Below are positions 1-64,000 of a DNA stretch of 64,000 bases, one piece after another. The stretch covers positions 124,001-188,000 of the forward strand of contig NZ_JANHDJ010000004.1 of the NCBI RefSeq assembly GCF_024494645.1. Reading direction: 5' to 3'. The stretch is from Halohasta litorea (lineage in GTDB: Archaea; Halobacteriota; Halobacteria; Halobacteriales; Haloferacaceae). Positions within the stretch are counted from its first letter, which is position 1. Each line of letters opens with the position of its first letter. Under the pieces are notes generated by a model that worked only from the letters and a program-made list of their open reading frames with translations, had not been told where the DNA came from and searched no databases. Position numbers and translations under genes: made by a program.

Positions 1-40
1 GCTCCACATGACCGCTGGCCTCGACCGGACTAGTGCTCAT
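1..40 (-). CDS. possible 5' end of a leftward gene (partial)
   Basis: An ATG on the minus strand at 38-40 opens a frame reading MSTSPVEASGHVE before leaving the window. The upstream 80 bases are AT-rich and include a TATA-like run near 104-110. Only 13 codons are visible, so neither family nor reality can be judged. It is listed because it would explain the divergent AT-rich spacer between 41 and 236. Confidence 0.3.
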   Translation of the reverse strand, partial: MSTSPVEASGHVE

Positions 41-121
41 GATAACTCGAATCAAGCGCCCGGTGGTAAAGGTTGTCTACATATCTCGCAAATCAGTACC
101 TATTGTATAAGGGGATACTAG

Positions 122-128
122 TATAAAT
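122..128 (+). promoter_or_regulatory. TATA box upstream of methyltransferase
   Basis: TATAAAT lies in an AT-rich spacer. Initiation about 25 bases downstream (near 150) would give a leader of about 20 bases to the GTG at 171, or about 85 bases to the favoured GTG at 237. Confidence 0.4.
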
Positions 129-236
129 CCGGAAATTAGTGTCCGAACAGCGTCGGTTCGCTGGTCGAATGTGTATCCGGGAGTGACGGTCGTATCCAGT
201 ACGGTTTTAGTGCTCCAGTGTGCAAATTCGGCTACT

Positions 237-941
237 GTGAAAGGCAAAGAGTGGTATCAGGCCGACGATGTCGCCGAGGAGTACGACGACAAACGCTTTT
301 CTGAAGGTGGGGCGTTCATTGATCGGCGGGAAAAGGAGGCCGTCCTCTCTGCGCTCGGTCCGGTCGAGGGAGAACGAATCCTGGAGGTCGCCTGCGGCAC
401 CGGTCGGTTCACGGTGATGATGGCCCAACAGGGCGCGGATATCATCGGTCTCGATATCTCGCCCGCGATGCTCTCACAGGGTCGACAGAAGGCCAAAGAG
501 GTAGGTGTCGACGACCACGTCGAGTTCATGCGCGGCGATGCCGCCCGGCTGCCGTTCCCCGATGACCACTTCGATGCCGTCTTCGCAATGCGGTTTTTCC
601 ATCTCGCGGACCGTCCCGTGACCTTTCTGCGCGAACTCCGTCGTGTCTCGAAGGGAGAGGTGTTTTTCGACACGTTCAACCTCGGGAGCACGCGCGTGAT
701 CTACAACTGGCTGTTGCCGATGGGATCGCGGCTCTACTCCCGGCGTGACGTCGAGAGCCTGCTTGCGGATTCGGAGCTCGAACTCCGCTCGGAGTCACAC
801 GACTTCATCCTCCCGTACGGGCTGTATCGACAGCTTCCACGGGAGGTCGCCCGGCCGCTCCGGCGGCTCGATACGGGACTCGGCAAGAGCACGGTGGGTG
901 ACCGACTAGCCTCTGTCTCCTATTGGCACACGACGAAGTAG
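237..941 (+). CDS. class I SAM-dependent methyltransferase
   Basis: Predicted cytoplasmic methyltransferase of the Methyltransf_11 type; substrate unknown. From the GTG at 237 the protein has 234 residues. Motif I reads ILEVACGTGRF (about 48-58), the acidic residue binding the SAM ribose lies in GLDISPAML (about 71-79), and motif III is in GDAARLPFPDDHFDAV. The frame is open from a GTG at 171, but the added 22 residues look unlike the family, whereas MKGKEWYQADDVAEEYD is a typical haloarchaeal beginning. The next gene starts 84 bases downstream on the same strand. Small metabolites, lipids and quinones are all possible substrates. Confidence 0.85.
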   Translation: MKGKEWYQADDVAEEYDDKRFSEGGAFIDRREKEAVLSALGPVEGERILEVACGTGRFTVMMAQQGADIIGLDISPAMLSQGRQKAKEVGVDDHVEFMRGDAARLPFPDDHFDAVFAMRFFHLADRPVTFLRELRRVSKGEVFFDTFNLGSTRVIYNWLLPMGSRLYSRRDVESLLADSELELRSESHDFILPYGLYRQLPREVARPLRRLDTGLGKSTVGDRLASVSYWHTTK

Positions 942-1025
942 GAACCGCCGATCCGGCGGGACCGACACGGTATTGACCGACTACTAAAACACTGATTTGA
1001 AGCCCCCTGCGGTCGACGGCCAACT

Positions 1026-1451
1026 ATGCACCAGGACGCCGAGACAACGATCACTGCCTACTACGAGGCACTGCGGGAGGGTGAATCGCTGTCGTCGTTT
1101 TTCGCGGAGGCACCCGACAGCATCAAGATCGGGCTCAGCGAGCGGCTGGTCGGCTACGCCGATATCGCCGCGGGGCTCTCCGAGCAGACCGCGACGACCG
1201 ACGACTGGACCGTCGAGAGCCACGACCTGTCGGTCTCGGTCGACGGGAACCTCGCGTGGTTCAGCGACCGGGTGTCGATGGCGTGGACCGACACCCAGAC
1301 CGACTCCGACTACGAGTTCGACACCCGGTGGACGGGCACGCTCCAACGGCGTGAGAACGGCGATGAGTGGCAGTTCGTCACGCTCCACGTCTCGGCCCCC
1401 ACGGCGGAGTTACAGAACCCCGAGGACGACCTGTTTAGTTGGGACGGCTGA
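1026..1451 (+). CDS. NTF2-like / SnoaL-type protein
   Basis: A 141-residue acidic cytoplasmic protein with the pattern of the nuclear transport factor 2-like superfamily. It has a helical start (DAETTITAYYEALREG), a segment on a small cone-shaped domain, then strands with the typical 'ESHDLSVSVDGNLAWFSDR' and 'RWTGTLQRRENGDEWQF' features of SnoaL_3/DUF4440 proteins. These domains bind small ligands or act as isomerases; no specific catalytic residues can be assigned. Its stop codon overlaps the ATG of the following membrane protein by one base, so the two are probably co-translated. Confidence 0.7.
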   Translation: MHQDAETTITAYYEALREGESLSSFFAEAPDSIKIGLSERLVGYADIAAGLSEQTATTDDWTVESHDLSVSVDGNLAWFSDRVSMAWTDTQTDSDYEFDTRWTGTLQRRENGDEWQFVTLHVSAPTAELQNPEDDLFSWDG

Positions 1452-1675
1452 TGGTCGGGTCGAGTCTCACGGATGACGAAAAGACGACAGCCAACAGACG
1501 CCTCAAGATCGGGTTCGTCCTCCTGGTTGCGGGATCGATGGCCCTGATGTCGCTGCAGATCGATCCGACACCGCTCGAAGTCGCAGCCGTCTTCGGGGTC
1601 GGTATCGGTGTCGGGCTCGTCCTGCTGTGGTTCGTGTTACGGAACTTCCGGGAGTTCCGGCAGTCGCTCCGCTGA
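1451..1675 (+). CDS. small two-helix membrane protein
   Basis: A 74-residue protein beginning MVGSSLTDDEKTTANRRL. Two hydrophobic segments follow (about 20-40 and 46-66), then a basic tail (RNFREFRQSLR), which suggests a positive-inside C-terminus. The start at 1451 overlaps the stop of the NTF2-like gene (TGATG), the main reason for choosing it over an ATG four codons earlier. No family recognised. The overlap suggests a functional or at least transcriptional link to the upstream gene. Confidence 0.65.
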   Translation: MVGSSLTDDEKTTANRRLKIGFVLLVAGSMALMSLQIDPTPLEVAAVFGVGIGVGLVLLWFVLRNFREFRQSLR

Positions 1676-1683
1676 GCGGCCCC

Positions 1684-2634
1684 TTAGGCCTCGACGCGAT
1701 GGAGCCACCGCCCCGGACTGTCGAGTTCCTCGTCGGTCGGAAGGTTCTCCGGCCGGTCCCAAACCGCGCTGGCGGCTGCCAGTCCGCGGGCGTCGGCGAT
1801 CGCCGTGAAGAACTCCGCGCCGCGTTCGTACTGCTGGCGTTTGAGTCCCAAGCCGAGCAGCCGCCGCATCAGTTGGACGAAGGGGCCACCGCCCTGTCGA
1901 CGGGCATCGAGTTTGGCCCGGAGGTCGGCGTACTCCTCGTCGAAGGCCTGATCCATCAGGAGTTCGGCGTACCCCTCGACGGCGGTCATCGCGGTGTTGA
2001 GCTCCTGGAACGCCTCGCGGTCGAGATTCCCCTCCGAGAGCGCGCTGACCGTCCCCTGCATCCGGTCTTCGAGATAGCCCGGCAGCCACGGGGCCGCGCC
2101 GAACTCCGCGGCATGCGAGACCTCGTGGAAGGCGATCCACCGGCGGAACCGTGGGTAGTCGACGTCCAACTGGCGGGCGACGCGCTGGATGTTCGGTCGC
2201 ACGAAGTACAGCGAGTGGTTGTCGGTGTCAGCCAACAGCAGGGGATCGTACTGGCCGAGGACGTTCCGGCCGAGGAAGCCCAGCGTGACTGCCATCGTCC
2301 CGGTGTTGATCGCCCGCGAGACGCCGGGGAACATCGTCGTCTGCTCCTCTAGCGGTTCGACGACCCGGCGGAAGGTAGCGACGTTGGCGTCGATCCAGTG
2401 GTGGCGGTTCTGGATTTCGATGGTTTCGGGGAGGTCAAAGGAGACGCCACCGACCGATCGGAGTCGATCGCGGGCCGCACGGACATCCGTTCGGTACCCC
2501 TGTTGTTCCTCGCTCGAAAGCCGGATGTCGCCGCTCGGCGTTGCGGCTTTGGCGGCCGTAGCGACGGCAGTCCAGTCGACGATGCCGTCGCCGCCGGAGT
2601 CGGCTACCGCCTGCACGCTACGAAAGAGATCCAT
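1684..2634 (-). CDS. zinc-dependent metalloprotease-like protein (F420-associated family)
   Basis: A 316-residue protein with the metallopeptidase signature HEVSH at about 170-174. The surrounding arrangement (RRWIAFHEVSHAAEFGAAPWL, then a helical C-terminal half ending in PTDEELDSPGRWLHRVE) matches the DUF2342 / 'coenzyme F420 biosynthesis associated' family known mainly from actinobacteria and haloarchaea. The F420 association is by phylogenetic profile only. No signal peptide or membrane segment is seen, so it is probably cytoplasmic. An ATG nine codons upstream (2661) is possible, but MDLFRSVQAV is the better beginning. It converges on the upstream membrane gene with an 8-base gap. Confidence 0.75.
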   Translation of the reverse strand: MDLFRSVQAVADSGGDGIVDWTAVATAAKAATPSGDIRLSSEEQQGYRTDVRAARDRLRSVGGVSFDLPETIEIQNRHHWIDANVATFRRVVEPLEEQTTMFPGVSRAINTGTMAVTLGFLGRNVLGQYDPLLLADTDNHSLYFVRPNIQRVARQLDVDYPRFRRWIAFHEVSHAAEFGAAPWLPGYLEDRMQGTVSALSEGNLDREAFQELNTAMTAVEGYAELLMDQAFDEEYADLRAKLDARRQGGGPFVQLMRRLLGLGLKRQQYERGAEFFTAIADARGLAAASAVWDRPENLPTDEELDSPGRWLHRVEA

Positions 2635-2703
2635 GCGGTAGTGGAGGGCGCGCGCAACCAAAGTCCTTGTGCGGGGGTGTCGCCCCGCCGTCAGTTGACG
2701 GTG

Positions 2704-2940
2704 TCAGTCGAAGCCAGCGATCTCCTCGTCGGCGTCCTCGCCGAGGAGCTTCGTCGCCATCAGCACCAACACCGCGAGGACGCCGACAACCAAGAGCAGC
2801 GCGCCGAGCGAGCGCCCGCCCGAGTCGTCGACTGTCTCAGCGGCCGGTTCGTCGGCCTCGCTCGTGGAGCTGCGGAGTGATTTCGGACCGAGTTGGATGT
2901 CTCCATGGGGGTGGAGTTCGAGTAATGTAATGTCTCCCAT
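2704..2940 (-). CDS. small single-span membrane protein
   Basis: A 78-residue protein. A polar acidic N-terminal half (SSTSEADEPAAETVDDSGG) is followed by one strongly hydrophobic span (LGALLLVVGVLAVLVLMATKLL, about 46-67) and a short acidic tail. This looks like a tail-anchored or type II small haloarchaeal membrane protein. No family is recognised and no function can be proposed. It lies upstream of the metallopeptidase gene on the same strand with a 69-base gap, and its start faces the M42 peptidase gene. Confidence 0.6.
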   Translation of the reverse strand: MGDITLLELHPHGDIQLGPKSLRSSTSEADEPAAETVDDSGGRSLGALLLVVGVLAVLVLMATKLLGEDADEEIAGFD

Positions 2941-3050
2941 ACGGCAGTATACGCCGAACCCGCCTAAATCGGTTGTGGCGTTTCTGGCCTCGCCAGCCGA
3001 TAGCCACGCGAAACGCTAGGTTGATAGGTGTGCTGTCAGTTGCCACAGAC

Positions 3051-4112
3051 ATGGACGACACACCGCGGGACTTTTTGGAGGCACTGCTGTCGACACCTAG
3101 CCCCTCTGGCTACGAGACCGACGGCCAGCGCGTCTGGATCGACTACGTCAGCGAGTTCGCCGACGACGTGTGGACCGACGACTACGGCAACACCGTGGCG
3201 GTCCACGAGGGATCGGGCGACGGCCCCGAGATCGCTTTTACGGGTCACGCCGACGAGATCGGCTTCATCGTCCGGGATATCGACGACAACGGCTTTCTGC
3301 GGATCTCCAGGATCGGCGGCTCGGACCGCACGATTTCGCAGGGCCAACACGTCACGGTCCACAGCGATGAGCCGGTCCAGGGTGTCATCGGCCAGACGGC
3401 GATCCATCTCCGCGACGTGGGCAGCGAAGAGTACAACGATATCGCAGAGCAGTTCGTCGACATCGGCGCGGCCGACAGCGAGGAGGCCGAACAGCTCGTC
3501 GAGGTCGGCGACCCGATCACCTTCTCGACGGAACTGTTCGAACTCAACGGCACGCGACTCTCCGCGCGGGGAATGGACAACCGCGTCGGCACCTGGAGCG
3601 CCGCCGAGGGGCTGCGCCACGCCGTCGAACACGATGTCGAGGCGACGGTGTATGCAGTGAGCACCGTCCAGGAGGAAGTCGGGATCAAAGGCGCACAGAT
3701 GGTCGGCTTCGACCTCGATCCCGACGCCGCCATCGCGATCGACGTCACCCATGCGACCGACAACCCCGACGTGAAGGGCAAACATCAAGGGCCAGTCGAA
3801 CTCGGCGCGGGGCCGGTCGTCTCGCGCGGGAGCGCGAACCATCCCAATGTGGTCGACCTCGCTCGGCAGGCTGCCGAGGACGCGGAGGTCGACATTCAGT
3901 TGCAGGCCACAGGCACCCGAACCGGCACCGACGCCGACGCCTTTTATACCAGCCGGAGCGGAATTCCCTCGCTGAACCTCGGGATTCCGAACCGCTACAT
4001 GCACACGCCGGTCGAGGTCATCGACACCGAGGATCTTGACGGCGTGGCGGCGCTGCTCGGGGCGGTTGCCGAAGCGGCGGGCGACGTCGACTCGTTTGCG
4101 GTCGAGTTCTGA
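3051..4112 (+). CDS. M42 family metallopeptidase (TET-type aminopeptidase)
   Basis: A 353-residue cytoplasmic aminopeptidase of the M42 / PF05343 family. Members form tetrahedral dodecamers that trim peptides released by the proteasome. Visible metal-site elements are TGHADEIGF (His), ARGMDNRVG (bridging Asp), VQEEVGIKGA (catalytic and ligand Glu), AIDVTHATD (Asp) and NRYMHTPVE (His). The N-terminus FLEALLSTPSPSGYE is characteristic. The ATG at 3051 is preferred over an upstream ATG at 2973 because the family begins at this motif. A divergent small membrane gene lies upstream. Confidence 0.93.
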   Translation: MDDTPRDFLEALLSTPSPSGYETDGQRVWIDYVSEFADDVWTDDYGNTVAVHEGSGDGPEIAFTGHADEIGFIVRDIDDNGFLRISRIGGSDRTISQGQHVTVHSDEPVQGVIGQTAIHLRDVGSEEYNDIAEQFVDIGAADSEEAEQLVEVGDPITFSTELFELNGTRLSARGMDNRVGTWSAAEGLRHAVEHDVEATVYAVSTVQEEVGIKGAQMVGFDLDPDAAIAIDVTHATDNPDVKGKHQGPVELGAGPVVSRGSANHPNVVDLARQAAEDAEVDIQLQATGTRTGTDADAFYTSRSGIPSLNLGIPNRYMHTPVEVIDTEDLDGVAALLGAVAEAAGDVDSFAVEF

Positions 4113-4183
4113 ATCGACGTTCGTTTGCTCGTTTGCTAGTCGTACGTAATTGCAGCAGTCGACGGATCGTACCTGTGAGCGGG

Positions 4184-4546
4184 TTACCCGGTTTCAGATG
4201 GGATGAACCGGACACTGCCAAGATAGACACCGGCGAGAAGTACGCTGGTTAGTACGCCAATTGTGATACTGATGAGTATCGATTTAGATGGCGTAACGGC
4301 AATTGGTCTCGGTTGGATAACATAGTGATAGAGATACGAGATCTGCTTATTGAATACATACGGAACAAAAAATCCAGAGAAGCTACTGATGCCGAAAAGA
4401 GCTACCAGTAGGAGACGAATAGACCCAGACAGGCTCCGTCGAGCAGTGTCAAAATAAATCATCCCGGACATAAGTGGAGCCACGAGCAGCCCACTCACAA
4501 CTAACATCAATAGATAACTCATAATTTGTCTTGGTTGAATTGTCAT
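4184..4546 (-). CDS. three-helix membrane protein, copy B of a tandem paralogous pair
   Basis: A 120-residue protein with three hydrophobic segments (about 10-33, 45-63, 88-112). It aligns end to end with the neighbour at 4678-5016. Both contain IY(F/L)D followed by RR, a GFFVPY/GFLVPY motif, a Tyr-rich loop, (Q/K)PRPI and a third hydrophobic helix. Base composition is clearly more AT-rich than the neighbour and the rest of the window, suggesting a different history. An internal ATG nine codons in (4522) is an alternative start matching the neighbour's. No known family recognised. Confidence 0.7.
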   Translation of the reverse strand: MTIQPRQIMSYLLMLVVSGLLVAPLMSGMIYFDTARRSLSGSIRLLLVALFGISSFSGFFVPYVFNKQISYLYHYVIQPRPIAVTPSKSILISITIGVLTSVLLAGVYLGSVRFIPSETG

Positions 4547-4677
4547 ACTTTTTATTTGATTAAACTTGCGCAAGCCCTCACCGCGTTTTGAACAGGGTCG
4601 ACAGTCGAAACAATCCCATGGGTAGGATGACTCGTTCTCCGTTAAGTTCTGAGTCCGGTCCGAGCGATCTCCCGGAA

Positions 4678-5016
4678 CTAGTTCGATTGTGGCGGTCGAA
4701 ACCGACTCCCGACGAGGTAGGCACAGCCGACGACGCCACTGAGCAGCAGGCCGGTAGCGATACTCACGATCACCCACTCCAATGGGTGGACCGTAATCGG
4801 CCGGGGCTTGAGTACGATATAATAAATGTAGCCGAGTTGCTCCTGGAACCCATACGGGACGAGGAACCCGGCGAAACTTCCGAGCCCGACGACTCCCGCA
4901 AGGAGCGGTCGTCGACCGTCCCACATCCCTCGCCGGGTGGCATCGAGATAAATCACGCTGGCAACGACCGGGGCCAAGAGGAGGCCACTCCCGGCGAGGA
5001 GTCCCAGATACAGCAT
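4678..5016 (-). CDS. three-helix membrane protein, copy A of a tandem paralogous pair
   Basis: A 112-residue, three-helix protein homologous along its whole length to the product of 4184-4546. Conserved positions are VIYLDATRR after helix 1, GFLVPYGF in helix 2, YIYYIVLKPRPI in the loop, and helix 3. Its codon use is normal for the window, unlike copy B. It is transcribed leftward with 131 bases before copy B. A short palindrome (5053-5065) lies in the spacer it shares with the L11 gene. Function unknown. Confidence 0.7.
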   Translation of the reverse strand: MLYLGLLAGSGLLLAPVVASVIYLDATRRGMWDGRRPLLAGVVGLGSFAGFLVPYGFQEQLGYIYYIVLKPRPITVHPLEWVIVSIATGLLLSGVVGCAYLVGSRFRPPQSN

Positions 5017-5052
5017 ACGTTTGCACTCCAGTTCGCCTCGGAAATATCGTTT

Positions 5053-5065
5053 GGTGTGTCACACC
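5053..5065. repeat. 13-bp palindrome in the divergent copy A / L11 spacer
   Basis: GGTGTG-T-CACACC is a perfect inverted repeat, about 40 bases upstream of the copy A start codon. A looser GTGT..ACAC repeat with a five-base spacer occurs at about 5089-5101. The pair could be operator half-sites for a dimeric regulator of the leftward membrane protein gene. No regulator is assigned. Confidence 0.35.
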
Positions 5066-5128
5066 GTGGTCGAACAGATCCCGTTTGCTGTGTCATTCAC
5101 ACGCGTGGAGCGGGGGAAAGAACAACCG

Positions 5129-5135
5129 TTAAAAG
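5129..5135 (+). promoter_or_regulatory. TATA element of the L11 gene
   Basis: TTAAAAG is centred about 26 bases before the L11 ATG at 5158, the spacing expected for a leaderless or nearly leaderless haloarchaeal transcript. Monocistronic, near-leaderless L11 mRNA is known from Halobacterium. Confidence 0.6.
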
Positions 5136-5157
5136 CCGAGACCGGTTTCATCCGCGT

Positions 5158-5646
5158 ATGGCTGGAACTATCGAAGTACTCGTCGCTGGTGGCCAGGCCA
5201 ACCCTGGCCCACCGCTCGGTCCGGAACTCGGTCCGACGCCGGTCGACGTCCAAGCAGTCGTACAGGAAATCAACGACGAGACCGACGCCTTCGACGGGAT
5301 GGAAGTCCCGATCACTATCGAGTACGAAGACGACGGCTCCTTTGAGATCGAAGTCGGTGTCCCACCGACATCCGAACTCGTCAAAGACGAGGCCGGATTC
5401 TCCTCGGGCAGCGGTGAACCCCATGAGAACTTCGTCGCCGATATGTCGGTCGAGCAGCTCAAAAAGGTCGCCGAGCAGAAGTCGACCGACCTGCTGTCCT
5501 ACGACGTGAAAAACGCCGCCAAAGAGGTCAGCGGTACCTGCATGACCCTCGGCGTCACCATCGACGGCGAGGACGCACGCACGTTCAAGGAACGCGTCGA
5601 TGCGGGCGAGTACGACGACGTACTCGTCGACGACGCCAGCGCCTAA
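5158..5646 (+). CDS. rpl11: 50S ribosomal protein L11
   Basis: A 162-residue large-subunit protein that binds 23S rRNA at the GTPase-associated centre, beneath the P0/P1 stalk. The N-terminal domain shows the hallmark proline run GGQANPGPPLGPELG near residues 11-25. The C-terminal rRNA-binding domain includes VSGTCMTLGVTIDGEDA. The protein is acidic, as expected for a halophile. It is separated from the L1-L10-P1 operon by a leftward cheC gene, whereas Halobacterium keeps the four genes adjacent. Confidence 0.97.
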   Translation: MAGTIEVLVAGGQANPGPPLGPELGPTPVDVQAVVQEINDETDAFDGMEVPITIEYEDDGSFEIEVGVPPTSELVKDEAGFSSGSGEPHENFVADMSVEQLKKVAEQKSTDLLSYDVKNAAKEVSGTCMTLGVTIDGEDARTFKERVDAGEYDDVLVDDASA

Positions 5647-5723
5647 TTCTCGGCGACCGAGTTTCTGCTTTCGTTGGTTCTTGAGTGCGAACAGTCGATA
5701 CTCCGCCCCAATACGCGCGGCTA

Positions 5724-5732
5724 TTTATAAAA
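5724..5732 (+). promoter_or_regulatory. TATA-like element between convergent L11 and cheC
   Basis: TTTATAAAA lies in a spacer where neither flanking gene needs a promoter. On the plus strand, initiation 25-30 bases downstream would fall at about 5755-5760 and run antisense into cheC, close to a GTG at 5758. It may be the promoter of a short antisense RNA, or one more copy of the TATAA-rich word found repeatedly in this window. Confidence 0.3.
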
Positions 5733-5775
5733 GCAGCCAGCGACAAAACACGCGACGGTGAGTCTACGGTCGAAT

Positions 5776-6387
5776 TCAGACGTTTGCGTCGACGTCGATC
5801 TGCCGAACGAGTTCGACAAGGGAGTCGAGCTGTGGGAAGGTGTAGACGGTGAGATCGAGATCGGTATCGTGAGTCGTGATCTCCGAGTCCAGGACGAACA
5901 CCATCTCCTTGTCGGGCCAGCCGCCCATCTTGTCGATGATCTCCGCGGTCGAGCCGTAGGTAAACGTCGGCGTCGTCATGTTGACCGTCGTGTTGAGGAC
6001 GTTCGCCCAGCCGTCGATGTAGCTGGAGGTCATGATGTTGCCGATCTCCTGGATCGCCGATTTCTCCATGCTGCTGAACCCACTGGAATCGTCGCCACCC
6101 ATATCGCCCGGAATCATCGACTGGGCGAGTTCCTTGCTGTCGCGTGGATCGAGGAGAAACAGGACATTGCCGTACGGCGATTCGGTCAGCTCGATGCTGA
6201 TGCCGACGGCGTTCCGGTTGCCGATGTGTTTCTTCACGTCGTCGATATGCAGAAAGTTGATTTTCGCCATCTCGATTTCGGCGTCCATCCCCGACATCTG
6301 ACTCAAACTGTCGGCGACTTGAATCGAACCCTGTCGACAGATCTTATTAAATAGCTCCAGCTTGCGAATGTCGACCTTCAGACTCAT
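5776..6387 (-). CDS. cheC: CheC-family chemotaxis phosphatase
   Basis: A 203-residue cytoplasmic protein. CheC proteins dephosphorylate CheY-P or bind CheD in archaeal and Bacillus-type taxis. The CheC signature is in EKSAIQEIGNIMTSSYIDGWAN (about 108-129), with the active-site Glu and Asn spaced as in the family. An N-terminal region (MSLKVDIRKLELFNKI) precedes it. The C-terminal half contains PDKEMVFVLDSEI and ends in a helix. The ATG at 6387 follows a TATA-like TTTTATG at 6411-6417 (minus strand), so the mRNA is probably leaderless. No other che gene is in the window; it sits alone among ribosomal genes. Confidence 0.85.
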   Translation of the reverse strand: MSLKVDIRKLELFNKICRQGSIQVADSLSQMSGMDAEIEMAKINFLHIDDVKKHIGNRNAVGISIELTESPYGNVLFLLDPRDSKELAQSMIPGDMGGDDSSGFSSMEKSAIQEIGNIMTSSYIDGWANVLNTTVNMTTPTFTYGSTAEIIDKMGGWPDKEMVFVLDSEITTHDTDLDLTVYTFPQLDSLVELVRQIDVDANV

Positions 6388-6538
6388 TTCATAAAGACAT
6401 CCTTCGCAAGCATAAAACACTGTATGAACCGCTGTGACCGCGGCCAACGGACGGGAGAGCTGCCGCCAAGACGGACTGTCACAAACTGGCGTAACATCGT
6501 GTGAAACACCCACAGACGGTCGAATCGGGTTCGACGGG

Positions 6539-6544
6539 TTTATA
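6539..6544 (+). promoter_or_regulatory. TATA box of the L1-L10-P1 operon
   Basis: TTTATA in the divergent spacer with cheC. Initiation about 25 bases downstream gives a leader of about 65-75 bases, matching the published 5' untranslated leader of this operon in Halobacterium and unlike the leaderless genes around it. Confidence 0.65.
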
Positions 6545-6570
6545 CCGCTCATCCGCCACCTTCCGGTGAG

Positions 6571-6623
6571 ACAGGCGTAGCCTGTGTCACTGACCCGTAG
6601 GAGCAGCATCCTGCGTACTACGG
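6571..6623 (+). promoter_or_regulatory. structured L1 operon leader, candidate L1 autoregulation site
   Basis: Two hairpins can form in the leader. The first pairs ACAGGC (6571-6576) with GCCTGT (6580-6585) around a 3-base loop. The second pairs CCGTAG (6595-6600) with CTACGG (6618-6623), then has an asymmetric internal loop (2 bases against 3), then GCAG/CTGC (6603-6606 with 6611-6614) closing a CATC loop. The 3' arm covers the first Gs of the ribosome binding site GGAGGTGA (6622-6629). L1 is known to repress its own operon in archaea by binding an mRNA mimic of its 23S rRNA site; that this hairpin is the site is inferred. Confidence 0.6.
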
Positions 6624-6629
6624 AGGTGA
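6622..6629 (+). promoter_or_regulatory. strong Shine-Dalgarno sequence of L1
   Basis: GGAGGTGA stands four bases before the L1 ATG. Such a complete site is unusual in this window, where many mRNAs look leaderless. It overlaps the 3' arm of the leader hairpin. Confidence 0.75.
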
Positions 6630-6632
6630 ATA

Positions 6633-7274
6633 ATGGCAGACGATACGATAGTAGAAGCAGTTTCTCGCGCGCTCGACGAGTCGCCACCACGGAATTTCCG
6701 TGAGACCGTCGACCTCGCGGTGAACCTGCGAGACTTAGACCTCAACGATCCAGCGAAACGTGTCGACGAGAGCATCGTGCTCCCGTCCGGAACCGGCCAG
6801 GAAACACAGATTATTGTGTTTGCCGAAGGTGAAACCGCCCTGCAGGCAGAGAGTGTTGCCGACGAGGTGCTCTCGGGGGACGACCTCGAAGACCTCGGCG
6901 ACGATACCGACGCCGCCAAGGACCTCGCCGACGAGACCGACTTCTTCGTCGCCGAGGCCAGCCTGATGCAGGACATCGGCCGCTACCTCGGGACCGTCCT
7001 CGGTCCACGCGGTAAAATGCCGACACCGCTCCAGCCCGACGACGACGTCGTCGAGACTGTCAACCGGATGAAAAACACCGTCCAGGTTCGTTCCCGTGAC
7101 CGACGAACGTTCCACACCCGCGTTGGTGCCGACGATATGTCCGAAGAGGACATCGCCTCGAACATCGACGTGATTATTCGGCGACTGGAAGCGAACCTCG
7201 AAAAGGGCCCGCTCAACCTTGATTCGATCTACGTCAAGACGACGATGGGCCCCGCCGTCGAGGTGAACGCCTAA
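6633..7274 (+). CDS. rpl1: 50S ribosomal protein L1
   Basis: A 213-residue protein of the L1 stalk, which helps release deacylated tRNA from the E site. In archaea it is also the translational repressor of its own operon. Recognisable blocks are [20 protein letters not shown] at the N-terminus, the central [11 protein letters not shown] motif (about 124-134) typical of L1, and the C-terminal [15 protein letters not shown]. It starts at the ATG behind the strong ribosome binding site. Its TAA overlaps the L10 ATG by one base, coupling their translation. Confidence 0.97.
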
Positions 7275-8335
7275 TGAGCCAGAGCGAATCCGTCCGCAAG
7301 ACCGAGACGATCCCACAGTGGAAACAGGACGAGGTCGACGAACTCGTCGACTTCATTTCGAGCTACCAGTCGGTCGGCATCGTCGGCGTCGAAGGCATTC
7401 CGAGCCGACAGCTGCAGGCCATGCGCCGTGACCTCCACGGCAGTGCCGCCGTCCGGATGAGCCGCAACACGCTCGTCGTGCGCGCACTCGAAGAGGCCAA
7501 CGAAGGCGTCGAGCAGCTCACCGAGTTCGTCGCCGGACAGGTCGCCCTGATCGGTACGAACGACAACCCCTTCGGACTCTTCAAACAGCTCGAAGCCTCG
7601 AAGACTCCCGCTCCGATCAGCGCGGGCGAGGTCGCGCCCAACGACATCGTCATCCCCGAGGGTGACACCGGCGTCGACCCCGGACCGTTCGTGGGCGAAC
7701 TCCAGCAGGCCGGTGCTGACGCCCGAATCCAGGAGGGCTCCATTCAGGTGCTCTCCGACAGCACCGTCCTCTCGGAAGGCGAGGTCGTAGACCAGCAGCT
7801 CGCTGGCGTGCTGGGCGAGATGGGCATCGAGCCCAAAGAGGTCGGCCTCGACCTCAAACGAGTCTACTCCGAGGGCGTGTTGTTCACCCCGGACGAACTC
7901 GAAATCGACGTCGAGGAGTACCGCGCGGACATTCAGTCCGCCGCCGCAGCGGCCCGGAACCTCTCGATCAACGCGACCTACCCGACGACCGAAACCGCGC
8001 CGTCGCTCATCGCGAAGGCAACCGGCAACGCGAAATCGGTCGCGCTCTCCGGTGCCGTCGAGAGCCCGGACGTGCTGGGCGAACTCGTCGGTAAGGCCGA
8101 CGGCCAGGTCCGCGCACTCGTCGACCAGATCGACGATCCCGAAGCACTCCCTGAAGAGCTCCGCGAGATCGATTCCTCGGCAGACGAGGAAAGCGGGGAA
8201 GCCGACGAGGCCGACGCTGAAGCGGCAGCCGACGACTCCGAGGCGGACGACGCACAGGCAGACGAAGACAACACGGAAGAGGCCGAGGCAGACGGCGACG
8301 ACGAAGACGACGATGCCCTCGGAACGCTCTTCTAA
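7274..8335 (+). CDS. rpl10: 50S ribosomal protein L10 (P0)
   Basis: A 353-residue stalk base protein. P0 anchors P1 dimers to the ribosome and recruits translation factors. The N-terminal rRNA-binding domain runs through [20 protein letters not shown]. The archaeal insertion domain follows ([20 protein letters not shown]), and then a helical spine where P1 dimers attach. The C-terminal 60 residues are almost only Ala, Glu and Asp and end ALGTLF, the factor-binding tail shared with P1. The ATG overlaps the L1 stop, and P1 follows after 21 bases. Confidence 0.97.
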
Positions 8336-8356
8336 CAACCCAAGGAACCTACAACA

Positions 8357-8701
8357 ATGGAATACGTTTACGCAGCACTCATCCTGAACGAGACCGGCGA
8401 AGAGATCAACGAAGACAACGTCACCGCAGTCCTCGACGCAGCAGGCGTCGATGTCGAGGAGTCCCGAGTCAAGGCGCTCGTCGCCGCACTCGAAGACGTC
8501 GACATCGAAGAGGCCATCGAGACGGCCGCAGCCGTCCCCGCCGCAGGCGGAGCCGGTGGCGCAGCCGACGCAGGCGCAGCCGACGAGGCTGAGGCTGACG
8601 ATGGCGACGACGAGGCCGACGCTGACGAAGCCGAAGACGCAGCCGACGACGACGAAGACGAGGAAGCCGACGGCGAGGGCCTCGGCAACCTCTTCGGCTA
8701 A
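8357..8701 (+). CDS. rpl12: 50S ribosomal protein P1 (archaeal L12)
   Basis: A 114-residue archaeal stalk protein. The helical dimerisation domain [20 protein letters not shown] (residues 1-58 overall) is followed by an Ala-Gly hinge ([14 protein letters not shown]). A highly acidic stretch then ends in GLGNLFG, the hydrophobic tail that contacts elongation factors. It is last in the L1 operon and is followed by a T-tract terminator. Confidence 0.96.
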
Positions 8702-8723
8702 ATCGGCACAGCTCGCAGACCCG

Positions 8724-8733
8724 TTATTTTTTG
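8724..8733 (+). terminator. T-tract terminator after the ribosomal operon
   Basis: TTATTTTTTG begins 23 bases after the P1 stop codon without an obvious hairpin. T-tracts of this kind are the termination signals read by the archaeal polymerase together with aCPSF1, whose gene is at 17256-19181. Confidence 0.6.
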
Positions 8734-8807
8734 CGTGCTACGTGGTGAGCGGCAGCTACGTTCCCACGGCCCTATTCTTAAATCCGAAGGCGCGACCAGC
8801 ACCGTCG

Positions 8808-10040
8808 ATGGAGCTTTGGCTGCAAGCGGGGATCGATCCACAGGTCGTGGTCTCGTTCGTCAGCTTCGCCCTCGGCGGGGTCGCTCTCGGCACTGCCAGC
8901 GGGCTGGTCCCCGGCCTCCACGCTAACAACTTCGCGCTGTTGCTGGCGGCGACCGCGGCCTCGATTCCCGCCGATCCGCTGTTCGTCGGCGTGGCAATGC
9001 TCACCGCAGGCGTCGTCCACACGTTTCTCGACATCGTCCCGATGCTGTCGCTCGGGGTTCCGGACGCTGCGATGGCGATCTCCGCGCTGCCGGGCCACCG
9101 GCTGGTCCTGGAGGGCCGAGGACGCGAGGCCCTCCGGCTGTCGGCGGTCGGCAGCGGGCTGGCGGTCGCGGCTGCCCTCCCGCTGGCGCTCCCGATCACG
9201 TGGGCGATGACCCATGCGTATCCGTTTATAAGGGCCCACCTCTGGGTCGTCCTCGGCGCTGTCGTCTGTCTGCTCGTCGTGACTGAATCGTCGACCGAGG
9301 CGATCGTCGGCGGGCTGCTGTCGTTCGGCCTCGCCGCCGCGCTGGGCTGGGTCACCCTCGACGTGACGCCCAAGGCACCGTTGGATGCAGGGAGTATGCT
9401 CACCCCGCTTTTGACGGGGCTGTTCGGCGCGCCGATCTTGCTCGATGCGATGGGTGGCGGCGGAGTGCCGCCACAGGCCGATGCCAAACTCACGATGGGG
9501 CGGCGGGATTTGGGGCTCACCGCCGGAGCGGGCTCGGTCGCTGGCTCGATCGTCGGCTACCTGCCCGGCATCTCGGCGGCGATCGCCTCCGTGATGGCCC
9601 TGCCCGCGGTGCCGAACCGGGACGCCGACCGGGGGTTCATCGTGGCCACCAGCGGCGCGAACACGGCCAACACCGTCTTCGCACTGTTTGCGCTCATCGC
9701 GCTCGGGACGCCACGAACGGGCGTGATGGTCGCCGTCGACTCCACCGGTGTCCCCCTCGACGTACCGGTCCTCCTGGCGGCAGTCGTCGTCGGGGCGGCC
9801 TGCGGAACCCTGCTGGTGGTTGCGCTCGGTGACCGGTATCTGCTGACTGTCGGCCGAGCGGACTACACGCGCGTTTCGCTGGTCGTCCTGGCGTTTCTCT
9901 CCGTCCTTTCGTTCGCCTTTACCGGCCTATTCGGCGTGCTCGTCTTCGCGGTGTCGACGGTTGTCGGCCTCGTTCCACCGCGATTCGGCGCGCGGCGTGT
10001 CCATCTGATGGGCGTGCTCATCGGCCCGCTGATGATATAA
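8808..10040 (+). CDS. TctA-family (DUF112) permease
   Basis: A 410-residue, very hydrophobic inner membrane protein of the tripartite tricarboxylate transporter TctA family. It has roughly ten membrane spans. The repeated Gly-Pro-rich loops GLVPGLHANN (about residues 30-39) and VGYLPGISAAIASVM are diagnostic. No TctB or TctC partner is adjacent, as is usual for the archaeal stand-alone members, whose substrates are unknown. The ATG at 8808 follows a TATA-like TTCTTAAAT near 8776-8784, so the mRNA is probably leaderless and independent of the ribosomal operon. The last codons and the next bases form an exact 9-base tandem copy (10032-10049). Confidence 0.85.
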   Translation: MELWLQAGIDPQVVVSFVSFALGGVALGTASGLVPGLHANNFALLLAATAASIPADPLFVGVAMLTAGVVHTFLDIVPMLSLGVPDAAMAISALPGHRLVLEGRGREALRLSAVGSGLAVAAALPLALPITWAMTHAYPFIRAHLWVVLGAVVCLLVVTESSTEAIVGGLLSFGLAAALGWVTLDVTPKAPLDAGSMLTPLLTGLFGAPILLDAMGGGGVPPQADAKLTMGRRDLGLTAGAGSVAGSIVGYLPGISAAIASVMALPAVPNRDADRGFIVATSGANTANTVFALFALIALGTPRTGVMVAVDSTGVPLDVPVLLAAVVVGAACGTLLVVALGDRYLLTVGRADYTRVSLVVLAFLSVLSFAFTGLFGVLVFAVSTVVGLVPPRFGARRVHLMGVLIGPLMI

Positions 10041-10049
10041 ATGATATAA
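10032..10049. repeat. 9-bp tandem duplication at the TctA stop codon
   Basis: ATGATATAA occurs twice head to tail. The first copy supplies the last two codons and stop of the permease; the second repeats them just outside. This is most simply slippage. Confidence 0.6.
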
Positions 10050-10074
10050 AAGGGCTGCAGGAGGTCGGTCGAAA

Positions 10075-10482
10075 CTACAGGTCTTCTTCGATGATCTCGC
10101 CGACCGCGAAGTTGGACTTGACTTCGGAGACTTCGATCTTCACGCGTTCGCCGACATCCGCACCGGGGACGATAATCACGTAGCCGCGCTCGACGCGGGC
10201 GATCCCGTCGCCCTGTTTGCCGATGTCTTCGATCTCGACATAGCGGAGTTCGCCCGCCTCGACGGGGGGTTGGGGTTCGCCCGACGGTCGGCTTGCAGTC
10301 GTCGGCTCGTCTGGTTCACCGGCCTCCGCAGCCGTCCTGGAGATGAGTGCCACGCGGTAGGTGTCGCCCGCCTCGACTGCACCGGTGTCGATCTCCCGTT
10401 TCGGGACCTCGACGGTGTAGCGGTCGTCTTCTTCGGTTATTTCAGCACTGAACAGACAGAGGAGTTGATCTGAGATTTCCAT
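10075..10482 (-). CDS. TRAM domain protein
   Basis: A 135-residue cytoplasmic protein whose C-terminal half is a TRAM beta-barrel. The order is RYVEIEDIGKQGDGIARVERGYVIIVPGADVGERVKIEVSEVKSNFAVGEII. TRAM proteins bind RNA; single-domain archaeal members act as RNA chaperones. The N-terminal part (MEISDQLLCLFSAEITEEDDRYTVEVPKREID) is a second, divergent strand-rich segment common in haloarchaeal homologues. It is last in a leftward series after YkgJ, with a 66-base gap containing its own TATA-like sequence. Substrate RNA unknown. Confidence 0.85.
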   Translation of the reverse strand: MEISDQLLCLFSAEITEEDDRYTVEVPKREIDTGAVEAGDTYRVALISRTAAEAGEPDEPTTASRPSGEPQPPVEAGELRYVEIEDIGKQGDGIARVERGYVIIVPGADVGERVKIEVSEVKSNFAVGEIIEEDL

Positions 10483-10548
10483 AATATACCTCTATCACAG
10501 TGTTATCATGGACCATAATAAAGTGACAGGATGACCGGTATGGAGTGA

Positions 10549-11232
10549 CTACTCATTGAGCGGTCGACCATCCTGGGTTTTCGCACCCTCGGAGTCGTGG
10601 ACCACGACCCTTTCGGTGTCAGCGGGCTCGTAGTTGTCCCGGACACCGATCGCCTCCTCCAACTCTCGGACGGCTCGCTTTTTAAGTGCCTCAGCCAGTT
10701 CCTCGGCCTCTTCCCGCGATATGTCCCGACCGAGGCCCTCGCATTCGTGGGCCCGAACCATACCTTCCGCATCTACTGCCTCGCCCATCGGCTGGCTCGT
10801 CCCGCCGAGGGCGACGCTGAACGGGTAGGTCTGACAGATCAAGGGTCGATCCTCGTGGACGCCACAGCTTCCAGTGCCGTCGTCGCTCTCAGTATAAAAG
10901 GTGCAGTCGCCACAGGAGTCGGTCTGGAGCGCCCACTCGAAGGTCTCGCCCTCGGGACCCTCATCGCCCTCGCTGAGTCCATACGGCATCGGTCGGGCGA
11001 CGTCCCGCCAGTCGTAGTCGGTCGTCTCCTGGAGCCCCCTGACTTCGTCGGGAAACACGGTCGCGGTATGGGGCTCGCGGTCGCTTTTTCCCCCGTTGCC
11101 GTCGTCGGGGTCGTACCCCTTACAGCAGGCTCCACAGCGGGTACACTCGAAGCCGATCGTCTCGATAGCGTCAGCTAACGCCGCCACGTCGAGCCCGCGA
11201 GCGCGTTCGAGTTCGGTTTCGAGCGAGTCCAT
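10549..11232 (-). CDS. YkgJ-family cysteine cluster protein
   Basis: A 227-residue cytoplasmic protein of the CxxCxxCC / YkgJ family (PF03692), thought to bind an iron-sulfur or zinc centre. The first cluster is ECTRCGACCKG (Cys 30, 33, 36, 37). Further Cys-bearing blocks are TDSCGDCTFY, TGSCGVHEDRPLICQTYPF and AHECEGLG. Function is not known for the family. It starts three bases after the stop of the MBL gene, so the two are almost certainly co-transcribed. Confidence 0.85.
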   Translation of the reverse strand: MDSLETELERARGLDVAALADAIETIGFECTRCGACCKGYDPDDGNGGKSDREPHTATVFPDEVRGLQETTDYDWRDVARPMPYGLSEGDEGPEGETFEWALQTDSCGDCTFYTESDDGTGSCGVHEDRPLICQTYPFSVALGGTSQPMGEAVDAEGMVRAHECEGLGRDISREEAEELAEALKKRAVRELEEAIGVRDNYEPADTERVVVHDSEGAKTQDGRPLNE

Positions 11233-11235
11233 GGA

Positions 11236-12042
11236 TTATCGGTCGACCAGCGTCGCCTGTTCGGTCTCGGGGTCCCACCGGACTCGATTTTCCTCGGCGA
11301 GTTTCCGAATGTGGGCGATCACCGTCTTGCGCGCGAGATCGGAGACCTCGCTGATGTCTTTCTCGTAGGCGCGGTCGACGATCTCCTCGACGTCCTCGGC
11401 ATTAGTGGCCATCGCATCAAGCACCGACTGCTCCCGCTTCTCGCGGTGGGCGAGAAGCCGATCGATCGTCTCGCGTGGCTCGTCGATGATTGGCCCGTGG
11501 CCGGGGAAGACCACGTCCGGCTCGCGCTCCCGAACCCGACGCAGGGAGTCGAGGTAGTCGGCCATATCCGCATCGGGCCCACCGACGACGACGCTCCCCT
11601 CGGCGACGACCAGATCACCCGTGAAAATCGCCGTCCGGCCGTCGTCGAGCTCTACCTCGAAGGCGGTGTGGTCGCTGGCGTGGCCCGGTGTTTCGATCGC
11701 TGTCGCCGGGCCGATGGAGTGGCCCTCTCGGAACGTTCGAGCCGGGTAGACGCCGGTCGACTGGGCAAACCGGTTCTCGTAGCCGACCGGTGCCCAGACC
11801 GTCGCGTCCGTCTCGAAGGCGTAGGCTGTCAGCCCCGCGGTGTGGTCGGGATGGCAGTGGGTGGCGGTGATGTGGTCGGGCGCGCAGTCGGCGACGGCGT
11901 CGTCGACTGTTGGGTGTCGTGTGGCGGGGTCCAGGAGCAGCGATTGGTCGCCCTCGATCAGGTACACGTTCGTCTGGTCGGTCGTTGCGACGGTGTCGGT
12001 GGGGACCGAAATCCGTGTGATCTCCGTTGTGTGCTGTGTCAT
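11236..12042 (-). CDS. MBL-fold metallohydrolase with C-terminal winged helix
   Basis: A 268-residue protein. The zinc-binding motif THCHPDHTAG (about residues 60-69), then ETPGHASDHTAF, FTGDLVV and FPGHGPII give the full set of MBL metal ligands. The C-terminal 60 residues (RREQSVLDAMATNAEDVEEI to KLAEENRVRWDPETEQ) form a winged-helix tail like that of LACTB2-type hydrolases, some of which are endoribonucleases. Glyoxalase II-like thioesterase activity is an equal possibility. It lies between the radical SAM gene (26-base gap) and ykgJ (3-base gap), suggesting one transcript. Confidence 0.85.
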   Translation of the reverse strand: MTQHTTEITRISVPTDTVATTDQTNVYLIEGDQSLLLDPATRHPTVDDAVADCAPDHITATHCHPDHTAGLTAYAFETDATVWAPVGYENRFAQSTGVYPARTFREGHSIGPATAIETPGHASDHTAFEVELDDGRTAIFTGDLVVAEGSVVVGGPDADMADYLDSLRRVREREPDVVFPGHGPIIDEPRETIDRLLAHREKREQSVLDAMATNAEDVEEIVDRAYEKDISEVSDLARKTVIAHIRKLAEENRVRWDPETEQATLVDR

Positions 12043-12068
12043 GGTTGGAGGCGTCGAGAGGGCAGTTT

Positions 12069-13790
12069 TCAGTCGGCCTGCTGTGGTGGGTTGGCGGTGA
12101 CGTATTTCGTCAGGTCGATCGTCTCACCGGCCTCGCTGGCTGCCTCGTAGGGTCGGTCGACGATGATGTCGCCAGCGCGTTGTCGACCGATTCCGGGGAG
12201 GGCTTCGAGTTCGGTCATGCTCGCGCTGTTGATATCCAGCGGATAGGGCACTGCGGTGACCGAGCGGTAGCCGTGGTCGACAACGACCGCGTCGATCGTC
12301 GTCTCAAGCGGGTGTTCGCCGGGAATCCCGACGAGCAGGGGATAGGTACCCAGTTGTCGACCAAAGGTCCGGCCGTCCTGGTGGTATTCGAGATGGACGT
12401 CCGGGAGCACGGTTCCCTGTGGCGTCACCCGCTCCAACATCGGCTGATCGATCTCTTCGCGAATCTCTTTTTTATATGATTTAAATAGGTCCTTGTGGCC
12501 CTGGGCGATCTCCGCGCCGGTCTCGGACATATCGGTCCCGTCGAAGGCCATTACCTGCCGGATGTTGATCCGCCGGAGCATCAGCCCCTCGTCGTAGACG
12601 CGCTGGAGGAACTCGCGGTTGTGCTCGTAGGTCTCTCGCCGTTCGGCCTTCAGCCCGTGGAGGAGGTTGATCCCCGGCAGGAGTTTCGGCAGGCGGTTGG
12701 CTGCCCCTTCGCCGTGGGTCGGGGCCGCTTCGGCGTCCTCGCCGGGTCGCCAGCCCGCCTCCTCGTTGACGATTTTGACTGCCTCAAAGCACTCCTCGGC
12801 AGTCACGTTGAGGTTGTTTTCCTCCTGGACAAGCGGGTCGGCCGACTCCAGGCCGAACGCAGCGGTGTCGCCCGGCGTGTTGTGTTCGGCGATGATCCGG
12901 ATACACTCCCGGCTGGCCTCGGGCCACTCGGTGATCGTAATCGGGTTCATATTGTCCAAGTGGAGGGTTTCGAGGTCGGGGGCGACCTCCCGAATCCCGC
13001 CGTAGAGCTGCCTGAGTGCCTCGGGGTTCGGAGCCTCGCCGTCGCCGCCGAATGCGAGAATGTCGGCCTGTCGACCTAGTCTGAAATGCCGGACCCCGTA
13101 GTCCGACAGCGCATCGACTTCCTCGACGACCGCTACGGGTGTCCGGAACGCCGGGTTGCCATATAAGGGCTCAGTGCAGAACGAACAGCGGTAGGCACAG
13201 CCCCGCGAGGTCTCCATTTCGCAGATCAGATGGTCGGGATGGTTGGGGTGTTGTTCGACGATGAACGCGCCGCCGGGGGCCCACCGTGCCAGTTCGTCGT
13301 TGTCCCGCATCCGATTGTTAAAGCCCTCCATGCCGGAGTCGACCAGATCGTAGACCGCGGCCTCGATGTCGCCTTTCGCCACGAAATCGTAGTCGAGATC
13401 CTTGCGCTCGGTCTCGGTCGCCCCGGCGTTCTCCTCGCCGACACCGAACCGAACCGGGCCGCCGAGGACGGAGGTCCCCTCGGCGACCCACGCCATCTCT
13501 TTGACTTCGTCGGGCTCGGCTGGGGTGCCGCCGACGTACTTGCCGGGGACGGTCATCCCGCCAACGTATATAAAGAGATCCGCCTCGGAGATCGCCCGCC
13601 ACTTCTGTTTCTCCTCCCGGAGTTCGTCGATCGTGTGGTAGGTAATGTTCGATTGGGGGACGCCAGCGTCGACGAGCGCGCCGGCGGTAAAGCGTGGATA
13701 CGTCGAGATGTAGGGTGGGACGCCGAAATGCGCCGGCTCGTCGACGTAGCCGTCGACGATGGTGACCGAGAGATCCGACGGATGAGTCAT
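12069..13790 (-). CDS. radical SAM protein with C-terminal helix-hairpin-helix
   Basis: A 573-residue protein. The N-terminal ~150 residues resemble a cobalamin-binding-like Rossmann domain. The [4Fe-4S] motif CAYRCSFC (Cx3Cx2C, about residues 198-205) sits in a core running to about residue 460. A helix-hairpin-helix segment NSASMTELEALPGIGRQRAG near residue 530 suggests nucleic acid contact. It belongs to an archaeal family of unknown function annotated only as radical SAM protein. It is first in a leftward group with MBL, YkgJ and TRAM proteins. Several AT-rich rare-codon clusters (12465-12490, 13161-13168, 13567-13575) interrupt its GC-rich sequence. Confidence 0.85.
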   Translation of the reverse strand: MTHPSDLSVTIVDGYVDEPAHFGVPPYISTYPRFTAGALVDAGVPQSNITYHTIDELREEKQKWRAISEADLFIYVGGMTVPGKYVGGTPAEPDEVKEMAWVAEGTSVLGGPVRFGVGEENAGATETERKDLDYDFVAKGDIEAAVYDLVDSGMEGFNNRMRDNDELARWAPGGAFIVEQHPNHPDHLICEMETSRGCAYRCSFCTEPLYGNPAFRTPVAVVEEVDALSDYGVRHFRLGRQADILAFGGDGEAPNPEALRQLYGGIREVAPDLETLHLDNMNPITITEWPEASRECIRIIAEHNTPGDTAAFGLESADPLVQEENNLNVTAEECFEAVKIVNEEAGWRPGEDAEAAPTHGEGAANRLPKLLPGINLLHGLKAERRETYEHNREFLQRVYDEGLMLRRINIRQVMAFDGTDMSETGAEIAQGHKDLFKSYKKEIREEIDQPMLERVTPQGTVLPDVHLEYHQDGRTFGRQLGTYPLLVGIPGEHPLETTIDAVVVDHGYRSVTAVPYPLDINSASMTELEALPGIGRQRAGDIIVDRPYEAASEAGETIDLTKYVTANPPQQAD

Positions 13791-13863
13791 ACGACCGTCT
13801 TCGGCGTCGACGCGCTAAAACTGTGCGGTCCGGGTATCGGCCGAATTTCCGCGCTCCACGTCA

Positions 13864-13869
13864 TTTATG
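13864..13869 (+). promoter_or_regulatory. TATA element of the zinc-finger / Hsp20 pair
   Basis: TTTATG is about 27 bases upstream of the ATG at 13894, in the spacer shared with the leftward radical SAM gene. The spacing predicts a leaderless mRNA. Confidence 0.5.
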
Positions 13870-13893
13870 CCGGTGGCGACCCATTGTTCAAGC

Positions 13894-14052
13894 ATGCCAG
13901 CCACCGTCGAAGTCATCTGTGACAACACGGACTGCGAACTCGATATGTTCGAAGTCCACTATACGTACGACGTGCCGGAGAACCACGAGGTCGACGATCT
14001 GGTCTGTCCCTACTGTACCGAGGCCTCGGCCCTCGAGGAGATCGAGCTATGA
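13894..14052 (+). CDS. tiny zinc-finger protein
   Basis: A 52-residue protein beginning MPATVEVICDNTDCELDMFEV. It has two Cys pairs, ICDNTDC (Cx4C) and LVCPYC (CxxC), that probably hold one zinc ion, and ends in an acidic tail. The family is common in haloarchaea and has no known function. Its stop overlaps the Hsp20 start by four bases (ATGA), so the two are translationally coupled. That may point to a role in protein quality control, but nothing in the sequence proves it. Confidence 0.75.
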   Translation: MPATVEVICDNTDCELDMFEVHYTYDVPENHEVDDLVCPYCTEASALEEIEL

Positions 14053-14585
14053 CGCGGCTCAAAACCTACGGTCGGGAGGCGATCAACACGGTGCTCGAAC
14101 GCGTCGGCCGCGGGATCGGACAGGTCCAGGAGCGCAAGCCACTGGCCTACGATCTCTTGGAGACCGACGAGGAGTATCTCGTCGTCTTCGACGCGCCGGG
14201 GGCGACTAAGGAGGACGTCCAAGTCCGGTTTATGGACAACGAACTCGAAGTCCGGATCGACCGCTTCCGGGAGTTCTACGAAGGCTTCGGGATGCGGTTC
14301 CCTGGTCGCGGCCTGACGCTGTCGGGGACTGCTCGGTTCCCCGACGACGCCAGCGTCACCGCGGCGAACGCCGATCCGACCGCAACGCTCACCCGGTCGG
14401 GAACGCTACAGGTGCGGGTGCCGAAATCGGAGTCGGCGAAAACGGTCACTGTGACCGACGAAGAAGCCGATGTCGACACGCCAGACGAAACGGCGGCGTC
14501 CGGCAACGCCGCGGACTCCGAGCAGTCCGACGACTCGACGGAGATCGACATCGAAGACGGTAGCGACGAGCCGGACAACGCGTAA
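14049..14585 (+). CDS. Hsp20 / alpha-crystallin family small heat shock protein
   Basis: A 178-residue protein. Residues about 30-115 have the alpha-crystallin domain: LLETDEEYLVVFDAPGATKEDVQVRF, then NELEVRIDRFREF, and a C-terminal strand (LQVRVPKS). The tail after residue 125 is a long acidic, disordered extension with no clear IxI/V motif. Members are ATP-independent holdases. The start overlaps the stop of the tiny zinc-finger gene. Convergent with the NUDIX gene, 4 bases apart. Confidence 0.85.
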   Translation: MTRLKTYGREAINTVLERVGRGIGQVQERKPLAYDLLETDEEYLVVFDAPGATKEDVQVRFMDNELEVRIDRFREFYEGFGMRFPGRGLTLSGTARFPDDASVTAANADPTATLTRSGTLQVRVPKSESAKTVTVTDEEADVDTPDETAASGNAADSEQSDDSTEIDIEDGSDEPDNA

Positions 14586-14589
14586 GTTT

Positions 14590-15189
14590 TTAAATCGGGA
14601 GTTCGGCGTCCGGCTCGGCGACCCGGTCGACCTCCGGCGGGATCTCCCAGTCGGTCGCCAGTTCGAGGAGTTGTGCCAACATTCGGCCGGTCGCCCCCCA
14701 GACGGTGTAGCCGTCGACGTGGAAGAAGTGGATGCGGATCGGGCCGTACTCGGGGTGGTCGCGGTGTTCGGACTCGTAGTTATTCAAGTCCGTGAGATCC
14801 TCGACGCCCAGCCGGACGATTTCGGCGACCTCGTACTCGTCGGGCGTGTACGGTTGGTCGGGGATGATCCCGACGAAGGGGCGAACGATGTACCGGGTGA
14901 CGGTTTCGATGTCGTCGATGGCACCGACGATTTCGGCCGCCGAGGGGTCGAGATCGATCTCCTCGTGGGCTTCGCGACGGGCAGTCGCCTCCAGGTCGGC
15001 GTCCTCCGGCTCGCGGCCGCCGCCCGGGAAACTCATCTGACCGGGGTGGTTGCCGAGCTGTTCGGAGCGTTTGGTAAAGAGGATCTCGCAGCGTCCGCCC
15101 TCCTGGATGATGGGGGCAAGCACCGCCGCCTCCCGGTCCGGATCGGCCAGCTCCGATGGCGTATACCGGCGGATGCCCGTCAGGTCCAT
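14590..15189 (-). CDS. NUDIX hydrolase (CoA pyrophosphatase-like)
   Basis: A 199-residue protein whose Nudix box reads GGGREPEDADLEATARREAHEEIDLD (split here as GGGREPEDAD and REAHEEIDLD), fitting GX5EX7REUXEEXGU. Upstream, LFTKRSEQLGNHPGQMSFPGG is the pattern of the NudL / CoA diphosphatase group, which cleaves CoA to 4'-phosphopantetheine and 3',5'-ADP. Downstream, TVWGATGRMLAQLLEL matches the same group. It is last in a leftward series after an unknown gene and the glycosyltransferase, with gaps of 24 and 40 bases. Confidence 0.88.
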   Translation of the reverse strand: MDLTGIRRYTPSELADPDREAAVLAPIIQEGGRCEILFTKRSEQLGNHPGQMSFPGGGREPEDADLEATARREAHEEIDLDPSAAEIVGAIDDIETVTRYIVRPFVGIIPDQPYTPDEYEVAEIVRLGVEDLTDLNNYESEHRDHPEYGPIRIHFFHVDGYTVWGATGRMLAQLLELATDWEIPPEVDRVAEPDAELPI

Positions 15190-15213
15190 ATCTCACCCTT
15201 GGGCGGTGTCCTC

Positions 15214-15702
15214 TTAATCTTGCGGGAGCACCGGCTCCAGCCGCGACCGAACCCCGCTGGCGTCGACGGTCGCCCACGCCTCCAGATCGTAGCTCACGTC
15301 GAGCAGTTCGGCCGCTCGCTCGGTATCGCCGGCCTCGACCGCGGCCTCGGCTTCGCTCGTTAGGCGCTGGCTAACCTGGGCTGCGAGCCGCTCGCGGTCG
15401 ATCGTTCGGCGCTCGAAATCCAGAATATGCGGCAGATCCTCGGCGTTCGGCGGCAGGGTAGCAAACGCGGTCGGGCCGACGACGATGAGCGGCTCGACGC
15501 TGTCGTCGCCACCCTCGTTGGTCTCGTACTCGACCAGCGCGTAGGTCCCAACGGCGGCTTCGATCGCCGACCGCAGGGCCGACTCGTCGACGTCTTGACC
15601 CTGTTTAAAAGCGAGTTCGCCGAGCGCGGCGGTCAGTTCCGACCGCGTCAGCGCGCCGAAGAGGTCGACGACGCCCGCAAGTTCGTCGTGAGTGGTCGTC
15701 AT
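15214..15702 (-). CDS. conserved haloarchaeal protein of unknown function
   Basis: A 162-residue soluble protein beginning MTTTHDELAGVVDLFGALTRSELTAALGELAFKQG. This suggests an N-terminal helical winged-helix-like region. A central strand segment (YALVEYETNEGGDD.., LIVVGPTAFATLPPNAEDLPHI) and a C-terminal helical part follow. It resembles the haloarchaeal DUF7109 type in length and pattern, recalled only weakly. An ATG three codons upstream (15711) is possible. It sits between the glycosyltransferase and NUDIX genes. Confidence 0.65.
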   Translation of the reverse strand: MTTTHDELAGVVDLFGALTRSELTAALGELAFKQGQDVDESALRSAIEAAVGTYALVEYETNEGGDDSVEPLIVVGPTAFATLPPNAEDLPHILDFERRTIDRERLAAQVSQRLTSEAEAAVEAGDTERAAELLDVSYDLEAWATVDASGVRSRLEPVLPQD

Positions 15703-15742
15703 ACAGCACACTCTGGACGGTGAGAACGTATCGGTCTGTCGG

Positions 15743-16900
15743 CTACTCTTGGGTGGTTCTGTTGGCCGGTTCGTCGGTGGGCTCGGATTCCGACTGCGAC
15801 ACCGAATCGGCGGTTGCGGCCGCTAAATCGGCGGCTGCGGCCGCGGCAACCGCGTCGGGGGCGATCGGTGCCTCGCGCCACGCCGGGAGTCGCGTGTCCT
15901 CGCCCGGCTCGCCGACGGTCTCGCTGTAGGCGGCGACCTGATCGAGCTCGTCGCTCCGGTCGTAGTCGAGGCCGTTGTAGGCCGCATCGACCGCATACTG
16001 GTCGACGAGCCCTGCGGCGACCGATCGGTAGCGGTCGGCTACCGTGGCATAGTCGGGGTCGACGCCGTGCTCGCTCACGACGCGAAACAGGGCCTCACCG
16101 ACGGCGTTGCTCATCTCTGAAAGCCCCGTCGGGCCGCTTACCGCCCGGTGGTCGTGTTCGTAGGCCCCGAGGTCGACCTGCGCGCTGCCCGCGAAGCCAG
16201 CGTGGGCGTAGGCATCGCCTAACGTGCCGATTTCGAGCCCCCAGGACCGCTGGACGCGGAGCTTCGAGACGAGCTCCCCGGTCGCGGCGAACTCACCCGC
16301 CAGCGCATAGCGGAACGCCGAGAGGTAGTCCACCACGGGAGCGTTGGTCTCGGCCGCAAGCGTCCGAATCAGCGGCGCATAGAACAGGCGGAACAGCCGC
16401 CCGTAGAGCGCGTTGTTCTCGACGCGGGCGTAGTAGCCCTTGGCAAACTCGTGGCCGTGTTCGAGCGGAAACAGCAGCCGCGGCACGTACGAGCGGTCGT
16501 AGGTTTTGGTGTCGGCGTCGTGGCAGACGACGTACTCCGACTCCAGGACCTGTCCGAGCGCGAGCCAGACATCTCGGCCTTTGCCACCCTCCCCGTTGAG
16601 TCCGTGATCAGCCAACAGTTCGGTGACGCGAGGACCGCTACACCACAGCACTTCGATCGACAGATCGAAACTGTCGAGCCACTTCCGGAACGGGCCGACC
16701 TTCTCTGGCGGGGCTCGAAGCGGGACCACGACTCGGTCGGGGTCGACGGCTGCAAGCTCCGAAAGGACACCCTCGGCGGCCAACCCGCCGTACTCCCGTT
16801 CGGTCATCGGCACGACGACCGCCGTTCGGTCGGTCGGAGCCTCCGGCGTCGGCGTTCGAAGCTCGTGGAGTGTCGTAATCCGCTCCTGGACGTACTCCAT
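15743..16900 (-). CDS. gpgS: GT81-type glycosyltransferase, probable glucosyl-3-phosphoglycerate synthase
   Basis: A 385-residue cytoplasmic glycosyltransferase with a GT-A fold. It has the nucleotide-sugar start TAVVVPMTEREYGGLAAEG, a GEGGKGRDVWLAL loop, and the metal-binding DxD in YVVCHDADTKTYDRSY. LRVQRSWGLEIGTLGDAYAH is typical of GT81 enzymes that transfer glucose or mannose to 3-phosphoglycerate. Such products are compatible-solute precursors. No matching phosphatase is adjacent, so the product is uncertain. The ATG at 16900 is chosen because upstream sequence (to 17062) has no family resemblance and is the promoter of the neighbour. The C-terminus is a low-complexity Ala/Asp tail. Confidence 0.72.
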   Translation of the reverse strand: MEYVQERITTLHELRTPTPEAPTDRTAVVVPMTEREYGGLAAEGVLSELAAVDPDRVVVPLRAPPEKVGPFRKWLDSFDLSIEVLWCSGPRVTELLADHGLNGEGGKGRDVWLALGQVLESEYVVCHDADTKTYDRSYVPRLLFPLEHGHEFAKGYYARVENNALYGRLFRLFYAPLIRTLAAETNAPVVDYLSAFRYALAGEFAATGELVSKLRVQRSWGLEIGTLGDAYAHAGFAGSAQVDLGAYEHDHRAVSGPTGLSEMSNAVGEALFRVVSEHGVDPDYATVADRYRSVAAGLVDQYAVDAAYNGLDYDRSDELDQVAAYSETVGEPGEDTRLPAWREAPIAPDAVAAAAAADLAAATADSVSQSESEPTDEPANRTTQE

Positions 16901-17061
16901 TCGTTGACTGTTCTTGGTACCCAGCGGACATATGCCCCTCGGTTCGGCCGCTGGCTGGCTCAGGAGGGACTCCCGAACCGTGTGGCTTCCCCTTTCGCCC
17001 TGTTTACAAACGGACCACAACAGCCAAGCAGTTTTTACGTTGGCGTTTCTATCGTCTTTCA

Positions 17062-17232
17062 ATGAAGTCGACCCGCAAAGGACTCCGAGATGGCGAACTA
17101 GAGAAGGACAACTACGGTCGCGTCGTCTGTACGGCCTGCGGCGAGAGCTTGAAAAAGGAGAACGATCCCGACGAGGTATTTACGGTCCGCACCTGTCCCG
17201 AGTGTGGCACCGAGTGGAAGGAACTCCGCTGA
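17062..17232 (+). CDS. HVO_0758-like zinc finger mini-protein
   Basis: A 56-residue protein starting MKSTRKGLRDGELEKDNYGR with two CxxCG zinc knuckles, VVCTACGESL and TCPECGTEW. Length and layout match the HVO_0758 family of haloarchaeal mini zinc proteins; in Haloferax volcanii that protein is reported to influence swarming and biofilm formation. The ATG is 161 bases from the divergent gpgS start and follows AGTTTTTACG near 17030-17040 as a possible TATA element. It converges on the aCPSF1 gene. Confidence 0.85.
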   Translation: MKSTRKGLRDGELEKDNYGRVVCTACGESLKKENDPDEVFTVRTCPECGTEWKELR

Positions 17233-17255
17233 GAACCGGATCGCTGCGGCGTCGA

Positions 17256-19181
17256 CTATTTGAAGCGGAACGTTTCGAGGTTCTTCGGCGCGAACGTCCG
17301 CATATTGAACTCGTGGTAGAGCGCCGACGATAGGTCCTGGACCGAGCGTTCGTCACCGTGGACACAGAGTACCTTCTCGGGGCGGGGATTCATCGTTTTG
17401 ACGAAATCCATCAGTCCCTTCCGGTCGGCGTGACCGGAGAAACCGTCGACGGTGGCGACATCCATGTTGAGCGAGAGCGTATTCGAGCGGCCGCCGCCGT
17501 AGCTGTCGTTAACCGGGATCTCGTCCCAGCCGTTCTGGATGCGTCGGCCGAGCGTTCCCTGCGCCTGGTAGCCGACGAAGACGAGCCGGGAGTCCGGATC
17601 GGTGCCGAGATGCCGGAGCCACGACATGATCGGGCCGCCGGTGACCATCCCGGACGTAGAGAGGATGACACACTGGTCGCCGTCGGCGACCTCCTGGCGT
17701 TCGTCCTCGCCCGCGTCGATGTGGTTGAACTGATCGGCGAGGAACGGGTTTTCGTCGTCGTGGAAGATCCGATCCCGGAGGTCGTCACGCAGGTATTCAG
17801 GATACGTCGTGTGGATCGCCGTCGCCTCCCAGATCATCCCGTCGAGGTGGATCGGCATCTCCGGGATCTTACCGGTCCGCATCGCCTCTTCGAGGACGAG
17901 CATGATCTCCTGAGAGCGGCCGACGGCGAAGGCCGGAATCAGTACCTTGCCCCCCTTGTCATAGGTCTCGTTGATGACCTCGATCAGTTTTTCCTCCGAA
18001 TCGGCCTGGTCGGTCTGGTAATCGTTGCGACCGCCGTAGGTCGATTCCATGACGAGCGTCTCCACCCGCGGGAAGTCGTTGACCGCTCCGTTGAACAGGC
18101 GCGTGTCCTGGTAGTGAATGTCGCCCGAGAAGGCGACGTTGTACATCCCGTCGCCGATGTGGAAGTGGGTGACCGCCGAGCCGAGGATGTGGCCAGCGTT
18201 GTGGAAGGTGATCTTCACGTCGGGGGCGATGTCGGTCACGTCGCCGTATTCGAGCGGGATAGTGTGTTTGATCGTTTCTCGAACCTGCTCGGAGTCGTAG
18301 GGCGGGGTCCGGCCCTCTTTGGCGGCGACATCGAGGTAGTCGAGCTGTAGCAGACCCATCAGATCCCGGGTCGGCTCCGTACAGTAGATCGGACCATCGT
18401 ACCCGTATTTGAAGAGCAAGGGAACCAGCGCCGAGTGGTCGAGGTGGGCGTGGGTCAACACCACGGCGTCGATCGAGTTCGCGCCCGAACCGAGTGCTTC
18501 CGGCACCTGCAGGTAGGGCACTTCGCCCTCCGCACCGGGTTTGTCGCCGCAGTCGATCAGGATCCGAGTTTCGGCCGTCGACAGGATGAAACTCGCCCGG
18601 CCGACCTCGCGGCAGCAGCCGAGCGTCGAAATGCGGACCCATTGATCGCGGCCCATCTCCTCGCGGTGGATCTGTCGACCCACACGTTCGAGGATGTCGC
18701 GGCGGTCGTCGCGTTCCTGTTTGAGGAAGTTGCGGACGTTGGAGACCGTCGAGGACTCGATCGGCGGCGTCCGGACGACCTCGGGGGTCCAGCCGACCTG
18801 TTTGGTGATATCGCGGAGCGTCGAGCCGTGTCGACCGATCACCATGCCGGGCTTTTCGGCCTCGATGACGACCTCGCCGGTGTCTTGGTGGAAGTCAAGG
18901 TCGGTGACGCCCGCCTCCTCGGGGATCACCGAGAGGATCTCGTCTTCGGCGGCCTTCGGGGCCGACAACGCTTCGGGGTCCGGTCGGACAGTGATACGCT
19001 TCCGGAGTTTGCTGGCGAGGTTGCGGACCAGATCACCGTTGCGTGCGAACTGCTTGGGATGTGGCGTATAAAGCACCAACTCCGGCCCCTCGTAGGTGAC
19101 GTCGGAGACGGTGATATCGGCTGGAACCTCGCTGTCTATCTCTGCTTTCAGATCGTCGAGCTGCTTGTCTACTGAACTCAT
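17256..19181 (-). CDS. fttA: aCPSF1 beta-CASP ribonuclease / transcription termination factor
   Basis: A 641-residue homologue of eukaryotic CPSF73. Residues 1-150 carry two archaeal KH-like RNA-binding domains, including the GxxG in VIGRHGSTL. The MBL core starts at GCCREVGRASF (about 188) and has the zinc motif THAHLDHSA (about 243). FSGDIHYQ, the beta-CASP domain (ESTYGGRNDY, IPAFAVGRSQE, STSGMVTGG) and the C-terminal SGHAD and CVHGDERS follow. In methanogens and Thermococcales this 5'-3' exo/endonuclease cuts the nascent RNA at U-rich sites to terminate transcription. The length is normal. Confidence 0.95.
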   Translation of the reverse strand: MSSVDKQLDDLKAEIDSEVPADITVSDVTYEGPELVLYTPHPKQFARNGDLVRNLASKLRKRITVRPDPEALSAPKAAEDEILSVIPEEAGVTDLDFHQDTGEVVIEAEKPGMVIGRHGSTLRDITKQVGWTPEVVRTPPIESSTVSNVRNFLKQERDDRRDILERVGRQIHREEMGRDQWVRISTLGCCREVGRASFILSTAETRILIDCGDKPGAEGEVPYLQVPEALGSGANSIDAVVLTHAHLDHSALVPLLFKYGYDGPIYCTEPTRDLMGLLQLDYLDVAAKEGRTPPYDSEQVRETIKHTIPLEYGDVTDIAPDVKITFHNAGHILGSAVTHFHIGDGMYNVAFSGDIHYQDTRLFNGAVNDFPRVETLVMESTYGGRNDYQTDQADSEEKLIEVINETYDKGGKVLIPAFAVGRSQEIMLVLEEAMRTGKIPEMPIHLDGMIWEATAIHTTYPEYLRDDLRDRIFHDDENPFLADQFNHIDAGEDERQEVADGDQCVILSTSGMVTGGPIMSWLRHLGTDPDSRLVFVGYQAQGTLGRRIQNGWDEIPVNDSYGGGRSNTLSLNMDVATVDGFSGHADRKGLMDFVKTMNPRPEKVLCVHGDERSVQDLSSALYHEFNMRTFAPKNLETFRFK

Positions 19182-19425
19182 AAGTCGGAGAAATCGGGAC
19201 TGCGTCTGGAGCGACCTATCGTCGACCAGCCGGTGGCTGTCGCTGTCTGCACGGGTAGCTGTGTAGCCGTCCGGAACTGGGAGTCGGTATGGAACATACT
19301 CGAAAGATGCGTCGATAGGTGCGAATGCGGGAACAGACGACGAAAACCCGCTTACTCGGGGTTATACGATCCGTGTTATAAAACCCTTCGCAAACACGTA
19401 AGGCAGTTGGCGTCCGAAACGGGGT

Positions 19426-19908
19426 ATGGAGCTCACACCCGACCGGATTGCGGCCGAATACGAGTGGGTCCACACCCGCGCTTCAACTGTCGTCCCAATT
19501 ATCAACGAGACCCGCAACCGCCTTGGAGTGCTGTTCGAGACCGAGGTCGACGGCGTGAGCGAAGCGGCTTATAAAAACGAGGTCGAGACGGTGTTCGCCG
19601 ACGGCGAAGTCGCGGTCAACGTCGCGGGCTACGTGGGGCTGCTGCGGGAGTTGGATGTCGAGGACGACTATCCTGGATTCATCGTCGACGAGATGCTGGG
19701 CCGCGAACTCGCGGCCACGATCGCGGGCGGCCAGCCCCTGGCGCTGTTGGCGCAGGCGACGTTCCATTTCGCGGATATCCACACCCATGGGGAAGACGGT
19801 GAGAAGGCGGGGGTCGACGATCTGGATGCGGCGCTGGCGGCGGGCTTTCAGACCCGGCTGCCCGGCTGGAACTGGCGCGAAGCTGAGAGTCCGTTTTCCG
19901 TATCATAG
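19426..19908 (+). CDS. hypothetical helical protein
   Basis: A 160-residue acidic, soluble, mainly helical protein (MELTPDRIAAEYEWVHTRAS...). I do not recognise the family. The segment LGRELAATIAGGQPLALLAQATFHFADIHTHGED contains clustered His and Asp residues that might bind a metal. The ATG is supported by good acidic coding sequence immediately downstream. The 244-base spacer to aCPSF1 holds TTATAAAAC at 19376-19384. The macro domain gene follows after 36 bases. Confidence 0.65.
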   Translation: MELTPDRIAAEYEWVHTRASTVVPIINETRNRLGVLFETEVDGVSEAAYKNEVETVFADGEVAVNVAGYVGLLRELDVEDDYPGFIVDEMLGRELAATIAGGQPLALLAQATFHFADIHTHGEDGEKAGVDDLDAALAAGFQTRLPGWNWREAESPFSVS

Positions 19909-19944
19909 CCAGTGTTTACGGGGAAGTAGCCAGTAACTACCCCC

Positions 19945-20448
19945 ATGGAGTTCACACCGATCCAGGGCGATATCGCCACCCAACAGGCTGACGCATTGGT
20001 CAATGCAGCCGGAACGAGCCTTCGGATGGGAAGCGGCGTCGCTGGCGCGCTCCGCCGCGGGGCGGGTGAGGAACTCAACGAGGCCGCGATGGCAAAGGGT
20101 CCGGTCGACCTCGGCGAAGTTGCCGTCACCGATGCCTTCGATCTCGATGCCGACTACGTGATCCACGCCGCGGCGATGCCACACTACGGGGACGGGAAAG
20201 CCACTGAGGAAAGCATCCAGGAAGCGACCTGGAACAGCCTCGAAACCGCCGACGAGTTGGGGTGTGAATCACTCGTGGTGCCGGTACTCGGGACCGGCGC
20301 GGCTGGCTTTCCCTTCGAACGGGCGGCGGATCTCATCTGTTCGGAAATCGCCGATTACAACCCGGAGACGCTGATCGACGTGCGGGTGATCGCCTACGCG
20401 GACGACCAGTACGAGCTGCTCCGCAAGGTCGCCGAACGAACCGGCTGA
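19945..20448 (+). CDS. macro domain protein
   Basis: A 167-residue protein of the macro (A1pp) family, which binds ADP-ribose and often hydrolyses ADP-ribosyl or O-acetyl-ADP-ribose adducts. The ligand-binding features are GDIATQQADALVNAAGTSLRMGSGVAGAL (about residues 8-36) with the conserved Asn, then VPVLGTGAAGFPFERAA, the diphosphate loop. It stands alone with no ART-type toxin or NAD-consuming partner visible nearby, so it is more likely an ADP-ribose metabolism or repair enzyme than an antitoxin. Confidence 0.92.
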   Translation: MEFTPIQGDIATQQADALVNAAGTSLRMGSGVAGALRRGAGEELNEAAMAKGPVDLGEVAVTDAFDLDADYVIHAAAMPHYGDGKATEESIQEATWNSLETADELGCESLVVPVLGTGAAGFPFERAADLICSEIADYNPETLIDVRVIAYADDQYELLRKVAERTG

Positions 20449-20529
20449 CCGCGAGGCCTGCGGCTCTCGGTCGTAGTCTGCGCAAAAATGAAGTGTTGCA
20501 GTGTCGCCCGAGGGCGACAGTGTAGTCAG

Positions 20530-20724
20530 TTAGTTACGAACGACGTTGGTCGCTCGTGGGCCTTTGGGAGACTGCTCGATATCGAAATCGATCTCCTCGC
20601 CCTCTGTAAGATCCTCGCCGCCAACGTCTTCCATGTGGAAGAACACGTCGTCGTCAGAATCGTCAGTCGAAATGAAACCGTAGCCGCCCGTGTCGTTGAA
20701 GAAGTCAACTTTACCGTGTGCCAT
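20530..20724 (-). CDS. cspA: cold shock domain protein
   Basis: A 64-residue CSD protein. RNP1 reads GGYGFIST (a form of KGFGFI) and RNP2 reads DVFFHM. It starts MAHGKVDFFND. It is an RNA/DNA chaperone acting on single strands in the cytoplasm. A TATA-like AGTCTTATCC on the minus strand at 20751-20760 lies about 30 bases from the ATG, so the mRNA is probably leaderless. It is divergent from proS. Confidence 0.95.
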   Translation of the reverse strand: MAHGKVDFFNDTGGYGFISTDDSDDDVFFHMEDVGGEDLTEGEEIDFDIEQSPKGPRATNVVRN

Positions 20725-20837
20725 TGCAAACAAACGTATGGCCCATCCACGGATAAGACTTCTCCGAGTCGTGGTACCACGGACGCTGTGTTGACGTTCA
20801 CACACCCACAGCCGGTGTCGACCGCGAACACACCGAG

Positions 20838-20845
20838 TTTATTTG
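20838..20845 (+). promoter_or_regulatory. TATA element of proS
   Basis: TTTATTTG lies 23-30 bases upstream of the proS ATG (20868), the spacing for a leaderless mRNA. Confidence 0.5.
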
Positions 20846-20867
20846 TCCCGGTTCCGGATTTCTGGTA

Positions 20868-22337
20868 ATGAGTAGCGACAGCGACCAAGACCTCGGAATT
20901 ACCGAACGCAAGCAGTACAACACTGGCGACTGGTACGCCGAAGTCGTCCAGAAGGCTGGCCTCGCCAACTACGGTCCCGAAGGAATGAGCGGGTTCATCG
21001 TCACGCGCCCACGTGGCTACGCGCTGTGGGAATACATCCAGAACGAACTCGACCGCAAATTCAAGTCGACGGGCGTTCAGAACGCCTACTTCCCGATGAT
21101 GATCCCCGAGAGCTACCTCGAACGGGAGAAGGACATCGTCGAAGGGTTCGATCCCGAGGTGGCGTGGGTCACCCACGGCGGCCACGAGGAACTCGAAGAG
21201 CGGCTTGCGGTTCGCCCGACCAGCGAATCGATCATCGCGCCCTACATGGCTCAGTGGGTCCGCAGCCACCGCGATCTCCCCCTCCGCGTGAACCAGTGGT
21301 GTTCGGTCGTTCGGTGGGAGGCCACCGAGACGAAACCGTTCTTCCGGACCAAGGAGTTCCTCTGGCAGGAGGGCCACACCGCCCACGAGACCCACGACGA
21401 GGCCTGGGACGAAACCATGACCCGCCTCGAACAGTACGCCGACCTCTACGAGGACTTGCTTGCGATTCCCGTGCTGAAGGGTCAGAAGCCCGACCACGAC
21501 AAGTTCCCCGGCGCGGAGACGACGACGACCGTCGAGGCACTGATGCCCGACGGCAAATCGGTCCAGGCGGGCACCAGCCACCACCTCGGGACCTCCTTCG
21601 CTGAGGCGTTCGATATCACCTTCTCCGATGAGGACGAGGAGACCCAGCCCGCCCACACCACCTCCTGGGGACTGTCGTGGCGTGCAATCGGCGCACTAAT
21701 CATGACTCACTCGGACGACCAGGGGCTCGTACTTCCCCCAACCGTGGCTCCCGAACAGGTCGTTATCGTCCCGATCTGGCAGGAGGAGACCCAGGAGGAA
21801 GTCCTGGAGTACGCCGAGTCGGTCCGCGAGGAGCTCGCCGAGGCGGGCATCCGCGTCGAACTCGACGACCGCGACGAGCGGAATCCCGGCTTCAAATTCA
21901 ACGAGTGGGAGCTCAAAGGCGTCCCCGTACGGCTGGAAATCGGCCCCTACGAGGTCGAGGACGACGAAATCACGGTGGTCCACCGACCTGATGGTGAGGA
22001 GACTGTCGAGGACCGCGAGGGAATCAGCGAGACGGTCCAGGACCACTTCGACGAGGTGTATGCCAAACTGTACGCCGCTGCCGAGGAGAACTTAGAGGAG
22101 AACGTTCGTGAAGCAGATTCCCGCGAGGAGATCCTCGGCACGCTTGGCCCGAATAATGGGTACGTCAAAGTGCCGTGGTGCGGCGACGAAGACTGCGAGG
22201 AGCCGATCAAGGAACCACTGTCGGCCGAAATCGTCATGTGTCCCTTCGACGACGAGGAGGAGATCGACGAAGACGATACCTGTGGGATCTGTGGCGAGCC
22301 AGCCACCCAGACGGCCTACTTCGCCAAGAACTACTAG
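20868..22337 (+). CDS. proS: prolyl-tRNA synthetase
   Basis: A 489-residue class II synthetase of the archaeal/eukaryotic type (no editing insertion). Motif 2 region is VNQWCSVVRWEATETKPFFRTKEFLWQEG, with the proline-binding T/E residues. Motif 3 lies in THTTSWGLSWRAIGAL-type sequence around AHTTSWGLSWR. The anticodon-binding domain starts near VAPEQVVIVPIW. The C-terminal zinc-binding domain has Cys in WCGDEDC, VMCPF and TCGICG, and the protein ends in the conserved Tyr (AKNY). Divergent from the cold shock gene. Confidence 0.97.
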   Translation: MSSDSDQDLGITERKQYNTGDWYAEVVQKAGLANYGPEGMSGFIVTRPRGYALWEYIQNELDRKFKSTGVQNAYFPMMIPESYLEREKDIVEGFDPEVAWVTHGGHEELEERLAVRPTSESIIAPYMAQWVRSHRDLPLRVNQWCSVVRWEATETKPFFRTKEFLWQEGHTAHETHDEAWDETMTRLEQYADLYEDLLAIPVLKGQKPDHDKFPGAETTTTVEALMPDGKSVQAGTSHHLGTSFAEAFDITFSDEDEETQPAHTTSWGLSWRAIGALIMTHSDDQGLVLPPTVAPEQVVIVPIWQEETQEEVLEYAESVREELAEAGIRVELDDRDERNPGFKFNEWELKGVPVRLEIGPYEVEDDEITVVHRPDGEETVEDREGISETVQDHFDEVYAKLYAAAEENLEENVREADSREEILGTLGPNNGYVKVPWCGDEDCEEPIKEPLSAEIVMCPFDDEEEIDEDDTCGICGEPATQTAYFAKNY

Positions 22338-22483
22338 CGAACCGACCCCTCGGTAGACGCCCATGTTCTTTCATGTGGATTTGTCCGGTGATCTCATTAT
22401 ATTTTATGCACTACAATGAGGATCAATTACCTTGTCTGACCTTATATGTGTCAAAGGAACCCTTATTCCTTCCACAGTAGGCA

Positions 22484-22490
22484 TTTATTT
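22484..22490 (+). promoter_or_regulatory. TATA element of gltB
   Basis: TTTATTT is 22-28 bases before the gltB ATG at 22512. Earlier AT-rich words (TTATATTTTATG near 22397-22408, CTTATATG at 22441-22448) are alternative promoters in the 174-base spacer. Confidence 0.45.
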
Positions 22491-22511
22491 CACCCCTTGC
22501 TCCGTCTCTGT

Positions 22512-25500
22512 ATGACCAAGCCACACAGTGATACCCATGCGCATGGAGAGGACGCGCATGCGGGGACCGTCGGGCTCGCGGACCCGACTGACGACCGATC
22601 GAACTGCGGCGTCGGGGCCGTTGTCGACCTCGACGGCGGTGCCTCGCACAGTGTCGTCGAAGACGGAATCGAACTGCTCTGCAACCTCGAACACCGTGGG
22701 ACGACGGGCGCGGAGAAAGACACCGGCGACGGTGCCGGAATCACGGTTCAGCGCCCCGACGACTTCTTCGACGATGTTGTCGGTGATCTCCCGGAGACGT
22801 ATGCCGTCGGCTCGATTTTCATGCCGCAGGACGACGCGCTGCGCGCCGAGATCGCCGACTTCTTCGAGGAGACGGTCGCCGACTACGATCTGGAGGTTTT
22901 CGAGTGGCGGGACGTCCCCACCGACAACAGCGAGCTCGGGAAAACCGCCGTCGACTCCGAGCCGAACGTCCAGCAGGCTTTCGTCGCACCGACCGCGGAG
23001 ATGACCGCCGATGCCTTCGACCGGGCACTCTACCTCTCGCGGAAGGCCGTCGAGGCCGGGATCGACGAGATCGACGACTCCGGGCGCTTCTACGTCTGCT
23101 CGCTCGACCGCAAGACGGTCGTTTATAAAGGGCTCCTCAAAGGCGAACAGCTCGCTGGCTACTACGAGGATCTGACCGACGAGCGCGTAAAGAGTACGCT
23201 CGTGTTGGTCCACGCCCGGTTTTCGACCAACACCCTCGGCGCGTGGCATCTCGCCCACCCCTACCGCAAGATCATCCACAACGGCGAAATCAACACCATT
23301 CGTGGCAACATCAACTGGATGCGTGCTCGCGAGTCCGCCCTCGAAGACGAGAAATTCGGCGAGGAGATCGAGATGCTCAAGCCGATTACCAAGGCCGGAC
23401 AGTCCGACACCGCAAGCGTCGACAACGCGGTCGAACTCCTGCTGCATTCGGGCCGAGAACTCCCGCACGTCCTCCGAATGTTGATCCCGGAGGCCCACGA
23501 GAACGACGACGCGATGGACTCCGACCGCCAGGAGTGGTACGACTACCACGCCAGCCTGATCGAGCCGTGGGACGGCCCTGCGCTCGTCGCCGGCACCGAC
23601 GGCGAGAAGATCTCGGCGGTCCTGGACCGCAACGGCCTGCGGCCCTGCCGGTACGACATCACCACAGACAACCAACTGATCATGGCCAGCGAGGTCGGCG
23701 CGCTCGACACCGACCCCAGCGAGATCACCGAACGCGGCCGACTCCAGCCCGGCGAGATCTTCGTCGCCGACCCCGAGGAGGGTCGGGTCATCCCCGATGC
23801 CGAAGTGTTCGATGAGCTGATCGACGACAACTACGGCGAGTGGGTCGACGACCACCAACAGCATCTCGAAGACATCTCGGGCGACAGCCTCGAACCGCAG
23901 GGCGATGTCTCGGAGTTGCGAGCCCACCAAGCGGCCTTCGGCTACACCACCGACCAGCTGAACCATCTCCTGGAGCCGATGGCCAACCAGGGCAAAGACC
24001 CCGTGGGCTCGATGGGCGACGACACGCCGCTGTCGGTGCTCGGCGAGTTCAACCGGCCGCTGTTCACGTATTTCAAACAGCTCTTTGCGCAGGTCTCGAA
24101 CCCGCCGATCGACTACATTCGGGAGGAACTCGTCACGAGTCTCCAGTCGCGACTCGGCGAACAGCGGAACCTGATGGACGAGTCACCCGAGCACGCCCAT
24201 CAGCTCGTGCTTGACTCGCCCGTCCTCAGTGACGAGGAGACGGCCTCGATCAAGGGGCTCGACCGGGACGCGGATGGCTTCGAGTCGACCACTCTCGACA
24301 TGACCTACGATCCGGAGACGGATCTCGAAACGGCTGTCGAGGAGCTTCGAGATGACGCCCGCGAAGCGATCCACGCGGGCGCGGATATCATCGTGCTCTC
24401 GGACCGCGGCGCTGGCGAGGATCGGATTCCGATCCCGAGCCTGCTGGCGACCGGCGGCGTTCACCACGACCTCGTTCGGCACGGTCTGCGAACGGATGTC
24501 GGGCTCGTCGTCGAGTCGGGCGACCCACGCGAGGTCCACCACCTCGCCACGCTGGTCGGCTACGGCGCGGGCGCGGTCAACCCGTATCTGGCCTACCAGA
24601 CGATTTCGGATCTCTGTGCGGGTCCCGACGGCGTCGACGAGGAGGAGGCCATCGACGGCTACATCCACGCCCTCGAACACGGCCTGCTGAAGATCATGGC
24701 CAAGATGGGGATTTCGACCGTGGAATCCTATCAGGGGGCCCAGATCTTCGAGGCCGTCGGCCTGAGTTCGGATCTGATCGCCGAATACTTCGAAGGCACC
24801 GAAATTCGGACCGAGGGAATCGGCCTCGACGTGATCGAGGACGACGTACGGACTCGCCACGCAGTCGGCTTCGGGAGCGATCCGGAACTGGAGACCCAAG
24901 GCGAGTACGAACACCGTTCGTCGGGGATCTACCACCAGTGGAACCCCAAGACAGTCGGCACGCTTCAGCAGGCCGTTCGCTCGGGCGACTACGAGCGGTA
25001 TCTGGAGTTCGCCGAACTGATCAACGATCAAAACGAGAACCTCCAGACGCTTCGCGGCTTGCTCGAGTTCGATTCGGACCGCGAGTCGGTCCCACTGGAG
25101 GAGGTCGAACCGATCCACGAGATCGTCGAGAACTTCTCGACGGCCGCTATGAGTTTGGGAAGCATCTCGCCGGAGTCCCACGAGACCAACTCCATCGCGA
25201 TGAACCGCCTCGGTGGGAAATCCAATACGGGAGAAGGTGGCGAGCCGCCGGAACGGTTCGGCACCGAAAAGGAGTGTAACGTCAAGCAGGTCGCCTCCGG
25301 CCGGTTCGGCGTCACTTCCGAATACCTCACCTCGGCCGACGAGATCCAGATCAAGATGGCCCAGGGTTCGAAACCCGGCGAGGGTGGCCACCTCCCCGGC
25401 AAGAAGGTAAACGAGATGATCGCCCACGTCCGGTATGCGACGCCGGGTGTCGGCCTCATCTCGCCGCCGCCGCTCCACGACATCTACTCCATCGAGGACC

Positions 25501-27056
25501 TCAAGCAGTTGATCCACGACCTGAAAGCCGCCAACCCCGAGGCCGACATCAACGTGAAACTGGTCTCGGAGGCCGGGATCGGCACCATCGCCGCCGGTGT
25601 CGCCAAGGCCAACGCCGACGTGGTTCACATCTCCGGGGACTCCGGTGGGACCGGAGCCTCACCCAAAACCTCGATCAAGAACGCCGGCCTCCCGTGGGAG
25701 CTTGGGCTCGCCGAGGCCAACCAGATGCTCTGTGGCACCGACCTCCGCGACCGGATCAAGGTCACCGCCGACGGTGGGATGAAGACCGGCCGCGACATCG
25801 CTGTCGCCGCGCTGCTCGGCGCCGAGGAGTACGTCTTCGGGACCGCGGCGCTGGTGACCGCGGGCTGTGTGATGGCCCGCCAGTGTCACGCCAACACCTG
25901 CCCGGTCGGCGTCGCCACGCAGGACGAGGACCTCCGCGAGCGGTTCCCCGGCCAGCCGGACCACGTCATCAACTACATGACGTTCATGGCCCAGGAGCTC
26001 CGCGAGATCATGGCCGACCTCGGTTTCAAATCCTTAGACGAGATGATCGGTCGACCGGAACTCCTGGACCAGCGTGAAACGGACCATCCGAAGGCCAAAC
26101 ACCTCGATCTCTCGACGGTCATCGCCCCGACGGCGGGCGACCAGCGCCGAAAGACCCGCGAGCAGGACCACGAGGTCGATAGCCAACTCGACTGGGAGCT
26201 CATCGACGAGGCCGAGCCCGCCCTCGAATCGGGGCGGCGCGTCCAACTCGACCACGAGATATCCAACGTCGACCGCGCGGTCGGCGCGACGCTCTCGAAT
26301 ACGATCTCCTCGCAGTACGGCGGCGAGGGGCTGGCCGACGACACGATCTCGGTCGACTTCGACGGCATCGCGGGCCAGAGCTTCGGGGCGTTCCTCGCAT
26401 CGGGTGTCACGATGGACCTCACCGGGGCAGCCAACGACTACGTCGGCAAGGGCCTCTCCGGCGGGAAACTGATCGTTCAGACGCCCGAAACGGCAGCCTA
26501 CGAGGCCGACGAGAACATCCTGATCGGCAACGTCGCGTTGTACGGCGCGACCCAGGGAGAGGCCTACTTCAACGGCGTCGCTGGCGAGCGCTTCGGCGTC
26601 CGGAACTCCGGCGTCAAGGCGGTCGTCGAGGGCGTCGGCGACCACGGCTGTGAGTACATGACCGGCGGCGTCGTCGCCGTCCTCGGCGAGACGGGCCGGA
26701 ACTTCGCCGCGGGGATGTCAGGCGGCGTGGCCTACGTCTACGACGCTGACGGCGAATTCGAGTCCAAACTCAACACAGGGATGGTGACGTTCTCCGAGTC
26801 GCTGACCGGGAAGGACGAACGGATGTTGACTCGGATGGTCGAGAACCACGCTGAGTACACCGGCAGCGACCGTGCGGCCGAACTGCTTGAGGAGTGGGGG
26901 ACCGAGATCGATAACTTCGTTCGGGTCTTCCCCGACGCCTACGCCAACGTGATCGAAAACGAGGGTGCAGACGACGTCCGCGAGGAGCTACCCGAGACCG
27001 CCTCGGCGGCTGTCGACGCTCGACTCGACGCCGAAGCAGTGTCGAGCGACGACTGA
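22512..27056 (+). CDS. gltB: glutamate synthase large subunit
   Basis: A 1514-residue enzyme making glutamate from glutamine and 2-oxoglutarate in ammonia assimilation. The class II amidotransferase domain begins at Cys32 (SNCGVGAVVDL), so the first 31 residues, which include a His-rich stretch, are a propeptide. The central domain, the FMN/2-oxoglutarate synthase domain (SLGSISPESHETN, AGIGTIAAGVAKA, GDSGGTGASP) and a 3Fe-4S cluster site (CVMARQCHANTC, near residue 1120) follow. A GXGXG beta-helix domain closes the protein. The ATG at 22512 gives this standard layout. No gltD partner gene lies within the window, so the electron donor may be ferredoxin or a distant subunit. Confidence 0.96.
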   Translation: MTKPHSDTHAHGEDAHAGTVGLADPTDDRSNCGVGAVVDLDGGASHSVVEDGIELLCNLEHRGTTGAEKDTGDGAGITVQRPDDFFDDVVGDLPETYAVGSIFMPQDDALRAEIADFFEETVADYDLEVFEWRDVPTDNSELGKTAVDSEPNVQQAFVAPTAEMTADAFDRALYLSRKAVEAGIDEIDDSGRFYVCSLDRKTVVYKGLLKGEQLAGYYEDLTDERVKSTLVLVHARFSTNTLGAWHLAHPYRKIIHNGEINTIRGNINWMRARESALEDEKFGEEIEMLKPITKAGQSDTASVDNAVELLLHSGRELPHVLRMLIPEAHENDDAMDSDRQEWYDYHASLIEPWDGPALVAGTDGEKISAVLDRNGLRPCRYDITTDNQLIMASEVGALDTDPSEITERGRLQPGEIFVADPEEGRVIPDAEVFDELIDDNYGEWVDDHQQHLEDISGDSLEPQGDVSELRAHQAAFGYTTDQLNHLLEPMANQGKDPVGSMGDDTPLSVLGEFNRPLFTYFKQLFAQVSNPPIDYIREELVTSLQSRLGEQRNLMDESPEHAHQLVLDSPVLSDEETASIKGLDRDADGFESTTLDMTYDPETDLETAVEELRDDAREAIHAGADIIVLSDRGAGEDRIPIPSLLATGGVHHDLVRHGLRTDVGLVVESGDPREVHHLATLVGYGAGAVNPYLAYQTISDLCAGPDGVDEEEAIDGYIHALEHGLLKIMAKMGISTVESYQGAQIFEAVGLSSDLIAEYFEGTEIRTEGIGLDVIEDDVRTRHAVGFGSDPELETQGEYEHRSSGIYHQWNPKTVGTLQQAVRSGDYERYLEFAELINDQNENLQTLRGLLEFDSDRESVPLEEVEPIHEIVENFSTAAMSLGSISPESHETNSIAMNRLGGKSNTGEGGEPPERFGTEKECNVKQVASGRFGVTSEYLTSADEIQIKMAQGSKPGEGGHLPGKKVNEMIAHVRYATPGVGLISPPPLHDIYSIEDLKQLIHDLKAANPEADINVKLVSEAGIGTIAAGVAKANADVVHISGDSGGTGASPKTSIKNAGLPWELGLAEANQMLCGTDLRDRIKVTADGGMKTGRDIAVAALLGAEEYVFGTAALVTAGCVMARQCHANTCPVGVATQDEDLRERFPGQPDHVINYMTFMAQELREIMADLGFKSLDEMIGRPELLDQRETDHPKAKHLDLSTVIAPTAGDQRRKTREQDHEVDSQLDWELIDEAEPALESGRRVQLDHEISNVDRAVGATLSNTISSQYGGEGLADDTISVDFDGIAGQSFGAFLASGVTMDLTGAANDYVGKGLSGGKLIVQTPETAAYEADENILIGNVALYGATQGEAYFNGVAGERFGVRNSGVKAVVEGVGDHGCEYMTGGVVAVLGETGRNFAAGMSGGVAYVYDADGEFESKLNTGMVTFSESLTGKDERMLTRMVENHAEYTGSDRAAELLEEWGTEIDNFVRVFPDAYANVIENEGADDVREELPETASAAVDARLDAEAVSSDD

Positions 27057-27094
27057 TCGGCGTTCGGCACCGCCTACCGATTGGTAGTTGCCGA

Positions 27095-27103
27095 TTATTT
27101 TTA
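27095..27103 (+). terminator. T-tract terminator after gltB
   Basis: TTATTTTTA begins 38 bases past the gltB stop; a second run of six T follows at 27193-27198. Both lie in the spacer before the convergent DUF123 gene. Confidence 0.45.
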
Positions 27104-27233
27104 CCCGGCAGTTGCGTCGGATCGTGTTTCGTTCGTATTTAAAGCGCGTAGCGATATCGCTGGCCAGCGTCCGAGATGGGATGGCACTGCTGTTTTTTAT
27201 AAGTAGGATCGTCGCGTATCCGGTAGCCGACGC

Positions 27234-27647
27234 CTACTCCTGGACTGCGTCGGCCGCGGCGAGCAGCCTCGACCGATCGGTCGGCCCCCACAGATGGCTC
27301 GGACAGTCACAGTCGGAGGCTCCGAACGACGCAACGCGATTACAGCCTGCTTCTGCGAGCGCGGTCGCCAGTTCACATTCGAGATCCCGATCGGGAAACG
27401 TCTCGACCGTTGCCAGCCGAGTAGCCTCCGCACCGAGCAGGTAGTCGATGTGCCAGTGGCGCACGTCGTGATCGCCAGCAGCGATCCGTCGATGGCGATC
27501 GACGCGCGAGAGCCCACCGGGACCGAACGCGCTGCCAGCGTAGGCGTAGTGGCCCGTATCGAACGCGCGCGTGCCGAGCGCGCCGACCTCGATGTCAGTG
27601 GCCTGCTCACACTCGATGACCAGCAGGTAGGAGCCAGGGTCGGCCAT
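27234..27647 (-). CDS. DUF123 (GIY-YIG-like) domain protein
   Basis: A 137-residue protein starting MADPGSYLLVIECEQATDIEVG and continuing TRAFDTGHYAYAGSAFGPGGLSRVDRH. The GHYAYAGSA and GLxxRxxRH elements correspond to the GIY and YIG-type core of DUF123, a family sometimes fused to endonuclease III in archaea. The later HWHIDYLL and DCDCPSHLWG segments are family hallmarks. Nuclease activity is inferred by family only. The ATG overlaps the stop of the M48 protease gene by one base, indicating a shared transcript. Confidence 0.85.
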   Translation of the reverse strand: MADPGSYLLVIECEQATDIEVGALGTRAFDTGHYAYAGSAFGPGGLSRVDRHRRIAAGDHDVRHWHIDYLLGAEATRLATVETFPDRDLECELATALAEAGCNRVASFGASDCDCPSHLWGPTDRSRLLAAADAVQE

Positions 27648-28945
27648 CAGTCGTTGGCCGGGGTGGCTCCGCCAAGATCGGTCGACTCCTCACTGGCGTC
27701 CTCGCGGGCCTCCAGGAGCCGAATCCGCTCGGGGATCGGCGGATGGCTGTAGTGGAACGTCGCATACCACGGATGCGGGAACGGGTTGGCGAGGTTCTCG
27801 GTGGCCAACCGGGCCAGCGCATCGATCATCGGCTCGGCTCCCATCACGTCGGCCGCGAAGGCGTCGGCCTCGCGTTCGTGTTTCAGCGAGAGCCGATTGG
27901 CCAGCGGCGCGGTGAACTGAAGCACCGGGCCGACGATCAGCGCCGCCAGCAGGAGCCCCGCGTAGGTCGCCGTCTCGGGAATTCCGAACGCGGTATATAA
28001 GGGCTCGAAGGCAACGAGCGCGCCGAGGGCGGCGAAGACGACGCCCATGCGGACCGCGCTGCCCGCGAACTGCTTCCAGATGTGGGCCTCCTTCCAGTGG
28101 GCGAGTTCGTGGGCCAACACGCCCTGTAGCTCGGGGATCTCCATCGATTCGACCAGCGTGTCGAACAGCACGACCCGTTTGGTGCTCCCGAAGCCGATGA
28201 AGTAGGCGTTGAGCTGTGAGGACCGTCGGCTGGCGTCCATCGTGTAGATGTCGCTCGTAGAGAATCCAGCCCGCTCGAAGACGTCCTCGACGGCGTCCCG
28301 CAGTTCACCCGATTCTACGGGGTCGAAATCGTTGAACAGCGGTGCGATCACACGCGGATAGAGCACTTGCATCACAAGCGAGAACACGACGAACAGCAGC
28401 CACGCGGCGAGCGGCCACAGCGTCGGCAGTGCGCTTATAAAGACGAGCACCGCGCCGCCGAGAACCGCGGTGAAGACGAGCGAGATACCGAGTGTGAGAA
28501 GCGTGTCACGGGCGAAGAGCCGTGGGGTCTGTTGGTTGAAGTCAAAGACCTCCTCGATACCGAACGTCGAGACGATGCTGAACGGCAGCGAAAACAACTG
28601 TGTGGCCACGACGAGGCCAGCGAAGAAGCCAACCCCCTGCAGCACGGTCGAGAGGCCGGTCGCTGTGAGGAGGCCGACTGCCCACTCAAGGGCTCCAGCG
28701 TAGAGGACGACAAGGAGGACCGCAAGGCCGATCCAGGACTGGAGTTCCGAGAAGGCGGTCGTGAGTCGGTGATAGTCATGGAGTTCGTTGTGGTCGTCGA
28801 TACCCAGCGTGTCGGCAAGCCAAGCGGCGTTCCGGTCGACCAGCCGGTCGGCGTGCTGGACGTTGAGTACCGCCAGCGCGGTGAAAAACGCCTGTGTGCC
28901 GACCAACAGGACGACGAACGCGGCGTGGAGTTCGGGATACTGCAT
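27647..28945 (-). CDS. M48 family membrane metalloprotease (Ste24-like)
   Basis: A 432-residue multi-spanning membrane peptidase. The zinc motif is HELAHWKEAH (about residues 276-285), with the third ligand Glu in LKHEREADAFAADVMG. About six or seven hydrophobic spans flank it, as in Ste24/CAAX proteases, and the order GSTKRVVLFDTLVES before the zinc site is typical. Archaeal members are assumed to process prenylated or misfolded membrane proteins. Rare-codon AT clusters occur at 27994-28000 and 28434-28440. It overlaps the downstream DUF123 gene (TGATG). Confidence 0.92.
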   Translation of the reverse strand: MQYPELHAAFVVLLVGTQAFFTALAVLNVQHADRLVDRNAAWLADTLGIDDHNELHDYHRLTTAFSELQSWIGLAVLLVVLYAGALEWAVGLLTATGLSTVLQGVGFFAGLVVATQLFSLPFSIVSTFGIEEVFDFNQQTPRLFARDTLLTLGISLVFTAVLGGAVLVFISALPTLWPLAAWLLFVVFSLVMQVLYPRVIAPLFNDFDPVESGELRDAVEDVFERAGFSTSDIYTMDASRRSSQLNAYFIGFGSTKRVVLFDTLVESMEIPELQGVLAHELAHWKEAHIWKQFAGSAVRMGVVFAALGALVAFEPLYTAFGIPETATYAGLLLAALIVGPVLQFTAPLANRLSLKHEREADAFAADVMGAEPMIDALARLATENLANPFPHPWYATFHYSHPPIPERIRLLEAREDASEESTDLGGATPAND

Positions 28946-29085
28946 TTGAGTACCACGGACGTGATCGGCAGCCTAAACGTTGTCTGACTGGGTATCGACT
29001 TCAGGTTCGCTTGCAACACATCAGCACACCATATAGTCGTGATTTAAAGAAATATTTAAAAACCAGAGACATCGGATAACCGGTG

Positions 29086-29094
29086 TTTTTTATT
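29086..29094 (+). promoter_or_regulatory. TATA element of the pilin-like gene
   Basis: TTTTTATTA is centred 28 bases before the ATG at 29118, predicting a leaderless mRNA. A second AT-rich stretch, ATATTTAAAAACC at about 29051-29063, could be an alternative promoter. Confidence 0.5.
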
Positions 29095-29117
29095 ATTTGA
29101 CTGGTATCTAGCTGCTA

Positions 29118-31031
29118 ATGGGTAGCACCGACACTCGCGCAGTAACCGTTCAGATCGGTGCTGTACTGCTGCTTGGGATTCTGGTTCTGATGTTAACGAC
29201 CTACCAGGCAACGATCGTTCCGGATGCTAACAGAGTCACGGAGTTCGAACACAGCCAGAACGTTATCGACGAGATGCAGACGCTCCAGGCGGACTACCAC
29301 AACACCATCTCGACCGGAGACGATATCGAGTCGACTGTCACATTAGGCACCGACTACCGATCGAGACTGTTTGCGGTCACGCCACCGCCGGTGGCGGGAA
29401 GCCTCACCACGACGGCCCCTGACCCGATCGAATCCGATGCGGTCGACATCGAATCGATCTGTGGAGCCGACGGATCGACGAGGGCACTCGAGTACGAGGC
29501 TAACTACCGGGAGTACCGGGACCCACCGACGATCACCTACGGGAGTTCAGTCCTGTATCTGGAGTTCGACGAGGAGATACTTGTCCAATCGGAGCAATCG
29601 CTCGTCTCGGGCGATCAGCTCTCACTGATGCCGCTGGAAGGGTCGATCGCGAAGCGGGGAACTGGGCGACAATCGGTCCGATTTCGCGCCGGGAAAATAG
29701 AGACGGTCGAACGGACAGTCGAAGACGATTTCAATCTCACCGTTCCGACGGGGATTCCGGCCGACCAGTGGGAAACCGACCCGAACCTACTCGCTGACGA
29801 ACTGGTCTCGGAGGGGGGATCAGTCGAGCGGGTGGTAGAAAACGAGACCGCCAACGGGATCGACATCCAGTTGCAAAGCGGGAGCTATGACATCGACTGC
29901 CGCGTCACTGCCGTCGACCAGGAACCCTCGACGGGGCCAGCCGAGGATGGCTCCGGAGACGGTGGGGGCGGCGATAATGAGGACTCGTCGGTCGGACAGG
30001 GCGGGGAATCTGATTTCTCGGAGACGAACTCGGAGACCATTTCGTCTCCCGGCGGGCTCTGGACGGGAGTCGCGAATGTCAACTCGACCCTCCTGGACAA
30101 TCCACGGTTTTCGCCGGTCGACGCCAGAGAAGGCGGGATCGAAAGCGACGGGGGCCATCGCTACTTCAGGCTCGGCCTGAGCATCTCCAATGAATCGACC
30201 GAGTACGTCTTTCTCATTGGCGAGGAGCGAGAAGGCATCGAGTATGAACTGGAGCCCAACCAGCGGGACTGGCAAGAACGGGACATCGGACTCTACAAAT
30301 ATACGGAGGGTGAGAACCCCGACGACGTCTTCCGGGACGAGGCGTTGACCGAGGCCGCACTCAACAACTGGCTCGACGGCGGAACCCTCGATCTCCTCAA
30401 CAGGCTGTCGTACGAGGACCCCGCCGAAGTCGAGGACGACCTCGAAACGGTTCGAGAGTTCCTCGACAGCAGCGAGGCCAGCGAGGTTTATATCACCGAC
30501 ATGCACGGTCGAACCGAGTTGACACTCGACCGACGCGGCAGCGACAACGAGGCGTACTTCCTCTCGGTCGACGATGGCGAGGAAAACACCGAAACCCATG
30601 CCGTTCAGCCCGATGGAGGCGAGAGCTACAACGCGCTTCGGTTCGGGCTAATCAACCCGCTGCCCGACGAAGACATCGTAATCGAAACCGTCTCGATGGA
30701 GATCACCGACGGCCCCTCCGCAGCACGCGTCGAAAACGATGAGGACACATCAGGCGAATATAATGATGTCGTCTACTTCGATGGTGATGATCAAGCAGGG
30801 GCCATCGAAGACGGCTTTGACACCGGCTCGACGACGACCTTCGACCAGCAGGGCGATATCGGCGGCGATGACGCGGTCGAAGTGTACGTCAACGGGTTCG
30901 AAGACGCTGACGGCGATCCCGTCGATCTCGAAGTCGGCGATGAGATCGAAGCCACCGTGGAGTACGAGGTCGACGGCGAGACGTTCCAACAGACTCTGGC
31001 CTTCGAGATCGCCGACCGAACCGAGGCGTAA
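29118..31031 (+). CDS. large secreted protein with type IV pilin-like N-terminus
   Basis: A 637-residue surface protein. RAVTVQIGAVLLLGILVLML (about 7-26) is a hydrophobic helix preceded by a short polar tail, as in the haloarchaeal pilin-like family often labelled DUF7289. It is followed by TTYQATIVPDANRVTEFEHSQ, a recurrent family block. The exposed part is acidic, with a Gly/Asp/Glu linker near 273-300 and several beta-rich repeats. No clear prepilin peptidase site can be assigned. Role in the envelope or as a minor pilin is inferred. It converges with the HD gene 12 bases away. Confidence 0.7.
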   Translation: MGSTDTRAVTVQIGAVLLLGILVLMLTTYQATIVPDANRVTEFEHSQNVIDEMQTLQADYHNTISTGDDIESTVTLGTDYRSRLFAVTPPPVAGSLTTTAPDPIESDAVDIESICGADGSTRALEYEANYREYRDPPTITYGSSVLYLEFDEEILVQSEQSLVSGDQLSLMPLEGSIAKRGTGRQSVRFRAGKIETVERTVEDDFNLTVPTGIPADQWETDPNLLADELVSEGGSVERVVENETANGIDIQLQSGSYDIDCRVTAVDQEPSTGPAEDGSGDGGGGDNEDSSVGQGGESDFSETNSETISSPGGLWTGVANVNSTLLDNPRFSPVDAREGGIESDGGHRYFRLGLSISNESTEYVFLIGEEREGIEYELEPNQRDWQERDIGLYKYTEGENPDDVFRDEALTEAALNNWLDGGTLDLLNRLSYEDPAEVEDDLETVREFLDSSEASEVYITDMHGRTELTLDRRGSDNEAYFLSVDDGEENTETHAVQPDGGESYNALRFGLINPLPDEDIVIETVSMEITDGPSAARVENDEDTSGEYNDVVYFDGDDQAGAIEDGFDTGSTTTFDQQGDIGGDDAVEVYVNGFEDADGDPVDLEVGDEIEATVEYEVDGETFQQTLAFEIADRTEA

Positions 31032-31043
31032 CGGACGGGAATC

Positions 31044-31736
31044 CTATGCGGTATTCGGTCGTTCGGCGTCCATATCGGCAACCTCCTCTTCGAGCCACTC
31101 GCGGAACCATTTGACACGTTTGAGCCGCTGGTGGGCGATCGATTCGGCGGTATCGGATTCGAGCCGGTCGACGTGGTCGCGGCCGCGCTGGAAGACGCGG
31201 TCGACCATCCGGGCGGCATCCATGTGAGTCCTGGACTCATACCCCATTCGCAGCAGCATGAGGGCGGTACCGTTGGCCCCGATCTTATCGAGGATGTCGG
31301 CCTCGATCAGACACTGGGTTTCGAGGGGGAGCTCGGCCAACGACCCCTGGTGGGAGTGGGCCTCGATGGCCGCACAGACCTCGTCGACGAACGATTGGGG
31401 GAAGTCAGACCGGCTGGTGAGGTACTCGCGGGCGACGCTTGCGCCTTCCTCGGCGTGGATATCCTGTGGGGCTTCGAGCTTCGAAATGTCGTGGAACAGG
31501 GCCGCCACGGTGATAACATCGAGATCCGCACCCTCGTTTTTCCCGATCTTCCGGGCGAGATCGACGACGTTTTTGATGTGGTTGAAGCGGTAGTCGGCGC
31601 TGTGCCAGGGGTACCATCGCATTCGGCCGCCGTCGTCTTCGGTCTGGACGCTCGCGGAGAGATAATCATAGACGAACTGCTCCATCTCGGCGAACTCGTG
31701 GTCGGTGACTCCCGACTCCTTGATTTCAACACCCAT
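31044..31736 (-). CDS. HD domain phosphohydrolase
   Basis: A 230-residue cytoplasmic protein with the metal-binding HD pattern: RFNHIKNVVDLA (His), AALFHDISKLEAPQ (His-Asp) and LIEADILDKIG (Asp). HD proteins hydrolyse nucleotides, cyclic nucleotides or phosphate monoesters; the substrate here is unknown. It is transcribed away from the ArlD/E-actin operon, sharing a 221-base spacer with two palindromes, so common regulation is possible. Confidence 0.9.
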   Translation of the reverse strand: MGVEIKESGVTDHEFAEMEQFVYDYLSASVQTEDDGGRMRWYPWHSADYRFNHIKNVVDLARKIGKNEGADLDVITVAALFHDISKLEAPQDIHAEEGASVAREYLTSRSDFPQSFVDEVCAAIEAHSHQGSLAELPLETQCLIEADILDKIGANGTALMLLRMGYESRTHMDAARMVDRVFQRGRDHVDRLESDTAESIAHQRLKRVKWFREWLEEEVADMDAERPNTA

Positions 31737-31818
31737 GGGACCACCACCAGAGAGAGCGAACCGGTTGTTTCATTATCCAATAGAACGTCCGTTTCACTCT
31801 TAGGCGTTACGACAACGC

Positions 31819-31832
31819 TACCCAGTTGGGTA
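31819..31832. promoter_or_regulatory. palindrome 1 in the HD / ArlD-E spacer
   Basis: TACCCA-GT-TGGGTA, a 6+6 base inverted repeat with two-base centre. It is roughly midway between the two divergent start codons and could be an operator for either gene. Confidence 0.4.
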
Positions 31833-31883
31833 CAGCTATCCACCGTTCGCGTTTCGCGGTCGGATATCCACCAGAATGCTGAT

Positions 31884-31897
31884 ATTCTTCGAAGAAT
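31884..31897. promoter_or_regulatory. palindrome 2 in the HD / ArlD-E spacer
   Basis: ATTCTTCGAAGAAT is a perfect 14-base palindrome ending 60 bases before the ArlD/E-like ATG. A 14-codon open frame (31896-31940) begins at its right edge but shows nothing that supports translation. Confidence 0.4.
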
Positions 31898-31957
31898 GAC
31901 TGTCGGGCAGGGCACGACGCGGGCGACCACCCGGCGATAGAGAGGCCCTGACAGACG

Positions 31958-32410
31958 ATGACAGTGAACCCACGGGAGTACGATGCCGACGAACTGCGGG
32001 AGCTAGCTGGCGTCGAGCCGGTCGACGAGGGCTCGCAGGCGGCGACACCGGCACGGAAGCCGGAGGAGTCGATCCGTGATGAACAGTTCCGACAGCTGCT
32101 GGCGCTCCAGTCGGAACGCCAACAGCTCGACCAGCTCTCACGGCCGTTTCTGACGGCTCTTCCGGAGTCGGATCTCGGCACCGGACTTCGAGACGAGTGG
32201 CTGGATTTCCTCGTCCACGTCGGCGGCCAGGACCGGACCGAGAGCGCGCTCCACTACTACCGGCAGCTACGGTGGATTACACCGGCTGTCGAAGCCGAAC
32301 TGCACACGTCGGTCCACCGGTTCCAGGAGCCAGTCCACGACCGGTCGCTGACCGCGGGTGATCATCGTCTCAGCCTCCTCTATATCGCCACGCTGGCGTC
32401 AGTTACGTGA
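31958..32410 (+). CDS. stand-alone ArlD/E (FlaD/FlaE) C-terminal domain protein
   Basis: A 150-residue protein. After an N-terminal disordered stretch (to about residue 40), the rest follows the archaellum ArlD/E domain: GLRDEWLDFLVHVGGQDRTESALHYY, RQLRWITPAVEAELHTSVHRF, then the closing LTAGDHRLSLLYIATL. In archaella ArlC/D/E connect the motor to the chemotaxis adaptor CheF and the polar cap. Here no arl gene is near; instead a salactin-like actin begins 16 bases downstream. It may therefore be a recruited adaptor for the actin filament. Confidence 0.78.
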   Translation: MTVNPREYDADELRELAGVEPVDEGSQAATPARKPEESIRDEQFRQLLALQSERQQLDQLSRPFLTALPESDLGTGLRDEWLDFLVHVGGQDRTESALHYYRQLRWITPAVEAELHTSVHRFQEPVHDRSLTAGDHRLSLLYIATLASVT

Positions 32411-32426
32411 CCCACTATCACTAATC

Positions 32427-33497
32427 ATGGCAGACGACACCGAAGACGGCGCGTTCGACGGCTCAAGCGACGCAAGCGAAATAACCCCTGTCGGGGTCAA
32501 ACTCGGCAGCACACGCACAGTACTCCAATATCCAAAAGACGGCGAGATCGAAACCGTCCGGACACTCACCTGTCTGGCGACCTACGAGGACGCCATCACC
32601 GGCGAGGAGAAAGTCCTCTACGGCGAGCAGGCCGCTCAGGAGTTCCCCGATACGGTGGAGTTCATGCTCCGGTCGGGGCTTCCCGAGGACGACGATCGGG
32701 CGGAGCTCGCCTCGAAGTTCTTCAATGAGTTGGTCCGCGCACAGGACATTCCCGAAGACAGCGTCGTCGTCTATGCGATCCCGACGATCGACAACGACGA
32801 GGGGCTCGAAAACCTCACCGAGGTCATCGAGAACAGCCCGATCGGCCAGAAACTCGTCCGGAGCTTCCCCGAATCGCTCTGTGGGGCGGTCCCGGCGATG
32901 GGCGACGGCCTCGAAGCCATCGACGAGGTGTTCGTCGCGATCAACATGGGCTCGACCAACCTCGAAGCCTGCGCCTACCGCCACGCCGAACAGCTCGAAC
33001 CCTTCTCGACCGGTGCGGTGACCGGCAGCGAGGTCGACCGCCGGATCGCCAATGCGGTCGAAGAAGAAACACAGGGTCGGGTCAACATCGACCTGACGAC
33101 CGCCCGCGAGTACAAGGAGGAACACGGTGACTTCGTCGACTTCGAACCCTTCACCGACGTGATCCAGCAGCCCGGCGGCGGCTCCCACGAGTTCACCATC
33201 GAACGCAGCGTGATGGACGCGCTCAACGAGTACGTCGACGAGGCGGTCGACGAGATCGCCAACAACTTCCTCTCGGAGCTGGCCAACACCCACATGAAAC
33301 CCTACCAGATCGCCCTCGGCAAGCCGATCGCCCTCACCGGCGGGATGGCCTGTATCCCAGGAATCGAAGACGTCTTCGAGGAGCGACTCTCCGAGGAACT
33401 CGACCGCGACATTACGGTCGTCGCAGCCGACCGACCCGATCTCGCTGCGGCCCAAGGAGCCCAGCGGATCGCCGGCAAGCTCGCTGACAACCTCTAA
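32427..33497 (+). CDS. salactin-like actin/MreB-fold filament protein
   Basis: A 356-residue actin-superfamily ATPase. Phosphate-1 lies in TPVGVKLGSTRTVLQY, phosphate-2 in AINMGSTNLEACAYRH, and the adenosine motif in PIALTGGMACIPGIEDVFEERL. Length and N-terminal acidic tail (MADDTEDGAFDG) match the haloarchaeal family that includes salactin of Halobacterium, whose filaments grow dynamically from the cell pole. The ATG at 32427 is preferred to an upstream ATG inside the preceding gene. It sits 16 bases after the ArlD/E-like gene in one operon. Confidence 0.85.
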   Translation: MADDTEDGAFDGSSDASEITPVGVKLGSTRTVLQYPKDGEIETVRTLTCLATYEDAITGEEKVLYGEQAAQEFPDTVEFMLRSGLPEDDDRAELASKFFNELVRAQDIPEDSVVVYAIPTIDNDEGLENLTEVIENSPIGQKLVRSFPESLCGAVPAMGDGLEAIDEVFVAINMGSTNLEACAYRHAEQLEPFSTGAVTGSEVDRRIANAVEEETQGRVNIDLTTAREYKEEHGDFVDFEPFTDVIQQPGGGSHEFTIERSVMDALNEYVDEAVDEIANNFLSELANTHMKPYQIALGKPIALTGGMACIPGIEDVFEERLSEELDRDITVVAADRPDLAAAQGAQRIAGKLADNL

Positions 33498-33624
33498 GCT
33501 AACGGCTCCATTATCTATTTGAAAGGTAGTCGTCGGCTACTACCCGTTCGATCCGTGTAGTCGGTTGCTACCGGTGACACCGATGTTACTTTTTGTTTAA
33601 GAGTGTGGCCGTCCAACAGCCAGT

Positions 33625-34284
33625 ATGTCCGACATTCCACTCGAACACGTCCATATCGACCCCGAGCAGCCAACCGATGGCCCGGCACCGGCGGCCTTCG
33701 TCCTGCACGGCCGCGGCGCGAACGAGCAGGATCTCCTCCCGATCGCCAAAGAGCTCCCCGATACGTTCCATATCGTCAGCTTTCGTGCGCCCGACCGGCT
33801 CCAGGGTGGTTACACGTGGTACGACCTCGACCTCTCGGCTGGCGGGCTCCACCAGAGCCAGCCCGATGCGGCCGATTTCGACCGGAGCCGGGACCTGATC
33901 GCCGAGAGCGTCGACGCTGCCATCGACGCCTACGATCTCGATCCCGACCGGCTGGGACTCCTCGGCTTCAGCCAGGGGGCAATCACCAGCCTCTCGCTGC
34001 TGCTCGATTCGCCAGCGGACTACCAGTGGGTCGTCGCCCTCCACGGCTATCTTCCCGACTCCCACCGCGATCTCGAACCCGAGGGGATCGGCGACAAACC
34101 CGTCTTCGTCGCCGCCGGGAGTGCCGACGAGATCATCCCCGCGGCGCGCTCGGAGGCCGCCGCCGAACGCTTCGCGGAACTCGGTGCGGCGGTCACTTAC
34201 AACGTCTATGATGCTCCCCACGGTGTGAGTCCCGAGGAGCTCGACGATCTGGTTGCGTTCGTCGAGGGCGTCTCCTCCGAATAG
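33625..34284 (+). CDS. phospholipase/carboxylesterase family alpha/beta hydrolase
   Basis: A 219-residue serine hydrolase. The oxyanion-hole segment is FVLHGRGANEQDLLP (about 25-40), the nucleophile Ser in GLLGFSQGA (about 112-120), and the Asp and His in VAAGSADEIIPA and YDAPHGVSPEEL. It resembles YpfH and yeast-type lysophospholipases/thioesterases that cleave short acyl esters. The spacer upstream contains TTTTTGTTTAAG (33589-33600), a possible TATA element. The small membrane protein follows on the same strand after 61 bases. Confidence 0.9.
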   Translation: MSDIPLEHVHIDPEQPTDGPAPAAFVLHGRGANEQDLLPIAKELPDTFHIVSFRAPDRLQGGYTWYDLDLSAGGLHQSQPDAADFDRSRDLIAESVDAAIDAYDLDPDRLGLLGFSQGAITSLSLLLDSPADYQWVVALHGYLPDSHRDLEPEGIGDKPVFVAAGSADEIIPAARSEAAAERFAELGAAVTYNVYDAPHGVSPEELDDLVAFVEGVSSE

Positions 34285-34345
34285 TGGCTGTCTAACTGAC
34301 AATAGCTGGCGTATACTTATCAGTATCCGGTTCAAAGGCGGCGGT

Positions 34346-34585
34346 ATGTCGACACAAAAACTGGGAGCCTCCGGCTCGGCCGACGGTGGGAGTTGGTGGC
34401 TACGGCGACCGGAAACAGTGGAGGAGTGGCTCGCCGCGACGGTCGCCGTGGTCGTCACCAGTCTGTTGGTCGGCGTCGCTCTCGGCTGGCCCAGGGGTGG
34501 CGTCTCCGCCGGGATCTTGTTCGGTGGAATCGGGCTTGTCATCACGGTCGACCGGCTGTGGCGACGCCTCGACCACCCCACCTAG
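34346..34585 (+). CDS. small two-helix membrane protein
   Basis: A 79-residue protein starting MSTQKLGASGSADGGSWWLRRPETVEEW. Two spans (about 29-47 and 52-69) with a Gly-rich turn are followed by a basic tail RLWRRLDHPT. No family recognised. The start at 34346 follows a purine-rich GGCGGCGGT. Downstream, a hairpin at 34678-34710 stands between it and the convergent exchanger gene. Confidence 0.6.
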   Translation: MSTQKLGASGSADGGSWWLRRPETVEEWLAATVAVVVTSLLVGVALGWPRGGVSAGILFGGIGLVITVDRLWRRLDHPT

Positions 34586-34677
34586 CCTGCCTCGACCCGT
34601 TGGCCGCACTGTTCGATCAACTGTCTATCGGGTCGACGGCCGACCCCGAGGTAGTATCCGATGCGGCCAACAGATCC

Positions 34678-34710
34678 GACCTGTCGCTGATCGATACCAA
34701 ACGACAGGTC
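34678..34710. repeat. inverted repeat between convergent genes
   Basis: GACCTGTCG (34678-34686) pairs perfectly with CGACAGGTC (34702-34710) across 15 bases. The surrounding 182-base spacer is rich in GGTCGA-like words. It might act as a transcript-stabilising or bidirectional termination structure. There is no T-run next to it. Confidence 0.4.
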
Positions 34711-34767
34711 GTCGCGGGTCGATATCGGACAACTGGTCGTGGGTCGACTGCTCAAACGACTGCAGGA

Positions 34768-35775
34768 CTAAACACCCGGCAGCGTGTCGATATAGCCGAA
34801 CGTTTCGACGGCGACCCACGCGACGAACAGTCCGTAACAGCCCAACAGGAACTGGGCCTCGCGGCGTGTGATCTGGAGCTTGATTCGCATGATCGCAAAC
34901 AGGATGATCGTTGCCAGCGTCAGCACGCCCATCATAGGCACCGCGAGATCGTAGTTGACTGTGGTCGAGCCGACCAACAGCACGCCGACCGGCAGCGCGA
35001 CCAGCAGGTCGAAGGTGTTGCTCCCAAGGACGTTCGAGAGGCTGACCTCGCCTGCCCCCCGGGCGGCCGCCCGGACACTCATGATCGCATCCGGGAGGCT
35101 CGTCCCGGCGGCGACGATGATCAGCCCCCAGATGAACTCCGGCGAGTCCAACAGCTCGCCGAAGCCAAGGGCCGCCCGGATCAGTCCCTCGACTGCAACC
35201 ACGATCAACACGAGGCCGACCGCCAAGCGGAGCCACTCGCGGCGGATCTCGATCGACTCCTCGCTGACCGGCGGCTCGTAGTCCGAGATATCCTGGTACT
35301 GAATGAAGAGATACAGCCCGTAGACGGCCAGCGGGATCAACGCCAGCGGTCGGCCGATCACCGAGGTGCCGACCGAGCCGTTGGTGTTGTAGATCACGCC
35401 GAAGGAAAACGTGAGCAACAGGACGGCGATCGAGAGCATATAGAACTGCGCCTCCTTATAAACGACCGCGCGGTTGACCCCCAGGGGACTCCGGCCGATC
35501 GCGCTGACCGCCGGAATCACGAGGATGTTGAAGATCGCCGAGCCGACGATGGTGCCGACGCCGAGATCGAAGGTGTCGTGGAGCAGCACCCCGAGGACCA
35601 CGCTGGCGAGTTCGGGGAAACTCGATCCGATGGCGACGATCACTGCGCCCTGGACGACCGCGGGCAGCCCGTAATACAGGGCGAGCTTCTGGCTGGATTC
35701 GTCCAACAGCTCGCTTCCCTTCCAGACGACCGCCGTCGAGACGACCGTCAAGCCGAGCAACGTAACGACTGACAC
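34768..35775 (-). CDS. CaCA-family cation exchanger (Na+/Ca2+ antiporter-like)
   Basis: A 335-residue membrane antiporter with two inverted alpha-repeats: AIGSSFPELASVVLG and AAGTSLPDAIMSVRAA, the ion-binding signatures of the calcium/cation antiporter superfamily. There are ten or eleven hydrophobic spans with an acidic cytoplasmic loop (DISDYEPPVSEESIEIRREW). The GTG at 35775 is chosen because further extension would run into the divergent YlbF gene start and lacks family sequence; this start is uncertain. It probably exports Ca2+ in exchange for Na+. Confidence 0.87.
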   Translation of the reverse strand: MSVVTLLGLTVVSTAVVWKGSELLDESSQKLALYYGLPAVVQGAVIVAIGSSFPELASVVLGVLLHDTFDLGVGTIVGSAIFNILVIPAVSAIGRSPLGVNRAVVYKEAQFYMLSIAVLLLTFSFGVIYNTNGSVGTSVIGRPLALIPLAVYGLYLFIQYQDISDYEPPVSEESIEIRREWLRLAVGLVLIVVAVEGLIRAALGFGELLDSPEFIWGLIIVAAGTSLPDAIMSVRAAARGAGEVSLSNVLGSNTFDLLVALPVGVLLVGSTTVNYDLAVPMMGVLTLATIILFAIMRIKLQITRREAQFLLGCYGLFVAWVAVETFGYIDTLPGV

Positions 35776-35905
35776 GACCGTGAGTGGTCGACGGGCCGTA
35801 GTAAGCCCCTCGGTTCCGTGGCTCTTTGGGGGCGTGGGGTGGCCAGTGGCGGTCGAGAGGGCCGTATCCGGCAGGTTCAAACAGGTCGATCTCCAATGGG
35901 AAGTC

Positions 35906-36280
35906 ATGAGCGTCGAAACCGCAACACTCGAAGGTCTGGGTCGTGAACTGGGCAAGAAGATCGCCGACAGTCCCGAACACGAGGCGTTCGTCGAGGCCAA
36001 CGAGGCCGTCGAAAACGATGCCGAAGCCCAGGAGATGATCCGCGAGTTCGAGGAGCTCCGCCACGAGTTCATGGTCGACCGCGAGGCTGGCCGTGCCGAC
36101 CGCGAGTCGATGCGCGAGGTCCAGGAGGCCCAGCGAAAGCTCCACAACCTGCCGGTGATGGAAGAGTACCTCGACGCTCAGGAGGCGCTCCAGGAGCGGC
36201 TCGAAGCGGTCAACATGGCCATCTCCGAGGAACTGGCCGTCGACTTCGGCGGCGAGGCTGGCGGCTGCTGTCAGGACTAG
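35906..36280 (+). CDS. YlbF/YmcA family protein
   Basis: A 124-residue helical protein. ATLEGLGRELGKKIADSPEHEAF and EAQEMIREFEELRHEF, then PVMEEYLDAQEALQERL show the YlbF family pattern. Bacillus YlbF and YmcA act with YaaT on RNase Y; the archaeal partners are unknown. The C-terminus GGEAGGCCQD has a Cys pair, like the cysteines that bind Fe-S in the Bacillus complex. It is divergent from the exchanger gene. Confidence 0.85.
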   Translation: MSVETATLEGLGRELGKKIADSPEHEAFVEANEAVENDAEAQEMIREFEELRHEFMVDREAGRADRESMREVQEAQRKLHNLPVMEEYLDAQEALQERLEAVNMAISEELAVDFGGEAGGCCQD

Positions 36281-36317
36281 GCCCTAGTTTTAGATACGAG
36301 ACCGCAGCACAGGCGGT

Positions 36318-36674
36318 ATGGATCTCGTCGTGACGACGCCCGGCGTGTCGACGCCCGCGCTTCGCCCGGCCCTCGAATCGGAGCCACGCGAGGGGCTCTT
36401 GGTGATCGACCGGGCGACACGCTGTGGCACAACGGCCGTCGATCCGACGACTGCGAGCCGACTGCGGCTGGCGGTCGCGCCCTGTGCGGTCTCACTGCAC
36501 GCCGCCGACCGGATCCAGCGGCGCATGGACCAGTCGGTCGACGGCGTGATCGTCTGCCAGAGTCGGTCGGACTCGCCGTCCGATGACCGACTTGAGACGA
36601 GATTCGACTGTCCCGTCTCGGTCCACACGCCGACCGGCGAGCACAGTCGAGCCCCACGTTATTCGAAGCGATAA
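36318..36674 (+). CDS. hypothetical protein
   Basis: A 118-residue soluble protein beginning MDLVVTTPGVSTPALRPALE. It has the feel of a small Rossmann-like or regulatory domain (LLVIDRATRCGTTAVDP, VIVCQSRSDSPSDD), but I do not recognise it. Its ATG lies about 25 bases after a TATA-like TTTTAGATA (36287-36295), supporting it as a leaderless gene. The RecA-like gene follows after 43 bases. Confidence 0.6.
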   Translation: MDLVVTTPGVSTPALRPALESEPREGLLVIDRATRCGTTAVDPTTASRLRLAVAPCAVSLHAADRIQRRMDQSVDGVIVCQSRSDSPSDDRLETRFDCPVSVHTPTGEHSRAPRYSKR

Positions 36675-36686
36675 TTCGGGAGGTAC

Positions 36687-36694
36687 TCTTAAGC
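36687..36694 (+). promoter_or_regulatory. TATA element of the RecA-like gene
   Basis: CTCTTAAG lies 24-31 bases upstream of the ATG at 36718, consistent with a leaderless mRNA. Confidence 0.45.
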
Positions 36695-36717
36695 CCACCC
36701 GGACGAACCGCTCGGTG

Positions 36718-37350
36718 ATGAGCAGACGCCTCTCGACGGGGATCGACGTGCTCGATCGGCAGCTCGACGGGGGGATACCAACCGGCAGTATCGTGCTGTT
36801 TTCGGCCGATCCGGCCAGCCAGTCGGAGCTGCTGCTGTACGAGGTGACAGCGGTGCGGATGGCGCTGTATCTGACGACGATCCGCTCGGATCAGGCGGTC
36901 CAGGACGCCCTCGACCGGACCAGCCGGTATACGAACGTCGGCGAGCCGACGATCCGGGATATCGGCGTCGAAGCCCCGCTGGATCAGGGCAACAAGCTCC
37001 TGGGAACTCTCCCCACGGAGTCGACGCTGATCGTCGATACCCTCGACCCACTCGAACGCCAGGAGGCCAGCCGCTACCGCTACTTCCTCAACCAACTCCA
37101 GACACAGATGCGGAACACCGAAAGCATCGCTATTCTCCACGCGATGGAGGGTCGGTCAGTGCCGGAGCTTCGGGACGTGACCGAGCATATGGCGGACGTC
37201 GTATTTAAACTCAACACCGAGGTCCAGGGGACCGAGATCGTCAACCGGCTGTCGGTCCCCAAATTCCGCGGCGGCCGCGCGCTCGACGAGACGATCAAGC
37301 TCAAACTCTCGACGGGCGTCTCGATCGATACGAGCCGGGATATCGCCTGA
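36718..37350 (+). CDS. RecA/KaiC-like protein with degenerate Walker A ('HTR-like')
   Basis: A 210-residue protein with the RadA/KaiC start LSTGIDVLDRQLDGGIPTGSIVLFSADPASQS. Where active homologues have GxxxxGK[ST], this protein reads SADPASQSEL and lacks the lysine, so ATP hydrolysis is doubtful. A Walker B-like strand is TLIVDTLDPL, and PKFRGGRALDETIKLKL is typical of haloarchaeal 'HTR-like' / Rad55-type proteins. These are thought to be regulatory. It lies next to an unknown gene and upstream of the SLC13 unit. Confidence 0.78.
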   Translation: MSRRLSTGIDVLDRQLDGGIPTGSIVLFSADPASQSELLLYEVTAVRMALYLTTIRSDQAVQDALDRTSRYTNVGEPTIRDIGVEAPLDQGNKLLGTLPTESTLIVDTLDPLERQEASRYRYFLNQLQTQMRNTESIAILHAMEGRSVPELRDVTEHMADVVFKLNTEVQGTEIVNRLSVPKFRGGRALDETIKLKLSTGVSIDTSRDIA

Positions 37351-37403
37351 ACGGCCGATCGAGCGGGAACCGTTGCTGGCAGGAACCACTCGGTTCACAA
37401 GGA

Positions 37404-37409
37404 TTTATC
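37404..37409 (+). promoter_or_regulatory. TATA element of the leader peptide / SLC13 unit
   Basis: TTTATC lies 25-30 bases before an ATG at 37434 and 75-80 bases before the start of the 45-codon gene. The spacing favours a transcript that begins at or near 37434. Confidence 0.45.
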
Positions 37410-37433
37410 ACCGTCCTAGCTAACAGTATAGCA

Positions 37434-37487
37434 ATGGCTAGCGTGTCTATCACCCCGATCCGGCTCCGATCGAGACCCCGACAATGA
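37434..37487 (+). CDS. putative 17-codon leader peptide
   Basis: An ATG reads MASVSITPIRLRSRPRQ and stops at TGA, which overlaps the start codon of the next gene (ATGA). It is placed where a leaderless mRNA would begin, and its end is coupled to the downstream start. It is rich in Arg with several codons uncommon in the window (AGA, CGA). Translation is not proven. Confidence 0.4.
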   Translation: MASVSITPIRLRSRPRQ

Positions 37488-37621
37488 ACAAGATCAGTCT
37501 CCTGTTGTTGGTCCTCGTCGCGTTTGCCGTTGCAGGAGTTGTCGGGCTGCTTGTCCTCGCCCCCGAGAGCATGATCGAAAACCCGCCGGGGATCGTCGTT
37601 CCGTACGGACTCGGCCTGTAA
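37484..37621 (+). CDS. 45-residue membrane mini-protein
   Basis: MNKISLLLLVLVAFAVAGVV begins one hydrophobic helix extending to about residue 27, followed by LAPESMIENPPGIVVPYGLGL. It could be a signal-anchored accessory peptide of the SLC13 transporter that begins four bases after its stop. No family recognised, but the short gaps on both sides and good coding sequence support a real gene. Confidence 0.6.
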   Translation: MNKISLLLLVLVAFAVAGVVGLLVLAPESMIENPPGIVVPYGLGL

Positions 37622-37625
37622 GACG

Positions 37626-39476
37626 GTGTCCGTGGCGTCGGCTGTGTCGACCGGCCTGCTCCAGATTCCCCCAGTCACACTGGGGATGATGGTCGTTTTT
37701 GCGGTCATTCTGCTGGCGCTCCTGTTGTTCGTCACCGAACCCGTCCCGATCGATATCACCGCCATCGCGCTGGTCGTCGTCCTCGTCGTCTTAGAGCCGT
37801 GGACGACGATTACCCCCGCCGACGGGCTGTCGGGGTTTGCGAGTTCGGCGACGATCACCGTGTTGGCGATGTTCATTCTCAGCGAAGGCGTTCGTCGAAC
37901 GGGCGTCGTCAAACAGCTCGGCGATCGGGTCGTCGACTGGACCAAGGACAGCCCGCTCAAACAGTTGGGCGCGGTCGTCGGCATTTCGGGTGGCTCTGCT
38001 GGCTTCGTCAACAACACCCCGGTCGTCGCGGTGATGATTCCGATGGCGATCTCGATTGCCAAACAGACCAACAGCTCGCCCTCCAAACTCCTCATGCCGA
38101 TCTCGTTTGCCTCGATGATGGGCGGGACGCTGACGCTGATCGGCACGTCGACGAACATTCTGGCCTCCGATGTCTGGGACCGGGTCGGCGGCCCGGCGAC
38201 CGAACCCTTTTCGATGTTCGAGTTTACCGCCGTGGGGCTGATCGTCCTCGCAGTCGGCAGCCTCTATCTCCTGACTGTGGGGCGATACCTCACGCCCGAG
38301 CGGATCAAACCCGAACTCGAACTCACCGCGGAGTTCGAGCTGGCCGACTACCTTACTGAAGTCGTGGTCCGCGAGGAGTCACCGCTCGTCGGTCGGACGA
38401 TCCAGGAGAGTCTCCAAACGCTCGCGGTCGATGTCGACATCGTCCACCTCGTCCGTGACGGCGAGACGTTCGGCGAGCCGCTGGCCCGCAAAGAGCTTCG
38501 GGAGGGCGACATCCTGCTGGTTCGGACCGACCGCGAGACGCTCCTGGAGCTGATCGACACCGAGGGCGTCGACCTCCTGCCGCAGACGACCCACCACGAT
38601 GCGGATTTCGAGACCGACGCCGACGGAACGCTGATCGAGGCCGTCGTCCTGCCGGGGACGAACCTGATCGGGGAGACGCTGGCCTCGCTGAACTTCAGAG
38701 GGCGATACGACGCGACCGTGTTGGCGATCCGCCGGGGGAACGCGGTGATCCGCCAGCGGATGGATCACACGCCGCTCCGCGGCGGCGACACGCTGCTGTT
38801 GGAGACGACGGGCGAGACCGCCGACCGGCTGATCCGCAACCGGGCGTTCGTCGTCGCTCAGGACCCCGACTGGACCAGCTACCGCCGCTCGAAGACGCCG
38901 GTTGCCCTCGGCATCGTCGCCGGGGTGGTCGCCGTCGCGGCGGTGGGCTGGCTGCCGATCGTCGTCTCGGCGCTCGCTGGTGTGGTGGCGATGGTGGTTT
39001 CGGGCTGTCTCAAACCCACTGAAATCTACGACGCCGTCGACTGGAACGTCATCTTCCTGCTGGCGGGCGTGATCCCCCTCGGTATTGCGATGGAACAGAC
39101 CGGTGCGGCCGAGTGGCTCGCGGCGCTGGTCGTCGCTGGAAGCGCCGACTTCGCGCCGCTTGTCGTGCTGGGCGTCTTCTATCTGTTGACCTCGCTGTTG
39201 ACGAACCTCGTCAGCAACAACGCCAGCGTCGTGTTGTTGATCCCAGTCGCGTTCGATGTCGCCACCGCCATCGGAGCCAACGCGTTTTCCTTCGTGTTGG
39301 CGGTCACCTTCGCGGCCTCGACCGCCTTTATTACACCCGTGGGCTACCAGACGAACCTCATGGTGTACGGCCCCGGCGGCTACCGGTTTTCGGACTTCTT
39401 CCGGGTTGGTGCACCCCTGCAGCTCCTGTTGGCGGTCGTCACCACGCTGTCTATCGGGTGGCTGTATGGGGTATGA
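37626..39476 (+). CDS. SLC13 family permease with two RCK_C domains
   Basis: A 616-residue membrane transporter. The two halves of the DASS fold carry SAGFVNNTPVVAVMIP and NLVSNNASVVLLIP, the conserved Asn-Thr/Ser motifs that bind Na+ and dicarboxylate or sulfate. Between them, at about 230-405, lie two TrkA-C (RCK_C) domains (VREESPLVGRTIQES and VLPGTNLIGETLASL) that may sense a ligand. Substrate is unknown: sulfate and C4-dicarboxylates are both plausible. It starts at a GTG four bases after the 45-residue mini-protein. Confidence 0.9.
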   Translation: MSVASAVSTGLLQIPPVTLGMMVVFAVILLALLLFVTEPVPIDITAIALVVVLVVLEPWTTITPADGLSGFASSATITVLAMFILSEGVRRTGVVKQLGDRVVDWTKDSPLKQLGAVVGISGGSAGFVNNTPVVAVMIPMAISIAKQTNSSPSKLLMPISFASMMGGTLTLIGTSTNILASDVWDRVGGPATEPFSMFEFTAVGLIVLAVGSLYLLTVGRYLTPERIKPELELTAEFELADYLTEVVVREESPLVGRTIQESLQTLAVDVDIVHLVRDGETFGEPLARKELREGDILLVRTDRETLLELIDTEGVDLLPQTTHHDADFETDADGTLIEAVVLPGTNLIGETLASLNFRGRYDATVLAIRRGNAVIRQRMDHTPLRGGDTLLLETTGETADRLIRNRAFVVAQDPDWTSYRRSKTPVALGIVAGVVAVAAVGWLPIVVSALAGVVAMVVSGCLKPTEIYDAVDWNVIFLLAGVIPLGIAMEQTGAAEWLAALVVAGSADFAPLVVLGVFYLLTSLLTNLVSNNASVVLLIPVAFDVATAIGANAFSFVLAVTFAASTAFITPVGYQTNLMVYGPGGYRFSDFFRVGAPLQLLLAVVTTLSIGWLYGV

Positions 39477-39547
39477 TTCCACCAAATGTAATCAGCGGTG
39501 ATAACTAGAAGGGAAAGTTGATACAGCAGTTTCCAGAGTACCTAGGT

Positions 39548-41206
39548 ATGACGAAACGGGAGGGGGGGTCTCATCTTCTCTATGTCGATCCTGATCCGGC
39601 ATACCGGCGGAACGTACCGTCGGCGTTGGAGCCGGAGTGGGTGGTGACAGCTGCGGAATCCGTCGAAGCAGCAACTGCGGCGATGGATGGCTCGTTCGAC
39701 TGTGTGGTGGCAGCCGACGAGCTTCCGGAGATGGGAGGACTAGAGTTTTTGGATTCGGTGGAATCGGAGACCGACGAAACGCCGTTCGTGTTGTTTACGG
39801 CCGAGGAGGATATCGATCTGGTACGGCAGGCGTTTCGGGCGGGCATCAACGACGTGATTTATAAACAGCGCTCGTCGGATGTGACTGCCGACGGGGAGCC
39901 AGACAGCTCGACCGACATGATCGATAGCACCGACGGTATCGTCGGGCTTCGGCACTGTCTCGACAGTCTCGACATCGGCTCGACCGATCTCAACGGGATC
40001 ACACTCGACGTCTCGCGGTCGCTGATGGGCGCGGCCGCCGACGAAGTCGATATGAAAACCGAGTGGGCCCTCCAGTCGTTGGCCGAGGAGATCGACGCCA
40101 ACCAGTGTCTGATCTACGAAGTCGACGACGGAACGCGGCTCGAACTGACACACGGCTGGACCGACGACGAAATCGGCGACAGCGAGACACATCGGCAACT
40201 GTTCGGGGTCGGCTCCGAGACGGTTCCAGCCGACCAGTTTCCCGGCTTTGGCTCTCAGCTCCAGCAGTTCGAGCCAGCCTGTGTCGACATCACGGCAGCC
40301 GCCGAGCCGGAGCCAACCGGCGGTACAGCCACCACACCCGCGAGCAACGGCGACAGCGGTACGACGGCCGTTGTCTCCTCGGAGGCATCGCCCGAGTTGC
40401 CCGCCGATGGCGACAGGGGCACCCTCCTGGCGCTGCCGGTCGTCATCGAGTGGCAGCTCTCGGGGACGATCGTTATTACCGTCGAACAGCCGCGGGAGTG
40501 GAGCGAGGAGGCCCGCCAGCGACTCCAGGCGGTCGGCGAGCTCGTCGGCCACATGGAGCGCCGCCGCCGCCAGCGCCAGGAGTTGGAGCGACAGAATGAA
40601 CAGCTCGAACAGTTCGCCTCGGTGATCAGCCACGACCTCCAGAACCCGCTGAACGTCATCTCGGGGTACCTCGAACTCGCCATGGAGACCGGCAACCTCG
40701 ACCGGCTCGACCCTGCTCTCGACGCCGCCGAGCGTATGGAAGAGATGCTCGACGATCTGTTGACGCTCGCCCGTGAGGGCCGGGCGGTCGGCGAAACCCA
40801 AGAGGTTGAACTGCAACCCATCGTCCAGGAGGCCTGGGAGAGCGTCGAGACCTACGACGGCAGCCTCGAACTCGTCGGTCTCGACGATCTCGACCCCGTC
40901 GAGGCAGACGGATCGCGGCTCCAGGAGGCCTTCGAGAACCTCTTCAAGAACGCCGTCGTCCACGCCGGGAAAGACGTGAATCTGCGCGTCGAGGCCGACG
41001 ACGGCACCGTTTATATCGCCGACGACGGGCAGGGGATTCCCGAGGACAAACGGGATGTCGTCTTCGAGTACGGTCATACCGGCGGCGACGGCACCGGGCT
41101 GGGTCTCGCCATCGTCCGGTCGATCATCGAGGGCCACGACTGGGAGATCGAGGCCGCCGAAAGCGAGGAAGGCGGCGCACGGTTCGATATCGACCTCGGC
41201 CGGTGA
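39548..41206 (+). CDS. hybrid histidine kinase with degenerate receiver and GAF-like domain
   Basis: A 552-residue cytoplasmic kinase. Residues about 1-115 are a receiver-like domain (HLLYVDPDPAYRRNV, FVLFTAEEDIDLVRQAF), but the phosphoacceptor strand reads VVAADELPEM, with Ala where the Asp usually stands. Residues about 150-335 look like a GAF sensor with a low-complexity insertion. The H-box is VISHDLQNPLN (His about 361), the N-box LFKNAVVHA, and the G-boxes IADDGQGIPE and GTGLGLAIV. No cognate regulator is adjacent. No membrane span. Confidence 0.88.
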   Translation: MTKREGGSHLLYVDPDPAYRRNVPSALEPEWVVTAAESVEAATAAMDGSFDCVVAADELPEMGGLEFLDSVESETDETPFVLFTAEEDIDLVRQAFRAGINDVIYKQRSSDVTADGEPDSSTDMIDSTDGIVGLRHCLDSLDIGSTDLNGITLDVSRSLMGAAADEVDMKTEWALQSLAEEIDANQCLIYEVDDGTRLELTHGWTDDEIGDSETHRQLFGVGSETVPADQFPGFGSQLQQFEPACVDITAAAEPEPTGGTATTPASNGDSGTTAVVSSEASPELPADGDRGTLLALPVVIEWQLSGTIVITVEQPREWSEEARQRLQAVGELVGHMERRRRQRQELERQNEQLEQFASVISHDLQNPLNVISGYLELAMETGNLDRLDPALDAAERMEEMLDDLLTLAREGRAVGETQEVELQPIVQEAWESVETYDGSLELVGLDDLDPVEADGSRLQEAFENLFKNAVVHAGKDVNLRVEADDGTVYIADDGQGIPEDKRDVVFEYGHTGGDGTGLGLAIVRSIIEGHDWEIEAAESEEGGARFDIDLGR

Positions 41207-41215
41207 GTAGCCTCC

Positions 41216-41620
41216 TTAGTGGAGTTTGAGTTCGACCCGTCGACCGTCGGGATCGCGCACGTAGACCGCCCAGTCGCGGCCGTAGGCTCCATATCGCCTG
41301 TACGGTTCGCCATCCTCGACGGTGATGCCTGCCGCGCGTAGCTCGTCGATCAACGCCTCGATTTCGGCTTCGGTCTCCATCTCCGACGAGCGGAGCAACA
41401 GACAGAGGTGATCGCTTGAGACGTCGATCGGTTCGTCGGTCGGCACGAGATGGATGTGTCGACCACCCGCAACGACCGCGACGTAGGGAACCTCGCTTTG
41501 CTCGTACCGCTGGCAGTCCCGAATCTCCATCCCGAGGAGGTCGTGGTAGAATTCGAGGGCTGCGTCGAGATCCGAGACGCGAATGGCGACGTGGTCGAGG
41601 TCGACGACATCGATATCCAT
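41216..41620 (-). CDS. VOC (glyoxalase/bleomycin resistance) family protein
   Basis: A 134-residue single-module protein. Metal ligands expected from the fold are visible in DLDHVAIRVSDLDAALEFY (His), SDHLCLLL (His) and DGRRVELKLH (Glu). Two beta-alpha-beta-beta-beta units make one half-site pair. Substrate unknown. The ATG at 41620 gives the standard start MDIDVVDLDHVAI. Confidence 0.85.
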   Translation of the reverse strand: MDIDVVDLDHVAIRVSDLDAALEFYHDLLGMEIRDCQRYEQSEVPYVAVVAGGRHIHLVPTDEPIDVSSDHLCLLLRSSEMETEAEIEALIDELRAAGITVEDGEPYRRYGAYGRDWAVYVRDPDGRRVELKLH

Positions 41621-41682
41621 ACCTCCGTTTGGATGGCGGTCGGCAAAAATGGGTCCGGTGGGTGAGCGCCGTCGACTGGCTG

Positions 41683-42201
41683 CTACTCCGGAGTGGGTGC
41701 CCCTGTCTCGCCTGTCGTGCCGTCGCCTTCGAGAATCTCTTTGGTCTTTCGGTGGCGATAGCGGAACATCGGCTCGAAGCCGACGACAGCCGCGGGATCG
41801 ACTCGACCGCCGAGGGGACTGGGGAGTTCGTACTCGACGGTATCGATGAGGACGGTCTCGTTGCCATCGCCGTACATCTCGTGGGTGTGTATCCACAGAT
41901 CGAAGGGACCGCCGAGCATATCGTCGCGGAACATCCGGTAGCCCTCGCCCTCCCGTCGGTCGGTGATCCGCGAGAGCCACCGGCTTTCGGGGAACAGGCC
42001 AAAGGGTTTGGATCGCATCGAGATCTCGCTTCCTTCGACCAGCTCCTCGGGGTCGGCCTCGCCGTCCGGCCCCCGAACCGACGAGACGGTGAGTCCCATC
42101 CAGTCGGGCGTCAGGGCTTCCAGCCCGTCGGTCGTCGAATGGAATTCCCAGACCTCATCGAGGGGAGCCTGGATTCTGCTTCTGCGTCTGTAGGTCGACA
42201 T
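41683..42201 (-). CDS. SRPBCC (START-like) family protein
   Basis: A 172-residue protein with the polyketide cyclase/START-like pattern: YRRRSRIQAPLDEVWEFHSTTDGLEALTPDWMGL at the N-terminus, a central FRDDMLGGPFDLWIHTHEMY, and the C-terminal strand and helix around VLIDTVEYELPSPLGG and FRYRHRKTKEIL. Such proteins bind lipids or hydrophobic ligands. A start three codons earlier (42210) is possible. It is 62 bases from the VOC gene and co-oriented with it. Confidence 0.85.
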   Translation of the reverse strand: MSTYRRRSRIQAPLDEVWEFHSTTDGLEALTPDWMGLTVSSVRGPDGEADPEELVEGSEISMRSKPFGLFPESRWLSRITDRREGEGYRMFRDDMLGGPFDLWIHTHEMYGDGNETVLIDTVEYELPSPLGGRVDPAAVVGFEPMFRYRHRKTKEILEGDGTTGETGAPTPE

Positions 42202-42254
42202 AGCTGTCATAGGGGCGGTACGGGCAAAAGAAACGCGGCGTGGCTGGGATGGCG

Positions 42255-45200
42255 TCAGATCGTGAACCGCTCGACGGCGGTTCCGGCCCGCCGCAGGTCG
42301 GTGTCGCTGGCGGCCGCAACCGTCACCGGGATCTCGCCGTGGTCGATCGGGATCGTCAGCTCGAATTTCCCGTCTTCGACCTCGCCGATCGCGCTGTCGG
42401 CGGTCACCTTGACTGCGACGAGCTCGCCGTCAGTTTCGCCAGTGACCTGCAGGCTGTCGTCGACGATCCGCGTTTCGACACGGAGCGTCGGCTCTTCATC
42501 GCGCTCGTCGCCGAGATACCGGTCGGCGACTGCGGTGGGCTGCTCGACTGGCTCACCGGCATCGATGCCATGAGCCAGCCGGATGAACTGGGCCATACTC
42601 CAGGCGAGTGGGGTCGCTGCACCGGTCCCCTCGCCGATATCCCAGTTGTAGTCGTTCTCGATGTGGCGGTCCCAGACCTGCTCGGCGATCATCCGCCCGC
42701 TGTTGGCGAAGCCGGCCATCGTCTCCAGCATCGACTGCGGTTCGAGCGGCCCCTCGTCGGTTCCGGCAAGGAGTTCGTACTCGCCGCGCTCGCCGGTGAA
42801 GATGGGCCACAAACGCCCTTTGCCTTTCGTCTGCACGGACCACGGCGCACCCTCGGCCTCCTCGGCGCGCTCGCCGTAGCCGTCGCCGTTGTAGCGGTAG
42901 AACGCCGGGCCCTGCGGCGTGTCGACCCGGATCGTTTCGTCGACCTCGGTCAGGGAGTTCAGGATGACTTCGTCGTCGTACGGCTTGATCCCCAAGCGAG
43001 TGAGTTCCAGGAACCCTCCATCAATGATCTCCCGTTCGTCGAGCGTCGGTCCCGCGTTCGCGAGCGTTCGCAGATGGCCCGCCTCGGGGTTGCCGTCGCG
43101 GGTGACGCGCACGTAGTACGGCGTGTGCGTGTGCAGATCGGTGCCGGTCTCGGTCGCGGTCCACTCCTCGACGCGGTCGGTCCACTCGTCGGCGAGCGCA
43201 AGCCACGGCAGGGCGTCGGCCGTCTCGCCCTCGTCGATGGCGAGATCAGCCGCCGAAACGAGGCCCGCGATCTCCGCCGCAATAGAGGACGGCGAGTAGC
43301 CCGCCTCCTCTTCCCATCGCTCCTGGGCAGTTGCGGGGCCGTTGCGGGCGACGTAGTCCGCCGACCGCTTGACGTTGATATAGTCGTACTCGACATCCGC
43401 AAAGCCCACACCGCTTTCGGCCAGCTGGTAGGCCATGATCAGCGGGAAGGAGATGTTGTCGATCTGCTCGCCGCCCCACCGGGTCAGCCCGTTGACGTAG
43501 GTGTTCTGGGGGATAAAGCCCTCCTCGTCCTGCTGGTACTCGAAGATGAACTGGAGGGCGTCGGTCGCCGTCTTGCGGTCGTCGAGCGCCTCGAAGACCG
43601 TAAAGACCTGATAGAGGTCCCGGGACCAGACGAAATTATACCCATAGCCCTTCGGCTCGTCGGCAGTGACGGCCTCGCCCCACGGCACCGAGGGGCTGGC
43701 GATGCCAGCGCCCATGTAGGTCTTGTCCTCGACGGCCCGCAGGGCCATCAGACAGCTCTTGTACTGGGCCAGCAGGTCGTCGTCTCCCGTGACCGAATCG
43801 GGGAACGACTTGTCGGCCAGGAAGTCGTCCCACGTTTCGGCGTAGGCCGACCGGACGTCCTCGTAGCCGCGAGCCAGTGCGCCTTCGGCCTCACCGAGGG
43901 CGGCGGCGGTGTCGGCGTTCTCGCCGAACCCGATCGCGACCTGTTCGTTGACGTCGCCGGTGCCGATCCGGCCCACCAGCACGATGTTGTCGTCGTCGAG
44001 TCGGTCGGTCGGCACAGGCCGTTTGCCCGAGGCGAACAGTTTCGAGAGGTGCTCGGAGCCAGCCGAGCCGACAGTCGCCCAGTCGAACCGGCTTGAGGTG
44101 GTCATCGCCGCCGCAACGCTGTAGACGTCGCCGTTCTCGTCGGTCAAAAGTGGCTCGGAGCCGGTGTCGTAGGCCTCGGCATCCCGGGCAGCCAGGTGGT
44201 AGTTGCCGGTCTCGCCGAGCCGGTAGCCCCGGTCTCTGGTGCCGGTGTTGGTCAGCGCCATGTCGGCCATCGCGTAGACGTCGTACTCGTTGTCGTCGTC
44301 GGCCGTGAAGTCGACGTCGGCGACGATCGCGTCGTGGTTCGGGTCGATCGCGTACTCGACGGTGAGCGTCCACTCGTGGCCCCGGCCGTCGCCGCGTTCG
44401 GTGATGACGTGGCGGAAGAGTAGCGCGTCGTCGTCGGTCGGCTCGACGCGACGCTCGATGGTGTCGGTGTCGTCGTCGATCCGCGTCTCGTTGTGGGTAC
44501 GGGCGGTGTACTCGGACTTCTCGCCGGTGTCGGCGACGAGGAAGTCCACGGTTCTGAGGTTCATCAGGTCGACCCGTGGGAACCGGACCTCGGTGAGTGC
44601 CCCCTCCGTGAGGGTGTACCAGACCTTCGAGGCGTCGCTTTTCCCGTGGTCGGCGACCGTACCGACGCCGTATTTTTCACCCGTTGTCCACCGTGGCCGA
44701 CTTTCGGGCCCCGATGGGGCGGGCGTCGAGCCCGGCAGGGCGTTCTGCTCGCGGAGGGCGGCGGTCGCCCGGAGCCGGAGGGCGTGAGACCAGCCCAGGG
44801 GTGCGGCACCGTCGAGGGTCCCGTCGTCGAAAACCTGCTCGGAGAGATAGCCCGCATCGCTGGTCAGTGGGCCGTCGGGCAGCAGCAGCGAGTAGAGCGT
44901 CTCGGCGATCTCGAAGTACTCCTCGGCCTCGTCGTCGCGGTCGTAGTCGGCCAGCAGCACGCCGAGGTCGGCCGCCGCGTTCGCGCCCCAGGCCGTCGAG
45001 ACGCTCCAGATCTTCTCGCCTGCCTGCCCCTCCGAGCGCCACGTATCGCCCTCGAATCGGGCGAGCCCGGCGACCTCGCTGTCGTCGGGGTCACGATAGA
45101 GGTTATCGAAGACGTGCCGGATGTGGTTCGTGAGTCGGTCGACCGTCGACTCTTCGAGGTCGGTCAGCTGGTCGTAGGCGACCAGCGCCTCGACGATCGC

Positions 45201-46790
45201 AAACGTCCCCGAATCGATCCGGTTGTCGATCTTCCCGCTTTTGTTGAGCCGGAGGCCGTAGACCTGCCGCTTGTCGCTCCAGAGCTTGTCCAGGCTGTCG
45301 ACGATCGTGTCGGCCTGGTCGCGGGCGTGGGTCGCGGTCTGGTGGTCCACGGGGGCGTTGGCCACCGTCGCGTAGGCGGTGAGGTAGGCCGCCGCCGTGT
45401 GGGTAAAGCGGCCGTCCATGTTCTCCCAGAGGTTCTGACACCGGCCGGGAAGCCCGTCGTCCTCCAAGGTCTCGTCGAGCACCGCAAGGGCGTCGTGGAT
45501 TGTCTCTCTGACCGAGGCGGTCAGTTCCTCGGAGAGCGTCTCCTCGCGTTCGGTCAGCAGCGTCGCCAGGAAGGCGACCGCGCTGGCGGTCTGATCCGAC
45601 TGATACTCCTCGTTGCCTGCACCCTCGACGCGGCTGTGGGCCCATCCCGGCGCGAGCGAGCCGTCGACGGCCCACGCCCGATGGGACCACGAGCCGTCCT
45701 CGCGTTGGGTCTCACAGAAGAACTCCGCTGTGGCCTCGATGTTTCGCTGGAGATCGAGTTCCAGGAGGCTGTCGGCTTCAAGCAGCTGGCGGCCGGTTTC
45801 GGCCTCGTCGCGGAACCATGTGTAGCCGTAGCCGCCGGAGTTACTATAAAAGGGGTCGAACTCGGGGGCGGCGATGTGTGCGCCGGTCGGTGCGGTAAGC
45901 AGCGACAGTGCCCGGAGATCCGAGCGGACGACTGCGCCGTTGGGGGCCGAATCCGGCACCGATACCTCGGCGCGCTCGCGTCCGGCATCCCGGATGTCGT
46001 CGGCTGTACGGTGGGCCTCCGCACACCGGCGGATGTCGGCGAGTGCTTCCTCGCGGCCGAGGCTGTCGTGATCCGACAGCTGGGTGACGAGCGTAGTTCT
46101 GGCCGCCCGGCCGCTCTGATTGAGCGGGGCGTTGACCACGACGTCGCCGCTGAGGTGGGTGTCCTCGAAGCGGTTGATGACCGCATCCCGCGGGAAGTCG
46201 AAGGCCTCCTCCGAAAGCACCTCCTCGAAGCGCTCGGGGATCTGGCCCCGAACGTCAGTAATACCGTTGGAAGCGGTGACGTAATCGTGTTCGGCGCGGT
46301 GGAATACCTCGACGGTCTTGGTGTCGTCGGGGCCGACGTCCTCGTGGATGAGTCGGCCGACCTGTGTTTCGCGGCCCTCGGGGGCGAACGTCAGAAACGC
46401 CGTGAGCTCGGCGTCGGCGGGGATCGCCCCGCGGAGTTCGACGTGCGTGACGTGGGCCCGGCCCAGCGTGAGGTCGTACTGGTGGACGGTGAACCCGCGG
46501 GCGTCGTACTCGGTTTCGACGACGTTCGTCTCGCGGTAGTAGTGCTGTCTGACCGTCGAAAACTCGTCGAACCACTGGGTGCCGTCAGCGGTTTCAATGC
46601 CCAGTCGTGACCGATCGATACCGTAGAGTCCAGAAAGCGCCGACGAATAGTCGCGGAGGCTGCCCTCGGGATCGACGTAGACGAGCCGATCGCCGTGGGC
46701 CGAAAACGCGCCATCGGTGGTCCGACACTCCTCGGGAAAGCGTCGACCCCTGTGGCGCTTGTACTCGTTCAACGCAGTGCGAAGTCGCAT
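42255..46790 (-). CDS. double-module GH15 glucoamylase/glucodextranase-like protein
   Basis: A 1511-residue protein without signal peptide. Residues about 1-690 form one GH15-type module with an N-terminal sandwich and an (alpha/alpha)6 barrel (YGYTWFRDEAET near 320, REDGSWSHRAW). From about 700 a second complete module begins with a glucodextranase-type N domain (KYGVGTVADHGKSDASKVWY), then the barrel (YNFVWSRDLYQVF near 1050, GFIPQNTYVNGL), and a C-terminal beta domain (about 1390-1511). GH15 enzymes release glucose from alpha-glucan ends. It is divergent from a GH13 amylase over 228 bases, so the two probably degrade an internal alpha-glucan together. Confidence 0.92.
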   Translation of the reverse strand: MRLRTALNEYKRHRGRRFPEECRTTDGAFSAHGDRLVYVDPEGSLRDYSSALSGLYGIDRSRLGIETADGTQWFDEFSTVRQHYYRETNVVETEYDARGFTVHQYDLTLGRAHVTHVELRGAIPADAELTAFLTFAPEGRETQVGRLIHEDVGPDDTKTVEVFHRAEHDYVTASNGITDVRGQIPERFEEVLSEEAFDFPRDAVINRFEDTHLSGDVVVNAPLNQSGRAARTTLVTQLSDHDSLGREEALADIRRCAEAHRTADDIRDAGRERAEVSVPDSAPNGAVVRSDLRALSLLTAPTGAHIAAPEFDPFYSNSGGYGYTWFRDEAETGRQLLEADSLLELDLQRNIEATAEFFCETQREDGSWSHRAWAVDGSLAPGWAHSRVEGAGNEEYQSDQTASAVAFLATLLTEREETLSEELTASVRETIHDALAVLDETLEDDGLPGRCQNLWENMDGRFTHTAAAYLTAYATVANAPVDHQTATHARDQADTIVDSLDKLWSDKRQVYGLRLNKSGKIDNRIDSGTFAIVEALVAYDQLTDLEESTVDRLTNHIRHVFDNLYRDPDDSEVAGLARFEGDTWRSEGQAGEKIWSVSTAWGANAAADLGVLLADYDRDDEAEEYFEIAETLYSLLLPDGPLTSDAGYLSEQVFDDGTLDGAAPLGWSHALRLRATAALREQNALPGSTPAPSGPESRPRWTTGEKYGVGTVADHGKSDASKVWYTLTEGALTEVRFPRVDLMNLRTVDFLVADTGEKSEYTARTHNETRIDDDTDTIERRVEPTDDDALLFRHVITERGDGRGHEWTLTVEYAIDPNHDAIVADVDFTADDDNEYDVYAMADMALTNTGTRDRGYRLGETGNYHLAARDAEAYDTGSEPLLTDENGDVYSVAAAMTTSSRFDWATVGSAGSEHLSKLFASGKRPVPTDRLDDDNIVLVGRIGTGDVNEQVAIGFGENADTAAALGEAEGALARGYEDVRSAYAETWDDFLADKSFPDSVTGDDDLLAQYKSCLMALRAVEDKTYMGAGIASPSVPWGEAVTADEPKGYGYNFVWSRDLYQVFTVFEALDDRKTATDALQFIFEYQQDEEGFIPQNTYVNGLTRWGGEQIDNISFPLIMAYQLAESGVGFADVEYDYINVKRSADYVARNGPATAQERWEEEAGYSPSSIAAEIAGLVSAADLAIDEGETADALPWLALADEWTDRVEEWTATETGTDLHTHTPYYVRVTRDGNPEAGHLRTLANAGPTLDEREIIDGGFLELTRLGIKPYDDEVILNSLTEVDETIRVDTPQGPAFYRYNGDGYGERAEEAEGAPWSVQTKGKGRLWPIFTGERGEYELLAGTDEGPLEPQSMLETMAGFANSGRMIAEQVWDRHIENDYNWDIGEGTGAATPLAWSMAQFIRLAHGIDAGEPVEQPTAVADRYLGDERDEEPTLRVETRIVDDSLQVTGETDGELVAVKVTADSAIGEVEDGKFELTIPIDHGEIPVTVAAASDTDLRRAGTAVERFTI

Positions 46791-47018
46791 GTACTCCCTG
46801 ATTGGGGGTCTACAACTAAGTATTGGCGGCTCGATCCTCCCGGTTACCCGACAATTGGGGTGAACGACAGTGATAAATTCGGCGGTTGGGACAAACCTGA
46901 ATAGAGTTAAAATAATTGTGAGAATTCTCGAAATATATAAATAAATCATCCAAGATTCCGGTTATGAGTAGTTTCCAAATACATAAGACCAAAGTGAGAG
47001 AGTGTTTTTAGTAGCAAT

Positions 47019-49016
47019 ATGGACCATCCAGGACCGCCGCAGTTCATCGCGGTTGGCGATAGCTTACAGCTCGCGCCACGGGACCCCGACCCCGAGGCCG
47101 ACTACGAATGGACGATCAGCGAAGCGCCGCTCGCCAGCGAGGCAACGGTCGGCGACGACGCGGTCGAGCAGTTCATCCCCGACGTACCCGGCCGGTACAC
47201 GGCGACGCTGCGGACTCCCTCCGATCAGTTCGATCTCTCGATCCGCGTCTTCCCGAGCGACCGCCGACCGACCGGCGAAGGCTCCGGTTCGGGCCGCAGC
47301 GGCCAGAGCGGCTACAGCGGGATGAGCGGCCAGAGCGGCTCGGCGCGACCCTTCAAAAGCGGCGGCGTCAGCGGCTCCGGCTCGGGTGCGCTCGGCGAAT
47401 CCAGCGGCGAGGGCAGCGGTCGACCGCGCATCCGACTCGACGCCGAAATCGAGGGCGACGAAGCCGTCGTCACCGCGACGCCGACGCCGAACCCCGCCTC
47501 GACGCAGGACGCCGACGAGCTCGACATCGAGTTCATGCTCGACGACCGCGACGGCGTCACCGAGGGCGACGTCACGATCGACGACCGCGAGCTCCGCATC
47601 CCGCTCGAAGCCATCGGCGAGCAGGTACGCGTCCACGCGGTCGCCATCGGCGACAGCTACAGTGTCGCCGACGCGGTCACTGTCGATCGACTCACCGACG
47701 ACGAGGAACTGGTCACCGACGGCGGCGTGACCACGACCGGCAACTTCGCGGTCCACCGCCCCAACGACCCCCCGGAGTGGGGCAAACGCGTCACACTCTA
47801 CGAGATCTACGTCCGCGGCTTCGCGGCCGACGACGAGGAGGCAGAGACGACCTTCGAGGCGCTCGAAAACCGCCTCGACTACATGGAGGAACTCGGCGTC
47901 GACTGTCTGTGGCTCACGCCCGTGCTCCAGCACGACGGCGCGCCCCACGGCTACAACATCACCGACTTCTTTTCGATCGCGGACGACCTCGGCGACCGCG
48001 AGGACTACGAGTCGTTCGTCGAGGCGGCCCACGAGCGGGATATGGCCGTCCTCTTCGATCTCGTGATGAACCACTCCGCGCGGGATCATCCGTACTTCCA
48101 GGACGCCTACCAGAACCCCGACTCGGAGTACTACGACTGGTACGAGTGGCAGGACAACGGCGAGCCAGGCACCTACTTCGGCTGGGAGTACATCGCCAAC
48201 TTCGACTTCACGAACCTCGAAGTCCGCGAGCACCTCCTCGAGGCCGTCGACGAGTGGGCCGAAGTCGCCGACGGCTTCCGATGTGACATGGCGTGGGCCG
48301 TCCCCGAATCCTTCTGGAAGGAGATGCGCGAGCGACTCAAGAGCAAGGACCCGGAGTTCCTTCTCCTGGATGAGACGATTCCGTACATCGCCGACTTCCA
48401 CGAGGGGATGTTCGACATCCACTTCGATACGACGCTGTATTTCACCCTCCGGCAGGTCGGCAACGGACACCAGCCAGCCGAGTCGATCCTGGATGCCGTC
48501 GAGGGGCGAAAACGCTCGGCGTTTCCGGATCACGCCGCCTTCATGCTCTACATGGAGAACCACGACGAGACGCGCTACGTCGTCGAGTGCGGCGACGAGG
48601 CGACCAAGGCCGCCGCGGGCGCACTGTTTACGCTCCCCGGCATTCCGATGCTGTACGGCGGCCAAGAGTTGGGTCAGCGCGGTCGACGCGACCATCTCGC
48701 GTGGGACCACGCCCGCGAGGAGATCCGCGAGCACTACGACGACCTGATTCAACTCAAGGAGAACCACCCGGCCCTCGGCGAGAACGGCGACCTCGAACGC
48801 ATTGAGTACGAGGCCGACGACGCCTCGAAGGTCGTCGCCTTCGGCCGTGAGGGCGAGGACACCGAGTACGTCGTCCTGCTCAACTTCGGCGAGGGGACCG
48901 AGACGGTCGGCATCGACAAAACCGTCGACGCGACCGATCTCGTCTCCGGCGACTCGATCGCCGCCGAGGAAGGACTGACCGTCGACGACGTGGCAGTCGT
49001 CGAAGTCGACGAGTAG
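47019..49016 (+). CDS. GH13 alpha-amylase family enzyme, intracellular
   Basis: A 665-residue enzyme without signal peptide. An N-terminal PKD-like segment (about 1-85, AVGDSLQLAPRDPDPEADY) is joined by a Gly/Ser linker with repeated SGQSG units (about 88-135) to a second strand-rich domain. The barrel starts at RVTLYEIYVRGF. Catalytic residues lie in DGFRCDMAWAVP (nucleophile Asp), FLLLDETIPY (acid Glu) and MENHDETR (Asp). The C-terminal beta-sheet domain ends VAVVEVDE. It hydrolyses alpha-1,4-glucans; exact specificity is not clear. The promoter region shared with the GH15 gene is unusually AT-rich. Confidence 0.92.
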   Translation: MDHPGPPQFIAVGDSLQLAPRDPDPEADYEWTISEAPLASEATVGDDAVEQFIPDVPGRYTATLRTPSDQFDLSIRVFPSDRRPTGEGSGSGRSGQSGYSGMSGQSGSARPFKSGGVSGSGSGALGESSGEGSGRPRIRLDAEIEGDEAVVTATPTPNPASTQDADELDIEFMLDDRDGVTEGDVTIDDRELRIPLEAIGEQVRVHAVAIGDSYSVADAVTVDRLTDDEELVTDGGVTTTGNFAVHRPNDPPEWGKRVTLYEIYVRGFAADDEEAETTFEALENRLDYMEELGVDCLWLTPVLQHDGAPHGYNITDFFSIADDLGDREDYESFVEAAHERDMAVLFDLVMNHSARDHPYFQDAYQNPDSEYYDWYEWQDNGEPGTYFGWEYIANFDFTNLEVREHLLEAVDEWAEVADGFRCDMAWAVPESFWKEMRERLKSKDPEFLLLDETIPYIADFHEGMFDIHFDTTLYFTLRQVGNGHQPAESILDAVEGRKRSAFPDHAAFMLYMENHDETRYVVECGDEATKAAAGALFTLPGIPMLYGGQELGQRGRRDHLAWDHAREEIREHYDDLIQLKENHPALGENGDLERIEYEADDASKVVAFGREGEDTEYVVLLNFGEGTETVGIDKTVDATDLVSGDSIAAEEGLTVDDVAVVEVDE

Positions 49017-49167
49017 ATCGGCGCGCGGCGGCGCGAAGTCGACAGCGAGTCCGTTCGACCGCCGGACCGCTGTTTCGTCGACTACCCGATATATCACGAG
49101 TCGAACTCACACACGAGGGGAGAGCCGCGTTTTTCAAGTAGTCCCGACCAATACGAACGAGTAACTG

Positions 49168-50346
49168 ATGAGCGAGGACTTCTACGAGGTGCTCGGTGTC
49201 TCACGAGACGCCTCCGAAGACGAGATCAAAAAGGCCTACCGGAAGAAGGCCGCGGAGTATCATCCCGACGTGAGCGATGATCCGAACGCCGAAGAGAAGT
49301 TCAAGCAGGTCGAGAAGGCAAAGGAGGTCCTCACAGACGAGGAAAAGCGGCAGGCCTACGACCAGATGGGCCACGACCGCTTCGAGCAGGCCGAAAAGCG
49401 CGGCGGCTTCGACGGCCAAGGCCCCGGCGGTGGCGCAGGCGGCTTCGGCGGCGGTGGCATGGGTGGTATGGGTGGTGGCGGCGGCTTTGAGGACATCTTC
49501 GAGCAGTTCTTCGGCGGCGGTCGCGGTGGTGGCGGCCGCGGCGGCGGCCAACGCCGTAACCAGCCCCGACAGGGTCGGAACCTTCGGACCTCGATGGAGA
49601 TCACCCTCGAAGACGCCTACAACGGCGTCGAAAAGGAGTTCACCATCACGCGCCCCGAGACGTGTTCGGAGTGCGGCGGTGCGGGCCACCCTGACGACGC
49701 CGAGGTCTCGACCTGCCGGGAGTGTGACGGCACCGGCCAGACCACCCGTGTCCAGCAGACCCCCTTCGGCCGTGTCCAGCAGCGTTCTACCTGTCCCCGC
49801 TGTGGCGGCGAGGGCGAGACCGCCGACAAGACCTGTGGCACCTGTGGCGGCGACGGCATCGAGGACAAACAGGTCACGCTGACCGTCGAGGTCCCGGCCG
49901 GTATCAGAACGGGTCAGACACTTCGCATGGACGGCGAGGGAGCCCCCGGTGAGAACCGGGGGCCGAACGGCGACCTGCTGATCGACATCGAGATCGCCGA
50001 CCACGACACCTTCGAGCGGGACGGCGACGATCTCCACTACAACCACGCGATTTCCTTCCCGCAGGCGGTCTTCGGCGACACCGTCGAGATTCCGACCCTC
50101 GACGGCACCAAGAAGATGGACATCCCGGCAGGCACCCAGAGCGGCGAGCAGTTCCGCCTCCGCGGCGAGGGGATGCCACGGCTCCGCGGTCGGCGCTCGG
50201 GGCACCTGTTCGTGACCGTCCAAGTCGTCACGCCCGACTCGCTCAACAAGGACCAGCGCGAGGCCCTGGAGGCCTTTGCCGAGGCCGGTGGCGAGGAAGT
50301 CGACGTGAGTGAGGGCTTCTTCGAGAAGATCAAAAACAGTTTCTGA
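49168..50346 (+). CDS. dnaJ: chaperone protein DnaJ
   Basis: A 392-residue type I Hsp40. The J-domain has the HPD tripeptide in YHPDVSDD (about residues 32-39), then a long Gly-rich stretch (80-130) with [11 protein letters not shown]. Four zinc-finger repeats follow: [24 protein letters not shown] and CGTCGGDG. The substrate-binding domain ends FFEKIKNSF. It works with DnaK and GrpE, neither of which is in the window. Directly upstream are AT-rich words (GCGTTTTTCAAG near 49128). Confidence 0.96.
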
Positions 50347-50495
50347 GCGGTCGGCTGCCGATCCGAAACACGTTGTTTTCGGGCTCGATAGCGACTGGTA
50401 CGTGCGATTTCACCGGAAGCGCGGTGTCTATGAGTTCTGTTGACACGCGCCAGCGACAACGGGGTGTTTTTGGATCGGTGTTGCCTACGCCCGCC

Positions 50496-51236
50496 ATGGA
50501 CGCGGCTGTACTCGGCGATCTGTTGGCGCGCGACAAGCGGCGGAGCCAGCCCGCGGTCGTGGTTCCGGCCGCCGACCGCGAGATGAGCTATCACGACTTC
50601 ATTACGACCGCATACAAATCGGGCAACGTACTCCGGTATCTGGGCCTTAGCGCCGACGCGCGGCTTGCGGTCGACCCCGCGCTCCGTCCCGAACCGCTGC
50701 TCGCCTTTTTAGGGGCTGCCCAGCTCGGAGCCGTGACGACGTTCGATTCGACCGCTGAGGCCCGGGTTCGGCTGGTGTCGGTCGACGACGAGGCCGCCCA
50801 CACCGAGCGCGGGGGCCGACTCGCCGTGTTCGGCGGCTCCCCCGAGGCGACCACGACGACCCACTGGGAGCAGGAGGTCTGGAGCGAGAACCCCGCCTTC
50901 CCGCCGACGGAGGTCGACCCTGAATCGACGGCGCTCGTCGCTGGCGACCAGCAGTACAGCCACCGCCGCCTTTTAAAAATGGCTGAACGAGTGGTCGAGG
51001 AACTCTCACTTACAAAAGGGTCGCGGCTGGCGATCCGTACACCGCTGTCGCGGCCCGAAACGATCGGCGGCGGGCTCGTCGCCGCGCTGGCTGCGGGTGC
51101 GACGGCGGTGTTTATAACTGATGCAGCGACTGCCGTCGACGCCGACGCGGCGCTCGTCGACGATGCGGCACTCGTCGACGACGAGCAGTCGACGCCGGAG
51201 CCGAGGCGGCTTGCGATCGGGACGCTTCTCGACTAA
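50496..51236 (+). CDS. short AMP-binding-like (acyl-CoA synthetase N-terminal) protein
   Basis: A 246-residue protein that looks like a fragment of an acyl-CoA synthetase. MSYHDFITTAYKSGNVLRYLGL is the N-terminal region, FLGAAQLGAVTTFD the substrate-cavity loop, and STALVAGDQQYSHRRLLK replaces the AMP-binding P-loop region. The ATP motif (TSGTTGxPKG type) and the mobile C-terminal domain are missing, so catalysis is unlikely. Homologous short haloarchaeal proteins exist in my recollection. A repeated AALVDD pair (51147-51181) gives an acidic hairpin near the end. Confidence 0.55.
   Translation: MDAAVLGDLLARDKRRSQPAVVVPAADREMSYHDFITTAYKSGNVLRYLGLSADARLAVDPALRPEPLLAFLGAAQLGAVTTFDSTAEARVRLVSVDDEAAHTERGGRLAVFGGSPEATTTTHWEQEVWSENPAFPPTEVDPESTALVAGDQQYSHRRLLKMAERVVEELSLTKGSRLAIRTPLSRPETIGGGLVAALAAGATAVFITDAATAVDADAALVDDAALVDDEQSTPEPRRLAIGTLLD
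51147..51181. repeat. 18-bp tandem repeat in the AMP-binding-like gene
   Basis: Two near-identical copies of GCGGCNCTCGTCGACGA, 18 bases apart, encode AALVDD twice. Confidence 0.5.
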
Positions 51237-51311
51237 CCGAACCCGAGGTCGAACCTGACTTTCAGTTGACGGCTTCACAAAGCAGATATACGCACCAGTC
51301 ACAGAGCCGGT

Positions 51312-52031
51312 ATGAGACGTCGACTGGTCCTCGGAGCGGTGGGGTCGCTGGGTGGCTGGTCGCTGAGCGGCTGTCTCGATTCGGCTGCCGAAGCGGACGG
51401 GACGTCCAGTTCTAACACCTCGATAGACGAGTCGGAGGACGGCTCGGAGAACGACCCCGAAAACGGAACTGACCAGCAGACCTACGAGCAGTGTCATTTC
51501 GTCTCGGTCAACTACACGTCGCTACCAGAGCCCATCAAGCCCGAAGTCAGAGCGGCGCTGGACGACGGCCAGTACGAATCCGACGAGTTGCGGTTCGACG
51601 AGGCAGTCGACCCCGATCGCTCGTATATCATCGACGACGGCACGCCGTACGAACCGACGGTCACGACTGACGGCGAGAGTCGGCGGCTCGAACTCCAGGA
51701 AGCCGACGTCGTCAGACAGCCGGAGCCAGCGAAGATCGCGGTCGAAAACAGGGCAGAGCGCAACCACGAGGTTCGGATCGAACTGACCGACGGTGACGAG
51801 ACGCTCGTCGACGAAACCCTCCGCCTCGACCCCGACGAAGACCGGGAGATCGAGGCGACCGACGCGTTCGGGAGCTACGAGTTGGTCGCCGAAACACTGA
51901 CCGGCCACCGCGAGACGGATCGGTTCGGGTTCAGTGTGGGCGATTCGGCCTTCGATGGCTCGGTGACGGTCAGCGAAGACGGCATTTTCGTAACTCAGGA
52001 AATCGCGGATCAAGCTCCGTGCTGGAGTTAA
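51312..52031 (+). CDS. Tat-type lipoprotein of unknown function
   Basis: A 239-residue secreted protein. MRRRLVLGAVGSLGGWSLSGC has an Arg pair followed by a hydrophobic segment and a lipobox (LSGC) at Cys21, the haloarchaeal Tat-lipoprotein pattern. A Ser/Glu-rich linker follows. The globular part has a double Ser/Thr-rich beta region (VRIELTDGDETLVDETL) reminiscent of surface beta-sandwich domains. Function unknown. The ABC ATPase gene follows on the same strand and may be functionally linked. Confidence 0.75.
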   Translation: MRRRLVLGAVGSLGGWSLSGCLDSAAEADGTSSSNTSIDESEDGSENDPENGTDQQTYEQCHFVSVNYTSLPEPIKPEVRAALDDGQYESDELRFDEAVDPDRSYIIDDGTPYEPTVTTDGESRRLELQEADVVRQPEPAKIAVENRAERNHEVRIELTDGDETLVDETLRLDPDEDREIEATDAFGSYELVAETLTGHRETDRFGFSVGDSAFDGSVTVSEDGIFVTQEIADQAPCWS

Positions 52032-52132
52032 AACCAACAGAAGCCGGGCGTCGAGGCGAGTTGCAGAGCCAGCAACCGACCCGATTCTTCAAGTATCGGC
52101 TGGCCAAACAGTTCTATCAACGACTTATTTAT

Positions 52133-52990
52133 ATGTCATCACCCTCCCAGCAGACGACCGACGAGTCGCCCCCAGCAATCGACGCCACGGGACTGACCAA
52201 ACAGTTCGGCTCGACGACCGTGGTAGACGGGATCGACCTCTCGGTCGAACCCGGCACTGTCTACGGCTTTCTCGGCCCAAACGGCGCGGGCAAGACCACG
52301 ACGATGCGGATGCTGACGACGCTGACCAAGCCGACCGACGGGGAGGCCGCGATCATGGGTGCGCCCGTGAGCGACCGCGACGGCGTCAGGAATCACCTCG
52401 GCTATCTCCCTGAGGAGCCGCCGGTGTTCGACGAACTCACCGGCCGCGAACAGCTGCAGTACGTCGCCCGGCTGCGGGACGTGCCGCCAGCCGAGGCCGA
52501 CGACCGAATCACAGAGTGGCTCGAGCGCTTCGATCTCGCCGCCGACGCCGATCGGCGGATCGACGACTACTCGAAAGGGATGCGCCAGAAGATCGGCCTG
52601 ATCGCGGCGCTGCTCCACGAGCCGTCGGTGGTCTTCCTCGACGAGCCAACCAGTGGCCTGGACCCGCGGGCCGCCAGGACCGTCCTGGACGTGATCGCCA
52701 GTCTGAGCGACGCGGGCCAGACGGTCTTCCTGTCGACCCACATCCTCTCGGTCGTCGAGGAGCTGGCCGACACCGTCGGCGTCCTCTATGACGGAACGCT
52801 GGTCGCCGAAGGCCCACCCGCGGAGCTGTCGGCCCAAGTCGACGGCGATGCCGACGGCGACGGCCAGTCGACGCTCGAAGACGTCTTCCTCGCGGTGACG
52901 ACCGATTCGCCCGCGGCCCAGGCGGCTCCCGAGTCGACCAACGGAGCGGGGGCGAGACAGCCAGCGGCCGACGACTCGGCGGGTCGGTAG
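52133..52990 (+). CDS. ABC transporter ATP-binding protein
   Basis: A 285-residue nucleotide-binding subunit of the CcmA/NatA type. Walker A is LGPNGAGKTTTMRML, Q-loop is in YLPEEPPVFDE, the signature is YSKGMRQKIGL, Walker B is VVFLDEPTSGLDPR, and the H-loop is in STHILSVVEEL. It pairs with the permease starting 2 bases after the stop. The Gly/Ala/Asp tail is low-complexity. TTATTTAT immediately before the ATG resembles a TATA element but is too close to drive this start, so co-transcription from the lipoprotein side is likely. Confidence 0.93.
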   Translation: MSSPSQQTTDESPPAIDATGLTKQFGSTTVVDGIDLSVEPGTVYGFLGPNGAGKTTTMRMLTTLTKPTDGEAAIMGAPVSDRDGVRNHLGYLPEEPPVFDELTGREQLQYVARLRDVPPAEADDRITEWLERFDLAADADRRIDDYSKGMRQKIGLIAALLHEPSVVFLDEPTSGLDPRAARTVLDVIASLSDAGQTVFLSTHILSVVEELADTVGVLYDGTLVAEGPPAELSAQVDGDADGDGQSTLEDVFLAVTTDSPAAQAAPESTNGAGARQPAADDSAGR

Positions 52991-52992
52991 CG

Positions 52993-54603
52993 ATGTCGGT
53001 GTCCTGGAGCCGAACCCGGACCGTGGGCCGGACCGAGATCCGTCGGCGCTGGCGGGTGATCAAGGCCAATACCGCACAGCTCATCAGCATCGGGCTGATG
53101 TGTCTGTTCTTCCTGCCGGGAGTGCTCGCCATTCTTGCGGGGGCCTACTTCGGCGGATCGGCGCTTCGAGCGGGCGACCTTGCGACACCGGCGGCGACCG
53201 TCCGTGAGATCGCCGTCACCCTGTGGCTGTTTGCGGCCGTCTTCGGCGGGTTTCGGGGCTACTCGTCGCTGCTCGAACCCGACTGCCGGGACGGGCTGCT
53301 GACGACGATTTCACACCGGCAGCTGGTGGCCGGACTGCTGCTCGCGGAGGCCGCGGCCTTCGGTCTCCCGATCGGCCTCGTCGCTGCGGCTGCCGGAGTC
53401 GCCTTTGCTCTTGGGAGCGGGTCAGCACTCGCCGCCCCTGCAATCCTCGTGGCGATCGGGCTGCTGGTGTCGACCGGCTTCCTGACCGGCCTCGCAGTCG
53501 TTCTCGTTTTTAAAAACGGCGGGGTCAGATCGCGGCTGTTGAGCCGCCTCCGGACGGTCGTCTTCGTCGCCCTGTTCCTCGTTTATATGAGCGTTATCGT
53601 CACCAACTCCTTCGGTGCGCTCCTCGATCCGTTCTACTTGCTGTTGACGCCGACGCCCATCGGCTGGGTCGGCGAACTCGCCCTGTTGTCGACGGCGGCT
53701 AGCGGATCACCGCTGCTGGCTGGCAGCGGGCTGGTCGTCAGCATCGTTGGCCTCGGCCTCAGCGGCCCGGTGGTCTCGCGGCTCACTGCGTGGCTCTGGT
53801 ATGCCGACGGGCTCGAACCGCGTGAGACGGACACTGCCCCGACCACGGCCGAGGGATCGCGGCTTTCGCGGCTGCTCCCCCAACCCATTGCTGGCGTCGT
53901 GGCAGTCGACTGGACCCGCGCCCGCCGGGCCCCGATCTCGCTGTCGTATGCGGTCTATCCGCTGTTCCTCCTGATTACGCCGGTCATCCAGACCATCGAG
54001 GCGGGCACTGTCGGCAGCGGCTTCCCCCTGCTGGTGGCGGTCTGTGGAGTGTGGATCACCGGCGCGCTGTTCACGCTCAACGTCGTCGGCAACGAGGGGT
54101 CGGTGCTGCCGTCGACGCTGCTCGCGCCCGATCCAGGACGCGCGATCATCGGCGGCCACATCGCGGCTGGCACGCTGGTCGGGCTGCCCGCGACAGCCGC
54201 AGCGGTCGCACTCCTCGGCGTTCTCAGTCCCCAGCCGCTGTGGGCGGTCGCGACGCTGACCCTCGGCTCGCTGCTGTTGGTGGTCGCCGCGGCGGCGATC
54301 GCGACCGGGATCGGCGCGGCGCTGCCGCGCTACGAGGCCGTCAGCGTCTCCAGGAGCCGGAAGGCGATCGTCCCGAGCACGCTGGCGTTCTTACTCTACT
54401 CGATCGTGATTGGGCTCGTCTCGCTGCCGCTTGTGGTCGGTCACAGTCACATCATCGCCTCTGCGGTCACGTCGACGCTCGGCCTCCCGCGGACCGGTCT
54501 CGCACTCGCCGGGCTCGTGGTCTCGACCGTCCTGGCGGCGTCGTGTGGGCTGGTATCGGTGCTCTACGCGCGGCGGCGCGTCGACCGATTCCAGTTCGAC
54601 TGA
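52993..54603 (+). CDS. ABC transporter permease
   Basis: A 536-residue membrane protein with about eleven or twelve hydrophobic spans. The first (MCLFFLPGVLAILAGAYFGG) and the central group around VVFVALFLVYMSVI are typical of haloarchaeal ABC-2-like exporters that partner a CcmA-type ATPase. The substrate is not indicated. The gene starts two bases after the ATPase stop, so the two form a single export unit. Rare-codon AT clusters lie at 53509-53518 and 53583-53592. Confidence 0.85.
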   Translation: MSVSWSRTRTVGRTEIRRRWRVIKANTAQLISIGLMCLFFLPGVLAILAGAYFGGSALRAGDLATPAATVREIAVTLWLFAAVFGGFRGYSSLLEPDCRDGLLTTISHRQLVAGLLLAEAAAFGLPIGLVAAAAGVAFALGSGSALAAPAILVAIGLLVSTGFLTGLAVVLVFKNGGVRSRLLSRLRTVVFVALFLVYMSVIVTNSFGALLDPFYLLLTPTPIGWVGELALLSTAASGSPLLAGSGLVVSIVGLGLSGPVVSRLTAWLWYADGLEPRETDTAPTTAEGSRLSRLLPQPIAGVVAVDWTRARRAPISLSYAVYPLFLLITPVIQTIEAGTVGSGFPLLVAVCGVWITGALFTLNVVGNEGSVLPSTLLAPDPGRAIIGGHIAAGTLVGLPATAAAVALLGVLSPQPLWAVATLTLGSLLLVVAAAAIATGIGAALPRYEAVSVSRSRKAIVPSTLAFLLYSIVIGLVSLPLVVGHSHIIASAVTSTLGLPRTGLALAGLVVSTVLAASCGLVSVLYARRRVDRFQFD

Positions 54604-54646
54604 TCTCGGTTCGGTTTAAAAAGCAGAGACCGCAGGCGTCGGCCTG

Positions 54647-55039
54647 TCAGCCGACGATTTTAAAGAAGAGCCAGCGCAGCCCGCCGAGCAGCACGCCCGT
54701 CAACAGGAGCGTGATGAGGACGAACGCGACCGCGAGATCGCCGGGGAAGACCGGCGTCCATCTGAGGCCGAAGCCGACCAGCGCGGCCAGCACCCACGCC
54801 CGGATACCGAGGGGGATCGCTGCCTTCGCCGATTCGGCTGCGCCCGCCGAGTACGCGCCGATCAGCAGGGCGGCGGCGGCCCAGCCGAGCAGGAACGGCG
54901 CGTAGACGCCGACCGCGCGCTCGGGACCGAACGTCGCGTGTTGGTTCATTCCGATAGTCAGTACCCCGAGGATCGCCAGCAGATCCCCGACTGCAAGCGG
55001 GAGGGCGGCCGTGTCGACGCGCCCGTTGAGTCCAGCCAT
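54647..55039 (-). CDS. DUF3054 membrane protein
   Basis: A 130-residue protein with four hydrophobic spans. The N-terminal VGDLLAILGVLTIGMNQH element and RWTPVFPGDLAVAFVLI mark DUF3054, a family of small bacterial and archaeal membrane proteins of unknown function. Convergent with the ABC permease, 43 bases away. Confidence 0.8.
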   Translation of the reverse strand: MAGLNGRVDTAALPLAVGDLLAILGVLTIGMNQHATFGPERAVGVYAPFLLGWAAAALLIGAYSAGAAESAKAAIPLGIRAWVLAALVGFGLRWTPVFPGDLAVAFVLITLLLTGVLLGGLRWLFFKIVG

Positions 55040-55114
55040 GGTCGACCGTTCGACTGATCAGTAAAATCTTCAGTGGTTCGACGCGACTGGCCTGCGAGAC
55101 AATTCCACGGTCGG

Positions 55115-55123
55115 TTTTATATT
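55115..55123 (+). promoter_or_regulatory. TATA element of the 55152 membrane gene
   Basis: TTTTATATT lies 29-37 bases before the ATG at 55152. Confidence 0.4.
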
Positions 55124-55151
55124 CGGCGGACCGTCACTGCACGACTGACCA

Positions 55152-55352
55152 ATGGTCGACGCCGAGTTCTCGACATCCTGGACGGACCCCGACTACGTCG
55201 CTGCAGTTGTAGCCGTGCTCGCGGTCGGCGCACTCGCCTTTTATAGTAGCGTGACCGACGGGGCTCCCTCGATCGAGACGATCCTGTTCGTCCTCCTGTG
55301 GGTGACCGTTCCGGCCACTCTCGCCCACGAGATCGCCAGACGGTGGGGTTAG
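55152..55352 (+). CDS. small two-helix membrane protein
   Basis: A 66-residue protein, MVDAEFSTSWTDPDYVAAVV..., with two hydrophobic spans (about 15-33 and 41-58) separated by SVTDGAPSIE. No family recognised. It converges on the methyltransferase gene, with four bases of overlap at the 3' ends. Confidence 0.6.
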   Translation: MVDAEFSTSWTDPDYVAAVVAVLAVGALAFYSSVTDGAPSIETILFVLLWVTVPATLAHEIARRWG

Positions 55353-55987
55353 TTCGCCGACGGCACTGTTCCGACGACCGTATACTCGAAGCCATCGTCC
55401 AGCAGCGAGACGTCAAAGCCAGCTCCAGCCAGCAGATCGGCAAGCTCGTTCGGTTTATAAAAGGTCGATCCCATGCCGATCGCGTGCTCGGCGCGGACGA
55501 GGCCCAAGCCGAGTGGGTGGCTCGGGTCGAACTCGCGGACGACGAAGACGCCGCCGGGCCGGACTACGCGGGCGGCCTCCTCGACGACTGCCTGCTGGGC
55601 GGGCATATGGTGGAAGGCATCGACCACCATCGCGGCGTCGACCGCATTGTCGGCCAGCGGCATTCGCCCGGCGTCGCCCTGAAGGGTCGACAGCGGGCCG
55701 ACTGGGTCGCCGTCGCTGGGGCGGCCCACACGTCGGCCCAATTGGTCGGGCTGTCGCGTTCGGGCGCGCCGGAGCATCGGCCGCGAGACGTCGAGGACGG
55801 TTCGCTCGGGGACATCGACCGCGATCGTCGCCCGGCCGCTGCCGCCGCCGAGGTCCAGGAGGTGCTCGACCGACCCCTCGGCGCGAGCGAGTCCAGCCGA
55901 GAGAGTCGACCGGTCGGCCGCGGGCATCACCAGATCGTAGAGGGGGGCCAGCCGGTCGAAAAACCGAACGTCGCCGAGTCCGTGCAT
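55349..55987 (-). CDS. class I SAM-dependent methyltransferase
   Basis: A 212-residue enzyme with motif I in HLLDLGGGSGRATIAV (about 42-57), the SAM-binding acidic turn TVLDVSRPMLRRAR, and motifs GDAGRMPLADNAVDAAMV and ARVVRPGGVFVV. The pattern is that of UbiE-like methyltransferases; the substrate is not known. The ATG at 55987 gives MHGLGDVRFFDRLAPLYDLVMP, a good UbiE-type start. It faces the FkbM gene. Confidence 0.86.
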   Translation of the reverse strand: MHGLGDVRFFDRLAPLYDLVMPAADRSTLSAGLARAEGSVEHLLDLGGGSGRATIAVDVPERTVLDVSRPMLRRARTRQPDQLGRRVGRPSDGDPVGPLSTLQGDAGRMPLADNAVDAAMVVDAFHHMPAQQAVVEEAARVVRPGGVFVVREFDPSHPLGLGLVRAEHAIGMGSTFYKPNELADLLAGAGFDVSLLDDGFEYTVVGTVPSAN

Positions 55988-56060
55988 GGCGTCGACTCCG
56001 CGGCCGGGCTGTAAAGTAATTGCTCCACTCGTATCACGAACATCCAATACTCGGCGGCCC

Positions 56061-56825
56061 ATGAGACTGCCTGTGGGCCGGATTTCAACCTGGGCGTTTC
56101 AGCGCGTCCGCTGGCTGGCCTACCGGAGCTACTACCGGCTGGTCGAGGCCAACTACGCCCGCCGGTGGCTGGCGACCGAGAAACGAACCCCGGCCGGACG
56201 GTTCCGCAGCTACGACCTGCTCAACCGCCACGGCGGCGACGAGATGCTCGCCGAACTCCACGACCACTGTGGCCCCGAGGCAGTGATCTACGATATCGGG
56301 GCCAACGTCGGTGTCTACGCGCTGGCGCTGGCTGCCGACTCCCCGGACCGCCAACTCCTCACCATCGAGCCAGCCCCCCGAACGCGGGCCCAACTCGAAA
56401 CGAACGTCGACTGCAACGCTTTGGGCGACCGCATCGAAGTCGTCGAGTGCGGCGTCGGCGACGTAGACGCTACCCGCCCGTTTTTCGTCTCGACGTACGC
56501 CGAACTCTCGGGATTCGACCGCGAGAGTGCGACCCGGTGGGAGGCCTCGCTGGCCGAGGTCGTCGACGTCCCGGTCCGGTGCGTCGACACGCTCGTCGAG
56601 TCCCACGGACCGCCCGACGCGCTCAAGATCGACGTCGAGGGCGCGAGTCCCGCCGTCCTCCGTGGGGCCCGTGAGACGCTCGACACTCACCGCCCGACCC
56701 TGTTTATCGAGGTCCACGAGGAGGGGCTGTCGGCCGACACCGGCGACGAGGTGCGGGAGGTTCTGGCAGCTGTCGACTACACCATCGCCGAGCGGGACGA
56801 CTACTGGCGATGCGAGCCAGCCTAA
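56061..56825 (+). CDS. FkbM family methyltransferase
   Basis: A 254-residue methyltransferase of the FkbM type. Motif I is VIYDIGANVGVYALALA (about 76-92), and LLTIEPAPRTRAQLETN and ALKIDVEGASPAVLRGA are characteristic. FkbM enzymes often methylate sugar or polyketide hydroxyl groups. No glycan or antibiotic genes flank it, so the substrate is open. The N-terminal extension has a helix that could associate with the membrane. Confidence 0.85.
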   Translation: MRLPVGRISTWAFQRVRWLAYRSYYRLVEANYARRWLATEKRTPAGRFRSYDLLNRHGGDEMLAELHDHCGPEAVIYDIGANVGVYALALAADSPDRQLLTIEPAPRTRAQLETNVDCNALGDRIEVVECGVGDVDATRPFFVSTYAELSGFDRESATRWEASLAEVVDVPVRCVDTLVESHGPPDALKIDVEGASPAVLRGARETLDTHRPTLFIEVHEEGLSADTGDEVREVLAAVDYTIAERDDYWRCEPA

Positions 56826-56880
56826 CGCGCTCGCCGCAACACTCGATCCTGGAGCGACAATTGTAGCAAGAGACAACTAT

Positions 56881-56897
56881 ATGTGACACGGTCACAT
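56881..56897. promoter_or_regulatory. palindromic operator candidate before the zinc-ribbon gene
   Basis: ATGTGAC-ACG-GTCACAT, a perfect 7+7 base inverted repeat, lies 19 bases before the ATG at 56916. It follows an AT-rich AACTATAT at 56875-56882 that may be the TATA element. A dimeric repressor bound here would block transcription start. Confidence 0.5.
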
Positions 56898-56915
56898 GGG
56901 ACAATACGCATCGTT

Positions 56916-57185
56916 ATGAAATCGTGCCACAGCTGCCAGACGGTCATCGACGAGTACACTTTGGACAAACAACTCGAACCGCTGCGCGATCTGACGGTCG
57001 ACGACTTCAACGTCTGTGCGGACTGCGTAACGGTCGTCGCCGACGCCTGCATGGAATGCGGTGGCGCGGTGTACGTTCCGCGGGGCGACGCTGTGGTCCC
57101 CGATCTGTGTCCGGCCTGCCGGGCCGACTGCATCACGGTCACCGGCCAGGACCCCGGCTGGACCGCCGACGAGCTGTCGAGCTGA
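56916..57185 (+). CDS. zinc-ribbon protein
   Basis: An 89-residue protein with four Cys pairs: CHSC, CADC, CMECG and CPAC, plus a Cys in RADCITV, enough for two zinc sites. The start MKSCHSCQTVIDEYTLDKQ and the LEPLRDLTVDDFNVC block are recurrent in haloarchaea (a DUF7571-like family, recalled weakly). Function unknown. The operator-like palindrome in front implies tight regulation. Confidence 0.75.
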   Translation: MKSCHSCQTVIDEYTLDKQLEPLRDLTVDDFNVCADCVTVVADACMECGGAVYVPRGDAVVPDLCPACRADCITVTGQDPGWTADELSS

Positions 57186-57197
57186 GCGACACGCTCG

Positions 57198-58169
57198 TTA
57201 CTCGTTTCTCGGAATCGCCACATCAGTCAACCCGGCCTCGATCTCCTCGCGTCGACTCCCGAACTCGCCGGGCAAGACGAGTCGCTCGCCGAGTTCGTCG
57301 AGGGGTTCGTCGCTGTCGTACCCCGGCTCGCTCGTGGCGAGTTCGAACAGCACGCCGTTGGGCTCGCGGAAGTAGACCGACCGGAACCAGTGACGGTCGA
57401 TCTGGTTGGTCGGCCGGACGCTGTGTCTGCTGACGGCCTTGCGCATCGCAGCCTGGTCCTTGTCGGTCGGCGTCTGGAAGGCGACGTGGTGGACCGTCCC
57501 GTGGCCCTGTCGACCACCCTCGATCGTCGGTAGCACATCGACGTATTTGCCTACCGACCCACTGGCCGCAAAGCGGGTGCGCTCGTCGCCCGGTGTGTCG
57601 CCCGGCGATTCTTCGGTGCCGACCTCTTCCAGACCCATCGTCCGCAGCAGCTCCTCGGTCTGGAACGGATCGCCCAGCCAGAGCGTCACCGAGTGGAAGC
57701 CGCGAATGGCGTGCTCCGCGGGCACGAACTCGGTCCACGGCACGGTGGGGTCGTCGTCGGGAATCTCGACCGCGACGAGTTCGACCGGGAGGCCATCGGG
57801 ATCGCGGAACGGGAGGACCGTCTCGCCGAACCGGTCGACGCGGTCGTGGTAGTCGACGCCGTACTCGTCAAACCGATCCTCCCAGTAGTCGAGACTGCCC
57901 TCGGGAACTCGGAAGGCGGTCCTGGAGACCTGGCCGGTGCCGACCTTCCCCTGGCGCATATTTTCCCATGGGAAGAACGTCATGCTGGTGCCCGGCGTCC
58001 CCTCCGCGTCGGCGAAGAAGAAGTGATAGGTCGAGGGGTCGTCCTGATTGATCGACCGCTTGACGAGCCGGAGGCCGAGAGTCTCGACCCAGAAATCCAT
58101 GTTTCGCTGTGGATCGCCCGCGACACAGGTGACGTGGTGGATGCCCGGTGTTGATGGTGTGTCTGTCAT
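57198..58169 (-). CDS. VOC-family ring-cleaving dioxygenase homologue
   Basis: A 323-residue two-module VOC protein of the MhqA/MhqO type, which opens hydroquinone- or catechol-like rings with Fe(II). Ligand candidates are GIHHVTCVAGDPQ (His), AEHAIRGFHSVTLWL (His), GHGTVHHVAFQTP (His) and NGVLFELATSE (Glu). In Bacillus, relatives protect against quinone stress. Length and module spacing are normal. Convergent with the zinc-ribbon gene. Confidence 0.87.
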   Translation of the reverse strand: MTDTPSTPGIHHVTCVAGDPQRNMDFWVETLGLRLVKRSINQDDPSTYHFFFADAEGTPGTSMTFFPWENMRQGKVGTGQVSRTAFRVPEGSLDYWEDRFDEYGVDYHDRVDRFGETVLPFRDPDGLPVELVAVEIPDDDPTVPWTEFVPAEHAIRGFHSVTLWLGDPFQTEELLRTMGLEEVGTEESPGDTPGDERTRFAASGSVGKYVDVLPTIEGGRQGHGTVHHVAFQTPTDKDQAAMRKAVSRHSVRPTNQIDRHWFRSVYFREPNGVLFELATSEPGYDSDEPLDELGERLVLPGEFGSRREEIEAGLTDVAIPRNE

Positions 58170-58238
58170 TGCCCGATAGCAGACGCTACGGCTACTTGAG
58201 TACGCGGTGACACGAGTGTTACCGGTGGCGGGACTCCG

Positions 58239-58664
58239 TCACTCGGAGTGACGCTCGCGGTGGCCGTGTTCCGCGGAGAGATGCTTGTTGACCGGAGGTT
58301 CCCGACCGACCACCGTCGACAGGAGCCCTCGGTGTTCGGCTCCGAGGCGATACAGACGCTCACGGGCACGCTCGTAGTCTGCAAACTGGCGCAGAAAGCC
58401 GACGAACTGTTCGGGGAGGATGCCAGCGATGACTAGCGACTGTTCGACTGCGGCACCACAGGAGTACACTGCCTCGTCCGTAACGAGGTGGGCACACGCC
58501 TCGTATGCGTCGGGGAGTCGGTGGCGTTCGGCCTCGGTAAGTCGGGAGTCACCACTCCGGACCGCCGAGAGCCGGACGGGCCGGATGTTGCCGCGACGGA
58601 CCGCGAACAGTACTGCCCAAGTACAGAACGGACAGGCGTCGTCGTAGACGAGTTTCGGGACCAT
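58239..58664 (-). CDS. DCC-family (DUF393) thiol-disulfide protein
   Basis: A 141-residue protein with the DxxCxxC motif in LVYDDACPFCTWAVLFAVRRG, the defining DCC element near the N-terminus. It further contains AYEACAHLVTDEAVYSCG, with two extra Cys residues. The family is thioredoxin-like, probably redox-active. The start at 58664 is chosen because MVPKLVYDDACPFC matches homologues; an ATG 21 codons upstream has no similarity. Confidence 0.82.
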   Translation of the reverse strand: MVPKLVYDDACPFCTWAVLFAVRRGNIRPVRLSAVRSGDSRLTEAERHRLPDAYEACAHLVTDEAVYSCGAAVEQSLVIAGILPEQFVGFLRQFADYERARERLYRLGAEHRGLLSTVVGREPPVNKHLSAEHGHRERHSE

Positions 58665-58759
58665 CTGCAACGGTACGGTGGGGTTCGACCTGAGTGTTGG
58701 GGCAGCCGGTGCGTTACATCGAGCCAAGCCCTCTTATGAGCCGCCCACCGACATCCGGT

Positions 58760-59452
58760 ATGGAGTTCGCCCTCCTCGGCTGGCCGGTCGACGAACCCCG
58801 ACTCCGGCTGGACTACCGCCGGTTTAGCTACGCCGGGAAGTTCGTCACCGGCAACACCGGCATCGCCGTGGTACGTGGCGAGCCACCGGCGGGCCACAGG
58901 GAGCCGTCCGCCGACCACGAGTCGACCGGCGACTCCCTGCCGCCGCTTCCCGACGGCCTCGATGCTGACGAGTTCGTCGACGGAATCCTCGCGGCGGTCG
59001 CGTTCAACGCCGACCGCACCGAGCTCGACACCCTGTGGATCCGCTATCTGACGGTCCGGAACGACCTTCGTGGCAGCGGCCTCGCACTCGGCCCGCGGCT
59101 CGCGGCATTTATAAGCGACTGTGCAGCAACAGCGGGGTACGAGACGGTGCGCATCGCGGTCAACAACGTCTTTTCCTATCATGCTCTTTATAAAGCAGGC
59201 TTTGCCTTCACCACCCGCGAAACCGGGATTGCCGAACTCATCCTTGAACGCCCGGCCGACGAACGGGCCGAGGTGACGACAGCCCGCTACCATCGAGGAC
59301 TCGACCGGTTCCGCGAGCGCAAGGGGCTATCAGCGGCCGAACGGGAGTTCCTCGTGGCCCACGAGGGTGCCGAGCCACCCGGGGCGGTCGCCCCGCCCGC
59401 ACCCGAGGCGGTCGACTCGGGGGTTTCAAATCCACAGCGTCCAAGCGAGTAG
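58760..59452 (+). CDS. GNAT family acetyltransferase
   Basis: A 230-residue protein with the acetyl-CoA site in [25 protein letters not shown] (R/QxxGxG/A-like loop) and the C-terminal GNAT strand [15 protein letters not shown]. The C-terminal 60 residues are an extended tail. Substrate unknown. Its stop is one base from the FEN1 start, so the two share a transcript. AT-rich codon runs sit at 59108-59115 and 59187-59194. Confidence 0.82.
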
Positions 59453-59453
59453 T

Positions 59454-60434
59454 ATGGGAAACGCGGATCTCCGCTCGCTGGCGGCGCTCTCGGAGTGCCC
59501 CTTCGCCGACATCGAGGGCAGCGTCATCGCGGTCGACGCCCACAACTGGCTGTATCGGTATCTGACGACGACGGTTAAATGGACCAACGACGGCATTTAT
59601 ACCACCGACGACGGCACCGAGGTCGCCAACCTCGTCGGCATCGTCCAGGGGCTCCCCAAATTCTTCGAGCACGATCTCACGCCCATCTTCGTGTTCGACG
59701 GTGGCGTCACCGACCTCAAGGACGACGAAGTCGAGCGTCGACGTGAGAACCGAAAGGAGGCCGAAGAACGGCTCGAACAGGCCAAGGAAGACGGCGACGC
59801 GATCGAGGCCGCCCGGCTGTCGGCCCGGACGGTCCGGCTCACCGAGACGATCCACGAGACGAGTCGGGAGCTCCTGGACCTGCTCGATGTCCCCTACATC
59901 GACGCCCCCGCCGAGGGCGAGGCCCAAGCATCGTATATGAACCGGATCGGCGACGCCGACTACGTCGGTAGCGAGGATTACGACACACTCCTCTTTGGCG
60001 CACCGCGAACCCTGCGCGGGTTGACGAGCAAGGGCCACCCGGAACTGATGGAACTCCAGCCCACCCTCGACAGCCACGAGATCAGCTACGAGCAGTTGGT
60101 CGACGCCGCCATGCTCTGTGGGACCGACTTCAACGAGGGAATCAACGGCATCGGCCCGAAGACGGCGATCAAGCTTATCAAGGAGCATGGCGACCTCTTT
60201 GGGGTCCTGGAGGCCCGCGGCGACCACATCGAGTTCGCCGACCGGATTCGGGAGCTGTTTTTCGACCCGCCCGTCACCGACGAGTATAGCTTCGACCGCT
60301 CGATCGAGCCGGATCTCGCAGCGGCCCGCGAGTACGTCACCGGGGAGTGGGAGGTCGACGCGGGCGAGGTCGAACGCGGCTTCGAGCGCATCGAGTCCGC
60401 TGTCGTCCAGACCGGCCTGGACCGCTGGAGTTAG
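59454..60434 (+). CDS. fen: flap endonuclease 1
   Basis: A 326-residue structure-specific nuclease that removes Okazaki flaps and acts in repair. Active-site acidic residues appear in [34 protein letters not shown] and [11 protein letters not shown], and the helix-two-turn-helix in [20 protein letters not shown]. The C-terminus QTGLDRWS resembles a PCNA-binding PIP box with Trp in place of the usual aromatic pair. It starts one base after the GNAT stop and overlaps the convergent RNA ligase partner gene by four bases. Confidence 0.96.
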
Positions 60435-61123
60435 GCTTCTTCGTCCCGCGGTCGGGGATGATCGAGCCGGTCGAGAGCGTCGACGGCCTCCAGATAGTCA
60501 TACAGCAGCGGCGGGAAATCCTGCCCGCGGAGGTAGCGAAGCCCGAAATCCTCGGTCCAGGCGATGATCCCCGTATCTTCGGTGACGACGCCAGCGTCGA
60601 GTTCGCGGGCCAAAACGAGGAGATCGAAATCCTCTCGGGAGTCCAGGACACCCTGCCGGAGCGCCCGCCGATAGCGGTCCCTGAGATCCGAGATCACGGC
60701 GTCGATCTCGGTCATGTGGTCGTGCTCTGCGAGTGGTTCATCACCCGAGGTTTCGGCCCGGCGGACGGCCTCCTCGGAGACTCGCAGCCCACGATCGACG
60801 CGGTCGCTCATCTCGTCGACGAACCGATAGACGACATCTGCGGGAATCGAGACCGAATAGCGGTCGGGATGTTTGCGAACGACCCAGGTGGTGAGCGTCG
60901 ACTGGGTTGACGCCGAGACCCCCCGATCGTCGAGCATCGTCGTCAGTTCGCTGTGGATCGACGGCGGCATATAACAGGAGATAGCCAGCTCCAGGCGCGC
61001 GGTGGCGATCAAGTCCAACAGTCGCTCGATGGCTTCCTCTAGGGACTCCCCGTCGGCCCTGATCTCCTCGGTGATAAACAGCGAGGTGTCCAGGACGAAC
61101 CGTTGTTTGAACGAGCGGTCCAT
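60431..61123 (-). CDS. RNA ligase partner protein (PIN-like, MJ1233 family)
   Basis: A 230-residue protein with a PIN-type start ([15 protein letters not shown]) and a C-terminal acidic constellation ([25 protein letters not shown]), the pattern of the family that co-occurs with Pab1020-type RNA ligase. PIN domains are usually RNases, so the pair may cut and rejoin RNA; the role is unproven. Here the genes are divergent across 103 bases rather than co-directional. Confidence 0.9.
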
Positions 61124-61226
61124 GCGTCGACCTCAACCCCCGTCGGTTTGTAGCTCCAGATCCGCCTGTTGAACCGGATCTTTTCCCTGAAATTCCCCCG
61201 ACTGCGGAGGGATGGCGAGGAGATTG

Positions 61227-62363
61227 ATGTACAATGCAGTCGTAGCTCGTGTCATGGAGTACCACGACCAACTCGGGCTGTCTCGGGAGCGGTTTGCGGA
61301 GCTCGCCGAGGGGTTCCACGACGACAGCTACGCGGGTCGGGACTACCGTCGACTGCCCGACTACCGGAAGGGCATCGAGAAGGGGACGGTGTTGGTCGCC
61401 GGAACCGTGGTTCGTGGGTTTCCCAAGATCCCCCGCTGTCTCGTGCTCGATTCGGGTATCCCCCAACACTTCGACGGCGAGATCGCCGTCGAGGAGAAAC
61501 TCGACGGCTACAACGTCCGGGTCGCCCGCATCGACGGCGACGTGTTTGCGTTCACGCGTAGCGGGATCGTCTGTCCGTTTACGACCCACAAGGCGCGGTC
61601 GCTGCTTCCCGTCGATCGGTTCTTCGAGCAGTATCCCGACCGGATGCTCTGCGGCGAGATGATCGGCCCCGAAAACCCCTATACGACCGCCGACTGCTAC
61701 GACGTCGACTCGATTGCCTTCCATGCGTTCGACATCCAGGACCGAAAGAGCGGCGAGTCGCTGCCAGTAGAAGAGCGACGCGCGGCCTGCGAAGCCCTCG
61801 GGATTCCGCAGGTCGACCTGTTCGGGATTTATAAGCCGAGCGAGGCAGTCGAGTCGACACCCGAAATCATAGACGACCTCGATAGTCGGGGTCGCGAGGG
61901 AATCGTCATGAAAACAGTCGACGGGGGCCAGCAGTTGAAATACACCACATCGGCGGCCAATCAGGGCGATCTGGCCTTCGCTTTTGGCCTCCCGTTTGAC
62001 TACGGCCGGGATTTCTCGTTTCGGCGGCTCATCCGCGAGGGGTTCCAGTCGGTCGAGTTCGGGGACACCGAGGCGGAACGACGGGAGCGCGCCCACGGGC
62101 TCGGAGAGTCGCTCCTCGTACCGATGGCCGATGCCATCGAGACGGTCGAGGAGGGCGAGCGACTCGGCGAACGCCACACGGTTCGCGCCGAGCCGCGGGT
62201 CGTCGACGCGTTGTTGGATCATTTCCGCGAGCAGAGCCTTTCCATCGACATCGAGCGCGACCGCCGGGTCGAGGGCCAGCGGGTGCTCACGTTCTCCAAG
62301 CAGATCCAGCGGTCGACCGACAAGATCGACACCTACCTCGACGGGACGATCGTCACAGAGTGA
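61227..62363 (+). CDS. ATP-dependent RNA ligase (Rnl3 / Pab1020 type)
   Basis: A 378-residue nucleotidyltransferase with the adenylated Lys in VEEKLDGYNVR (about residue 91), later motifs RMLCGEMIGPENPY and EGIVMK, and the C-terminal dimerisation helices. Pyrococcus Pab1020 circularises and seals RNA ends in vitro. The start is uncertain: ATGs at 61212, 61227 and 61254 are in frame. The 61227 start, MYNAVVARVMEYHDQ, fits family length best. It is divergent from its partner protein gene. Confidence 0.9.
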   Translation: MYNAVVARVMEYHDQLGLSRERFAELAEGFHDDSYAGRDYRRLPDYRKGIEKGTVLVAGTVVRGFPKIPRCLVLDSGIPQHFDGEIAVEEKLDGYNVRVARIDGDVFAFTRSGIVCPFTTHKARSLLPVDRFFEQYPDRMLCGEMIGPENPYTTADCYDVDSIAFHAFDIQDRKSGESLPVEERRAACEALGIPQVDLFGIYKPSEAVESTPEIIDDLDSRGREGIVMKTVDGGQQLKYTTSAANQGDLAFAFGLPFDYGRDFSFRRLIREGFQSVEFGDTEAERRERAHGLGESLLVPMADAIETVEEGERLGERHTVRAEPRVVDALLDHFREQSLSIDIERDRRVEGQRVLTFSKQIQRSTDKIDTYLDGTIVTE

Positions 62364-62422
62364 CCATCCCAGAGGCCGCGCGAAGCCTGTCCGTTTTTAG
62401 TGGCCGACCCCAATTTCCAGTC

Positions 62423-62686
62423 ATGAACGCCGACGACATCGAAGCCGCGATCGAAGCGGGGATCGAGGACGCGGAAGCGACTGTCAGTCTCCCGCGCCAA
62501 ATCGACGAGGCACACGAGGACGCCCATTACGCCGCCGAAGTGGTCTCCCCGGCCTTCGAGGGCCAGAGCCTCGTCCAACAACACCAGCAGGTCTACGACG
62601 CGCTGGGCGAGCACATGACCACGGACATCCACGCCATCGAACTGTCGACCTACACCCCCGAGGAATACGCCGACGAGACGGTCTGA
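62423..62686 (+). CDS. BolA family protein
   Basis: An 87-residue protein, MNADDIEAAIEAGIEDAEAT..., with the BolA signature LVQQHQQVYDALGEHM near the C-terminus. BolA proteins work with monothiol glutaredoxins in iron-sulfur handling or act as DNA-binding regulators. Upstream of fumC by 65 bases. Confidence 0.88.
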   Translation: MNADDIEAAIEAGIEDAEATVSLPRQIDEAHEDAHYAAEVVSPAFEGQSLVQQHQQVYDALGEHMTTDIHAIELSTYTPEEYADETV

Positions 62687-62751
62687 ACGGGCGTTCCCAG
62701 TGTCTGAGGAGATCAGTAGCTTTTACCCCGGAATCCCGCGTTGTGCCGCGT

Positions 62752-64000
62752 ATGTCCGATGAGTTCAGAACCGAAGCCGACAGTCTCGGAGAGATGCAGG
62801 TGCCCGCGGACGCCTACTGGGGAGCCCAAACCCAGCGTGCCGTCGAGAACTTCCCCATCTCGGGGATCTCCTTCGGGCGTCGCTTCGTCCGCGCGCTCGG
62901 AATCGTCAAGAAGGCCGCCGCGCAGGCCAATCGTGATCTCGGCCTGCTTGAGGAGGAGATCGCCGACGCGATCGTCGAGGCGGCCGACGAGGTCATCGCG
63001 GGCGACCTCGACGATCAGTTCCCGGTCGACGTCTTCCAGACCGGTTCGGGCACCTCCTCGAACATGAACGCCAACGAGGTGATCGCCAACCGCGCCGCCG
63101 AAATCCTCGGTCATGAAATCGGCGACCGCGCGGTCCACCCTAACGACCACGTCAACTACGGCCAATCGAGCAACGACGTGATCCCGACCGCGATGCACGT
63201 CTCGGCGCTCGAAGCCGTCGCCAAGGACGTGATCCCGGCGCTCGAAACGCTCGAATCGTCGCTGGCCGACAAAGAGGAAGAATTCGACGGCGTCGTCAAG
63301 ACGGGTCGGACGCACCTCCAGGACGCCACGCCGGTTCGACTCGGCCAGGAGTTCGGCGGTTACCGCGCCCAGATCGAGAAGGGGATCGAACGCGCCGAGG
63401 GTGTCACCGACCACCTCGCCGAACTCGCCCTCGGTGGGACCGCCGTCGGCACCGGGCTCAACACCCACCCCGAATTCCCCGAGCGCGCCGCCGAGTATAT
63501 GTCAGAGGAGACCGGCCTCGAGTTCCGCGAGGCCGACAACCACTTCGAGGCACAGGCCGCCCACGATGCGATGAGCGAGGCCCACGGCGCGCTGCGAACC
63601 GTCGCTGGCTCCCTCAATAAGATCGCCAACGATCTCCGGCTGCTCGCGTCGGGCCCGCGCAACGGCCTCGGCGAGATCGAACAGCCCGAAAACCAGCCTG
63701 GCTCCTCAATTATGCCCGGCAAGATCAATCCGGTCGTCGCCGAGTCGGTCAATCAGCTGCATAAACAGGTCGTCGGCAATGACGCCGCCGTCGCCGCGGG
63801 CGCAAGCGAGGGCCAGATCGACCTGAACCTCTACAAGCCAGTGTTAGCGCACAACCTCCTGGAGTCGGCGGAACTCATTGCGAATGGATCGGAAATCTTC
63901 GCCGATCGGTTCGTCGACAAACTCGAAGCTAACGAGGAGTACTGCGCCGAGCAGGTCGAACAGTCGATGGCGCTGGCGACCGCGCTCAACCCCGCGATCG
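62752..64000 (+). CDS. fumC: fumarate hydratase class II (3' end beyond window)
   Basis: 416 residues are visible of an enzyme that usually has about 465-470. It interconverts fumarate and malate in the TCA cycle and is iron-independent. Signatures are TGSGTSSNMNANEV, the HPNDHVNYGQSSND motif, TGRTHLQDATP and the catalytic loop GSSIMPGKINP. The ATG at 62752 follows TTTTACC at 62722-62728, suggesting a leaderless mRNA. The gene is truncated by the window end, not by mutation. Confidence 0.96.
   Translation, partial: MSDEFRTEADSLGEMQVPADAYWGAQTQRAVENFPISGISFGRRFVRALGIVKKAAAQANRDLGLLEEEIADAIVEAADEVIAGDLDDQFPVDVFQTGSGTSSNMNANEVIANRAAEILGHEIGDRAVHPNDHVNYGQSSNDVIPTAMHVSALEAVAKDVIPALETLESSLADKEEEFDGVVKTGRTHLQDATPVRLGQEFGGYRAQIEKGIERAEGVTDHLAELALGGTAVGTGLNTHPEFPERAAEYMSEETGLEFREADNHFEAQAAHDAMSEAHGALRTVAGSLNKIANDLRLLASGPRNGLGEIEQPENQPGSSIMPGKINPVVAESVNQLHKQVVGNDAAVAAGASEGQIDLNLYKPVLAHNLLESAELIANGSEIFADRFVDKLEANEEYCAEQVEQSMALATALNPAI

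Follow-up and report, generated by a model that had tools for sequence, protein, structure and literature searches.

ArlD, a subunit of the archaellum switch complex, is probably the polar adaptor of the actin homologue salactin in haloarchaea, acting through an N-terminal motif. The pair of genes that led us to this proposal lies in a 64,000-nucleotide stretch of the Halohasta litorea genome (hereafter, the window), in which arlD and salactin form a two-gene unit within 31958-33497 on the + strand; a span starting at 31737, as in the preliminary description, takes in the upstream intergenic region as well, and the coordinates, the length of 150 aa and the 16-base gap given there are right. 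The parts of the locus are as follows.

31737-31957, no strand: intergenic region separating arlD from the divergent HD-domain gene, presumed to act as promoter of the two-gene unit (from sequence only)
31958-32410, + strand: arlD, 150 aa, the sole ArlD of the genome (PF04659, 61.5 bits; full-length alignment with arl-operon ArlD)
31967-31999, + strand: ArlD N-terminal motif NPREYDADELR, candidate salactin docking motif (conservation and tracking of salactin)
32000-32140, + strand: variable linker of ArlD, residues 15-61, partly helical, otherwise low-confidence
32141-32398, + strand: PF04659 (ArlD/E) helical domain, residues 62-147 (Pfam match; AlphaFold)
32411-32426, + strand: 16-base spacer between the arlD stop and the salactin start (sequence)
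32427-33497, + strand: salactin, 356-aa actin-fold protein with an acidic N-terminal tail (PF25229, 615 bits)

The flanks of the pair are ordinary, with an HD-domain hydrolase at 31044-31736 (- strand) and an esterase at 33625-34284 (+ strand) as immediate neighbours, in agreement with the earlier statement that there are no archaellum genes around. Further out, the window encodes an acidic 637-aa protein with a hydrophobic segment at its N-terminus and no Pfam match (29118-31031) and a DUF7125 protein with a partial match to KaiC-type ATPases (36583-37350).

The first ORF of the unit matches the Pfam family Arch_fla_DE (PF04659; E value 7.2e-17, 61.5 bits against a cut-off of 21 bits) over residues 62-147, which bears out its initial assignment to the ArlD/E family. 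This is its only Pfam match; the FlaC part that marks ArlCE is absent, and the protein is of the stand-alone type. The whole genome contains two PF04659 genes, the second of which is ArlCE (FlaC plus DE). The arl/che cluster is complete on contig C11 (four flagellins, DUF7500, CheY, CheC, CheD, ArlCE, F, G, H, I and J), and no ArlD is present in that arl operon; arlD sits on contig C29. The window ArlD aligns over its full length, N-terminal motif included, with the Halobacterium-type ArlD encoded in arl operons (L034, L180). Because of this alignment, and because the arl cluster is without D, we identify the window gene as the ArlD of this genome, located apart from the other arl genes. The label "orphan", under which it was originally described, is thus wrong, and an extra, orphan paralogue is rejected for a genome with only two PF04659 genes and an arl operon without D. 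The protein resembles ArlD of the ArlCDE switch complex of Halobacterium and Haloferax in its PF04659 domain, its size, its full-length alignment and the missing FlaC domain, and the Halobacterium-type ArlD also in the N-terminal motif. In contrast to arl-operon ArlD, the window gene adjoins salactin, outside the arl operon of its genome; a place inside that operon is usual for ArlD and not strictly defining. In the AlphaFold model, the PF04659 domain has a pLDDT above 90, with block means of 94-98 for residues 71-150; the linker, the length of which differs widely among relatives, falls below 50 at residues 23-31 and forms a helix at residues 35-57 with low-to-moderate confidence. A search for fold relatives of ArlD yielded no related sequence in the PDB, and Foldseek gave nothing below an E value of 3.7.

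The second ORF, single-copy in this genome, is salactin (PF25229; E value 2.8e-185, 615.5 bits against a cut-off of 27.1 bits, residues 20-352), as had been recognized from its motifs. The protein is 94-96% identical to the salactins of Halohasta salina and of a Haloferacaceae MAG, and the actin nucleotide-binding signature regions GVKLGSTRT, NMGSTNLEA and TGGMACIPG are largely invariant among 18 relatives. It is like salactin VNG0153C of Halobacterium salinarum (PMC10746226) in family (615 bits) and in the acidic N-terminal tail. Volactin (PF25216, HVO_2015, PMC10869688) is a haloarchaeal actin homologue, too, but the window protein scores 33.3 bits against the Volactin model, under the cut-off of 35. 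Unlike in the window, the salactin gene of Halobacterium-type genomes is not found beside arlD; the salactin paper gives poor synteny among Halobacterium relatives and a DNA-related context (PMC10746226), and this poor synteny agrees with the unlinked arlD and salactin genes that we found in the Halobacterium family.

Among 146 sampled haloarchaeal genomes, 72 encode a true salactin (a 73rd listed match, in G049, is a sub-threshold partial one and was left out), and in 57 of these 72, representing 20 of 24 genera, ArlD is encoded directly 5' of salactin on the same strand. By family, pairing was found in 38/38 genomes of the family of the window, 18/26 of family f3, 1/1 of family f5 and 0/7 of the Halobacterium family. 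The remaining salactin genomes have ArlD elsewhere, those of the Halobacterium type in the arl operon. A set of named loci, overlapping the genome sample in part, contains 70 pairs in 80. The adjacency extends over Haloferacaceae, Haloarculaceae, Natronomonadaceae and one Natrialbaceae, so that it is indeed conserved and not a chance feature of one lineage. In Halorubrum, the two genes overlap by 4 bases (ATGA); the spacer measures 2 bases in Halobaculum and 14-16 in Halohasta and its kin and reaches about 140 in Haloarcula, and many pairs show either the ATGA overlap or a spacer of 2-16 bases. Taking one locus per paired genus, we found that, within 5 kb, none of the other flanking genes is common to more than 6 of the 20 genera, after clusters of 19, 8 and 7 genera were set aside as alternative reading frames overlapping the pair itself; this control covers the other neighbours at loci picked as paired, the pairing rate itself being 20/24 genera. 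Given 57/72 genomes, 70/80 named loci and at most 6/20 genera for any other neighbour, chance adjacency is rejected. A natural fusion of ArlD and salactin was looked for, and none was found. One of the pairs is that of Natrinema gelatinilyticum (L264 9327-11092), a member of the Natrialbaceae, whose sampled genomes have no salactin; a possible explanation is transfer of the pair as one unit. Outside haloarchaea, Methanocella-like and Archaeoglobus-like salactins stand away from PF04659 genes, and in some of these genomes a PF04659 gene was not found, so that salactin probably did not act with ArlD originally.

In Haloferax, Halobellus, Halogeometricum and the genus g16, the pair forms the end of a motility operon with the order DUF7500-CheY-CheC-CheD-ArlD-salactin, and the entire unit from DUF7500 to salactin adjoins, in divergent orientation, the flagellins-ArlCE-F-G-H-I-J genes; a few kilobases separate CheD from the pair in g16, Halogeometricum and one Halobellus. 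DUF7500 proteins (for example, L033 6521-7690 and L183 12547-13776) are regular neighbours of flagellins and CheY in haloarchaeal arl/che clusters. In H. volcanii, which carries a PF25229 match above the cut-off, CheY, CheC and CheD are HVO_1207, HVO_1206 and HVO_1205 (PMC2841640), and ArlD/HVO_1202 has been treated as a transcriptional unit that is upregulated, like all arl and che units, upon csmR deletion (PMC13286277). Because of this numbering and the gene order in Haloferax (L183), HVO_1202, left unnamed in that 2026 paper (PMC13286277), should be, by synteny, the salactin homologue. At some Haloferax loci (L187 17315-17887, L189 16010-16456), one more D-like paralogue, in which the motif is degenerate, follows salactin at a distance of about 2.5 kb. 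The arl operon of Halobacteriaceae archaeon SHR40 holds two salactins interleaved with three ArlCE copies, in the order CheY-CheC-CheD-ArlCE-F-G-salactin-ArlCE-H-salactin-ArlCE-I-J (L259 7377-17863, SAYS01000009.1; also L036, G118), and a third salactin of SHR40 is paired elsewhere with a motif-type ArlD (L281).

ArlD of this type starts with the motif NPrxYDxxELRxxA, followed by the variable-length linker and the helical PF04659 domain. In 28 aligned ArlD sequences, P5, Y8, D9 and R14 are invariant, and E12, L13 and A17 are nearly so; the DNA pattern of the motif occurs once in the whole genome, at ArlD only, with no other protein of this genome matched. AlphaFold models it as a short helix of low confidence, as is common for short linear motifs in such predictions. 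A motif-type ArlD is encoded in all 72 sampled salactin-bearing haloarchaeal genomes, a count that takes in G094, with the variant NPRDMDPDDLR, and G118, in which the motif ArlD is away from the salactins. Among the 36 salactin-less archaellated genomes that were read, the motif is absent from 32, many of which have another ArlD subtype or no D; it is kept in four, from two lineages (G003/G012 and G024/G124). The association of motif and salactin holds also in Halobacterium-type genomes, in which the two genes lie apart. One genus provides a particularly close comparison: ArlD of the salactin-bearing G036 starts with MTGRLNPRRYDLGELRDAV, and that of G037 is nearly alike, whereas in G049, which has lost salactin, ArlD (L198 7840-9438, - strand) starts with MTGRLNPRGDDPGESHGTV, a decayed motif. 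All eight salactin genomes of this genus encode a motif-type ArlD, six of them paired; G391, G392 and G394, without salactin, have only a motif-less arl-operon D. In Halocatena marina (L263 8589-9761), the motif is apparently doubled, with one copy at the N-terminus, the other ahead of the PF04659 domain and a long low-complexity linker between them. At the genome level, the association of motif and salactin has a p-value below 1e-12 with ancestry ignored, and such genome-level values are inflated because of shared ancestry. In the ArlD tree, built on 102 columns, most pairs descend from few ancestors, and there are only three well-supported independent contrasts, about two of which agree with the association while almost none disagrees; with so few contrasts, a test that corrects for phylogeny has too little power, and the sign test does not reach significance.

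ArlD and salactin are lost and retained together. Four genomes (G061, G066, G099 and G109, drafts of 20-70 contigs with 98-99% completeness) keep ArlCE and the arl operon, and both ArlD and salactin are missing; in three of these (G061, G066 and G099; L192, L193 and L195), the arl operon reads ArlCE-F-G-H-I-J, and ArlD was found nowhere in the genome. Conversely, G395, a single 3.75-Mb contig, encodes an ArlD-salactin pair (L318 9289-11069) and a second salactin (L319), and the whole single-contig genome contains no PF04659 gene besides the paired ArlD, so that it is apparently without ArlCE. In G403 and G111, a different arl operon encodes a D of its own that lacks the motif, and a motif-type ArlD is additionally present beside salactin (convergent in G111). 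The second salactin of H. mucosum is immediately followed by a D paralogue of its own that carries the motif. With ArlD and salactin lost together where arl is kept, and the pair present without ArlCE in one genome, ArlD follows salactin rather than the motor. Archaellum switch genes were found in 72/72 salactin-bearing against 42/74 salactin-less haloarchaeal genomes (Fisher p about 7e-12, ancestry ignored). A strict tie of salactin to archaella is rejected, given the Archaeoglobus-like and Methanocella-like salactins off PF04659 genes and the pair without ArlCE in G395.

Taken together, adjacency and joint keeping or loss suggest that, at the cell pole, the salactin filament and the motility machinery work together. 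ArlCE is known to interact with ArlD; both bind CheF and ArlH, and they may also contact the polar cap (PMC8978795; PMC9126983); in H. volcanii, the binding of ArlD to ArlCE and its place at the polar motor are known (PMC8978795, PMC11588486), ArlD-GFP is polar in 77% of the cells, and MinD2 and MinD4 are placement factors (PMC11588486). Salactin filaments, shown only for H. salinarum, are dynamically unstable and grow out of polar foci (PMC10746226). Among the papers accessible to our literature searches, none joins salactin and archaella. In view of the ArlCE-ArlD-CheF-ArlH contacts, polar ArlD-GFP and the polar foci of salactin, ArlD as the polar link is the simplest model. Under this model, the C-terminal PF04659 domain would dock to the polar switch complex or the polar cap, together with ArlCE and CheF, and the N-terminal NPrxYDxxELR motif, on its variable linker, would bind salactin. 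At the pole that bears the motility machinery, ArlD would thereby mark or anchor salactin filaments, or nucleate them. The filaments might help to position or share out this machinery, or they might take it as their polar base while handling other cargo; they may serve the placement and inheritance of archaella, the chemosensory arrays, DNA or more than one of these. A functional partnership of ArlD and salactin is very probable; direct binding of salactin by the motif has, in our estimate, about an even chance, and tethering of salactin to the pole by ArlD a somewhat smaller one. ParM-ParR and MamK-MamJ are actin-plus-adaptor pairs, and the likeness to them is one of working principle only, a filament gene with a dedicated adaptor gene; it implies no kinship in sequence between ArlD and ParR or MamJ, and here the adaptor is a subunit of a motility motor.

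Several other explanations deserve consideration. If salactin belonged to the motility regulon simply because motile rods need shape and pole formation, ArlD and the switch complex would be untouched by it; the joint rise of ArlD/HVO_1202 with all arl and che units in H. volcanii (PMC13286277) and the position of the pair at the che operon end in Haloferax and Halobellus are consistent with such shared regulation. Nevertheless, the pairing is specific to ArlD and not shared by arl genes at large, the two genes are lost together where arl is kept and kept together where arl is replaced or ArlCE is gone, and the motif tracks salactin even in the unlinked state, so that we consider this account unlikely. 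Alternatively, salactin could be a chromosome-partitioning filament, as published, with ArlD only as its polar anchor and the archaellum not among its cargo. Deletion of salactin in H. salinarum leaves motility unchanged and, at low phosphate, causes defects in DNA partition or distribution, shape and viability (PMC10746226), and G395 retains the pair without ArlCE; the ubiquity of archaellum switch genes in salactin-bearing genomes, subject to shared ancestry, and the insertion of salactin in che/arl operons speak against this possibility, to which we give slightly less credence still.

The genomes of G403 and G111, with one D in the arl operon and a motif-type ArlD next to salactin, would fit an ArlD/E-like adaptor outside the archaellum, additional to a real ArlD that is elsewhere or dispensable. 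For the window gene, this is very improbable: no other ArlD was found in its genome, and the arl-operon ArlD of the Halobacterium type is related to it over the full length and shares the motif. The original proposal of a dedicated ArlD/E adaptor for salactin accordingly survives in part, the coupling being supported by the conserved pairing, while the extra, orphan adaptor is not, inasmuch as in other genera the same pair is within the che/arl cluster. Least credible of all is a neutral, functionally meaningless gene order; much of the pairing is indeed vertical inheritance, but other neighbours are shuffled, shared by at most 6/20 genera, the two genes relocate as a pair, ArlD has been duplicated with salactin, and Natrinema has the pair in a family without salactin in our sample. 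We therefore favour, with slightly better than even confidence, ArlD as the dedicated partner of salactin in haloarchaea, with the motif binding salactin and the filaments anchored at the pole. Counting against this reading are the unchanged motility of the H. salinarum deletion (PMC10746226), the salactins outside haloarchaea that stand off PF04659 genes, the two lineages that have the motif and no salactin, and the small number of independent contrasts. More tentatively, ArlD and salactin might constitute a self-contained polar actin-adaptor module shared by the cytoskeleton and the archaellum switch, in which the motif would capture the pole-side end of the filament, so that the placement of the motor, the machinery of chemotaxis and perhaps also the partitioning of DNA would be coupled; such a module could persist without ArlCE.

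Salactin is among the very few archaeal actins that have been studied in living cells, and it is known so far only as a possible DNA-segregation device. Its gene context, published as uninformative, is so in Halobacterium-type genomes, in which the two genes are apart, and not in most other haloarchaea. The conserved pair and the candidate docking motif join two questions, namely, what anchors salactin at the pole and what cargo it serves, and how the archaellum is linked to the polar cap.
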